The notes under the pieces were generated by a model that did not search any database, was not told the origin of the DNA, and was given only the letters and a program-made list of their open reading frames with translations. Positions 1 to 39,012 of a stretch of 39,012 nt of DNA are shown one piece after another. Within the stretch, counting starts at the first letter, position 1, and each line of letters starts with the position of its first letter. Both the position numbers and the translations under genes were made by a program. The stretch is from Pseudomonadota bacterium (GTDB taxonomy: Bacteria; Pseudomonadota; Gammaproteobacteria; Burkholderiales; JABEVD01): the NCBI GenBank assembly GCA_021848705.1, contig JAJZTT010000006.1:1-39012 (forward strand). The letters run 5' to 3'.

Positions 1-1
1 G

Positions 2-1000
2 GTGGCAGCGGAATCCGGCCGCTTTTCCCTGCTGCCCTCTCCCAGGATCATCCTGAAGGGAGTGACCGTCGGGCAGAATCTGAGGATCGGGAAAATGACC
101 GAAATCCTTTCCCTTTCCGGTTCGAAAGCGATGCCTTCCGTGCTCATGGAGGACGTCGCCCTCGATCAGGATGTCCTTTCGCGGATCCAGGAATGGGGAC
201 GGCAACCTTTCGCCATGAAAATGCAGTTCAGAAACGTCAGCCTTGCCCTGTGGGGAAGGCTTCTGCCGAGTTTCGATGCCTCCATCGATCTTTCGGAGGA
301 TGGCTCCTTCCGGCAGGCATCCATCTCGAGCGCAGGGATGAAGGCGGAGGTCCTTGCCGATGGCAAGGTCGATGTTTCAGCCAAATCCTGGAGCATTCCT
401 TTCGTTTCCGACGCGGTCTGGGACGAAGTGGCCGCGAGCGGGTCCATGGGGAAAGGGGAATTCAGGGTGAACTCGATGTCAGGGAGCGGATTTGGCGGGG
501 AATGGTCCGGGTCCGCAGTGGTTTCCTGGACTTCAGGATGGCGAGCCCATGGCGCGATCAAGGGGAAAAACCTGGAGCTGGACAAGCTCATGCCCAGCTT
601 TTCGGTTGCAAAGACCAGGGGCACGCTCGAGTTCAATGCTGAATTGGCTTCCTCTTCCTCCACTTTTTCAGGTCTTTTCGATTCGCCTGCGGTGAAGGCG
701 AATTTCCTTGTCCGCCATGGTTCCCTGGGTGGGGTCGATTTCGCGCAGGCGATACGTTCCCCTTCTCCGGAAGGGGCGAGGGGTGGCGAGACGAATTTCG
801 ATGTCCTTGCCGGAGTGTTCTCGAGAAGCGGCCAGGATTTCAGGATGGACCGGTTGAGGCTGGAATCTGGCATCCTCAAGGCGGAGGGGAGCGTCGGGAT
901 CCGCGGAGGGGCCTTGAGCGGGCAGGTTTCCGCGGATCTCGATCGGGTGCGTTCAAACCTTACGCTTGGAGGCTCCCTTTCCGATCCGGTCGTCCGATGA
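2..1000 (+). CDS. AsmA-like family protein, C-terminal part (5' end outside window)
   Basis: The frame is open from the left edge of the window, so the true start is probably upstream and this is only the C-terminal 332 residues. The sequence alternates short beta-strand-like stretches with Gly/Ser/Asp turns. It ends in the pattern typical of AsmA-type C-terminal domains: a stretch 'FRMDRLRLESGILKAEGSV' followed by a final 'LGGSLSDPVVR'. AsmA-like proteins are inner-membrane-anchored periplasmic proteins related to lipid-transport bridges and linked to outer-membrane homeostasis. The N-terminal anchor that would confirm this is not in the window. The gene overlaps the convergent downstream gene by 48 bases. 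The family call rests on pattern recognition only; subfamily and function are not assigned. Confidence 0.6.
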   Translation: MAAESGRFSLLPSPRIILKGVTVGQNLRIGKMTEILSLSGSKAMPSVLMEDVALDQDVLSRIQEWGRQPFAMKMQFRNVSLALWGRLLPSFDASIDLSEDGSFRQASISSAGMKAEVLADGKVDVSAKSWSIPFVSDAVWDEVAASGSMGKGEFRVNSMSGSGFGGEWSGSAVVSWTSGWRAHGAIKGKNLELDKLMPSFSVAKTRGTLEFNAELASSSSTFSGLFDSPAVKANFLVRHGSLGGVDFAQAIRSPSPEGARGGETNFDVLAGVFSRSGQDFRMDRLRLESGILKAEGSVGIRGGALSGQVSADLDRVRSNLTLGGSLSDPVVR

Positions 1001-1438
1001 TTTTTCCAGGAAAGTCCTGATCTCGTCGTGAACGGCCTTCTCCTGGGGATCGTGGGAGAAAATGTTCGGGTCGAATGCGTGCGCCAGCATGCCCATCGCA
1101 ATGAAATAGACGAGGCCGATGGCAACGCCGGTCCAGTATCCGGTGAAAAGATCGATGATCGCCGCGATGGTGCCCGATGCGTGGAGCGCCATGGCGGCGC
1201 GCCCGAAATCCCGTGCTGCGAGCGGCATCGAATAATAATGCCCGTATTTTTCCAGCATGACGTTGGCTGCCTCCGAAAGCTTCTTCGAGCGCAGGTCCTT
1301 CTTCTTCGCCTTGAGGCCGGATAGCGGGATGAGGAGCAGGAGCGCGCAAAGGATGAGCGTCATCCAGCACCAGAGCTTGGAGAAATAGATCGCGCCCAGC
1401 GAGATGGCGCCGATCAGGATGGAAATGGCAAAAATCAT
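953..1438 (-). CDS. Small membrane protein of unknown function
   Basis: A 161-residue protein with hydrophobic segments at about residues 1-19 and 23-42, a charged middle (KAKKKDLRSKK, about 44-54) and a long hydrophobic stretch at about 88-118 that could hold one or two more membrane passes. The C-terminal tail is charged and soluble. The ATG is preceded by GGGGA at a usable distance, which supports this start. The gene is convergent with the AsmA-like gene and their 3' ends overlap, an arrangement that leaves no room for a terminator between them. I do not recognise the family. It is most likely an inner-membrane protein, and nothing nearby indicates its job. Confidence 0.6.
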   Translation of the reverse strand: MIFAISILIGAISLGAIYFSKLWCWMTLILCALLLLIPLSGLKAKKKDLRSKKLSEAANVMLEKYGHYYSMPLAARDFGRAAMALHASGTIAAIIDLFTGYWTGVAIGLVYFIAMGMLAHAFDPNIFSHDPQEKAVHDEIRTFLEKSSDDRIGKGASKRKV

Positions 1439-1529
1439 GGGCAGTTCCCCGAAAAATGCCGAAGACTATGCCAGAGGCGGGATTTTGCGTCAAACCGCTT
1501 CGTGGCTCGAATATTCGAAAGGACAGGAA

Positions 1530-1958
1530 ATGATGAGGAAATTCGCGTTTCTTGCATTGCTTGCACCCGGTCCCCTATACGCGCAGTATCCTCTTCCGGG
1601 GCAATGGGAAATCACCATGGAGTCGCGGGTTCCCCAGGCGGGAGGATGGAAGCCTGAACCTTTCACCATGAGCCAGTGCATCAGTACGGCCGATGCTGCC
1701 GACCCGTCCAGGCTGATCGAGGGGATCGCCGTTCCTGGCGCAACGGGATGCAGCTATACGGAAAGGGATTATTCGGGAAGCACTTTCCGCTTTGCCCTGA
1801 CATGCAGCGGAAGCTACGATCTGAAGGCGAGTGGCGAAGTGAATTTCGGTGCATCGAGCTTCGAGGGCAACATCGATGCCACCGGCAACATTGCCGGGCA
1901 GTCCACCACCTTCACCAACCGCGTTTCGGCGAAAAGGACAGGAGAGTGCGGGGATTAG
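1530..1958 (+). CDS. DUF3617 family secreted protein
   Basis: A 142-residue protein with a short Sec signal peptide (MMRKFAFLALLAPGPLYA, then Q). The mature part matches the DUF3617 pattern as I know it: 'GQWEITMES' near the start, then a cysteine in 'MSQCIS', a second in 'ATGCSY', a third in 'LTCSGS' and a last one in 'TGECGD'. The cysteines probably form disulfides in the periplasm. The frame is open further upstream to 1404, but AGGA lies six bases before the ATG at 1530 and the signal peptide begins there, so I place the start at 1530. DUF3617 proteins are common in proteobacteria and have no established function. It stands alone here. Confidence 0.72.
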   Translation: MMRKFAFLALLAPGPLYAQYPLPGQWEITMESRVPQAGGWKPEPFTMSQCISTADAADPSRLIEGIAVPGATGCSYTERDYSGSTFRFALTCSGSYDLKASGEVNFGASSFEGNIDATGNIAGQSTTFTNRVSAKRTGECGD

Positions 1959-2111
1959 CAGGTTGCTGACAATCGGGATCGAATGGGACGAGATGCAGGA
2001 TTTTGGGGGTTTGTATGGGTAATTGCTCGAATTCCATGCGGTTTTCCCGTTTTTCCGGTTCGTTTGATGCGACCGGGTGATTCATTGCCGGGGCGGGGTG
2101 ATTGCCCCTGT

Positions 2112-2558
2112 TCATTCCTCATTCAGCAGGCGCATCACGATCATCTGCGACCTCGAAAACCCATGCCGGGAATAAAAGCGCATCGCATCGTGGTTGTCTG
2201 AATCGGTGAGCAGCGTGATGCGGGAGCAGCCCGAACTCCTTGCCTTATCGATCGCAGCCTTCAGAAGTTGCGAGCCGATTCCGCGTCCTCGTGCCCCGGG
2301 TCGGACAACCATGTCTTCCAGGATCGCGACCCGCCCGCCTCTTGCCGTGCTCACCGTGTAGAGCAGGTTCACCATGCCGGCAACTCCGCTTTTCTCGCGG
2401 AAAACCAGTATCGTTCCCGAATCCGGATTTTCGATGATGAAGCTGAGGCTCGCCGCCTGCCTTTGCGGATCTGGAAAGAATTCTGTTTCCTGGGAAAAGA
2501 GGATTTCGAGCAGTCCGGCGAGTTCGGGAATGTCGCAGGGTTTCGCGATTTCAATCAC
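2112..2558 (-). CDS. GNAT family N-acetyltransferase
   Basis: A 148-residue protein that would move an acetyl group from acetyl-CoA to an unknown amine. The acetyl-CoA pyrophosphate-binding motif A is clear: 'VVRPGARGRGIGSQLL' at about residues 86-101, with the R-G-x-G-I/G core. The final strand and helix 'DNHDAMRFYSRHGF' is typical of motif B. The start codon is GTG, preceded by AGGAG five bases upstream, so the non-ATG start is well supported. The length is normal for a single-domain GNAT. The substrate cannot be read from sequence. It is a single gene between short intergenic regions. Confidence 0.85.
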   Translation of the reverse strand: MIEIAKPCDIPELAGLLEILFSQETEFFPDPQRQAASLSFIIENPDSGTILVFREKSGVAGMVNLLYTVSTARGGRVAILEDMVVRPGARGRGIGSQLLKAAIDKARSSGCSRITLLTDSDNHDAMRFYSRHGFSRSQMIVMRLLNEE

Positions 2559-2943
2559 AGCGGCTCCTGGATATCCGGGCCGAAAATTGGCGCAAAGCCA
2601 TGCCTTTTATCATGCCGTGGCATGACGCCTGTGGAAAAGGAATGCTCTATGGAAAATGGAATGGTGATTTCACTTTCTTTCGAAATGACAATAATCTTTT
2701 CTCACGATGGATGCCAGTTTCCCGGCTTGCCAAGGGAGAGCGCTCGATTCCTTTTTACACTGGTTCCAAAGGGTATGAAATACCTTCACTTGTGAAACGG
2801 GAATAATGTTCAACAAGGGCTGCGAATGGTTTATTATCACCCTTTTTCAATGCTTTTAAAACGACAAGCTCCGAACGATCGGTGCGGAGGGGCCATGCCG
2901 GTTCTTTGTCACCAGTCAGTTCGGCGATCCGACCGGGCCAGTG
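2559..2943. other. Intergenic stretch without a convincing gene
   Basis: About 385 bases between the GNAT gene and the diguanylate cyclase gene, which are transcribed away from each other. Base composition is lower in GC than the flanks. The only thing I notice is a short open frame on the minus strand near 2758-2875 whose residues 'LKALKKGDNKPFAALVEHY' look protein-like and weakly recall the C-terminal tail of Fic-family proteins. It has no convincing ribosome-binding site and could be a decayed remnant or chance. The stretch should also hold the promoters of the two divergent genes, but I see no consensus pair I would defend. Confidence 0.3.
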
Positions 2944-4587
2944 ATGTTCAGGAGTGTTTTTCTGCTGTTCCTGCTGATGTTTTTCGTTTCCGCCCATGGA
3001 TCGGAGGAGGGATGCCGGCTGCACGGAAGATTCTACCTGGCCCAGGACGATGCATTTCCATCCGCGTCCGATCTTCCCGGGTGGTTATCCACCCTTAAAC
3101 CTGTCCGCCATGTCGATCTCACCGGCGGAAATTACTGGTATTTCGCCGGATTCGAAAATGAAGGCAAGGAGCAGAACTGGGTTCTGGAGCCGGACGACAG
3201 GCTGATCAACAAGGTCGATGTCCGGATCTATTCCCGGGATGGGGGGATTGAGCAGTTTTCCACTGGATACCAGGCCCATCACCAGTTCATGCTGCATTAC
3301 GGGAAGCGCGTCTTCATCCCGGCCGGGGCGAAGGTGGGCGTGCTGGTGCATTTTTCCAGTCCCTATTATGCCTCCATGCCGGTCCCCTTGCTGTATCCCG
3401 AAAGGATCTATGCCAGGCGGGTGTTCAAAGACAACGTGCTGATCCTCGCTGCCTTCGGCGCGCTGTTGACCCTTTCCCTGTACAACCTGTTCATCTTCCT
3501 GATCACGAAGGAAATTTCGCTGGTTTATTACGCATCCTACCTGATCAGCTATTTCCTGGGATGGGCCTTCACGCTCGGACTTCCCGCCTCCCTTTTCGGA
3601 TGGCGGGACCTGCATTTCCATTACATCTGGTTTTTCCTGCTTCCAGTGCTCAACACCCTTTTCTATCTGGATTTTCTGAAGCTGAAGCAGCATTTTCCGA
3701 AACTGGCGAAGATCAGCAGGATCAATTTGATCCTGCCAATTCTGCTGCTCCCGAGCTGCTTTTTCGATCTTTCCCATGCCCATCTCTTCGCGACTGCCGT
3801 GATCAGCATCTGGCTCGTCATAGCGCTCGTCAGCGGAATTGCCGTCATGTCCAGGGGATTTCATCCTGCTCGCTATTTCGTGCTGGCGTTCCTCGCCATT
3901 CTCGTCCCCGGTTCGATCATCCTTCCCGCCAACTGGGGGCTCGTTCCCGAACTGGTGAGAAATTCCGAACTCATCACCCTGCTCGGAGGAACCCTGGACG
4001 GAATCCTGCTCGCCTTCGCGGTGGCAGACAAAATCAGGGAACTCTCCAGGGAGAAGGACCAGGCGCTGCAGCGCCTGGGCAAGATGCTCGCGCTAACCCG
4101 CACCGATCACCTGACCGGGATCTCGAACAGGCATGCCTTCGATCAGAGCCTGTCGCAGAATTTCTGCGAAGAAGGGAACTGCATCGACCAGTTGACCCTG
4201 TTTCTCATCGATCTCGACGGCCTGAAGCGGGTCAATGACTGCTACGGACATGTGAAAGGGGACGAACTGCTGAAATTGTTCGCCTCCTCCCTCGCAGCAC
4301 TCGAATCGGATTCCCTCGCCGCCTTCCGGCTCGGCGGGGACGAATTCACGCTGCTCGTCAGAAGGGAAAAAGCGCCCGCAGTCGTCGAGGCGCTGGCGAG
4401 GATCGAGCGGGATATCCGCGAGTCCGGATTTCCGGATACCGGCATCAGTTATGGAATTTCGCACGCATCCGAAAGCGGATCGGCGGAGGAGATGCTCGTC
4501 GCCGCAGACAGCAGGATGTACCAGAACAAGGTTTCCAGGCGGCAGGCCAGGGAATCGGGCTGGATTCCGGCGAGGGATATCGCGTAG
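2944..4587 (+). CDS. Diguanylate cyclase with 7TMR-DISM sensor module
   Basis: A 547-residue membrane protein predicted to make cyclic di-GMP from two GTP. Order of parts: signal peptide (about 1-20), a periplasmic beta-rich domain of the 7TMR-DISM extracellular type (about 25-155), a block of about seven hydrophobic segments (about 165-360), a short linker helix, and a GGDEF domain opening with 'TDHLTGISNRHAFD' and carrying the catalytic 'RLGGDEF' near residues 462-468. Both metal and GTP-binding signatures are intact, so it should be active. The RxxD inhibitory site that normally lies five residues before GGDEF is absent (S-D-S-L there). I chose ATG 2944 over the adjacent GTG at 2941; neither has a strong ribosome-binding site. 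The signal sensed is unknown. Confidence 0.88.
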   Translation: MFRSVFLLFLLMFFVSAHGSEEGCRLHGRFYLAQDDAFPSASDLPGWLSTLKPVRHVDLTGGNYWYFAGFENEGKEQNWVLEPDDRLINKVDVRIYSRDGGIEQFSTGYQAHHQFMLHYGKRVFIPAGAKVGVLVHFSSPYYASMPVPLLYPERIYARRVFKDNVLILAAFGALLTLSLYNLFIFLITKEISLVYYASYLISYFLGWAFTLGLPASLFGWRDLHFHYIWFFLLPVLNTLFYLDFLKLKQHFPKLAKISRINLILPILLLPSCFFDLSHAHLFATAVISIWLVIALVSGIAVMSRGFHPARYFVLAFLAILVPGSIILPANWGLVPELVRNSELITLLGGTLDGILLAFAVADKIRELSREKDQALQRLGKMLALTRTDHLTGISNRHAFDQSLSQNFCEEGNCIDQLTLFLIDLDGLKRVNDCYGHVKGDELLKLFASSLAALESDSLAAFRLGGDEFTLLVRREKAPAVVEALARIERDIRESGFPDTGISYGISHASESGSAEEMLVAADSRMYQNKVSRRQARESGWIPARDIA

Positions 4588-4638
4588 CAGGCGTTTCCCG
4601 CGCCGGTCCACGCGAATTTCCAGGTGGAAATGCGAAAT

Positions 4639-4667
4639 TTTCCGCATGTGCGTTTTGGACTTATAAT
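4639..4667 (+). promoter_or_regulatory. Probable sigma-70 promoter for the helicase gene
   Basis: TTTCCG at 4639-4644 and a perfect TATAAT at 4662-4667 are 17 bases apart. The predicted transcript would begin about 17 bases before the ATG at 4691, giving a very short leader. Confidence 0.45.
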
Positions 4668-4690
4668 TCCGCTTTTCCGGAAAAAACGCA

Positions 4691-6628
4691 ATGTCGCTCC
4701 CCTCTTTTTCTGAATTGGAATCCATGTTCGCGGAAGGGGGGCGTCTGTCGAGGGAGATCCCGGGATTCAGGGCGAGACCGCAGCAGATCGAAATGGCCGG
4801 GGCGATCCTGGATGCGATCGAAGGTTGCCGCGTGCTGGTGGTCGAAGCGGGTACGGGAACCGGAAAAACCTTCGCATATCTCGTCCCGGCTCTCCTTTCC
4901 GGAGGAAAAATCATCGTTTCGACCGGGACCAAGACCCTGCAGGACCAGCTCTACACCCGCGACGTTCCGGTCATGCTGAAGGCGCTCGGGGTGCATCTCG
5001 AAACCGCACTGCTGAAAGGGCGGGCGAACTATGTCTGTCATTACCATCTGGAACGGACTTCGAAGGACGGATGGCTTTCCTCCCGCGAGGATGTGGGTTA
5101 TCTCGCGCTGATCCGGCGATTCGCAAGGAATACCAAAAGCGGGGACAGGGCGGAACTCACCGAGGTGCCGGAGGACGCATCCATCTGGCCCTTGGTGACT
5201 TCGACCCGGGACAATTGCCTGGGCTCCGACTGTCCGAACCACAAGGAATGCTTCGTGATGGAGGCGAGGAAGGCCGCCATGCGTGCGGATCTGGTGGTGG
5301 TCAACCACCATCTCTTTTTCGCAGACGTGATGCTGAAGGACGAAGGCGTGGCCGAATTGCTGCCGGCCTGCAATACGGTGATTTTCGACGAGGCGCACCA
5401 GATTCCGGAGGTCGCGAGCCTGTTTCTCGGGGAATCGCTGGGAAGCAACCAGCTGATCGAACTCGCAAGGGATGGAAAAATCGAGGCGCAGATCGCGGCG
5501 AGGGATTTCACGAAGCTGCCCGAAGCTGCGGAGCATTTCGAAAAAAGCGTAAGGGATCTCAGGCTTACTCTGCTGGAAGCGGATTCCAGGCTTCCATTTT
5601 CTGCGCTCGAGCAGGACTTCTTCGCAGCCTACGACATGATGCAGAAGAAACTCGCCGAGTATTCCGATCTTCTCGAACTGCAGGCACAAAGGAGCGAAGG
5701 ACTCGGGAACTGCAGGGACCGTGCGGCCGAATTCTCGAAGCGGCTTTCGAACTGGAAGGAAGAGGAATCCGACGATTATATCCGCTGGGTGGAGATTTTC
5801 AGCCAGGCCATGCAGCTCAATTCCACCCCGCTTTCGATTGCGGAAACGTTTTCGAACCAGATCGCGCAGCGCCCCAGATCCTGGATTTTTACTTCCGCAA
5901 CGCTTGCGGTGGGCGGAGATTTTGCCCATTATCTGGCGCAGATGGGGCTCTCCGGTGCGGGCACCTTGTGTCTCGACAGTCCATTCGACTATCAGGGGCA
6001 GGCGCTGCTTTATGTTCCGGAAAGGATGCCGGACCCCAACAGCCGGGATTATACGAGGGCGGTGATCGATGCCGCGCTGCCGGTGATCAGGGCGAGCGGC
6101 GGCCGGGCTTTCCTGCTTTTCACCAGTCTCAAGGCGATGCGCTATGCGCACAGCCTGCTGAAGGAGGATTTCGCAAGGGAAAATCTCGATTTTCCCATCC
6201 TGCTGCAGGGGGAGGGAGCGAAAAACGCCATGCTGGAAAAATTCAGGAACCTCGGGAATGCGGTCTTGCTCGGCAGCCAGTCCTTCTGGGAAGGAGTGGA
6301 TGTGCGGGGAGATGCGCTTTCGCTCGTCGTGATCGACAGGCTGCCCTTTGCGCCTCCGGACGATCCGGTATTGTCCGCGCGTCTCGAAAAGATCAACCGG
6401 GCAGGGGGAAGCGCCTTCATGGAATACCAGTTGCCGCATGCGGTGCTGACATTGAAGCAGGGGGCCGGCCGCCTCATCCGTAGCGAGGAGGATCGCGGCG
6501 TACTGATGATCTGCGATCCCAGGATCATTTCGAAGTCCTACGGAAAAAGGATCTGGCGCAGCCTTCCTCCGATGCGACGCAGCCGCAGGCTCGAAGAGGC
6601 GATCGCATTTTTTGAAACCGGCTCGTGA
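4691..6628 (+). CDS. yoaA: ATP-dependent DNA helicase of the DinG/YoaA family
   Basis: A 645-residue superfamily 2, XPD-like 5'-3' DNA helicase. Walker A 'EAGTGTGKTF' lies near residues 52-61 and the DEAH box 'VIFDEAHQI' near 230-238. Four cysteines suited to the family's [4Fe-4S] cluster lie between them: Cys near 116 in 'NYVCHYHL', then three in 'CLGSDCPNHKECF' about 60 residues later. C-terminal helicase motifs include 'GSQSFWEGVDVRG' and 'QGAGRLIRSEEDRG'. In E. coli YoaA works with the polymerase III chi subunit in repair of stalled forks. YoaA rather than DinG is chosen on length and overall feel, so the symbol is less certain than the family. The frame is complete. Confidence 0.9.
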   Translation: MSLPSFSELESMFAEGGRLSREIPGFRARPQQIEMAGAILDAIEGCRVLVVEAGTGTGKTFAYLVPALLSGGKIIVSTGTKTLQDQLYTRDVPVMLKALGVHLETALLKGRANYVCHYHLERTSKDGWLSSREDVGYLALIRRFARNTKSGDRAELTEVPEDASIWPLVTSTRDNCLGSDCPNHKECFVMEARKAAMRADLVVVNHHLFFADVMLKDEGVAELLPACNTVIFDEAHQIPEVASLFLGESLGSNQLIELARDGKIEAQIAARDFTKLPEAAEHFEKSVRDLRLTLLEADSRLPFSALEQDFFAAYDMMQKKLAEYSDLLELQAQRSEGLGNCRDRAAEFSKRLSNWKEEESDDYIRWVEIFSQAMQLNSTPLSIAETFSNQIAQRPRSWIFTSATLAVGGDFAHYLAQMGLSGAGTLCLDSPFDYQGQALLYVPERMPDPNSRDYTRAVIDAALPVIRASGGRAFLLFTSLKAMRYAHSLLKEDFARENLDFPILLQGEGAKNAMLEKFRNLGNAVLLGSQSFWEGVDVRGDALSLVVIDRLPFAPPDDPVLSARLEKINRAGGSAFMEYQLPHAVLTLKQGAGRLIRSEEDRGVLMICDPRIISKSYGKRIWRSLPPMRRSRRLEEAIAFFETGS

Positions 6629-6701
6629 AAAATTTCATCTTGTATCTGGAATGATTCAAGTCCATCATGACATGAATGTACCGATCCGGACGGGAGATGA
6701 A

Positions 6702-7109
6702 ATGTCGTTTATCGATTGGAGCCCTGATTTTTCAGTCAACCACGACGACCTGGACAATGAGCACCGGGAATTCATTGATGCGGTCAACAGGCTTCGCACC
6801 GGCCTTTTCGAGCATCGGCCGAAGGAGTCGATTCATGATCTCTTCGAATTTCTGACCCTTTACGCGCGCAAGCATTTCGAGGATGAAGAGAACCTGATGC
6901 AGGAAATCGGCTATCCGGGTTACGAGCAACACAAGGCCGCGCACGAAGAACTGCTGAAGGCGATCGAAGCGCATGAACTTCATTTCAGGGAAGGAAGATC
7001 GCGGGAATCGGCTGAACTCCTCACCTTCCTGCTGAAATCATGGCTGGTCGACCATATCCTCGGAATGGACAGGCAATACGGATACCTGCTCGGTCACGAC
7101 GCTTCCTGA
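6702..7109 (+). CDS. Bacteriohemerythrin
   Basis: A 135-residue cytoplasmic oxygen-binding protein with a non-heme di-iron centre. The expected ligands are visible in order: His in 'VNHDDLDNEH' with a second His at its end, 'HFEDEENLM' (HxxxE), 'YEQHKAAH', and 'HILGMD' (HxxxD) near the C terminus. The open frame extends upstream to 6612, overlapping the helicase gene. Only the ATG at 6702 has a good ribosome-binding site (GGGAG five bases ahead), and it begins directly with the conserved 'FIDWSPDFSV' opening, so I start there. Family members store or sense O2 or buffer iron. In a sulfur oxidiser living near oxic-anoxic boundaries an O2 role is plausible but inferred. Confidence 0.9.
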   Translation: MSFIDWSPDFSVNHDDLDNEHREFIDAVNRLRTGLFEHRPKESIHDLFEFLTLYARKHFEDEENLMQEIGYPGYEQHKAAHEELLKAIEAHELHFREGRSRESAELLTFLLKSWLVDHILGMDRQYGYLLGHDAS

Positions 7110-7286
7110 TCAGGGGATGTTCTCGGTGAAAACGGCTTCGAGCGGTTCTTCCCGGTTTTTGGTCTGGATGGAAATGGTGATGAGGTGGTTTTCGCTCCTG
7201 TCGAAGCGGAGCAGTTCGCTGTAGTCGGTGGAATTGCGGATCTGCCGGAGGATCTTTTTTCCATCGTGCCGCCGGGATTCCCCACT
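7110..7286 (-). pseudogene. Possible short gene with a one-base frameshift in an A6 run
   Basis: On the minus strand an ATG at 7286 opens a frame that reads MEK and then turns into low-quality sequence. Shifting by one base inside the run of six A directly after the ATG gives a protein-like frame of about 51 residues ending at 7110, immediately after the hemerythrin stop. Its tail, 'DRSENHLITISIQTKNREEP', looks like real coding sequence with the same codon bias as neighbours. The simplest readings are a sequencing or assembly error in the homopolymer, or a recently broken gene. I do not recognise the product. The remaining 7287-7440 stretch shows no other gene. Confidence 0.3.
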
Positions 7287-7440
7287 TCCGCACGGACGAT
7301 CGCATTGTCGATGCCATTTCGGCTTTCCGCGTGGCAAAGGCCGCCGACAAGGAACCGCATTCCTGCGGCGCGAGAATCGCGTGAAAAGAAAAGCCGATGT
7401 CATGTTACCATGTCCGGTCGAAAATCATGGAGATCAGGAA

Positions 7441-7890
7441 ATGAAAAAATGGCTGCCGATCCTGCTGGCAATGGTCGTCCATTCGGCCCACGCAAAATGG
7501 GAAAATTATTTCCCGGCAAGGCTTTCCGACGGCATTTCGATCGCATCGCACGCCGGGCACAGCGGTTTCCACGTGTTCAGGGAAGACTACGCATTCAGCA
7601 CGCAACTCGTCTATTCAGGGGAAATCAGGCCGATTTCGGTCGCCGGAAACCAGGTGTTGAGCAATTTTCTCGGCGTGGACCGGGATGATCCGATTTTTAC
7701 CGTGAAGTATCAGAACGAGGTGAAGCTGATCGAGGACGGAAAGGAGTACTGGATGCCGGTCTCCTATTCCGTCGTCGAGGCGCTCCAAAAAGTGAAAAAG
7801 GGCGGGAAAATCACCGCCTTCGAGAGATTGATCGGGGTTTCCGGCGGGCAGTGGATTTTCCTGCTGGACGGTTTCGAAGCGGCTCCCTAA
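7441..7890 (+). CDS. Exported protein of unknown function
   Basis: A 149-residue protein with a clear Sec signal peptide ([18 protein letters not shown], cleavage expected before KWENYF). The mature part of about 130 residues contains no cysteine and shows alternating strands: '[16 protein letters not shown]', '[19 protein letters not shown]', '[19 protein letters not shown]'. This suggests a small beta-rich periplasmic protein. The frame is open upstream to 7228, but the signal peptide and an AGGA just ahead of the ATG fix the start at 7441. It converges on rimO with a four-base overlap. I do not recognise a family, and no neighbour hints at its role. Confidence 0.65.
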
Positions 7891-9200
7891 ACCAGCTCTC
7901 CCCAGAGGTCGTGCTCGTCCGAATCCACGATCGTGACCTCTGCGAATTCCCCCACGGAAAGATCCGATCCGCCCTCGATGTAGACCAGGCCGTCGATTTC
8001 CGGGGCATCATAGCGGCTTCTCGCCACGGCCCCTTCCTCGTCGACTTCCTCGACCAGCACTTGCAGGGTCCGGCCGATTTTTCCAGCGAGCTTCCTTTCG
8101 CTGATTTCGGCCTGGAGGGCCATGAGGCGGGAAACCCGCTCCTCCTTCACTTCCTCCGGCACCGGATCTGGCAGCGCGTTCGCCGCCGCGCCTTCCACCG
8201 GGGAATAGGGAAAGCATCCCACCCTGTCCAGCTCGGCTTCTTCGAGGAAATCGAGGAGTTCCTGGAATTCGGCTTCGGTCTCTCCGGGAAAACCCGCGAT
8301 GAAGGTGCTGCGGATGGAAATGTCCGGGCAGGTTTCGCGCCAGGCGCGGATCCTCTCCAGCGTGTTTTCGCTGTTTCCGGGGCGCTTCATCAGTTTCAGG
8401 ATCCTGGGGTTTGCATGCTGGAACGGGATGTCGAGATAGGGAAGGATCGCTCCTTCGGCCATCAGCGGGATCAATTCGTCCACATGAGGGTAGGGATAGA
8501 CGTAATGCAGGCGAACCCAGGCGCCCAGGCCGCCGAGCTCCCTGGCGAGTTCGGTCATCCGGGTCTTCACCGGCCTGCCATCCCGGAATCCGGTGCGGTA
8601 TTTCAGGTCCACCCCGTAGGCGCTGGTATCCTGGGAAATGACCAGGAGTTCCTTCACTCCGGATTTCACCAGCGCTTCGGCCTCCTTCAACACTTCCCCG
8701 ATGGGGCGGCTTTGCAGGTCTCCCCGCAAGGACGGGATGATGCAGAAAGTGCAGCGGTGGTTGCAGCCTTCCGAGATCTTGAGGTAGGCGTAATGCCTCG
8801 GCGTGAGGCGGATTCCCTGGGGGGGGATGAGGTCGAGATAAGGGTCGTGCGGCTTCGGGAGGTGGGCATGGACGGCCTCCATGACTTCTTCCAGCGCATG
8901 CGGTCCGGTCACTGCGAGCACATTGGGATGGGCCTCCCTCACCATTTCGCCGCGCGCGCCGAGGCATCCGGTCACGATCACGCGTCCGTTCTCGTTCATG
9001 GCCTCGCCGATCGCCTCCAGCGACTCGTCGACCGCGCTGTCGATGAATCCGCAGGTGTTGACGAGGACCAGGTCCGCCCCTTCGTAATCCGGGGAAATGG
9101 CATAGCCTTCTGCGCGCAGACGGCTGAGGATATGTTCGGAATCGACGAGCGCCTTGGGGCAGCCCAGAGAAATCATTCCGATGCGCTTGGTGTTCGACAT
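7887..9200 (-). CDS. rimO: Ribosomal protein uS12 methylthiotransferase RimO
   Basis: A 437-residue radical-SAM enzyme that adds a methylthio group to the conserved aspartate of ribosomal protein uS12. The three expected domains are present: an N-terminal UPF0004 domain opening with '[18 protein letters not shown]' and carrying its own cluster cysteines (including 'VNTCGF' and 'VTGCLGARG'), the radical-SAM core with CxxxCxxC in '[18 protein letters not shown]' at about residues 139-156, and a C-terminal TRAM domain. The 'CPKALVDSE' opening and '[12 protein letters not shown]' separate RimO from the tRNA enzyme MiaB. Length is typical. A -10 like TATAAT lies at 9228-9233 on the minus strand, without a convincing -35. 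Confidence 0.95.
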
Positions 9201-9246
9201 GATGGGACCTGTGGCTTGAAAGGGCAGATTATACCGTTTCGGCAGG

Positions 9247-10569
9247 TCAGAGGCAGCCGCGCTCGACCACGATTTCGGAAAAGGGATCCCCTTGCGCGAC
9301 GCATTTGGTCTGCTTCGCCCAGAAGCTCGAATTCGAGCGGTTCGCGTGATAATAGAATTCCAGGGTGAGATCCGGTTTTTCGGTGATGTCCGCGGTGTAG
9401 AGCAGATTCATGAGCGATGCGCCGATCCCTGCGAAAAGATAGTCGACGGGATGGTCGGATTGCCCGAAGGCGCGCAGATGGCCCAGGGATTCGTAGGGAT
9501 GCCAGGCTCGCAGCACCAGGCGCTCGTTCTCGACGAGCTCGTGCACGCGCCAGATTCCCCAGCCGAGCGCATTGATGCAGGCCACCACGCCGTGGATCCA
9601 GTCCCCCTTCGAGCGGATCATGGGGACGACGAGCTGGTACCAGGCGTCCGAGCGCATGATTCCGCCCATGGTGTTGAATCCGCAGATGTGGCCCGCCTCG
9701 ATCAGCAGGGTCCGGGAAAGCGCTTCTCCCTGCAGATGGGAGAATTTCTTGTACTGGAACAGGACGGGATATTCGTAGGTCAGCATCTCCGCGAGATAGC
9801 GGTGGGTGCTCATCGCCCGCTTCAATTCGCTTTCGAAGCGGAAGGAAATCAGGTTGTAGTAGTCCGCGTAATGGCGGGTGAGATGCACGCCGAATGCGGG
9901 AATGAGCCCGGATTCATCCCCGAGGAGGGGAAGGCCGCCCACTGCGGCGATGATGCCTTCCTCGTCGATGTGCCCTCCCAGATGCCGGGACGGGACTTCC
10001 CCCGCGCCTTCGGGGAGGGCCGGCATCGTGACCCCGGGAAGGTCGAAAAGCCATGCATGGCCATCGTCGCGGAAGACCCGGATCCCGGTGCTTTCTCCGC
10101 CCAGGGAAATGGCATTTTCCTGCATGGCGCCCGAATAGGGGACGCCGTAAATCGCCGAGCAGGCCCCGACGGTGAAGCCGAGATCGAAGAATTCCCCGGG
10201 CCAGCTCCTTTTTCCGTAATTGAGCCTGAGCGCCATGCCGTAATGGGATGCGCTTTCGAGAAAGCGGAATTCGGAAGGGGCTGCTTCGGGAAGGGTGTCG
10301 AACGGGAGATTGCCGAAGCCGCAGAAACGGTAGATTTCGGCGGCGACCCGGGTCCTGTCGCATTCCGGGTTTTCCTCGAAGTGCCTGCGCAGCTGGCGAA
10401 ATGCAACTTCGGCGGCCGACTCGATCAGGATTTTACGGAAATCGATGTAATGGCAGTCTTCGATGACCAGTTGCAGGAAGCGGTTGTAGTGGTTGCAGTG
10501 GAATACCATGGACTCACCGGAGAGGGTGGTGATTCCGTTCAGAGGATCTCTTTCCGCCTTGATGGTCAT
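9247..10569 (-). CDS. Large two-part protein with V4R-like features, function unknown
   Basis: A 440-residue soluble protein. It appears to consist of two related halves. Each contains a pattern reminiscent of the V4R (4-vinyl reductase) small-ligand-binding fold: in the first half '[17 protein letters not shown]', in the second '[18 protein letters not shown]', followed by '[18 protein letters not shown]', which is the part that most resembles V4R. V4R domains are known as sensory domains that bind hydrophobic molecules and often cysteine-held metal. No DNA-binding, kinase or catalytic domain is visible, so it is not a normal V4R regulator. It has its own near-consensus promoter and follows the cyanophycin-linked DUF1854 gene at about 100 bases. 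The fold assignment is tentative and the function unknown. Confidence 0.55.
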
Positions 10570-10605
10570 GACCTTGCAACCAATGCTGGATTTCTTGTGA
10601 CGACC

Positions 10606-10634
10606 AGATTAGCGCAACGAAAAGAGTGTGTCAA
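10606..10634 (-). promoter_or_regulatory. Strong sigma-70 promoter of the V4R-like gene
   Basis: On the minus strand a consensus TTGACA (10634-10629) and TAATCT (10611-10606) are separated by exactly 17 bases. The predicted start lies about 30 bases before the ATG at 10569. Just upstream and overlapping the -35 is TGTGATATATTGACACA, an imperfect TGTGA/ACACA dyad of the general CRP/FNR type that may be an operator. Confidence 0.65.
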
Positions 10635-10670
10635 TATATCACAATATGCTGATTTGGCTATGGAATTGTT

Positions 10671-11120
10671 CTAAAGGAATCTTGCCAGCAGCTTCCTCGA
10701 ATGGCGGTCCAGCTTTTCCGGGCGGAGCAGGTAATTCACGCCATGCCGGTCCGAGACGATCAGTGTGGCCGAATTGATCCTCCTGATGTCGTCCTCGCTT
10801 GCGAGGGTGAACGAAGTTTCGCCCCGGTCGGTCGATACCTTCCAGGTGCAGGGGGAGACGAAACCGGAAACGGATTCCAGTCTGGAAATTTCCGGCATGA
10901 ACTCCCGCGATCTCAATGCATCCCGCAGGATTTTCTGTCGATCTTCGGGGAGGCTGGAAATTTCCTCGATCCAGGCGAGCAGCTTCCCCTCCTGGCTCAT
11001 CAGCGCGATGCATTTTTCCGGGGCAGTGACCGGAAAGGCGCGCACCGGGTAGGCGGGAAGGGTTTCGCCTTCCCGGTTCAGCACCAGCTGGCCGAACGAA
11101 TCGATCCCGATCTCAAGCAT
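10671..11120 (-). CDS. DUF1854 protein linked to cyanophycin metabolism
   Basis: A 149-residue soluble protein of the DUF1854 family, recognised from 'AFPVTAPEKCIALMSQEGK' near residue 29, the central 'REFMPEISRLESVSGFVSP' and the ending 'INSATLIVSDRHGVNYLLRP'. These proteins are found next to an ABC transporter and cyanophycin synthetases, and are named after that association. No enzymatic activity is established. Its start overlaps the end of the ABC transporter gene by eight bases, so translation is probably coupled and the two products probably act together. GGGG lies six bases before the ATG. It is likely an accessory subunit of the transporter, by inference from coupling only. Confidence 0.85.
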   Translation of the reverse strand: MLEIGIDSFGQLVLNREGETLPAYPVRAFPVTAPEKCIALMSQEGKLLAWIEEISSLPEDRQKILRDALRSREFMPEISRLESVSGFVSPCTWKVSTDRGETSFTLASEDDIRRINSATLIVSDRHGVNYLLRPEKLDRHSRKLLARFL

Positions 11121-13347
11121 TTTGCGCCCCCTCGTCCAGATGTTTCGTCTGCGCCTCGTGGAGCCTGAAATAGGCGCCGCCCTTTGCGAGCAGTTCGTCG
11201 TGGGGGCCTGTCTCGACGATCCTTCCCCGCTCCATCACCACCAGGCGATCGGCCCTGCGCAGCGTCGAGAGGCGGTGCGCGATGGCGATGGTGGTCCGCC
11301 CCTGCACCAGATTTTCCAGCGCTCCCTGGATTTCCAGTTCGGTCTCGGTGTCGACCGAGGAAGTGGCTTCGTCCATGATCAGGATGCGCGGATCGATGAG
11401 GAGTGCGCGGGCGATCGAGATGCGCTGCCGCTCGCCGCCCGAGAGCGCCTGCCCCCTTTCCCCGACCAGGGAATCGTAGCCGTGCGGAAGCCTCAGGATG
11501 AATTCGTGGGCGTGCGCTGCGCGCGCTGCGGCGACGATTTCATCGAGGCTCGCTTCCGGTTTTCCGTAGGCGATGTTCTCTGCGATGGTGCCGAAAAAAA
11601 GGAAAGGTTCCTGCAGCACCAATCCGATGTTCTGCCGGTATTTCGAAACCGGGAAGGTGCGGATGTCCTTGCCGTCGACCAGGATCGCCCCATCCGCCAC
11701 GTCGTAGAAGCGGCAGATGAGGTTCACCAGCGTGCTCTTCCCGGATCCGCTCTGGCCGACCAGGCCGATCATTTCGCCCGGTGAAATGGACAGGTTCACG
11801 TCCTTCAGCACCGAGCGGTTGCCGTAGCGGAAACCGACCTCCCGAAGTTCGATCGCGCCTTCCACCCTGCCCGGATCGACGGGATTCGCGGGTTCCGGTA
11901 CGCCGGAGGACTGGTCGAGAATGTCGAAGATGCGCTTCGCACCGGCCGCCGCCTTCTGCGTGACCGAGACGATGCGGCTCATCGAGTCGAGCCTGGTGTA
12001 GAAGCGGCTGATGTAGGCGAGGAAGGCGGTCAGCACGCCCACCGTGATCTGCGACTTCGAAACCTGCCAGATGCCGAAGATCCACACCACGAGCAGGCCG
12101 ATCTCGGTGAGCAGCGTGACGCTCGGGGCGAACAGCGACCAGTACCGGTTCACCCTGTCGTTGACTTCCAGGTTGCGGGCATTGGCCTTCTCGAAGCGGG
12201 ACACCTCTCTCTCTTCCTGGGCGAAGGCCTTGACCACCCGGATTCCGGGGATGGTGTCGGTGAGCACGTTGGTGATTTCCGACCACACCCGGTCGGACTG
12301 CTCGAATCCGTGGCGCAGCCGGTCGCGCACCACATGGATCATCCAGCCGATGAAGGGGAGCGGGGTGAGGGTGACGAGCGCGAGCCAGGGATTGATCGAG
12401 AGCAGGATGGCCGAGGTCATTGCGATCATCAGCAGATCGGTGGCGAAATCGAGCAGGTGCAGCGAAAGGAAGACGTTGATCCGGTCGGTTTCCGCGCCGA
12501 TCCTCGCGACCAGATCCCCGGTCCGCTTCGCCCCGAAATACTCCAGGGAGAGCGTCTGCAGGTGCCGGTAGGTGGACACCCTGAGATCCACCCCCATCCT
12601 TTCCGAGACCCGCGCGAGCACGTAGGTCCTCGCCCAGCCCAGCCCCCAGGCTGCGAGGGCGGCCGCGAGCAGGCCGGAAAGATACAGCGCCACGAGATGG
12701 GGATCGATCGGCCGGCCGTTCTGGAAGGGGATCAGCACCCGGTCCATGAGCGGCATGGTGAGGTAGGGGGGTACCAGGGTCGCCGCCGTGGAGAGGAGCG
12801 TGAGCAGGAATCCGGCGAAAAGCTGCGCCTTGTAGGGGCGGGCGAAGCGCCACAGGCGGAACAGCGTGATGGTCGATGGAGGGCGGTTTTCGAGCGCTGC
12901 GCAGGCGCCGCAGCGAATTTCGCCGGGCAGCAGCGCCACCCCGCATCCCGGACAGTGCTCGAGCCGGGGAGGGGGAGGGACTCTTCCCTCCCTTGCGGCC
13001 GCCGCGCATTCGGTGAAGCATTGCACCAGCCTGCGCGCGGCGGCATCCTGCCCCAGCGTATAGCGCCAGAAGGCGAGCCCGGCATGGGCGTCCCGCAGCG
13101 AAAGCCTTCCCACTCCTGCATGGTCCGCGATTTCCAGGGCATGTCCTCCCCCGACCTGCCACTGCCGGATCTGCCCGTCATGACGCCAATCGAGAAGGCG
13201 GCTTTCGGTGAGCACCAGGAGTCCCTTCGAGAAATTCATGTTCTCGTCGAGATCGGTTTCCAGCCAGGCGAGAATGGCTTCGTCCCGTAGCGGGAGGTTT
13301 TCCTGGTTCCAGGAATCGGGGAGCGGGGCGCAGAATGGGGATTTCAT
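11113..13347 (-). CDS. ABC exporter-type protein of the cyanophycin-associated family
   Basis: A 744-residue fused ABC transporter. Order: an N-terminal soluble domain (about 1-120) with no match I can name, a zinc-ribbon pair of cysteines 'CPGCGVALLPGEIRCGAC' (about 130-150), a six-helix exporter transmembrane domain (about 165-470), and an ATPase domain with Walker A 'GLVGQSGSGKSTLVNL', signature 'LSGGERQRISIARALL' and Walker B 'ILIMDEATSSVDTE'. All ATPase motifs are intact. The frame extends to 13386, but the ATG at 13347 gives the more sensible N terminus. It diverges from cphA2 across a 120-base regulatory gap and is coupled to DUF1854. The substrate is unknown; its constant partnership with cyanophycin genes suggests a role in handling the polymer or its dipeptides. 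Confidence 0.88.
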   Translation of the reverse strand: MKSPFCAPLPDSWNQENLPLRDEAILAWLETDLDENMNFSKGLLVLTESRLLDWRHDGQIRQWQVGGGHALEIADHAGVGRLSLRDAHAGLAFWRYTLGQDAAARRLVQCFTECAAAAREGRVPPPPRLEHCPGCGVALLPGEIRCGACAALENRPPSTITLFRLWRFARPYKAQLFAGFLLTLLSTAATLVPPYLTMPLMDRVLIPFQNGRPIDPHLVALYLSGLLAAALAAWGLGWARTYVLARVSERMGVDLRVSTYRHLQTLSLEYFGAKRTGDLVARIGAETDRINVFLSLHLLDFATDLLMIAMTSAILLSINPWLALVTLTPLPFIGWMIHVVRDRLRHGFEQSDRVWSEITNVLTDTIPGIRVVKAFAQEEREVSRFEKANARNLEVNDRVNRYWSLFAPSVTLLTEIGLLVVWIFGIWQVSKSQITVGVLTAFLAYISRFYTRLDSMSRIVSVTQKAAAGAKRIFDILDQSSGVPEPANPVDPGRVEGAIELREVGFRYGNRSVLKDVNLSISPGEMIGLVGQSGSGKSTLVNLICRFYDVADGAILVDGKDIRTFPVSKYRQNIGLVLQEPFLFFGTIAENIAYGKPEASLDEIVAAARAAHAHEFILRLPHGYDSLVGERGQALSGGERQRISIARALLIDPRILIMDEATSSVDTETELEIQGALENLVQGRTTIAIAHRLSTLRRADRLVVMERGRIVETGPHDELLAKGGAYFRLHEAQTKHLDEGAQNA

Positions 13348-13403
13348 GCGCCAATTATACTCCACAGGATCGCATCCGATCCACATCCCGGGGATTGCAT
13401 TTG

Positions 13404-13430
13404 TTCCATAACATATTCATGTTATTGGAA
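13404..13430. promoter_or_regulatory. Inverted repeat (candidate operator) between ABC transporter and cphA2
   Basis: ATAACAT (13408-13414) and ATGTTAT (13419-13425) form a perfect seven-base inverted repeat around four bases. It is flanked by TTCC on the left and GGAA on the right with one extra base. It covers the -35 position of the cphA2 promoter, which suits a repressor or activator site. Confidence 0.5.
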
Positions 13431-13442
13431 TGTTGCTATAAT
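13414..13442 (+). promoter_or_regulatory. Probable cphA2-cphA1 promoter
   Basis: A perfect TATAAT at 13437-13442 has only a weak -35 (TATTCA at 13414-13419, 17-base spacing). The weak -35 overlapping the inverted repeat suggests that transcription depends on a bound regulator. Confidence 0.45.
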
Positions 13443-13467
13443 CACAAATTTTCCGGGAGGCGTCTGA

Positions 13468-15591
13468 ATGAAGGACATCGTTTTCCTGAGGATGCATTAT
13501 CTCGGCGGACCGAGCCTGTGGACCTATTGTCCGATCATCGAGGCATGGGTCGACATCGGCGAGCTCGAGGATTTTCCTTCCAACCTGATTCCCGGATTCT
13601 ACGAGCGGCTTTCGTCCTGGCTTCCCGGACTCGTCGAACATCGCTGCAGCTACGACGAGCGGGGCGGCTTCCTGAGGAGGCTGGAGGAAGGCACCTGGCC
13701 CGCCCACATCCTGGAACATGTCACCCTGGAACTGCAGGGACTCGCCGGCATGCCGGGCGGATTCGGGCGGGCGAGGGAAACCTCGAAGCGAGGCGTCTAC
13801 AAGGTGGCGGTGACCGCGTGGCACGAGACATTCACCAGGGGCGCCCTCGAGACCGCGAGGGAACTGGTGCTCGCCGCGATGGAAGACCGGCCCTTCGAAC
13901 TGGGCGAAGCGGTGAGGAAGCTGCGCCGACTGGCCGACCGCCATTGCCTCGGCCCCAGCACTTCTTCCATCGCGGAGGCCGCCAACGCGAGAGGAATTCC
14001 CTCCATCCGGCTCAACGAGGGGAACCTCGTCCAGCTCGGCTACGGCGCCTTCCAGCGGCGCATCTGGACGGCTGAAACCGATGCCACCTCGGCGATCGCG
14101 GAAGGCATCTCCCGGGACAAGGCGCTCACCAAGCGGCTGCTCGCCTCCTGCGGCGTGCCGGTTCCGGAAGGGGTCGAGGTTTCGAGCCCGGAAGAGGCAT
14201 GGGAAGCCGCCTGCGAGATCGGCCTGCCGGTGGTGGTGAAGCCGGTCGACGGCAACCACGGGCGCGGGGTGTTCACCGACCTTTCCTCCAGGGACGCGAT
14301 CTTTTCGGCCTATTCGGTGGCGAAGGACGAAGGAAGCGGCGTGATCGTCGAACAATTCATTTCCGGGATCGAGCACCGCCTGCTCGTCGTGGGCGGGCAA
14401 CTCGTCGCCGCTGCGAAGGGAGAGGAAACCCTTGTGACCGGGGACGGCAAATCCTCGATCTCGGCACTGCTCGAATCCCAGGTCAACAGCAATCCGCTGC
14501 GCGGCGCGACCGAAGACCATCCCCTCAACTTCGTGCGGATCGATTCCGCAGCAACCCTGGAGCTTGCGAAGCAGGGATATTCGCCCGAATCGGTTCCGGA
14601 AGAAGGCAAAACGGTCCTCATCCAGAGAAACGGCAGCGTCGCGTACGACGTGACCGCGCGCGTGCATCCCGAAGTCGCCCGGGTCGCTGCGCTCGCTGCG
14701 AAGGTGGTCGGGCTCGACATCGCGGGCATCGATCTGCTCGCCAGGGACATTTCGGTTCCGCTCGAAGAGCAGGGCGGGGCGATCGTGGAAGTCAATGCGG
14801 GTCCCGGACTCCTCATGCATCTCAAGCCCGCGCAGGGCGACGCCCAGCCCGTCGGTCAGGCGATCGTCGCGAGCCTGTTTCCGGAAGGGGAAAACGGCAG
14901 GATGCCGGTGGTCGGGATCTGCGGGACCGGGGAGAATTCCCTGCTCGCCGAACTCGTCGCCTGGCTGATGCGGCTCTGGGGAAGGAAGGTGGGGCTCGCC
15001 TGCGCATCCGGGCTTTATCTCGGCGAGCGGCGGGTGGAAGGCGGCGCGGATTTCGAAAGCGCGAACCGTATCCTGATGAACCGTTCGATCGATGCCGCGG
15101 TGTTCGAGAACGGCCCCCATGTCATCCTTTCCCAGGGGCTCGCCTACGACCGCTGCCAGGTCGGCGTGGTGACCGGGATCGGGGAGGGAAGCTCGGTTCC
15201 GGAATTCGACATCCTGGATGAAGACAGGATGGTGACCGTGCTGCGCACCCAGGTGGACGTGGTGCTGGCTTCCGGCGTCGCCGTGCTCAATGCGGACGAC
15301 GAGCGGGTCGCGGACATGGCCCAATATTCGGACGGGGAAGTCATTTTTTATTCCATGCGGGAAGAAGGCGTGCGGGACCGTGCAGGCAGATCGCTCTTCA
15401 TGAAGGGGAACTCGATCCTGTCGTCCGCAGCAGGGAAGCAGTCGGTTCTCGCAACCCTTTTTTCCCCTTCCCTTTCCGGCAGGGAGGGGATCGCGCTCGC
15501 AGCGGCGGCCGCTGCCATGGCGCTCGGCATTCCGGAAGAACTCATCGGGGCCGGAATCGAATCCTTCCGCCCTTTTTCGGGGGATCAATGA
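13468..15591 (+). CDS. cphA2: Cyanophycin synthetase-like protein CphA2 type
   Basis: A 707-residue relative of cyanophycin synthetase. It has the N-terminal domain (about 1-200), an ATP-grasp domain (about 210-470) with 'GLPVVVKPVDGNHGRGV' and the metal-binding 'AIVEVNAGPGLLMHL' intact, and a Mur-ligase-like third domain. In that domain the ATP-binding loop is degenerate: 'GICGTGENSLLAE' near residues 483-495 replaces the G-T-N-G-K-T of CphA1. The C-terminal Mur-ligase lobe is missing, the protein being about 150 residues shorter than its neighbour. In cyanobacteria CphA2 re-joins beta-aspartyl-arginine dipeptides using only ATP-grasp chemistry, which would fit. GGGAGG precedes the ATG by seven bases. 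Its stop overlaps the cphA1 start (ATGA), so the two are made together. Confidence 0.85.
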   Translation: MKDIVFLRMHYLGGPSLWTYCPIIEAWVDIGELEDFPSNLIPGFYERLSSWLPGLVEHRCSYDERGGFLRRLEEGTWPAHILEHVTLELQGLAGMPGGFGRARETSKRGVYKVAVTAWHETFTRGALETARELVLAAMEDRPFELGEAVRKLRRLADRHCLGPSTSSIAEAANARGIPSIRLNEGNLVQLGYGAFQRRIWTAETDATSAIAEGISRDKALTKRLLASCGVPVPEGVEVSSPEEAWEAACEIGLPVVVKPVDGNHGRGVFTDLSSRDAIFSAYSVAKDEGSGVIVEQFISGIEHRLLVVGGQLVAAAKGEETLVTGDGKSSISALLESQVNSNPLRGATEDHPLNFVRIDSAATLELAKQGYSPESVPEEGKTVLIQRNGSVAYDVTARVHPEVARVAALAAKVVGLDIAGIDLLARDISVPLEEQGGAIVEVNAGPGLLMHLKPAQGDAQPVGQAIVASLFPEGENGRMPVVGICGTGENSLLAELVAWLMRLWGRKVGLACASGLYLGERRVEGGADFESANRILMNRSIDAAVFENGPHVILSQGLAYDRCQVGVVTGIGEGSSVPEFDILDEDRMVTVLRTQVDVVLASGVAVLNADDERVADMAQYSDGEVIFYSMREEGVRDRAGRSLFMKGNSILSSAAGKQSVLATLFSPSLSGREGIALAAAAAAMALGIPEELIGAGIESFRPFSGDQ

Positions 15592-18164
15592 AAATATCGC
15601 GTATCCGGGCCCTGCGCGGGCCCAATCTGTGGAGCCGCCATACGGCCATCGAGGCCCTGGTCTGCTGCGCGGAAGGGCATGGCGCCCTGAAGGAAATGCC
15701 GCAATTCGAGGAGAGGCTGCGCATGCGCTTTCCGGAAGTGGGTTTTCTCGAACCGGCGGGGCATGACGGAACGGCTTCTCTCGCCCATGCGCTCGCCGTG
15801 GTGGCGCTCGAACTCCAGGCGCATGCCGGCTGCCCCGTCACTTTCAGCAGGACGGTGGCGACTCCGGAAGCGGGGCTCTACCAGGTGGTGGTCGAATACA
15901 CCGAAGAAGCGGTGGGACGCCTCGCCTTCGATTTCGCGGTGAAACTCTGCTTCGCCGCGCTCCACGACGAGCCTTTCGATCTTGCCGATGCGCTCGATCG
16001 GCTTCGCGAGCTCGACGAGGACGTGCGTCCCGGGCCCAGCACCGGATCCATCGTCGATGCGGCCACCGCAAGGGGCATTCCCCACCGGCGCCTCACCGAG
16101 GGAAGCCTGGTGCAGTTCGGATGGGGAAGCGCGCAGCGCAGGATCCAGGCTGCGGAGACCGACCGGAGCAGCGCGATCGCGGAATCGATCGCCCAGGACA
16201 AGGACCTCACCAAGCGCCTGCTCCACGCGGCGGGCGTTCCCGTGCCCCTCGGGCGCGAAGTGGAGGACGAGGAGGACGCCTGGACGGCCGCCTGCGAGAT
16301 CGGCCTGCCGGTGGTGGTGAAACCCAGGGACGGCAACCAGGGGCGGGGCATCGCGGTCAATGTCGCCACCCGTGAGGAAGTGATCGCCGCCTACAGGGCG
16401 GCTTCGAAGGTGCGGGACGACGTGCTCGTCGAGCGCTACATCCCGGGCTGCGATTTCCGTGTGCTGGTGGTGGGGGACAGGATGGTCGCGGCGGCCAGGC
16501 GCGATCCCCCCCATGTCATGGGGGACGGCGTGCATTCCATCCGCGAACTCGTCGAAGAAGTGAACCGCGATCCCGCACGCGGGGAAGGGCATGCCACCTC
16601 GCTCACGAAAATCCGTCTCGACGACATCGCGAAGGTCGCGCTCACCCGCTACGGATACGACCAGCATTCCGTCCCGCCCAGGGGGCAGCGCGTGGTGCTG
16701 AGGAACAATGCCAATCTCTCCACGGGCGGCATCGCAACCGACGTCACCGACGCGGTGCATCCCGAGATCGCGGCGCGCGCGGTCGAGGCGGCGAAGATGG
16801 TCGGGCTCGACATCTGCGGCGTGGACATGGTTTGCGATTCGATCCATGTTTCCCTGGAGGAACAGGGCGGGGCGATCGTGGAAGCCAATGCCGCGCCCGG
16901 ACTCAGAATGCATCTCCATCCTTCCTTCGGCAAGGGGCGGCCGGTGGGGGAGGCGATCGTCTCGACGCTGTTCCGGGAAGGGGAGGACGGGCGCATCCCG
17001 CTGGTCGCAGTCGCAGGCACCAACGGCAAGACCACCACGGTGAGGCTCACCGCGCACCTGCTCGAGACCTCCGGGAAACGGGTCGGAATGACCAATTCGG
17101 ACGGCGTCTACATCGGCAGCCAGCGAATCGACACCGGGGACTGCTCGGGCCCCAAGAGCGCGAGGAACGTGCTCCTGCATCCGGAAGTGGATGCGGCGGT
17201 GCTGGAAACCGCGCGGGGCGGGATTTTGCGCGAGGGGCTCGCCTTCGACCGCTGCGATGTCGCCGTCGTCACCAACATCGGCATGGGAGACCATCTGGGT
17301 CTCGCCTACATCAATACCGTCGAGGATCTCGCGGTGGTGAAGCAGGTCATCGTGAGGAGCGTGAAACCGGACGGCTATGCGGTGCTCAATGCCGGGGATC
17401 CGATCGTCGCGGCCATGGCGGGCGCCTGTCCGGGATCGGTGATCTATTTCGCAAGCGATGCGCAAAATCCGCACATCGTCACCCACCGTGCGAAAAAGGG
17501 CAGGGTGGTGCATCCTTCCGCGCAAGGCATCCATGCGGCGGAGGAAAGGTTCGAGCATTTCATTCCCTGGTCGAAGATTCCGCTCACCCGGGGCGGGAAG
17601 ATTCCCTTCCAGGTGGAAAACGCGATGGCCGCGATCGCGGCCGGCTGGGCGCTCGGTCTTTCCTGGGAGATCATCGAACAAGGGCTGTCCGGATTCGAAA
17701 GCGATGCGCAGACCGCGCCCGGGCGATTCAATCTTTTCGATTACCGGGGCGCCACCGTGATCGCGGACTACGGCCACAACCCGGATGCGATCGCAGCGCT
17801 GGTGAAGGCGGTGGAGGCGATGCCCGCGGCCAGGCGATCGGTCGTCATCAGCGGGGCGGGAGACCGGCGGGACGAGGACATCCGGATCCAGACGCAGATC
17901 CTCGGGGAGGCCTTCGACGAGGCGATCCTCTACGAGGACCAGTGCCAGCGGGGAAGGAGCGAAGGGGAAGTGCTGGCGCTGCTTCGGGAGGGCTTGTCCG
18001 GCGCATCCAGGACCCGCGGGGTGAGCGAGATCCGGGGAGAATTCGCAGCCATCGATCTCGCCCTCTCGCGTCTTCATCCGGGAGAGCTTTGCCTCGTGCT
18101 CGTCGATCAGGTGGACGAGGCGCTGCAGCACATCGAAATGCGCGTTTCCGCTCAGGCGGGCTGA
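15588..18164 (+). CDS. cphA: Cyanophycin synthetase CphA1
   Basis: An 858-residue enzyme that builds the nitrogen-storage polymer cyanophycin, adding aspartate to the backbone and arginine to each side chain with two ATP per unit. Parts in order: the N-terminal domain (1-160), ATP-grasp with 'GLPVVVKPRDGNQGRGI' and 'AIVEANAAPGLRMHL', and a Mur-ligase domain with a normal P-loop 'VAGTNGKTTTVRLTAHLL' near residues 475-492, then 'TNSDGVYIGSQRI' and the C-terminal lobe with 'VIADYGHNPDAIAAL'. Every motif of an active primer-dependent synthetase is present, unlike in the upstream gene. It overlaps cphA2 by four bases and the convergent flavoenzyme gene by 13. No cyanophycinase is in the window. 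Confidence 0.95.
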   Translation: MKISRIRALRGPNLWSRHTAIEALVCCAEGHGALKEMPQFEERLRMRFPEVGFLEPAGHDGTASLAHALAVVALELQAHAGCPVTFSRTVATPEAGLYQVVVEYTEEAVGRLAFDFAVKLCFAALHDEPFDLADALDRLRELDEDVRPGPSTGSIVDAATARGIPHRRLTEGSLVQFGWGSAQRRIQAAETDRSSAIAESIAQDKDLTKRLLHAAGVPVPLGREVEDEEDAWTAACEIGLPVVVKPRDGNQGRGIAVNVATREEVIAAYRAASKVRDDVLVERYIPGCDFRVLVVGDRMVAAARRDPPHVMGDGVHSIRELVEEVNRDPARGEGHATSLTKIRLDDIAKVALTRYGYDQHSVPPRGQRVVLRNNANLSTGGIATDVTDAVHPEIAARAVEAAKMVGLDICGVDMVCDSIHVSLEEQGGAIVEANAAPGLRMHLHPSFGKGRPVGEAIVSTLFREGEDGRIPLVAVAGTNGKTTTVRLTAHLLETSGKRVGMTNSDGVYIGSQRIDTGDCSGPKSARNVLLHPEVDAAVLETARGGILREGLAFDRCDVAVVTNIGMGDHLGLAYINTVEDLAVVKQVIVRSVKPDGYAVLNAGDPIVAAMAGACPGSVIYFASDAQNPHIVTHRAKKGRVVHPSAQGIHAAEERFEHFIPWSKIPLTRGGKIPFQVENAMAAIAAGWALGLSWEIIEQGLSGFESDAQTAPGRFNLFDYRGATVIADYGHNPDAIAALVKAVEAMPAARRSVVISGAGDRRDEDIRIQTQILGEAFDEAILYEDQCQRGRSEGEVLALLREGLSGASRTRGVSEIRGEFAAIDLALSRLHPGELCLVLVDQVDEALQHIEMRVSAQAG

Positions 18165-19288
18165 CCGGAGAGGAAGAATTCCAGCAGTTCGCTCACCGGG
18201 CGGATCGCCGATCCGAAGGGGAGCTTTCCCGCCCCCCTGAAGAACAGCCCCTTTTTCAGGTCGCCCTTCAGGGCTGCGGCGAGCTGGGCATCGATGCAGA
18301 ACTGACCGGCCCTGGAATTTCCGTCCCTCAATCCGCAATGGAGCAGGCAGCCGAGTCCCGAAGTGCATGCCGAGGGATTCGCGCAGTCCTTGAGCTTCGG
18401 CTCGCGCCTGAGGTAGTTTTTCAGCCAGGGGGTGACCACGGCGCGGGCGGGCAATCCCGCGACGCTCATGAAGGTGACGATTTCCTCCGGTTTCGCTTCG
18501 GCCAGCACCTTCTTGAACACGGGATGGGCATCTCCTTCCACGGTGACCGCGAAAGGGGTGCCGATCTGCACTGCGGAAGCCCCCAGATCGAGGAGTTCGC
18601 GGATCTTCTCGCGAGTGTCGATTCCTCCTGCGGGAATGATCGGGATTTCCTCGATCCCGAGTTCTCGAAAGATGGCTTTCACCTCTTCGATCACCCTCGG
18701 GAAATCGAAGCGCCCGTCTCCGATTTCCTCCGGTTTCGGCGCGCCGAGGTGCCCACCCGCATATTTCGGATGTTCGATCACGATGGCATCCGGAAGACGG
18801 TTCTTTTTCATCCATTTCCGGAGGACGAGATTCACCCCCCTCGAATCCGAAAGGATGGGAATGAGGGCGACATCGTGTCCCGCCGCGAGATCCGGGAGAT
18901 CGAAGGGGAGTCCCGCGCCCATCACGATGGCGTGCGCGCCGCTCTCGCAGGCCTGCCTCACCAGCGCGGCATGTTCGGTGACCGCCTTCATGACGTTCAC
19001 CGCGATCGCGCCTTGACCGTTCGCGATTTCGAGCGCGGCACGGATTTCCCGGTCCAGCGCAATCAGGTTGATTTCGTCGAGCGCCGCCTTGTCCCGGTTC
19101 GACGCTTTGGCCATGAGATCGGGGTGGTGGTGCCTGAGATCGATGCTCGCAATGGTTCCCATGGCGCCGGAAGCCGCGACCGCGCCCGCCAGGCGGTGCG
19201 CCGAAATGCCGACCCCCATGCCGCCCTGAACGACGGGAAGGAGCTTCCTTCCCCTGAGATTGAACGAAGGCAGGGCGCTCGAAACCAT
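18152..19288 (-). CDS. Nitronate monooxygenase-like flavin oxidoreductase with extra cysteine cluster
   Basis: A 378-residue TIM-barrel FMN enzyme of the nitronate monooxygenase / 2-nitropropane dioxygenase family. It shows the N-terminal 'VVQGGMGVGISAHRLAGAVA', the central 'AHAIVMGAGLPFDLP', the phosphate-binding 'IPIIPAGGIDTREKI' and 'GASAVQIGTPFAVT'. The last quarter carries a cysteine-rich stretch (about residues 300-335) with 'DCANPSACTSGLGCLLHC' and one further cysteine, not part of classical members, which could hold an Fe-S cluster. AGGAGG lies just before the ATG at 19288, which is therefore preferred to an earlier in-frame start at 19318. The substrate is unknown. It is convergent with cphA1 and not obviously part of that pathway. 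Confidence 0.8.
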   Translation of the reverse strand: MVSSALPSFNLRGRKLLPVVQGGMGVGISAHRLAGAVAASGAMGTIASIDLRHHHPDLMAKASNRDKAALDEINLIALDREIRAALEIANGQGAIAVNVMKAVTEHAALVRQACESGAHAIVMGAGLPFDLPDLAAGHDVALIPILSDSRGVNLVLRKWMKKNRLPDAIVIEHPKYAGGHLGAPKPEEIGDGRFDFPRVIEEVKAIFRELGIEEIPIIPAGGIDTREKIRELLDLGASAVQIGTPFAVTVEGDAHPVFKKVLAEAKPEEIVTFMSVAGLPARAVVTPWLKNYLRREPKLKDCANPSACTSGLGCLLHCGLRDGNSRAGQFCIDAQLAAALKGDLKKGLFFRGAGKLPFGSAIRPVSELLEFFLSGQPA

Positions 19289-19584
19289 AACTCCTCCTGT
19301 GGCAAGGAATATCAACAAACGCTAATAATGATCCCGAACGGAAATCTTCGGATTGATCTGGATCAATAAACTGCTTTTTTTCGGAGCCTGACGGTGGCCG
19401 AGGCGGGGGAGCATCTCGAGTTGAGTGCGAACCGATCGAGATCCGGCTGAAAGGCATCTATGCGAAAACCGGAGCCGACAGCCGGGCGAAACTGATGAAA
19501 CTGATCCTGTCGCTGTCTATTGGCGGCATTGCCCCGAATCCGGACCGGCACCGAATCAGGCGGTATGCACTTTTAACTTGGCGA
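19289..19584. other. Intergenic stretch between divergent-free neighbours, no gene called
   Basis: This 296-base gap follows the YkgJ gene and precedes the flavoenzyme gene in the leftward direction. A plus-strand frame from about 19378 reads protein-like residues ('EPIEIRLKGIYAKTGADSR') but has no start with a ribosome-binding site and runs into the antisense of the YkgJ gene. I treat it as a possible remnant at most. Confidence 0.25.
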
Positions 19585-20421
19585 TTATTCCTCGTCCATC
19601 CCTTCCATCGAGCGGCGGCGCAGCGCGCGGTCGCGGCGGGCATCCGCGATTTCCTCGCGCAGCGGGATGGTATTTTCGCCGAACAGCACCTGCCTCAGAA
19701 AACGGTAGGAAAACTCCAGCAGTTTTTCGTCTTCCTCGAAGCCGAGATATTCTTCTTCCTGCAGATCGAACAGCATGATGAAGCCGTCGCTGTAGACGAA
19801 GTCGCGGAAGCGGTCGATGTCGTAACAGGCGGTGAAAAAGAGCTGAAGACTGCGCCCGGAAGGCTTGCCGATTGAAGGCCCGGAGGATTTCTTCTTGAGA
19901 ATGAGCTGTCTCCATCCGCGCGAAGCTTCGTCATATAGCTCCAGATCCTGTTCCTTCCGGTAGTCGTCGACCAGGATTTCGCGCTCCTCGAAGTGCCCGA
20001 GGCAATGCTTTTCGACCACCAGCGCATAGCCGCTCCTGTCGACATATTCGTCCTGTTTTCTCATCGAAAGATGCGCGAGCGGATAATACCGGCATGCGGT
20101 GGGACGGTCTTCGTACACGCTGCATCCTTCGTCTGTCATGAACGGGCAGGCCGTGCTTCCTTCGGAAGACTTCAGCCTGATTCCGGCCATTCCGTCCTTC
20201 TCCATCTCGAAGGGGACGGTATGGTTTTCGAGAAACTCGGAAGAATTCATTCCGAGGCGTTTTTTGAGCCGGATGATGTCGTAGGGGGTGAGGCTGATGT
20301 CCGCGGATTTGCAACAGGCATTGAAGCAGGAAATTCCCTTGCCGCAACGGAAGCGGATCGGCTTTTCACCATCGAACATTTCCGGCATCACCGGGCTTTC
20401 ATGAAAGGGGCTTTTCGTCAT
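19585..20421 (-). CDS. YkgJ family cysteine-cluster protein
   Basis: A 278-residue protein of the YkgJ/CxxCxxCC type. The cysteines sit in the N-terminal third: 'FRCGKGISCFNACCKSA' (C-x5-C-x3-CC), then 'TACPFMTDEGCSVYEDRP' and 'TACRYYPL', the usual order of this family, presumed to bind zinc or an Fe-S cluster. The C-terminal half is charged and rich in acidic and arginine residues, ending 'RDRALRRRSMEGMDEE'. A TTG start at 20439 is possible, but the ATG at 20421 with AGGTG six bases upstream is better. It lies 49 bases after aprA in the same direction, behind a hairpin terminator, so it may be read only by read-through. Its biochemical role is not known. Confidence 0.82.
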   Translation of the reverse strand: MTKSPFHESPVMPEMFDGEKPIRFRCGKGISCFNACCKSADISLTPYDIIRLKKRLGMNSSEFLENHTVPFEMEKDGMAGIRLKSSEGSTACPFMTDEGCSVYEDRPTACRYYPLAHLSMRKQDEYVDRSGYALVVEKHCLGHFEEREILVDDYRKEQDLELYDEASRGWRQLILKKKSSGPSIGKPSGRSLQLFFTACYDIDRFRDFVYSDGFIMLFDLQEEEYLGFEEDEKLLEFSYRFLRQVLFGENTIPLREEIADARRDRALRRRSMEGMDEE

Positions 20422-20429
20422 TTCGATCA

Positions 20430-20461
20430 CCTGAAACAAGAAAGGGCGCGCGAGGCGCCCT
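20430..20461 (-). terminator. Hairpin terminator after aprA
   Basis: On the minus strand AGGGCGC and GCGCCCT form a seven-base stem around a five-base loop (20461-20443), followed by the T-rich run TTTCTTGTTTC. It lies between the aprA stop and the YkgJ start. The T tract is interrupted, so termination may be partial. Confidence 0.6.
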
Positions 20462-20469
20462 GATGAGGA

Positions 20470-22503
20470 TCAATGAGCCGCTGGTTTGAAGAGCTTCGAC
20501 TTGTCCACAAGGTCGACATGCTTGCGCTTGAAGCAGGTCCATTTGTGCGTCTTCTTGTCGTAGATGGAGTTCACGAAGCAGTGCCAGTTTTCCTCGTCGA
20601 CGAAATTCTTGTCGGTCCGGTAATAGAACCCCGGGTAGCGCGACTCCTCGCGGAACTGGATGTGCTTCATGTGCGCCTCCGCAGTGATGATGCGGTGGTA
20701 GTTCTCCCAGGCGCGCAGCAGCTCGTGAAGATCCTTGGCGCGCATCTTGAGGGAATCTTCCTTCAGCATTTCCAGCTTCTCTTCCGCCACCGCGAGCATC
20801 TTGTCGTTGGTGTTGTAATAGGTCGCGACACCGGCCACATATTCGTCCATGATCTTCTGCAAACGGAATTGCAGCATCTTGGGCGTGATGTAGTGGGGAT
20901 TGATGTCGATCGCGGTGGTGTAATCCTTGTGCTCGAGGAAGTTCCGCACCGGCCTGTAGATTTCTTCCGCGAGTTCTTCCGGGGTCGCGTCGAATTCGGG
21001 CTGGTAATCCTTGTGGTCGAGCGCATATTTCACCATCGCCTTGGCTGCAAGACGTCCTTCGGTGTGCGAACCGGAAGAGAACTTGTGGCCGGATGCGCCC
21101 ACGCCGTCTCCCGCGGTGAAAAGACCCTTCACCGTGGTCATCGAGCGATATCCCCAGTTCCAGCCGCGCGGAAGATGCCCCGGAACGCCGTCATAATCGC
21201 CTTCGGCTGCGGTGGGCGCGCCAACGTCCTCGGGACCGGAAACCCAGATTCCGCAGCAGCCCGAGTGGGAGCCCAGCAGATAGGGTTCGGTCGGAATGAG
21301 TTCGGAATTCTTCTTTTCGGGCTCGATATTCTCCCCAACCCAGATGCCGCACTGCCCGACACACATGTCGAGGAAGTCTTCCCATGCCTCGGCTTCCAGA
21401 TGCTTCACTTCCTTGGGAGACAAAGTTTCACGCAGCTTGGCGAGCGCGGTCACGGTGTCCATGTAGATCGGTCCGCGACCTTCCTTCATCTCCTTCAGCA
21501 TCAGGTGGTTGCGCAGGCAGGATGCGGGAACGGCGGCCTGTCCATAGGGAGGATAGTCGTTGAGCAGTTCCTTGTTCTTGGTCATGTAATCTTCACCGTA
21601 GGCATTGGTCGCCTTCGCCTTGAAGAGCAGAAACCAGGCGCCTACCGGGCCGTATCCGTCCTTGAATCGGGCCGGAACGAAGCGGTTTTCCATCATGGTC
21701 ATCTCGGCTCCGGCTTCGGCCGCCATGGCGTAGGTGGAACCCGCATTCCAGACCGGATACCAGGCGCGCCCGGTGCCTTCGCCGACGGAACGGGGGCGGA
21801 ACAGGTTCACACAGCCGCCTGCCGCGAGCAGGATGGTTTTCGCCTTGTAGATGTGGATGGTGTTGGTTCTGACCGAAAACCCGACCGCACCCGCAATCCT
21901 GTTGGGATCGTTCCTGTCGTTGATGAGCTTCACGATGAAGACGCGCTCCTCGATCCGGTCGAGCCCGAGCGCCTTTTTGGCCGCTTCGGCAACAATCCAC
22001 TTGTACGATTCGCCGTTGATCATGATCTGCCACTTGCCGGACCTAACCGGCTTTCCGCCGTCTTTCAGCTTCGGCAGATCCATGCGGATCGAGTCCGCCC
22101 CGTCGTGGCGAACGCCTTCTGAATCGGTTTTCCAGATGGGCAGCCCCCATTCCTCGAAAAGGTGCACCGAATCGTCGACGTTTCTGCCCAGATCGTAGGC
22201 GAGGTCGTCGCGGGTGATGCCCATCAGGTCGTTGGAAACCATGCGTGCGTAGTCTGCAGGATCCTGCTCGGAACCGATGTAGGTGTTGATGGCGGAAAGG
22301 CCCTGGGCGACTGCGCCAGAGCGGTCCATCGCCGCCTTGTCTACGAGCTTGATTTTGAGGTCGACTCCGGTTTCCGCCTTGGCGGCTTCCGCCCAGCGCA
22401 TCATTTCATAGGCTGCGCCGCAGCAGGCCATTCCGCCGCCGATCAGGAGGATGTCGAGTTCTTCCTGAACGATTTTCGGATTTTCAAAAGTTCCTTCCGA
22501 CAT
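20470..22503 (-). CDS. aprA: Adenylylsulfate (APS) reductase subunit alpha
   Basis: A 677-residue FAD-containing catalytic subunit of dissimilatory APS reductase. In sulfur oxidisers it runs in reverse: sulfite plus AMP gives APS and two electrons. The FAD-binding start 'DILLIGGGMACCGAAYE' (about 17-33) and later 'KTILLAAGGCVNLFRPRS' and 'HTEGRLAAKAMVKYALD' are characteristic. Length is slightly above the usual 620-660. Start is an ATG with AAGGA-type binding site in the aprB-aprA gap of 13 bases. It is the last gene of sat-aprBA and is followed by a hairpin terminator. No membrane anchor gene (aprM) or QmoABC is nearby in the window; their genes may be elsewhere. High certainty. Confidence 0.97.
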   Translation of the reverse strand: MSEGTFENPKIVQEELDILLIGGGMACCGAAYEMMRWAEAAKAETGVDLKIKLVDKAAMDRSGAVAQGLSAINTYIGSEQDPADYARMVSNDLMGITRDDLAYDLGRNVDDSVHLFEEWGLPIWKTDSEGVRHDGADSIRMDLPKLKDGGKPVRSGKWQIMINGESYKWIVAEAAKKALGLDRIEERVFIVKLINDRNDPNRIAGAVGFSVRTNTIHIYKAKTILLAAGGCVNLFRPRSVGEGTGRAWYPVWNAGSTYAMAAEAGAEMTMMENRFVPARFKDGYGPVGAWFLLFKAKATNAYGEDYMTKNKELLNDYPPYGQAAVPASCLRNHLMLKEMKEGRGPIYMDTVTALAKLRETLSPKEVKHLEAEAWEDFLDMCVGQCGIWVGENIEPEKKNSELIPTEPYLLGSHSGCCGIWVSGPEDVGAPTAAEGDYDGVPGHLPRGWNWGYRSMTTVKGLFTAGDGVGASGHKFSSGSHTEGRLAAKAMVKYALDHKDYQPEFDATPEELAEEIYRPVRNFLEHKDYTTAIDINPHYITPKMLQFRLQKIMDEYVAGVATYYNTNDKMLAVAEEKLEMLKEDSLKMRAKDLHELLRAWENYHRIITAEAHMKHIQFREESRYPGFYYRTDKNFVDEENWHCFVNSIYDKKTHKWTCFKRKHVDLVDKSKLFKPAAH

Positions 22504-22516
22504 TTTCCTTTCCCCC

Positions 22517-22990
22517 TTATTTCCGAATGAGTTCTTCAGGTTTTCCTGCGCGATATCCGCCCATCACGCCACTCGTGAAGAGGCTGGAATTGCCGATATC
22601 GGCCATGGAAGGCATCGGCTTTCCGCCGTAGGGGTCGACCGATCCCTCGGAAGTCGTCCGGATGGGGAACTTGAAGCGCTTCATCGCTCCGTTCCTGAAT
22701 TTGATGGTCCACATGATGGAATCGGTCCCGCGCATCGGCTGGACCGAGCCGCCGAGCGGCACGATATCGGCGTAATGGCGGCATTCGATCGCGCCCTGGG
22801 GGCAGATCTTCACGCAAGAATAGCATTCCCAGCACTGCTCCGGCTCCTGATTGTAGGCCTTCATGGGATGGCCCGTGGCGGAGCCGTCCTTGTCGAGCTT
22901 CATCAGATCATGCGGACAGATGTACATGCAGGCAGTCTTGTCCTGCCCCTTGCACCCGTCGCATTTTTCGGTACGAACAAATGTTGGCAT
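22517..22990 (-). CDS. aprB: Adenylylsulfate (APS) reductase subunit beta
   Basis: A 157-residue iron-sulfur subunit that carries electrons between the FAD of AprA and the acceptor. It has two [4Fe-4S] sets: 'KCDGCKGQDKTACMYICP' near residues 9-26, which includes the family's typical insertion between cysteines, and 'CWECYSCVKICPQGAIEC' near 53-70. The C-terminal half is the tail that wraps around AprA ('FPIRTTSEGSVDPYGGKP'). The frame extends upstream to 23086, but the extra residues are not AprB-like, and GGAGGA stands before the ATG at 22990. It lies 43 bases after sat and 13 before aprA. Confidence 0.97.
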   Translation of the reverse strand: MPTFVRTEKCDGCKGQDKTACMYICPHDLMKLDKDGSATGHPMKAYNQEPEQCWECYSCVKICPQGAIECRHYADIVPLGGSVQPMRGTDSIMWTIKFRNGAMKRFKFPIRTTSEGSVDPYGGKPMPSMADIGNSSLFTSGVMGGYRAGKPEELIRK

Positions 22991-23033
22991 TTCGTCCTCC
23001 TCCTTCGATGTAAAGCCGCCCGTGGGCGGGAAA

Positions 23034-24248
23034 TCAGCGTGCGGAATGCCCCGTGAGCTTGACCTCGACCTTTTCGTGGGCGGCAAGGCCCGCGTAATAG
23101 GCTCTCAGGATCTCGAGCACTTCCGGCCTGCTGAATTCGGAGGGTACGTCCATGCCTTCGGAAAGCCATTTCCTGAGCTTCGTCCCTGAAACCAGCAGTC
23201 TTTGCGATTCGTCATGCGGACAGGTGCGCGCGGAAGCCATGCCGCCGCATTTGTAACACCAGAATGTCCAGTCTATCTTGAGCGGCTGCGTCTCCAGCGC
23301 GTCCTTCGGCAGGGTGTCGAAGATGTGGTGCGCATCGAAGGGGCCGTAATAATTTCCGACTCCGGCATGATCCCGGCCCACGATGAGGTGAGAGCATCCG
23401 TAATTCTGGCGGAACAGGGCGTGGAGCAGTGCTTCCCGGGGGCCCGCATAGCGCATGTCGAGGGGATAGCCTGCCTGAACCACGGTTTTGGCCACGAAAT
23501 AATTGTCTGTGAGCGCGGAGATCGCGCGCGTTCTCACGTCCGCCGGAATGTCGCCGGGCTTCAGATTTCCGAGCAGCGAATGGATCAGCACGCCGTCGCA
23601 GACTTCGATTGCGACCTTGGCCAAATATTCGTGAGAGCGATGCATCGGGTTCCTGGTCTGGAATGCCGCCACCTTGCTCCAGCCCATTTTCTCGAACAGC
23701 TTCCTCGTCTCCATCGGCGACATGAAGAGATTGCCGTATTTCTCGCAAAACCCTCCGTCCGACAATACTTTCACCGGGCCTGCAAGGTTGATTTCCCCCT
23801 GTTCCATCACCATCTTCACGCCCGGGTGTTCTAGATCGGTGGTGCCGAATACCGTCGCGCATTCGTGCTCCTTGTCGATGCAATATTTCTCCGTCACCTT
23901 CATGGTGGCGAGGAGGCTGCCGTCGTCGGGGTCGGTCAGGGAAATTTCGGATCCGGTGGGGATGGAATCCGCTTTTTCTGCGGAAGTGGAGAGGGTGATG
24001 GGGATGGGCCAGAAAAGTCCGCTCGAAGTTTTCATCCCGTCGCAGACGTTTTCCCAGTCCGCATGGGTCATGAATCCGCAAAGAGGCGTGAACCCTCCCT
24101 GCCCCAGCATCACCAGATCCCCCTTTTCCCGGGAACTGATCGAAAGTTTGGGCAGGGATGCCGCACGAACCGTTTCCAGTGCGAGTTCTTCACCTTCGAG
24201 CCTGAGCGGTTTCAGATCGCCGCCACCATGAGGTCTGACCAATGCCAT
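23034..24248 (-). CDS. sat: Sulfate adenylyltransferase (ATP sulfurylase)
   Basis: A 404-residue homo-oligomeric ATP sulfurylase of the dissimilatory Sat type, not CysDN. In this setting it turns APS and pyrophosphate into sulfate and ATP, giving substrate-level phosphorylation after AprBA. The nucleotide motifs are intact: '[14 protein letters not shown]' near residue 198 and '[15 protein letters not shown]' near 290. Zinc-binding cysteines follow in '[17 protein letters not shown]'. Length is typical. The ATG is preceded by GGAGG at five to six bases. It is the first gene of the leftward sat-aprBA operon and diverges from soeABC across about 200 bases that hold a candidate operator and the shared sulfur-gene element. 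Confidence 0.97.
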
Positions 24249-24281
24249 TTACGCCTCCGATGAAAATTTACATATAAATTG

Positions 24282-24292
24282 GCACAATGTGC
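24282..24292. promoter_or_regulatory. Perfect 11-base palindrome upstream of sat
   Basis: GCACA-A-TGTGC, extended by an imperfect GG/GCC flank. It lies about 35 bases before the sat ATG on the minus strand, close to where a sat promoter would be. No confident -35/-10 pair for sat is visible, so it may be an operator or part of the leader. Confidence 0.35.
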
Positions 24293-24316
24293 GCCCCGAT
24301 ACGATCCCCCTAGCGA

Positions 24317-24391
24317 GTTATAACCCATCCCCCAATGCGGTTATAGACACAAAACCCCCTGATTGCGCTTAATAGCAGGGTTTCCTAATAT
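24317..24391 (+). promoter_or_regulatory. Composite sulfur-gene promoter element, copy 1 (soeA)
   Basis: In order: GTTATA (24317), CATCCCCC (24326), GGTTATAGAC (24339-24348), 13 bases, then ATTGCGCTTAATAGCA (24362-24377). The same blocks occur before tusA and before the leftward operon beside dsrA. TTGCGC (24363-24368) and TAATAT (24386-24391) are 17 bases apart and make a good sigma-70 core, so the upstream GTTATA direct repeat, 23 bases apart, is placed like an activator site. Confidence 0.6.
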
Positions 24392-24415
24392 GTCGATTCA
24401 GGATTGACTACAATT

Positions 24416-24427
24416 GGGAATATTCCC
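24416..24427. promoter_or_regulatory. Perfect 12-base palindrome in the soeA leader
   Basis: GGGAATATTCCC, centred about 28 bases before the soeA ATG and downstream of its predicted transcription start. It could be an operator acting as a roadblock. No second copy was noticed in the window. Confidence 0.35.
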
Positions 24428-24449
24428 GAAATCCAATTTCAATTATCGT

Positions 24450-27341
24450 ATGTCATCTATTCCGCTTCACGATCCGACCGCTCCGCAGGAGAAGTGCGAG
24501 ATTCGCAAGACGACCTGCTACATGTGCGCATGCCGCTGCGGCATCCGTGTCCACTTGACGGACGGCAAGGTTCGCTATATCGACGGAAACCCCGATCATC
24601 CCCTCAATCAGGGCGTGATCTGCGCAAAGGGTTCTTCCGGAATCATGAAACAGTATTCTCCGGCGAGGCTCACCAAGCCGTTGAAAAGGAAATCCGGCAC
24701 CGAGCGCGGTGCGGGAGAATACGAGGAAATCGAGTGGGAAGAGGTTTTCTCGACGCTCTCCGAGCGCCTCGGCAGGATCCGCTCGACCGACCCCAAGAAA
24801 TTCGCCCTTTTCACCGGGCGTGACCAGATGCAGGCCCTGACCGGGCTGTTCGCCCGCCAGTTCGGCACGCCAAATTACGCCGCCCACGGCGGTTTCTGTT
24901 CGGTCAACATGGCCGCGGGAATGATTTACACGATCGGTGGTTCGTTCTGGGAATTCGGCGGCCCGGATCTCGAGCGCGCCAAGCTCTTCGTGATGATCGG
25001 CACGGCAGAAGATCATCATTCCAATCCGCTCAAGATCGCGCTCTCGAAATTCAAGCGCGAGGGAGGCAGGTTCATCTCCATCAATCCTGTGCGAACCGGA
25101 TATTCGGCGATCGCGGACGAATGGGTGCCGATCCGCCCGGGTACCGATGGCGCGCTGTTCCTCGCGCTCATCCACGAAATCATCGCGCTCGGCCTCTATG
25201 ATCGGGACTTCCTGGTCCGCTACACCAATGCCGGGCAGCTCGTGAACCTCGACTCGGAGCACGACGAGGTCGGGATGTTCGTCCGCACCGAAGTGCCGGA
25301 AGAAGAGGGGTGTTACGATCCCCAGAACAAGCTTTGGTGGGACAGGAATACCGACAAGCCGGTCGTCACCCATTCCGAAGGCGCGGACCCGTATCTTTTC
25401 GGTGAATTCAGGCTTTCCGACGGCACCCCTGTGAAGCCGGCCTTTCAGTTGCTTCAGGAGCGGGTGGAGGAATACACCCCGGAATGGGCGAGCGGGATCA
25501 CCGGCATTCCCGCCGAGACCATTCGCCGCCTTGCGCACGAGATGGGCATCACGGCGCGCGACCAGAAGATCGAGCTTCCCATCGCATGGACCGATTCCTG
25601 GGGCAAGGAGCATGACTCCGTCACCGGAAACCCGGTGGCATTCCATGCCATGCGCGGGCTTGCGGCGCATTCGAACGGATTCCAGACCATCCGCGCGATG
25701 TCTATCCTGATGTCGATCCTCGGCACCATCGACCGACCGGGCGGATTCCGCCACAAGGCCCCTTTTCCGAGACCGATCCCGCCTTGCGCGAGGACGCCCA
25801 ACACCCCGCTCGCGGTCAAGCCCGATCACCCCCTGGACGGGCTTCCGCTCGGCTGGCCTGCCGACCCGGACGATCTCTTCGTCGACGAGGATGGAGAACC
25901 CGTCAGGATCGACAAGGGTTTTTCCTGGGAATACCCGCTTTCCGTGCACGGGCTGATGCACAACGTCATCACCAATGCCTGGAAGGGAGATCCCTACCCG
26001 ATCGACATGCTGCTCATCTTCATGGCGAACATGGCGTGGAACTCCACCATGAACGCATCGGAAGTGCGCAACATGATGACCGACAAGAATGGGGACGGCG
26101 AATACAAAATCCCGTTCATTGCGGTGTGCGATGCATTTCATTCCGAAATGACCGCCTTCGCCGACATCATCCTCCCCGATACCACCTATCTCGAGCGTTA
26201 CGACGTGATGTCGATGCTGGATCGCCCGATCTCCGAATTCGACGGCCCGGTGGACTCGGTCAGGATCCCTGTCCTGCCCCCCACGGGAGAATGCAGACCC
26301 TTCCAGGAAGTGCTGATCGAACTCGGTACGAGGCTCAAGCTTCCAGCATTCGTGACCAGGGAGGGAAAGAGGAAGTACCGGGATTATCCGGATTTCATCG
26401 TCAATTTCGAGACAGAGCCCGGTTCCGGAATCGGCTTTCTCTCCGGGTGGCGCGGCAAGGCGGGCGAGAAATTCATGAGGGGGGAGCCCAATCCCAAACA
26501 GTGGGAAATGTATGCTCAGAACGACTGCGTGCATCATTACGAACTGCCCCGCTCCTACCAGTTCATGAGGAACTGGAACCAGGGTTATCTCGACTGGTCG
26601 CAAAGGAACCGCATCACCCGCTATTCCGAGCCGATCCTGATCCATCTGTATTCGGAAGTGCTGCAGAAATTCAGGCTGGCCGCGCAGGGGAAAGGAATCA
26701 CCAGAAAACCACCGCAGCGGCATGCAAAACGCGTCGAGGAATTTTTCGACCCGCTGCCTTTCTTTTACGAGCCGCTCGAGACCCAGATGAGCGACAAGGG
26801 CAAGTTTCCCCTTTCCGCAGTCACCCAGCGCCCGATGGCGATGTACCATTCCTGGGATTCGCAGAATGCCTGGCTGCGCCAGATCCACGCGCACAACCAT
26901 CTTTACGTGAATGCGTCCACCGCCAAATTCTACGGGGTGGAGGATGGAGACTGGATCTGGGTCGAATCGCAATGGGGCAAGGTGCGCTGCATGGCGCGCC
27001 ACTCGGAGGCGGTGGAGCCGGGGACGGTCTGGACCTGGAATGCGATCGGCAAGGCGGCTGGCGCGTGGAATCTTTCCCCGGACGCCAACGAATCGCAAAA
27101 GGGCTTCCTGCTCAACCACCTGATTTCCGAAGAACTGCCGGAGAACCGGGATGGAATCCGCTATTCCAATTCCGATCCGGTCACCGGACAGGCCGCCTGG
27201 TACGACGTTCGCGTCCGGATCTACAAGGCGGGAGAAGATGAACCGAAAGCGACTTCTCCGCAATTTCCGCCGATGCGCACCTATCCTGGAATGAAGAAAA
27301 GGCCGGGCTGGCTCGCCTATTTCGGAGGGAAAAACAAATGA
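24450..27341 (+). CDS. soeA: Cytoplasmic sulfite dehydrogenase, molybdopterin subunit SoeA
   Basis: A 963-residue molybdopterin oxidoreductase of the complex-iron-sulfur group. It is predicted to oxidise sulfite directly to sulfate on the cytoplasmic face and pass electrons to SoeB. A [4Fe-4S] site is formed by Cys23, 26, 30 and 58 ('CYMCACRCG' and 'GVICAKGSSG'). The core then shows 'INPVRTGYSAIADEWVPIRP' (about 213-232) and a C-terminal Mo-cofactor-binding domain with 'HNHLYVNASTAKFYGVEDGD'. No twin-arginine signal is present, which separates it from periplasmic PsrA/PhsA. A TTG at 24414 is possible, but ATG 24450 gives the family-like N terminus. It overlaps soeB by four bases. Expected partners, all adjacent: soeB and soeC. 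Confidence 0.92.
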   Translation: MSSIPLHDPTAPQEKCEIRKTTCYMCACRCGIRVHLTDGKVRYIDGNPDHPLNQGVICAKGSSGIMKQYSPARLTKPLKRKSGTERGAGEYEEIEWEEVFSTLSERLGRIRSTDPKKFALFTGRDQMQALTGLFARQFGTPNYAAHGGFCSVNMAAGMIYTIGGSFWEFGGPDLERAKLFVMIGTAEDHHSNPLKIALSKFKREGGRFISINPVRTGYSAIADEWVPIRPGTDGALFLALIHEIIALGLYDRDFLVRYTNAGQLVNLDSEHDEVGMFVRTEVPEEEGCYDPQNKLWWDRNTDKPVVTHSEGADPYLFGEFRLSDGTPVKPAFQLLQERVEEYTPEWASGITGIPAETIRRLAHEMGITARDQKIELPIAWTDSWGKEHDSVTGNPVAFHAMRGLAAHSNGFQTIRAMSILMSILGTIDRPGGFRHKAPFPRPIPPCARTPNTPLAVKPDHPLDGLPLGWPADPDDLFVDEDGEPVRIDKGFSWEYPLSVHGLMHNVITNAWKGDPYPIDMLLIFMANMAWNSTMNASEVRNMMTDKNGDGEYKIPFIAVCDAFHSEMTAFADIILPDTTYLERYDVMSMLDRPISEFDGPVDSVRIPVLPPTGECRPFQEVLIELGTRLKLPAFVTREGKRKYRDYPDFIVNFETEPGSGIGFLSGWRGKAGEKFMRGEPNPKQWEMYAQNDCVHHYELPRSYQFMRNWNQGYLDWSQRNRITRYSEPILIHLYSEVLQKFRLAAQGKGITRKPPQRHAKRVEEFFDPLPFFYEPLETQMSDKGKFPLSAVTQRPMAMYHSWDSQNAWLRQIHAHNHLYVNASTAKFYGVEDGDWIWVESQWGKVRCMARHSEAVEPGTVWTWNAIGKAAGAWNLSPDANESQKGFLLNHLISEELPENRDGIRYSNSDPVTGQAAWYDVRVRIYKAGEDEPKATSPQFPPMRTYPGMKKRPGWLAYFGGKNK

Positions 27342-28069
27342 CGCAACTCGCGCTGGTCATCGATCTCAATGTCTGCGTCGGCTGCAGTGCCTGCGTGACG
27401 AGCTGCAAGGAATGGAACACTTCCGGCACAGCAGGGCCCCTGTGCGACGAGCGCCCGTATGGCGCGGATCCGACAGGAACCTTTTTCAACCGCGTTCAGA
27501 CTTTCGAGGTGGGAGAATTTCCCGCCACAGAGACGGTGCATTTCCCGAAATCCTGCCTGCATTGCGAGGATCCTCCCTGCGTGCCGGTCTGCCCGACAGG
27601 CGCATCCTACAAGCGCAAGGAAGACGGCATCGTGCTCGTCGACTACGACAAGTGCATCGGATGCAAATACTGCTCCTGGGCCTGTCCCTATGGCGCCCGC
27701 GAAATCGACGAGAAACAGAAGGTGATGAAAAAATGCACGCTCTGCGTCGACCGGATCTATGACAGGAACCTGGCGGAAAATGATCGCAAACCGGCCTGCG
27801 TGAAGGCATGCCCGACGAGCGCAAGGCTTTTCGGAGACATCCACGATCCCGAATCGGTGGTGTCCAGGGCGATTCGCGAGAACGGCGGCTATGCGCTCAT
27901 GCCGGAATGGGGCACCCATCCCGCGAACCATTATCTGCCGCGCAGGAAAACCAATCTCAAAATCCACGAGGACGAACTGGAACGCGCCGACAATCCGCTC
28001 AAGAAGGACGGCAAGCTGCCCAAGCCTTCCAAGAACGAGCCATCCCTCGACGACATTTCTTCATGGTAA
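27338..28069 (+). CDS. soeB: Sulfite dehydrogenase iron-sulfur subunit SoeB
   Basis: A 243-residue DmsB/NrfC-like ferredoxin subunit with four [4Fe-4S] sites. Cysteine groups: 'CVGCSACVTSCKEWN' near residues 13-27, 'CLHCEDPPCVPVCPTG' near 73-88, 'CIGCKYCSWACPYG' near 106-119, and 'KKCTLCVDRI' plus 'PACVKACPTS' further on. It carries electrons from SoeA to the membrane subunit. The C-terminal 35 residues are charged and lysine-rich. No signal peptide is present, consistent with a cytoplasmic complex. GGAGG precedes the ATG, which overlaps the soeA stop. Confidence 0.93.
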   Translation: MTQLALVIDLNVCVGCSACVTSCKEWNTSGTAGPLCDERPYGADPTGTFFNRVQTFEVGEFPATETVHFPKSCLHCEDPPCVPVCPTGASYKRKEDGIVLVDYDKCIGCKYCSWACPYGAREIDEKQKVMKKCTLCVDRIYDRNLAENDRKPACVKACPTSARLFGDIHDPESVVSRAIRENGGYALMPEWGTHPANHYLPRRKTNLKIHEDELERADNPLKKDGKLPKPSKNEPSLDDISSW

Positions 28070-28073
28070 AAGT

Positions 28074-29045
28074 ATGAATCCAGCATTTTCCGTCATCTTT
28101 CTCACGACCCTGATCGGTGCGGGGCAGGGGCTGTTCCTCGCACTCTTCACCGAGCAGTCCTATGCGGTTTTCCACCTTTTGCCCAGGCAGGAAGGCGGAT
28201 TCTACGGGATGGGCAGCCTGATTGCGCTCATGCTGCTCGCAGCAGGGCTTGCCGCATCGTTCTTTCACCTCGGGCACCCCGAGCGCGCCTGGCGCGCCGC
28301 TTCCCAATGGCGCACTTCCTGGCTGTCGAGGGAAGTGATCGCACTGCCGGCCTTCATGGGCGTGGTGTTCTGTTATGCGGTGGCGCACTGGCTGGGCATG
28401 AACTGGGTGATCGCGACCCTTCCAGGCGGGGCGGTGGTGGATTTCACCGTACTACTTGGGGCGATCGGAACGATCCTCGCTTTCGTGCTCTTCGGTTGCA
28501 CCGGAATGATCTACGCCTGTCTGAGGTTCCTGCGGGAATGGCACAGCCCGCTCACCGTGATCAACTTCATCCTGCTAGGCGGTGCATCCGGATTCATTCT
28601 CGCGGCATTCTATGCTTCGCTGGCGGCTCCAGGGCTATCCTCCTTCTTCGGCGCCTGGGCGATCATTCTCGTCCTGCTCGGCCTGGCAGGAAGGGGTGCA
28701 TCGCTCATCCGCAACCGCAGGCTCCGCCCCAAATCGACGTTGCAGACCGCGATCGGCGTGAAGCATCCCAAGATCGTGCAGAAGACCCAGGGTTCGATGG
28801 GCGGATCGTTCAATACCCGTGAATTTTTCCACGGCAAGGATGCCGCCTTCCTGAAGCTGATCCGTCCCGGGTTCCTGCTCACAGCCTTCATCGCTCCGCT
28901 TGGCCTGCTGGGGCTGAGTCTCAACAGCCCCGCAACCCTGGGACTTGCATTCCTGTTCAATTATGCGGGTTTGATCGCCGAGAGATGGTATTTCTTTGCC
29001 GAAGCAAACCATCCGCAGAACCTCTATTATCAAACCATCGGATGA
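28074..29045 (+). CDS. soeC: Sulfite dehydrogenase membrane anchor SoeC
   Basis: A 323-residue integral membrane protein of the DmsC/NrfD-like type with about eight hydrophobic helices spread over its length. It begins directly with one (residues 4-30), and 'AAGLAASFFHLGHPERAWRA' in the second loop is the family's conserved His/Arg stretch. It should anchor SoeAB and pass electrons to quinone. The frame is open upstream inside soeB, but the ATG at 28074, four bases after the soeB stop, gives the expected N terminus. The stop overlaps the start of the permease gene (ATGA). Confidence 0.9.
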   Translation: MNPAFSVIFLTTLIGAGQGLFLALFTEQSYAVFHLLPRQEGGFYGMGSLIALMLLAAGLAASFFHLGHPERAWRAASQWRTSWLSREVIALPAFMGVVFCYAVAHWLGMNWVIATLPGGAVVDFTVLLGAIGTILAFVLFGCTGMIYACLRFLREWHSPLTVINFILLGGASGFILAAFYASLAAPGLSSFFGAWAIILVLLGLAGRGASLIRNRRLRPKSTLQTAIGVKHPKIVQKTQGSMGGSFNTREFFHGKDAAFLKLIRPGFLLTAFIAPLGLLGLSLNSPATLGLAFLFNYAGLIAERWYFFAEANHPQNLYYQTIG

Positions 29046-29971
29046 TCAAAATGCGAAGAATCCTTCCGCTGCTGCCGCTCCTTTGGGCCCATCCCGCATT
29101 CGCTGCCGCCGCTTCAGCGCCGAACAGTCACTGGTGGATCTGGCCGCTCGCGCTATTCGTCGTGTGCTTTTTTCTCGGCATCGTGGCGGTACCGGCCGGG
29201 GTTGGAGGAGGGGTTCTTTTCGTGCCCATCGTGGGAAGTTTTTTTCCATTCCATCTCGATTTCGTTCGCGGAGCGGGTCTGCTCGTGGCGCTGGCGAGTT
29301 CCCTTGCCGCGGGTCCCTCCCTGCTCAAGGGGGGGCTCGCCAATCTGAGGCTCGCCATGCCCCTCGCATTCGGCGCATCGATCAGCGCGATAGGCGGTGC
29401 GATGCTGGGCCTCGCGCTGCCCGCCCATGTGGTTCAGACAGCGCTCGGGCTCACCATCCTGGGCATCGTGGTGCTGATGGCTACAGCCAGGAAATCCGAG
29501 TTTCCGCATGTTCCGGGCGCAGATGCGCTTTCGAAAATGCTCGCGATTCATGGTGTTTTCCATGACGCGATCTCGGGGCGAGATGTGGAATGGAAGATCC
29601 ACAGGACGCCGGCGGGAATTGCGATGTTTCTCGTGATCGGATTTCTCGGCGGCCTTTTTGGCGTCGGCGCGGGATGGGCGAACGTTCCGGTGCTGAATCT
29701 GCTGATGGGCGTGCCGCTCAAGGTCGCGGCCGGGACTTCGAGCCTGATCCTCACCACCGCGAGCTCTTCGGCCACCTGGTATTACCTCGACAACGGCGCG
29801 ATCCTGCCCATCATCGCCGTGCCTTCCGTGGTCGGAATGATGATCGGCGCGAGGATCGGCGCGCATCTTCTGACCGTACTCAATGCTGCGATCGTGCGCA
29901 AGCTGGTGATCACGATGCTGCTGATCTCGGGAATCGGCGCCCTGCTGAAAGGACTCGGAATATGGAGCTGA
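29042..29971 (+). CDS. TSUP (TauE/SafE) family permease, possible sulfite exporter
   Basis: A 309-residue integral membrane protein with a cleavable or anchor-like N-terminal hydrophobic segment and about eight further helices. TauE/SafE signatures are seen twice, as expected from the internal repeat: 'PAGVGGGVLFVPIVGSFFP' near residue 50 and 'IGFLGGLFGVGAGWANVPVL' near 200. Some family members export sulfite or sulfonates. Here translation is coupled to soeC (ATGA overlap), so the most economical guess is export of excess sulfite or a related anion when SoeABC and AprBA are saturated. Direction and substrate are inferred from context only. Confidence 0.88.
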   Translation: MIKMRRILPLLPLLWAHPAFAAAASAPNSHWWIWPLALFVVCFFLGIVAVPAGVGGGVLFVPIVGSFFPFHLDFVRGAGLLVALASSLAAGPSLLKGGLANLRLAMPLAFGASISAIGGAMLGLALPAHVVQTALGLTILGIVVLMATARKSEFPHVPGADALSKMLAIHGVFHDAISGRDVEWKIHRTPAGIAMFLVIGFLGGLFGVGAGWANVPVLNLLMGVPLKVAAGTSSLILTTASSSATWYYLDNGAILPIIAVPSVVGMMIGARIGAHLLTVLNAAIVRKLVITMLLISGIGALLKGLGIWS

Positions 29972-30366
29972 AAGACAAGGAAGAACAGGCGCGTTATGCG
30001 CTTTGGCTGCACTGGAGCACACTGGTCGGCTTCATCACGCTCATCGTCACTTTCCTCGCTTATGTGACCAACCTGTTGCCGGCGAAGGTGCCGCTCGGGG
30101 ATCTTCCCCATTACTGGAGCATGCCGGCCGACGAATACGTGAAGACTGCGGGTATTCCGACCGGATGGGGATGGCTCCGCATGCTGGGTCATGGTGATCT
30201 CGCAAGCCTTCTGGGGATTGCCATTCTGTCGGGATGTTCGATATTCTGCATTGCCGCGGTGATTCCGATCTATGCTGAAAGGAAGGACAGGGTGTATCTT
30301 CTGACCTGCATCTTCGAAATCGCCATTCTGGTTATCGCCGCTTCCGGCGCCATATCGGGGCACTGA
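29962..30366 (+). CDS. Small membrane protein, DUF1634-like
   Basis: A 134-residue protein with three hydrophobic segments at about residues 18-42, 82-105 and 112-130. The second half ('GIAILSGCSIFCIAAVIPIY' then 'ERKDRVYLLTCIFEIAILV') resembles DUF1634 proteins, which are small membrane partners often encoded next to TauE/SafE permeases. The ATG lies inside the end of the permease gene (10-base overlap), supporting joint expression. The stop is two bases before the universal stress gene. It may be an accessory subunit of the permease. Family assignment is moderate and the function is unknown. Confidence 0.7.
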   Translation: MELKDKEEQARYALWLHWSTLVGFITLIVTFLAYVTNLLPAKVPLGDLPHYWSMPADEYVKTAGIPTGWGWLRMLGHGDLASLLGIAILSGCSIFCIAAVIPIYAERKDRVYLLTCIFEIAILVIAASGAISGH

Positions 30367-30368
30367 TC

Positions 30369-31166
30369 ATGCATCATCCTTTCGAAAAAATCCTGCTTGC
30401 AACGGAACATACCGAGTTCGATTCCGGCTCGGAACGGGTCGCCATCGAGATGGCCAAACGCTGCAATCTGCCGCTTTCCGTGGTGGTGCCGGTGGTGACC
30501 AATCCCGTTTTCGAGGTGGAGGCTCCGAAGCTCATCGACCGGGCCGAACACGAGATCGCGGCAAGAATCGAAAACCTCGAGAAAACCGCGAAGGAGCAGG
30601 GGGTGGCCCTCGCCGTTCACGCGAGGCGTGGCGAGGAACCCTGCAGCGAGATCGTGGACGAGGCGAAGGATCTTTCCTCCGACCTCATCGTCATCCGCAG
30701 GCGGGGCAAGAGAAGCTTTCTTTCCAATCTGCTGGTGGGCGAGATGGTGGGGAAGGTGGTGCGGCATTCCCCCTGTTCGGTGCTGATGGTGCCGCGCGCC
30801 TGCAGCATGTGGAAAAAGGGCGTGCTGGTCGCGCTGGACGATTCCGATTCCTCGGAAAGAGTGCTCGATGTCGCGGCGAAGGTCGCAGCGCAATGCGGCA
30901 TCCCGTTGCACGTGCTGAGTGTGGCGCACGGGGAGAAGGAGAAGGCGCCAGCTGCGCGCATCGTCGAAAAGGGAGTGGAAAGGGCTTCCCGGCTCGGCGC
31001 GGATGCGAATGGTCTCACCCTGATCGGAAGACCTTGCGACGAAATACTCGGCGCACAAACCGACGCGGATCTGGTCGTCCTCGGCATGGGGGACGGCAGG
31101 CTGGGCGGCACGGCGCAAAGGGTGGTGGGACAGTCCGATATTCCGGTTCTGGCTGTGCATTTCTGA
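30369..31166 (+). CDS. Tandem universal stress protein
   Basis: A 265-residue protein made of two UspA domains. The first (about 1-143) starts 'FEKILLATEHTEFDSGSERV' and ends 'VVRHSPCSVLMVPRACS'; the second (about 146-265) starts 'KGVLVALDDSDSSERVLDVA' and ends 'QRVVGQSDIPVLAVHF'. The glycine-rich ATP-binding motif G-x2-G-x9-G-(S/T) is not clean in either half, so nucleotide binding is uncertain. It is the last gene of the soe transcription unit, two bases after the DUF1634-like gene. Usp domains are often found beside transporters. A regulatory role on the permease is a guess. Confidence 0.88.
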   Translation: MHHPFEKILLATEHTEFDSGSERVAIEMAKRCNLPLSVVVPVVTNPVFEVEAPKLIDRAEHEIAARIENLEKTAKEQGVALAVHARRGEEPCSEIVDEAKDLSSDLIVIRRRGKRSFLSNLLVGEMVGKVVRHSPCSVLMVPRACSMWKKGVLVALDDSDSSERVLDVAAKVAAQCGIPLHVLSVAHGEKEKAPAARIVEKGVERASRLGADANGLTLIGRPCDEILGAQTDADLVVLGMGDGRLGGTAQRVVGQSDIPVLAVHF

Positions 31167-31180
31167 CATCCCTCTTCCGG

Positions 31181-31242
31181 GTTATAGGGCCATCCCCCGA
31201 TTCGGCTATAGACGCGATATCTTCAAATTGCGCCTAATAGCA
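31181..31242 (+). promoter_or_regulatory. Composite sulfur-gene promoter element, copy 2 (tusA)
   Basis: Same blocks as before soeA: GTTATA (31181), CATCCCCC (31191), GGCTATAGAC (31204-31213), 13 bases, ATTGCGCCTAATAGCA (31227-31242). Spacings agree to within one base. A -35-like TTGCGC is present at 31228-31233, but no good -10 follows at 17 bases, so this copy may rely more on an activator. It ends 60 bases before the tusA start. Confidence 0.6.
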
Positions 31243-31301
31243 ATACATTTCAGACATGTTACAGACGTCATGTCGTTTTGCAACTCACACGGAGAACGAA
31301 A

Positions 31302-31529
31302 ATGGAATTTCAGAAAGAACTCGACGCGCGCGGACTCAACTGTCCCCTGCCCATCCTGAAAACGAAAAAGGCGCTGGCGGACATGTCTTCCGGCGCAGTG
31401 CTCAAGGTCGTCTCCACCGACTGCGGATCCGTCAAGGACATGCAGGCTTTTGCCAACCAGACCGGAAACCAGCTCGTCGAGCAGACCGAGGCGAACGGCG
31501 AATACACTTTCTTCATGAAGAAGAAGTGA
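31302..31529 (+). CDS. tusA: TusA sulfur-carrier protein
   Basis: A 75-residue TusA/SirA-type protein that carries sulfane sulfur as a persulfide on Cys14 in 'ARGLNCPLPILKTKKAL', the CPxP motif at its expected place. A second cysteine, Cys41 in 'VSTDCGS', is also usual for sulfur-oxidiser TusA. The ATG has GGAGA six bases upstream; an earlier in-frame TTG is less likely. In sulfur oxidisers TusA hands sulfur between rhodanese, DsrE proteins and the Dsr machinery. It is the first gene of tusA-dsrE2-fadL. No rhodanese gene accompanies it here. Confidence 0.95.
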   Translation: MEFQKELDARGLNCPLPILKTKKALADMSSGAVLKVVSTDCGSVKDMQAFANQTGNQLVEQTEANGEYTFFMKKK

Positions 31530-31545
31530 TTTCCGGAGACATTCG

Positions 31546-32016
31546 ATGACTACGAAAAAGATGGCGATCATCGCCACCAAGGGTACGCTGGACATGGCCT
31601 ATCCGCCCTTCATTCTCGGATCGACGGCCGCTGCGCTCGGTTACGATGTGCAGATTTTCTTCACTTTCTACGGCCTTCAGCTCCTGAAGAAGGACCTTTC
31701 CGACGTCAAGATCAGCCCGCTCGGCAATCCCGCAATGCCCATGCCGATTCCCATGCCGGTTTTCGTGCAGGCATTGCCCGGAATGGAATCGATGGCGACG
31801 ATGATGATGAAGGACAAGCTGAAGAAGAAGGGCGTGGCCTCCCTTGAAGACCTTCGCTCGCTTTGCCAGGAAGCGGACGTCAAATTCATTGCCTGCCAGA
31901 TGACGGTGGATCTCTTCGAATTCGAAAAGAGCGACTTCATCGACGGGATTGAATTCGGAGGAGCGGCGACATTCATGGAATTCGCAGGCGAAACCGATAT
32001 CTGCCTTTTCGTCTGA
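31546..32016 (+). CDS. DsrE2-like sulfurtransferase (DsrE family)
   Basis: A 156-residue DsrE/F-like protein. It opens with 'KKMAIIATKGTLDMAYPPF' and has the candidate persulfide-bearing Cys117 in 'VKFIACQMTVDLF', the place of the DsrE2 active cysteine. Cys107 and Cys153 are additional. The methionine- and proline-rich stretch at about 64-90 ('MPMPIPMPVFV') is mildly hydrophobic and may contact the membrane, as proposed for DsrE2. Linkage tusA-dsrE2 is a known arrangement for cytoplasmic sulfur transfer. GGAG precedes the ATG. It is not the DsrE of DsrEFH. Sub-family assignment from motif and context, no search done. Confidence 0.85.
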   Translation: MTTKKMAIIATKGTLDMAYPPFILGSTAAALGYDVQIFFTFYGLQLLKKDLSDVKISPLGNPAMPMPIPMPVFVQALPGMESMATMMMKDKLKKKGVASLEDLRSLCQEADVKFIACQMTVDLFEFEKSDFIDGIEFGGAATFMEFAGETDICLFV

Positions 32017-32051
32017 AGGCTGGTTTTATAAATCATATATAGAGGGGCATC

Positions 32052-33284
32052 ATGAAGCAAAAGATACTGGTTTCGATGTTGATTGCGGGAGGTTTTTTTG
32101 CATCTGCCGCACACGCGACGAACGGCTACTTCTCTCACGGCTACGGCATCAAGTCCGAAGGCATGGGCGGCGTCGGCATCGCGTTTCCCCAGGATTCGCT
32201 CGCCGCTGCGACCAATCCTGCGGGCATGGTGATGGTCGGCAACAGAATGGATCTGGGTCTGGAATGGTTCAAGCCTTCGAGGAGCGCACAGATCACCGGA
32301 AGTCCGGTTCCAGGCGCAAACGGGACTTACGATGCCAATGGCAAGACCAACTTCTTCATCCCCAGTTTCGGTTACAACAGGATGATTTCTCAGGATTCTT
32401 CCCTCGGCGTCTCGGTCTACGGCAACGGTGGCATGAACACCACCTATACCACCGCGAATCCGTTGCTCGGCACTTCTCCTGCGGTGATGGACCTCGAGCA
32501 ACTCTTCGTCGCGCCCACCTTTTCGAAGAAGGTCGACGACAAGAACTATTTCGGCATTTCGCTGAATCTCGCCTACCAGCGCTTCAAGGCGCAGGGCCTG
32601 GAAAACTTCACTGCAGTCAGCCAGACGCCAACGGGCGTCACCAACAACGGAACGGACACTTCGACGGGTTACGGATTGCATCTGGGCTGGATCCAGCAGG
32701 TGACCCCGGACGTCTCGGTCGGCGCCACCTACCAGACCAAGACCAAGATGACGAAGTTCTCCAAGTACAGCGGCCTCTTCGCCAATCAGGGGAGCTTCGA
32801 CATTCCGGCCACCTATGGCGCAGGAATCGCGGTGAAAGTTGCTCCTCCCACCACCGTGGCTTTCGACGTGCAGCGCATCATGTACAACGACGTCTCTTCC
32901 ATCGCGAATCCCAACCCGACCGGCCAGCTCGGTTCGGCCAATGGTACCGGATTCGGCTGGCAGAACATGACGGTCTACAAGCTCGGCGTGAACCATGAAT
33001 GGAACCAGAACCTGACGCTTCGCGCAGGCTGGGACCACAACAACGGTTCCATTCCGGCAAGCCAGACCTATTTCAACATCATCGCGCCCGCGACCGTGAC
33101 CGACCATCTGACCCTGGGCGGCACCTGGAAGCTTGCAGACAAGTCGGAAATCTCCTTCTACTACATGCATGCATTCAGGAAGACCATTTACGGAAACGGA
33201 TCCCTGGCCGGTGCAGGAGGAGGGGAATCGAACCTCACCTTGTCCGAAGACTCGCTCGGCATCTCCTACGGCTGGAATCTGTAA
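32052..33284 (+). CDS. FadL/OmpP1 family outer-membrane channel
   Basis: A 410-residue beta-barrel protein with a signal peptide (1-23, cleavage before TNGYF). The mature N terminus 'TNGYFSHGYGIKSEGMGGV' and 'DSLAAATNPAGMVMVGNRM' are the FadL hatch-region signature, and the last residues form a typical terminal strand ending in 'YGWNL'. FadL proteins pass hydrophobic molecules across the outer membrane. Here it follows tusA and dsrE2 at 35 bases in the same unit, so a role in uptake of elemental-sulfur-type or organic polysulfane molecules is attractive, though it has not been shown for this protein. A strong terminator follows. Confidence 0.9.
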   Translation: MKQKILVSMLIAGGFFASAAHATNGYFSHGYGIKSEGMGGVGIAFPQDSLAAATNPAGMVMVGNRMDLGLEWFKPSRSAQITGSPVPGANGTYDANGKTNFFIPSFGYNRMISQDSSLGVSVYGNGGMNTTYTTANPLLGTSPAVMDLEQLFVAPTFSKKVDDKNYFGISLNLAYQRFKAQGLENFTAVSQTPTGVTNNGTDTSTGYGLHLGWIQQVTPDVSVGATYQTKTKMTKFSKYSGLFANQGSFDIPATYGAGIAVKVAPPTTVAFDVQRIMYNDVSSIANPNPTGQLGSANGTGFGWQNMTVYKLGVNHEWNQNLTLRAGWDHNNGSIPASQTYFNIIAPATVTDHLTLGGTWKLADKSEISFYYMHAFRKTIYGNGSLAGAGGGESNLTLSEDSLGISYGWNL

Positions 33285-33297
33285 TTTTCCCCGGCAA

Positions 33298-33333
33298 GAC
33301 AGAAAAGCCCGGCCTCGGCCGGGCTTTTCTGTC
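33298..33333. terminator. Strong bidirectional hairpin terminator after fadL-like gene
   Basis: A perfect 17-base inverted repeat, GACAGAAAAGCCCGGCC / GGCCGGGCTTTTCTGTC, with only two bases between arms. The GC-rich core is flanked by A4 and T4, so it would work on both strands. It ends the tusA-dsrE2-fadL unit. Confidence 0.9.
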
Positions 33334-33389
33334 TTCAGTACGCCCTGTCTGCTAAACTTGTTCCAGATTTGGAATTTTTGGGAATTGGC

Positions 33390-34508
33390 ATGACTTATCT
33401 GCAGCGACTCGAAAAAATCATCGACGAAGTGATCGAGCCTTCCGCAACCGCAATCGATCGGGAGGGCATCTTTCCGAGGGCTGCGATTTCAGCGCTGGGC
33501 GAGGCGGGGCTCCTCGGGTTGATGAGCGATGTCGAAGTGGGAGGAATGGGGCTGGGACCGAACGAGGCGGCCGAAGTCGTCGAGCGCATCGGCAGGATCT
33601 GTTCTTCGACTGCACTCGTCCTGACCATGCACTACAGCGGAATCGAGGCTGTGGAAAAACACGCGGAAGCTTCGGTTCGGAGCGACATCGTCTCGGGTCG
33701 TCATCTGCTCACGCTTGCCTGGTCCGAAGTCGGATCGAGGTCTCATTTCTGGGTGCCGCTCGGCACTGCCAGGCGGGATGGGGAGGAATATGTCCTGGAC
33801 GGGGAAAAATCCATGGTGACTTCCGCCCTAGAAGCCGATTATTACGTCTGGTCCTCGAAGCCTGCGCAAGCTTCCGGCGCAAGCACCTTGTGGCTGGTGG
33901 GAAGCCGGATGGCGGGACTCAGTCAGCCGAAACTCTATGACGGGGTGGGGCTCAGGGGAAACTGTTCTGCACCGGTTTCATGCCGTTCCCTCAGGATTCC
34001 GGAATCTTCCATGCTGGGTCCGGATGGAGGCGGTTTCGACATCATGATCTGGGAAGTCCTGCCCGTTTATTGCGTGCTGCTGGCCTCCTGCATGGTGGGC
34101 ATCATGGATGCAGCGCTCTCGCATGCCTGCAGGCATGTCGCAAAGGGAAAATTCGTTCATACCGGAGGAACCATTTCCGAGCTTCCGACCATCCGTGCCT
34201 ATCTCGCCAAGGCCAGGGTGAGGGCAGACATGGCAAGGTCTTTGCGAAATGAGGCGCTGCTTGCGCTTTCCACGGAAAGGGAGGACGCCATGCTGCGAGT
34301 GATGGAAGCGAAGGCGGCCACAGCGGAAGCTGCGCTCGAAGTCACCGATGTCGCGATGCGGGTTTGCGGCGGGGCGGCATTCCGGAAGGATTCCGCCATC
34401 GAGCGTTATTTCCGGGATGCGAGGGCGGCTTCCATCATGGCGCCGACTTCCGACGTGCTCTTCGATTTCATCGGTCGGGCGATTTGCGACATGCCGATCT
34501 TCACATGA
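33390..34508 (+). CDS. Acyl-CoA dehydrogenase-like flavoprotein lacking the usual catalytic glutamate
   Basis: A 372-residue protein with the acyl-CoA dehydrogenase fold. It shows an N-terminal helical domain with 'LGEAGLLGLMSDVEVGGMGL', the middle beta domain with 'LDGEKSMVTSALEADYYVW', and the C-terminal helical domain ending 'RDARAASIMAPTSDVLFDFI'. In classical members the last region reads like 'YEGT' with the catalytic glutamate; here it reads 'MAPT'. The enzyme may therefore be a monooxygenase or other flavin-dependent relative (as in the DszC branch) rather than a true dehydrogenase. The ATG at 33390 is chosen over 33369 by family alignment. The 3' end overlaps the convergent TauD-like gene by eight bases. 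Confidence 0.8.
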   Translation: MTYLQRLEKIIDEVIEPSATAIDREGIFPRAAISALGEAGLLGLMSDVEVGGMGLGPNEAAEVVERIGRICSSTALVLTMHYSGIEAVEKHAEASVRSDIVSGRHLLTLAWSEVGSRSHFWVPLGTARRDGEEYVLDGEKSMVTSALEADYYVWSSKPAQASGASTLWLVGSRMAGLSQPKLYDGVGLRGNCSAPVSCRSLRIPESSMLGPDGGGFDIMIWEVLPVYCVLLASCMVGIMDAALSHACRHVAKGKFVHTGGTISELPTIRAYLAKARVRADMARSLRNEALLALSTEREDAMLRVMEAKAATAEAALEVTDVAMRVCGGAAFRKDSAIERYFRDARAASIMAPTSDVLFDFIGRAICDMPIFT

Positions 34509-35328
34509 TCCGGTCGTGGTATCTCGCCCGGTAGAGGAGGCGGGTATCGTCCGTGAAAGCGGAACGGTCGTGCAGCACGTTGTTGCAGAGCAGCCCCATT
34601 CCGGGCTCGAGTTTTGCATGAAAAATATGAGGGGAAGGGGAGGATAGGATGGACTCGATCGCTGCGACCGCAGCCTGGGTCGCCGCATCCTTTTTCCATG
34701 AAATCGAGCGGGTCCTCGCCGTGTAACGCATGTGCAGATGGCCCCCTTCGTCGAAGGAAAAAACAGGGCCGGTTTCTTCCGGTCGCGCAACGCCATCCTC
34801 ATCCGTTCTTTCCGGAATGGTCATGGCATCCATCATGGAAAGCGCCTGCACATGTTGCCGATCCAGATCCCGCAACAGGCAGTAAAGGATTTCATGGTCC
34901 ATCAGATGGTTTTCGCCGCCTTCTCTCGCGCTTCTCACGCAATGAAGCAGCATTGAACGAATCTTCCTTCCGGATGGATTGTAATACCCATCGGTGTGCC
35001 ATTTGATCGGCTTCATCGTGTAAGGAATATAGCCCTTTCCTTCTTCCCTCACTTCGATCCTTGAAATGCCGTCTTCCCCGGCCAGCCAGTTGGCGTCGAT
35101 TTTCTCGAGACCGAACTGGATTGCGATTTTCGAGACATCCGGGGCTGCGACATTGCCTTTGTAGATCGCCATGTTGGATTTCCTGATTCTGGAAAGCAGG
35201 GCATCCTTTTCGGATTGTGCGAGATTCTGCGGGTCCTTCACTTCGACGATGAGCTCTCCGACCGATTCAGGAGAAGATGCGAACTTCTCATCGCGAAAGC
35301 GCTGGTATTCTTCCTCGCTGAAATTCAT
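34501..35328 (-). CDS. TauD/TfdA-like Fe(II)/2-oxoglutarate dioxygenase
   Basis: A 275-residue double-stranded beta-helix oxygenase. The iron facial triad is visible: His111 and Asp113 in 'IKWHTDGYYNP' and His253 in 'CNNVLHDRSAF'. Arginines at 263 and 267 ('RLLYRARYHD') suit the binding of 2-oxoglutarate. TauD enzymes oxidise taurine, alkylsulfates or other substrates; the substrate here cannot be read. It is the last gene of the leftward sulfur operon and overlaps the upstream unknown gene by four bases (ATGA), so it is made with the TusA fusion and RspA proteins. Presence in a dissimilatory sulfur operon suggests an organosulfur or thiol substrate, by inference. Confidence 0.85.
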   Translation of the reverse strand: MNFSEEEYQRFRDEKFASSPESVGELIVEVKDPQNLAQSEKDALLSRIRKSNMAIYKGNVAAPDVSKIAIQFGLEKIDANWLAGEDGISRIEVREEGKGYIPYTMKPIKWHTDGYYNPSGRKIRSMLLHCVRSAREGGENHLMDHEILYCLLRDLDRQHVQALSMMDAMTIPERTDEDGVARPEETGPVFSFDEGGHLHMRYTARTRSISWKKDAATQAAVAAIESILSSPSPHIFHAKLEPGMGLLCNNVLHDRSAFTDDTRLLYRARYHDRIM

Positions 35329-35915
35329 TCGATTCCCGATCCAAGACGGTTCTGCATCGGGCTCTCGTCGAAAAGCCCTTTCATGGCGCGGGAGATGGTT
35401 GCGACCGCTTCTGGCGCCTCGATCTGGGTCGCCTGGTCGATGAGCCAGCTTTTGTCCCGCTCGTCAGCATGTTCCAGCATGGCATGTCCGAGATAACGCA
35501 AGAAGGAAAAATCAGGTCCTTCCCCGGTGAAACCGCATTCGGCGTAGATGGATGACCGCTTGTTCAGCAGATCGATGAAGCTGCGCCTGCAATCGGCAAA
35601 CGGCTTGCCCAAAAGAGCGTTTTCGTTCTCCGAAAAATTGTCCGCGACACGCAGCGCAAGCTCGGTGGTGAAAGCCGACCTTTCCTCCTCGATCAGCATT
35701 TCGTAAGCGATCCTGTCCGTTACCTGGATCTCGAAGATCAGCATCTCGGCAAGATAATCAAAATACTGCGGGCCGACCTGGATTTCGAAATCGGCCCGCC
35801 GCATGCTTTTGACCGCATTCTGGGCGAGCTTCCAGAGGATGAAGGCCATCGCCCCTGCGATTTCCTGCGGGGACTTCTCGCGCTCCTTCCGGAACCAGCG
35901 GCTTTTGACCCTCAT
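35325..35915 (-). CDS. Unknown helical protein in sulfur operon
   Basis: A 196-residue soluble protein, apparently all-helical. Two cysteines lie near each other around residues 109 and 127 ('FADCRRSFID', 'IYAECGFTGEGPDFSF'). The N terminus is basic (MRVKSRWFRKEREKSPQEI) and the middle is rich in acidic and aromatic residues. There is no signal peptide and no membrane segment. I do not recognise any family. It starts at the stop of the TusA tandem gene (TGATG) and its own stop overlaps the start of the TauD-like gene, so it is firmly inside this operon. It may be a structural partner of the dioxygenase. Confidence 0.75.
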   Translation of the reverse strand: MRVKSRWFRKEREKSPQEIAGAMAFILWKLAQNAVKSMRRADFEIQVGPQYFDYLAEMLIFEIQVTDRIAYEMLIEEERSAFTTELALRVADNFSENENALLGKPFADCRRSFIDLLNKRSSIYAECGFTGEGPDFSFLRYLGHAMLEHADERDKSWLIDQATQIEAPEAVATISRAMKGLFDESPMQNRLGSGIE

Positions 35916-36394
35916 CAGCCTTTCCGGATGTAGAAGTCGTATTCACCCGGAGCGAATTCGACCGTCTTCAGGATGGTCATTCCGGTGGCATGAGCCCATC
36001 CGGGGATGTCGGAACTGATTCCAGGGCAGTTGCTGGTGAGCTTCAGCACTTCTCCCTGCTGCATGCCGTTCAGCAGCTTCTTCGCTTCAACGATGGGACC
36101 GGGGCAGAGTACGCCGCGGATGTCGAGCGATGCATTCACCTGCATCTCTTCGGTCTTGCCCTTCTGGATGTAATAGCCCGTACCTCCTCCCGGCATCTTT
36201 TCGGTATGCAGCACCTGATTCGAAGTCTGCTTCGCCCAGGAAAAAAGGTCGTCCTGGGTTCCGGGGCAATCGGAAATGAGAAGCAGCACCTGGCCGGATT
36301 CGAGGTCGTTGACCATTCTTTTGGCGCCCACCAGCGGGCCAGGGCAGGAAAGACCCTTCATGTCGAGAATGATGTTGGCTGTGTATTGGCTCAT
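35915..36394 (-). CDS. Tandem TusA-like protein (two SirA domains fused)
   Basis: A 159-residue protein made of two TusA-type domains with an exact 80-residue repeat. Cys17 and Cys97 sit in matching 'GLSCPGPLV' and 'GVLCPGPIV' motifs, and Cys43 and Cys123 in matching 'SDCPG' and 'SNCPG' motifs. All four cysteines are kept in both halves, so both should be able to carry persulfide sulfur. Ordinary TusA proteins have one domain of 75-80 residues. The ATG has AGGAG six bases upstream. It follows the RspA gene at nine bases. Possibly it passes sulfur intramolecularly or binds two partners at once; no function is established. Confidence 0.9.
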   Translation of the reverse strand: MSQYTANIILDMKGLSCPGPLVGAKRMVNDLESGQVLLLISDCPGTQDDLFSWAKQTSNQVLHTEKMPGGGTGYYIQKGKTEEMQVNASLDIRGVLCPGPIVEAKKLLNGMQQGEVLKLTSNCPGISSDIPGWAHATGMTILKTVEFAPGEYDFYIRKG

Positions 36395-36403
36395 TGCGCT
36401 CTC

Positions 36404-36733
36404 CTAGTATCCGCCCTTGCCATAGGGCTGCGGAAGCCCTGCGATTTTCGCGCCCTGCTTGGCGGGGCCCATCGGAAAAAGATCGTAGAGCGTCTTGCTG
36501 TCCGCTTCTTCCCAGAATTCCTGAACCCCTTTCAGCATGTTGCGGAAGTTCGGGGTATGTCCGTTTTCCCGGTATTCGTTGCGCATGTATTCGACGATCT
36601 TCCAGTGCTCCGGGGTGAGTGCGATGCCTTCGGCTGCTGCGATCACTTCGACCGCCTCGTTGCTGAAATCCGGCTCCAGCAGGTAGCCGTCTTCGTCGGT
36701 TTCCACTTCTGCCCCATTGATGAAGTATGTCAT
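36404..36733 (-). CDS. rspA: DsrC/TusE-family protein without C-terminal cysteines (RspA type)
   Basis: A 109-residue DsrC homologue. The body is a normal DsrC fold ('DEDGYLLEPDFSNEAVEVIA', 'GIALTPEHWKIVEYMRNEY', 'LYDLFPMGPAKQGAKIAGLP'). Both functional cysteines of the flexible C-terminal arm are missing: the family ending G-A-C-K-I-A-G-L-P-x-P-T-G-C-V is here Q-G-A-K-I-A-G-L-P-Q-P-Y-G-K-G-G-Y. There is no cysteine in the protein at all. It cannot form the DsrC trisulfide and cannot be a sulfur substrate of rDsrAB. DsrC homologues without these cysteines have been named RspA and thought to be regulatory. GGAGG precedes the ATG at six bases. Confidence 0.88.
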   Translation of the reverse strand: MTYFINGAEVETDEDGYLLEPDFSNEAVEVIAAAEGIALTPEHWKIVEYMRNEYRENGHTPNFRNMLKGVQEFWEEADSKTLYDLFPMGPAKQGAKIAGLPQPYGKGGY

Positions 36734-36757
36734 TGTTTTCCTCCGGATTATGGTTGG

Positions 36758-37333
36758 TCAATCTTCCAGGCCGGCGATGGTCTTGTGCGGTACGAAAATT
36801 CCGCAGCCGAACCGGCGCATTTTTCCGAGCCCTGCATGCTGCAGCCTGATCGAATGCCCGGGCTTCAGGTCATGGGTGACCAGACTGTATCCGGAGAGGG
36901 TGCCTTCCCCGGTGTCCACCTCCTGGCGCATGCCGCAGATCAGCCTGCATTGGATGCCGAGAGAACTGATTTCCTGCATGGATTCTGCCAGGAAGGAAAT
37001 CTCGTCGATTTCGCTTGCGACGAAGTGGGCATGCAGCGTGGGATACGCTGCGATCTCCCTGATCCTGCCTTCGCCGAGCTGGAATGGATTTCCTCCGACA
37101 TCGAGCAGGCTTCCTGCCAGATGGAGCGCATCCTCTGCGCGATGGTCAGGAATCCTCAGGGTGAGTTTTGCACGCCTCGGTAGGAACTGCCCCCCCCTCA
37201 GCGGCAAAATTCCGGCCGAATTTTCCTGCCCGATCCAGGGCAGCACGCGAACCACTTCGCGCCAGAGAAGCGCGGCATGCGCCGCGGGCAGGAAACCGGC
37301 CCGGATGTCGAAAACCGTATCAATCATGTCCAT
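36758..37333 (-). CDS. Cas6/Cmx6-like putative RNA endonuclease homologue
   Basis: A 191-residue protein that matches, from memory, the type I-MYXAN Cas6/Cmx6 family along its full length: 'TVFDIRAGFLPAAHAALLW' at the start, 'LPWIGQENSAGILPLRG' (31-47), 'RRAKLTLRIPDHRAEDAL' (53-70), 'GIQCRLICGMRQ' (126-137) and the C-terminal glycine-rich 'GLGKMRRFGCGIFVPHK' (168-184). Cas6 proteins cut CRISPR precursor RNA. Here there is no array, no other cas gene, and the gene sits inside a sulfur operon between a 72-residue protein (14-base overlap) and rspA (24-base gap). His101 and His103 in 'PTLHAHFVA' are candidate catalytic residues. A role in RNA processing of the operon is possible but unproven. 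An ATG at 37327 is an alternative start. Confidence 0.75.
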   Translation of the reverse strand: MDMIDTVFDIRAGFLPAAHAALLWREVVRVLPWIGQENSAGILPLRGGQFLPRRAKLTLRIPDHRAEDALHLAGSLLDVGGNPFQLGEGRIREIAAYPTLHAHFVASEIDEISFLAESMQEISSLGIQCRLICGMRQEVDTGEGTLSGYSLVTHDLKPGHSIRLQHAGLGKMRRFGCGIFVPHKTIAGLED

Positions 37334-37538
37334 CGGTAGAATTCGCCCATCCGTCCATGGCTTCTGCCCATTTTTTCGCCGTCACCGGATCGATGTCGAA
37401 AATGGTGAAGCGCTTTCCTTCGCGGATCCGGATCCTCAGCATGCTCATGCCTCCTTCTGCATGTTCGATCTGCTGCAGTTCGATTTCCTGCCCGCCGAGC
37501 GGTACCCTGAATTTGTCGATCTCCCTGATCTGCGACAT
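37320..37538 (-). CDS. Small conserved-looking protein, first gene of the leftward sulfur operon
   Basis: A 72-residue protein without cysteine: 'FRVPLGGQEIELQQIEHAEG' then 'MLRIRIREGKRFTIFDIDPV' and a helical end 'AKKWAEAMDGWANST'. It looks like a short antiparallel beta sheet capped by a helix. The frame is open to 37595, but the ATG at 37538 has GGGAG seven bases upstream. Its stop lies inside the start of the Cas6-like gene (14-base overlap). It may belong to a DUF found in sulfur oxidisers, but I cannot name it with confidence and assign no function. The tight coupling suggests it works with the Cas6-like protein. Confidence 0.72.
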   Translation of the reverse strand: MSQIREIDKFRVPLGGQEIELQQIEHAEGGMSMLRIRIREGKRFTIFDIDPVTAKKWAEAMDGWANSTDGHD

Positions 37539-37603
37539 GAAGACGCTCCCTGTTCGAGTTCCCTCCGCACGAAATGCCGGGAAACTGCTATACAAATAAT
37601 AAG

Positions 37604-37664
37604 CGATATTGAGCGCGACACAAGGTATCAGCGTCTATAGCCAATACGGGGGGGGGTGTATAAC
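37604..37664 (-). promoter_or_regulatory. Composite sulfur-gene promoter element, copy 3 (leftward operon / dsrA)
   Basis: On the minus strand: GTTATA (37664-37659), a C-rich run in place of CATCCCCC, GGCTATAGAC (37642-37633), 13 bases, then GTCGCGCTCAATATCG (37619-37604), which keeps 11 of 16 bases of copy 1. Block-to-block distances equal those of copy 1. It points to the leftward operon, but because dsrA diverges from here the same bound protein could serve both. A run of nine G on the plus strand (37648-37656) is part of it. Confidence 0.55.
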
Positions 37665-37676
37665 CCTGACGGGTAG

Positions 37677-37707
37677 TTTACATGTCACTATCAGGCTTGT
37701 CTAATAT
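37677..37707 (+). promoter_or_regulatory. Possible dsrA promoter
   Basis: TTTACA at 37677-37682 and TAATAT at 37702-37707, with a 19-base spacing that is longer than ideal. The same TAATAT is used at soeA. The predicted start is about 85 bases before dsrA, leaving a leader without recognised structure. Confidence 0.35.
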
Positions 37708-37799
37708 ACCTAGATGGCGGAGCGTCTCATTCAACGGGCGGCCAAGATCGCCGATGGTTCGCAGGGACCTTGATCAAATAACTTCAATGTGGAGGATTC

Positions 37800-39012
37800 A
37801 TGGCTAAGAAATTGCATGATACACCGAATCTCGACGAGCTCGAGAACGGCCCGTGGCCCAGTTTCGTGACTGGTCTCAAGCGTCTTGCCCAGGACAACGA
37901 CATGGCTGTAGATCTTCTCGGGCAACTCGAAACTTCCTACAAGACCAAGAAGGGATACTGGAAGGGCGGTACGGTCGGCGTGTTCGGCTACGGAGGCGGG
38001 GTCATTCCGCGCTTTACGGAGCTCAAGGATGAGAACGGCGAACCGGTCTACAAGGATGCAGCCGAATTTCATACGCTGCGCGTCCAGCCTCCTGCAGGCA
38101 TGCATTACACCACCGAAGTGCTTCGCAAGATGACCGACATCTGGGAGAAGCACGGCTCCGGCCTGATCGCCTTCCACGGCCAGTCCGGCGACATCATGTT
38201 CCAGGGCGCGACCACCGACAATGTCCAGGCGGCCTTTGACGAAATCAACGAAATGGGATTCGATCTCGGCGGTGCGGGCCCCGCAGTTCGCACCTCGATG
38301 TCCTGCGTCGGTTCCGCCCGTTGCGAGCAATCCTGTTACGACGAAGCCCGCGCACACCGTCTGGTCCTCAACACCTTCGTGGACGACATCCACCGCCCCT
38401 CGCTCCCCTACAAGTTCAAGTTCAAGTTCTCCGGCTGCCCCAACGACTGCATGAATTCCATCCAGCGCGCGGACATGGCGGTGATCGGCACCTGGCGCGA
38501 CAACATTCGCACCGACGAGGCGCTTGCCAGGAAATGGTTCGAGAAGCACGGCATGAACGAGCTCGTGAACGATATCGTCGCCCGTTGCCCGACCAAGGCA
38601 TTCCAGTTGAAGGAAGTGAAGGACGTGAAGAGCGGCGACCACATTTCCAGCGTCGCGGTGAGCGACAATCATGCCGTCGAGATCGACAATCACGACTGCG
38701 TTCGCTGCATGCACTGCATCAACGTCATGACCGGTGCGCTTTCCCCTGGCAAGGACAAGGGCGCGACCATCCTGGTGGGCGGCAAGCGCACCCTCAAGAT
38801 CGGCGACCTGATGGGCACCGTGGTGATTCCCTTCATGAAGCTCGATACCGACGAGGCGATGGATCAACTCGTCGACCTCGCGCAGCGCATCATCGACTTC
38901 TTTGCCGAAAACGCGCTGGAGCACGAGCGCACCGGCGAAATGATCGAGCGCATCGGTCTCGTCAATTTCCTCGAAGCGCTGGACATCGATGTGGATCCGA
39001 ACATGGAGATCG
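37800..39012 (+). CDS. dsrA: Dissimilatory sulfite reductase subunit alpha, reverse-type (3' end outside window)
   Basis: The first 404 residues of DsrA; the frame runs off the right edge. In sulfur oxidisers DsrAB works in reverse, oxidising DsrC-bound sulfur to sulfite. The siroheme-[4Fe-4S] ligands are complete: Cys169 and Cys175 in 'SMSCVGSARCEQSC' and Cys213 and Cys217 in 'FSGCPNDCMNS'. The inserted ferredoxin domain follows with 'NHDCVRCMHCINVMTGAL' near residue 300. GGAGG precedes the ATG by four bases. The oxidative type is inferred from the surroundings (Sat-AprBA, SoeABC, TusA, DsrE2) because no dsrEFH or dsrD is in view. dsrB and the rest of the cluster are expected downstream. Confidence 0.97.
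   Translation, partial: MAKKLHDTPNLDELENGPWPSFVTGLKRLAQDNDMAVDLLGQLETSYKTKKGYWKGGTVGVFGYGGGVIPRFTELKDENGEPVYKDAAEFHTLRVQPPAGMHYTTEVLRKMTDIWEKHGSGLIAFHGQSGDIMFQGATTDNVQAAFDEINEMGFDLGGAGPAVRTSMSCVGSARCEQSCYDEARAHRLVLNTFVDDIHRPSLPYKFKFKFSGCPNDCMNSIQRADMAVIGTWRDNIRTDEALARKWFEKHGMNELVNDIVARCPTKAFQLKEVKDVKSGDHISSVAVSDNHAVEIDNHDCVRCMHCINVMTGALSPGKDKGATILVGGKRTLKIGDLMGTVVIPFMKLDTDEAMDQLVDLAQRIIDFFAENALEHERTGEMIERIGLVNFLEALDIDVDPNMEI

Follow-up and report, generated by a model that had tools for sequence, protein, structure and literature searches.

The DNA analysed here, a stretch of 39,012 nucleotides (hereafter the window), carries a gene for a protein of the Cas6 family among genes of dissimilatory sulfur metabolism. 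Cas6 proteins are otherwise CRISPR proteins, and the locus raises the question whether this one still serves a CRISPR-Cas system or has been taken over by the sulfur genes around it and, if so, what it does there.

The gene (positions 36758-37333, minus strand) is open from an ATG and encodes 191 amino acids. The product matched TIGR02807 with 121 bits (curated cut-off 98.85) over residues 1 to 182 and PF09559 with 164 bits (curated cut-off 26.7) from end to end; four Cas6 models of PADLOC matched it at E <= 1e-34, the best at 1.5e-48, and the glycine-rich motif GLGKMRRFGCGIF was found near its C-terminus. An AlphaFold2 model from a 39-sequence alignment (pLDDT 93.6, pTM 0.88) gave the predicted protein a tandem ferredoxin-like (RAMP) fold with the glycine-rich loop. 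The top structure in Foldseek was 8fcu_B (E 1.4e-15, TM 0.88), with which the model was compared using VIA (Z 23.6, 185 residues, rmsd 2.0 A, 25% identity), followed by Pyrococcus Cas6 proteins and Cas6e; a profile search against PDB sequences yielded 8fcj_B at E 5e-25. A second, divergent member, from locus L093, was modelled as well and matched the same subunit, Cas6 of a type I-B CRISPR-associated transposon, at Z 25.3. The Pyrococcus furiosus proteins (3i4h, 3pkm) and the Cas6-related 3ufc, which come from a CRISPR context, have the tandem ferredoxin-like fold in common with the window protein (Z 13.7-15.2) at about 10% identity. By profile and by fold the 191-residue product is a true member of the Cas6 family. 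The earlier note had likened it to Cas6/Cmx6 over its whole length, the C-terminal glycine-rich motif included, and had named a TIGR02807 search and a structure comparison as checks on this; both bear the likeness out. It is the sole TIGR02807 match in the 2.8-Mb assembly (completeness 89%), in which no type I-MYXAN Cas5 was found either; the refuting case of the same note, an intact type I-MYXAN locus elsewhere in the genome whose Cas6 the gene would merely duplicate, was thus not encountered in this assembly. Compared with its near relative in locus L002 the window protein is 84% identical (dN 0.088, dS 0.313, ratio 0.28), and the gene is therefore kept by selection.

The Cas6 gene is the second of its operon, on the minus strand. 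The first encodes a 72-residue DUF6967 protein (37320..37538; PF22295, 111 bits) and overlaps the start of cas6 by 14 nt, an overlap that the earlier note had seen correctly, although the gene it called unknown belongs to a described family. Downstream of cas6 follow an rspA-like gene of the DsrC family, assigned by profile match, that lacks cysteine and ends in the tail PYGKGGY (36404..36733), a tandem double TusA of 159 residues (35915..36394; PF01206 twice), a conserved protein of 196 residues (35325..35915) and a TauD/TfdA-like 2OG-Fe(II) dioxygenase (34501..35328; PF02668). The cysteine-less DsrC homologue and the TusA fusion thus lie on the same strand behind cas6, as had been described. 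The tauD-like gene is downstream of cas6 in the window but upstream of it in most other loci. The 196-residue protein has no Pfam hit; its family (c12) has members in 18 of the 42 dsr neighbourhoods and is a recurrent one in those of Gammaproteobacteria. On the plus strand, diverging from DUF6967 across an intergenic or promoter region without Rfam match (37539..37799), lies a dsrA of the rDsr type (37800..39012; TIGR02064, 492 bits), which is cut by the contig end; in L002 the series continues as dsrA-B-E-F-H-C-M-K. The Cas6 gene therefore sits in an operon divergent from dsrABEFHCMKL and outside that transcript itself, so that the description of a gene embedded in a sulfur operon holds for the company it keeps and fails for the dsr transcript. 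Elsewhere in the window, a perfect 19-nt inverted repeat with a 2-nt loop (33296-33335), in the interval between a 410-residue reading frame (32052-33284) and an acyl-CoA dehydrogenase gene, is probably a terminator.

Regarding the distribution of the family, 274 evenly drawn genomes of Gammaproteobacteria were searched, with dsrA called at E below 1e-30. PF09559 was found in 91 genomes and dsrA in 94; both occurred in 87, PF09559 only in 4, dsrA only in 7 and neither in 176 (Fisher p 2e-57, from genome counts that ignore phylogeny in a draw covering 222 genera). The dsr-Cas6 clade is thus almost confined, within the class, to genomes with dsrA. In 65 of the 91 the Cas6 gene shares a contig with dsrA and is at most 6 kb from it, and in several others (e.g., G057, G109 and G240) it lies away from the dsr locus yet dsrA is present elsewhere in the genome; the link is therefore one of gene content and not of adjacency alone. 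At least one of the seven genomes with dsrA only reflects a contig break (locus L103 ends at x64, the small gene that usually holds the place of DUF6967), and the true overlap therefore probably exceeds the counted one. A locus with Cas6 and without dsrA (L063) likewise reaches its contig end just past tauD. In a draw of 299 genomes from the whole phylum, dsrA was present in 52 and PF09559 in only 4, all of them Burkholderiales and the window's own genome among them. Beside second dsrAB copies (L109-L112) neither dsrEFH nor Cas6 was seen, and the link is therefore to the oxidative cluster of the EFH type.

The same genomes were used to look for a CRISPR-Cas context. No CRISPR-like array was found in the 39,012-nt window, and none of the mapped dsr loci contained cas3, cas8/cmx8, cas7/devR, cas5/devS or adaptation genes, in line with the absence of an array or other cas gene that the earlier note had reported for the 39 kb. 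TIGR02586, the model of the type I-MYXAN Cas5, found nothing above its cut-off in any of the 274 genomes (0/274), and a Cas1 search of the window's genome (89% complete) gave no match. Repeat arrays beside Cas6 were absent from 49 loci (948 kb), 47 of them being free of such repeats and two having short triple repeats far from Cas6; arrays were detected by the same scan in two of the control loci. The protein could be an orphan that serves, or recently served, an array elsewhere in the genome: it scores above the I-MYXAN Cas6 model, and a Cas1 of one type or another is matched in 42 of the 91 genomes with Cas6. A Cas1 match is, however, also present in 62 of the 183 Cas6-negative genomes, which is no significant association (p 0.06) beside the near-perfect one with dsrA, and together with the missing Cas5, the missing Cas1 match in the window's genome and the missing arrays this leaves the orphan reading largely refuted and very improbable. 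The dsr-Cas6 is not part of a CRISPR-Cas system, and its being a repurposed Cas6, as had been suggested, is supported both by the lack of a CRISPR-Cas partner and by its conserved pairing with sulfur genes.

That pairing was followed over 39 mapped Cas6 loci, the neighbourhood survey for which the earlier note had called. In 32/39 loci dsrA or dsrB lies divergently within 5 kb upstream of cas6, rspA directly follows cas6 in 31/39, x64 or DUF6967 precedes it in 28/39 and tauD is upstream in 26/39; cas6 often follows the small gene, or c18, after 1-20 nt or overlaps it. The conserved operon is tauD - x64/DUF6967 - [c18] - cas6 - Cys-less DsrC. It mostly diverges from dsrAB, and its repeated occurrence throughout the class puts it well outside what chance would give. 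By conserved linkage to dsrAB and co-occurrence with it, the gene is a member of the gammaproteobacterial reverse-Dsr gene cluster. The partner rspA belongs to the RspA/DsrC family of reverse-Dsr oxidizers and is a DsrC homologue that lacks the redox cysteines: a C-terminal cysteine is present in one of the 31 DsrC-family proteins encoded next to Cas6, vs 30 of 31 other DsrC proteins, and the partners shown end in ...KGGY. Regarding the gene upstream, the pair of Cas6 with the 72-residue protein is real, but DUF6967 is not the general partner, x64 having that place in most Gammaproteobacteria. The idea that x64 is a divergent copy of DUF6967 is not supported: L041 has both genes next to each other, and sequence searches with x64 recover x64 alone. 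Among further conserved genes, c18 encodes a protein of about 235 residues between x64 and Cas6 in L068 (8929-9633) and eight other loci, with only a sub-threshold TPR hit in Pfam, and downstream of rspA many dsr loci (e.g., L053:4600-9192) contain two 2OG-Fe(II) oxygenases, one of them PKHD-type, DUF6866 and small families of 64-114 residues.

In L093, DUF6967 and Cas6 domains are fused in frame in a single reading frame of 295 residues, a natural fusion that speaks for joint action of the two proteins. In the L093 model, the DUF6967 domain resembled repeat III of Pur-alpha (5fgo; Z 7.9, 63 residues, 2.2 A), a weak lead at a level also reached by unrelated folds, and DUF6967 searched against PDB sequences gave chance matches to repeat proteins only. 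In four dsr loci from outside the Gammaproteobacteria, tauD together with x64 and/or DUF6967 is divergent from dsrA, and Cas6 is in none of them; the next gene in three of the four is a CysG-like siroheme synthase, judged by eye from the sequence and not by profile (L123:5717-7168, L124:5996-7441, L125:6263-7720). The small genes x64 and DUF6967 are unrecognised dsr companions in their own right, and the distribution suggests that the module is older and that Cas6 and rspA were added to it in the Gammaproteobacteria. In three genomes DUF6967 was also seen at sites apart from dsr and Cas6 (L060:9971-10144, L061:9809-9991, L062:10002-10148).

How far the protein has moved from its CRISPR relatives was judged against cyanobacterial I-MYXAN Cas6/Cmx6 proteins (L080-L086), which are of the same family (TIGR02807 161-255 bits in the three scanned) and 24-28% identical to the window protein. 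Six of these seven plasmid-borne relatives are encoded beside cas3, cas8/cmx8, cas7, cas5 or cas1, the exception being L083. In a maximum-likelihood tree, 48 dsr sequences form a single clade apart from these seven (support 100/99); the outgroup consists of the seven cyanobacterial sequences only, and the direction of descent therefore rests on Cas6 being otherwise a CRISPR protein. Positions in the conservation and charge alignments count from Met3 of the window protein, so that 2 has to be added to them. Common to both clades are H19 (47/48 dsr and 7/7 CRISPR-clade sequences), R60, L72 and the glycine-rich loop G168-G178. The Cas6 of the type I-B transposon Cascade (8fcj/8fcu chain B), which has the same fold over its full length (Z 23.6), shares the glycine-rich C-terminal loop and the histidine of the GIHxI loop that most dsr-Cas6 have, but carries Asn in place of H19 in 8fcj and, unlike dsr-Cas6, is a subunit of a CRISPR effector complex with no sulfur genes around. 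Active sites of Cas6 proteins vary, and the histidine is absent in one of them (PMC4041471).

Confined to the dsr clade are R54 (48/48), E111 (48/48) and K184 (47/48), as well as an insert with the motif GIHxIHxAESGNGW that most members have and the window's own lineage lacks. At window positions 108, 120, 136 and 172, all or nearly all of the seven CRISPR-clade proteins have a basic residue that most dsr-clade members have lost; the window protein retains R136. The median pI is 6.1 in the dsr clade vs 9.3-9.6 in the strongly basic CRISPR relatives, and the median net charge of the common core is about -0.5 vs +6 to +13 (Mann-Whitney p 2e-4, uncorrected for relatedness). With a pI of 6.5 and a net charge of -2 the window protein, like its clade, does not have the basic RNA-binding character of a CRISPR-type Cas6. 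These changes would fit a protein scaffold that works without RNA, in which the Cas6 fold would be an adaptor holding RspA, DUF6967/x64 or Dsr proteins together, for instance in sulfane-sulfur transfer or in assembly of the Dsr machinery. Such a role would also suit the invariant, dsr-specific R54 and E111, the mostly conserved GNGW insert and the constant company of a Cys-less DsrC; it would not obviously need the glycine-rich loop and H19, which are near-invariant after long divergence. The scaffold is accordingly rated unlikely, and because of the loss of charge it ranks close behind the regulatory binder preferred below.

The earlier note had proposed processing of the operon's own mRNA or of a small RNA. 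This is unsupported so far: no shared RNA element was found in the gaps covered, the basic character and several basic residues common to all seven CRISPR-clade relatives are lost in the clade, and the window copy is without the GIHxIHxAESGNGW segment of most of its dsr relatives. No conserved hairpin was common to the cas6-rspA gaps of the loci examined, and Rfam gave no match at E <= 1 between 34 and 39 kb of the window. Structure was found in the dsr transcript, where nearly every gammaproteobacterial dsr cluster examined has a strong stem-loop immediately after dsrC, and often another in the dsrA-dsrB gap, with a conserved position and no conserved sequence (L053, L064, L071, L048 and others). 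The dsrC-dsrM gap folds better than shuffled sequence with a median z of -3.0 (21 loci) and the dsrA-dsrB gap with -2.4 (25 loci). Pairs compared by eye share no sequence, even within one genome, and a dsrC-dsrM hairpin is also present in L101, from a genome in which no Cas6 gene was found. As a Cas6 target the hairpins were set aside, being strong but neither conserved in sequence nor tied to Cas6; they look like terminators or stabilisers and are leads, not evidence. An active endoribonuclease that cuts them and so sets the ratios of Dsr proteins would fit the strength of these hairpins as well as the Cas6 fold and H19 that have been kept, and one Cas6 of Sulfolobus cuts a non-CRISPR RNA (PMC4041471). 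Against this stand the features of the hairpins just given, the lost basic character and the segment missing from the window copy, and cutting of this kind is considered improbable, more so than the scaffold. The Sulfolobus solfataricus protein, Cas6-3, acts on ncRNA60 (PMC4041471) and is a precedent for a non-CRISPR target, yet it is still a CRISPR Cas6 and not a dedicated metabolic gene.

The dsr-Cas6 probably has a new job in sulfur metabolism. The reading preferred here, tentatively and short of calling it probable, is that of an exapted Cas6 acting as a regulatory binder dedicated to dsr, most likely of RNA, with DUF6967/x64 and RspA. Gammaproteobacterial sulfur oxidizers would have recruited a Cas6 like that of type I-B/I-MYXAN systems once, into an older dsr module of tauD, x64 and DUF6967; with its fold and glycine-rich loop, and in company with DUF6967/x64 and RspA, the protein would bind one particular dsr-regulon RNA and tune dsr expression rather than make crRNA. 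The homology and fold, the tie to dsr, the conserved operon, the fusion in L093 and the lack of a CRISPR-Cas context are shown; binding, cutting and regulation are inferred. For binding of nucleic acid speak the retention of H19 in 47/48 dsr and all seven CRISPR-clade sequences and of the glycine-rich loop and, weakly, the likeness of DUF6967 to Pur-alpha; against binding of RNA speak the loss of charge and of the four basic positions and, for the gaps and the window segment covered, the lack of a conserved RNA element and of an Rfam match. Somewhat more speculative is the extension by which the domesticated Cas6, DUF6967/x64 and the redox-dead DsrC would form a ribonucleoprotein sensor-regulator of reverse sulfite reduction.

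A Cas6-family protein without an attached CRISPR system is a standard companion of dsr across the Gammaproteobacteria. In openly licensed literature (full text), nothing was found that links Cas6 to dsr and nothing relevant on Cmx6/TIGR02807/PF09559 or DUF6967; the co-mentions of Cas6 and dsr that were examined concerned ordinary CRISPR or the absence of cas6, and neither Cas6 nor CRISPR is mentioned in a 2024 study of how Dsr-mediated oxidation evolved (PMC11406059). Judged from that literature, Cas6 in dsr loci is likely to be novel. The label 'type I-MYXAN CRISPR-associated protein Cas6/Cmx6' would fall on a gene in 91/274 of the sampled Gammaproteobacteria (about one third), and in almost every case examined the labelled gene is a fixed rDsr companion and not CRISPR; CRISPR surveys relying on Cas6 counts alone would be led astray. 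Should the protein be required, then a component that descends from CRISPR has gone unrecognised in rDsr sulfur oxidation despite decades of study; if the sensor-regulator reading is true, a Cas protein would have a role in energy metabolism that is unrelated to CRISPR. With so strict an association and so small an operon, the role of the protein can be addressed directly by deleting genes in model sulfur oxidizers.

A minor observation concerns the exception among the cyanobacterial loci. On a plasmid of Gloeobacter morelensis (NZ_CP063846.1; L083:4974-8237) a Cas6 matching TIGR02807 at 161 bits, near which no further cas gene is listed, stands in a gene run that includes a protein of the PAPS-reductase family and a cupin protein; this is possibly another non-CRISPR use of the TIGR02807 family.
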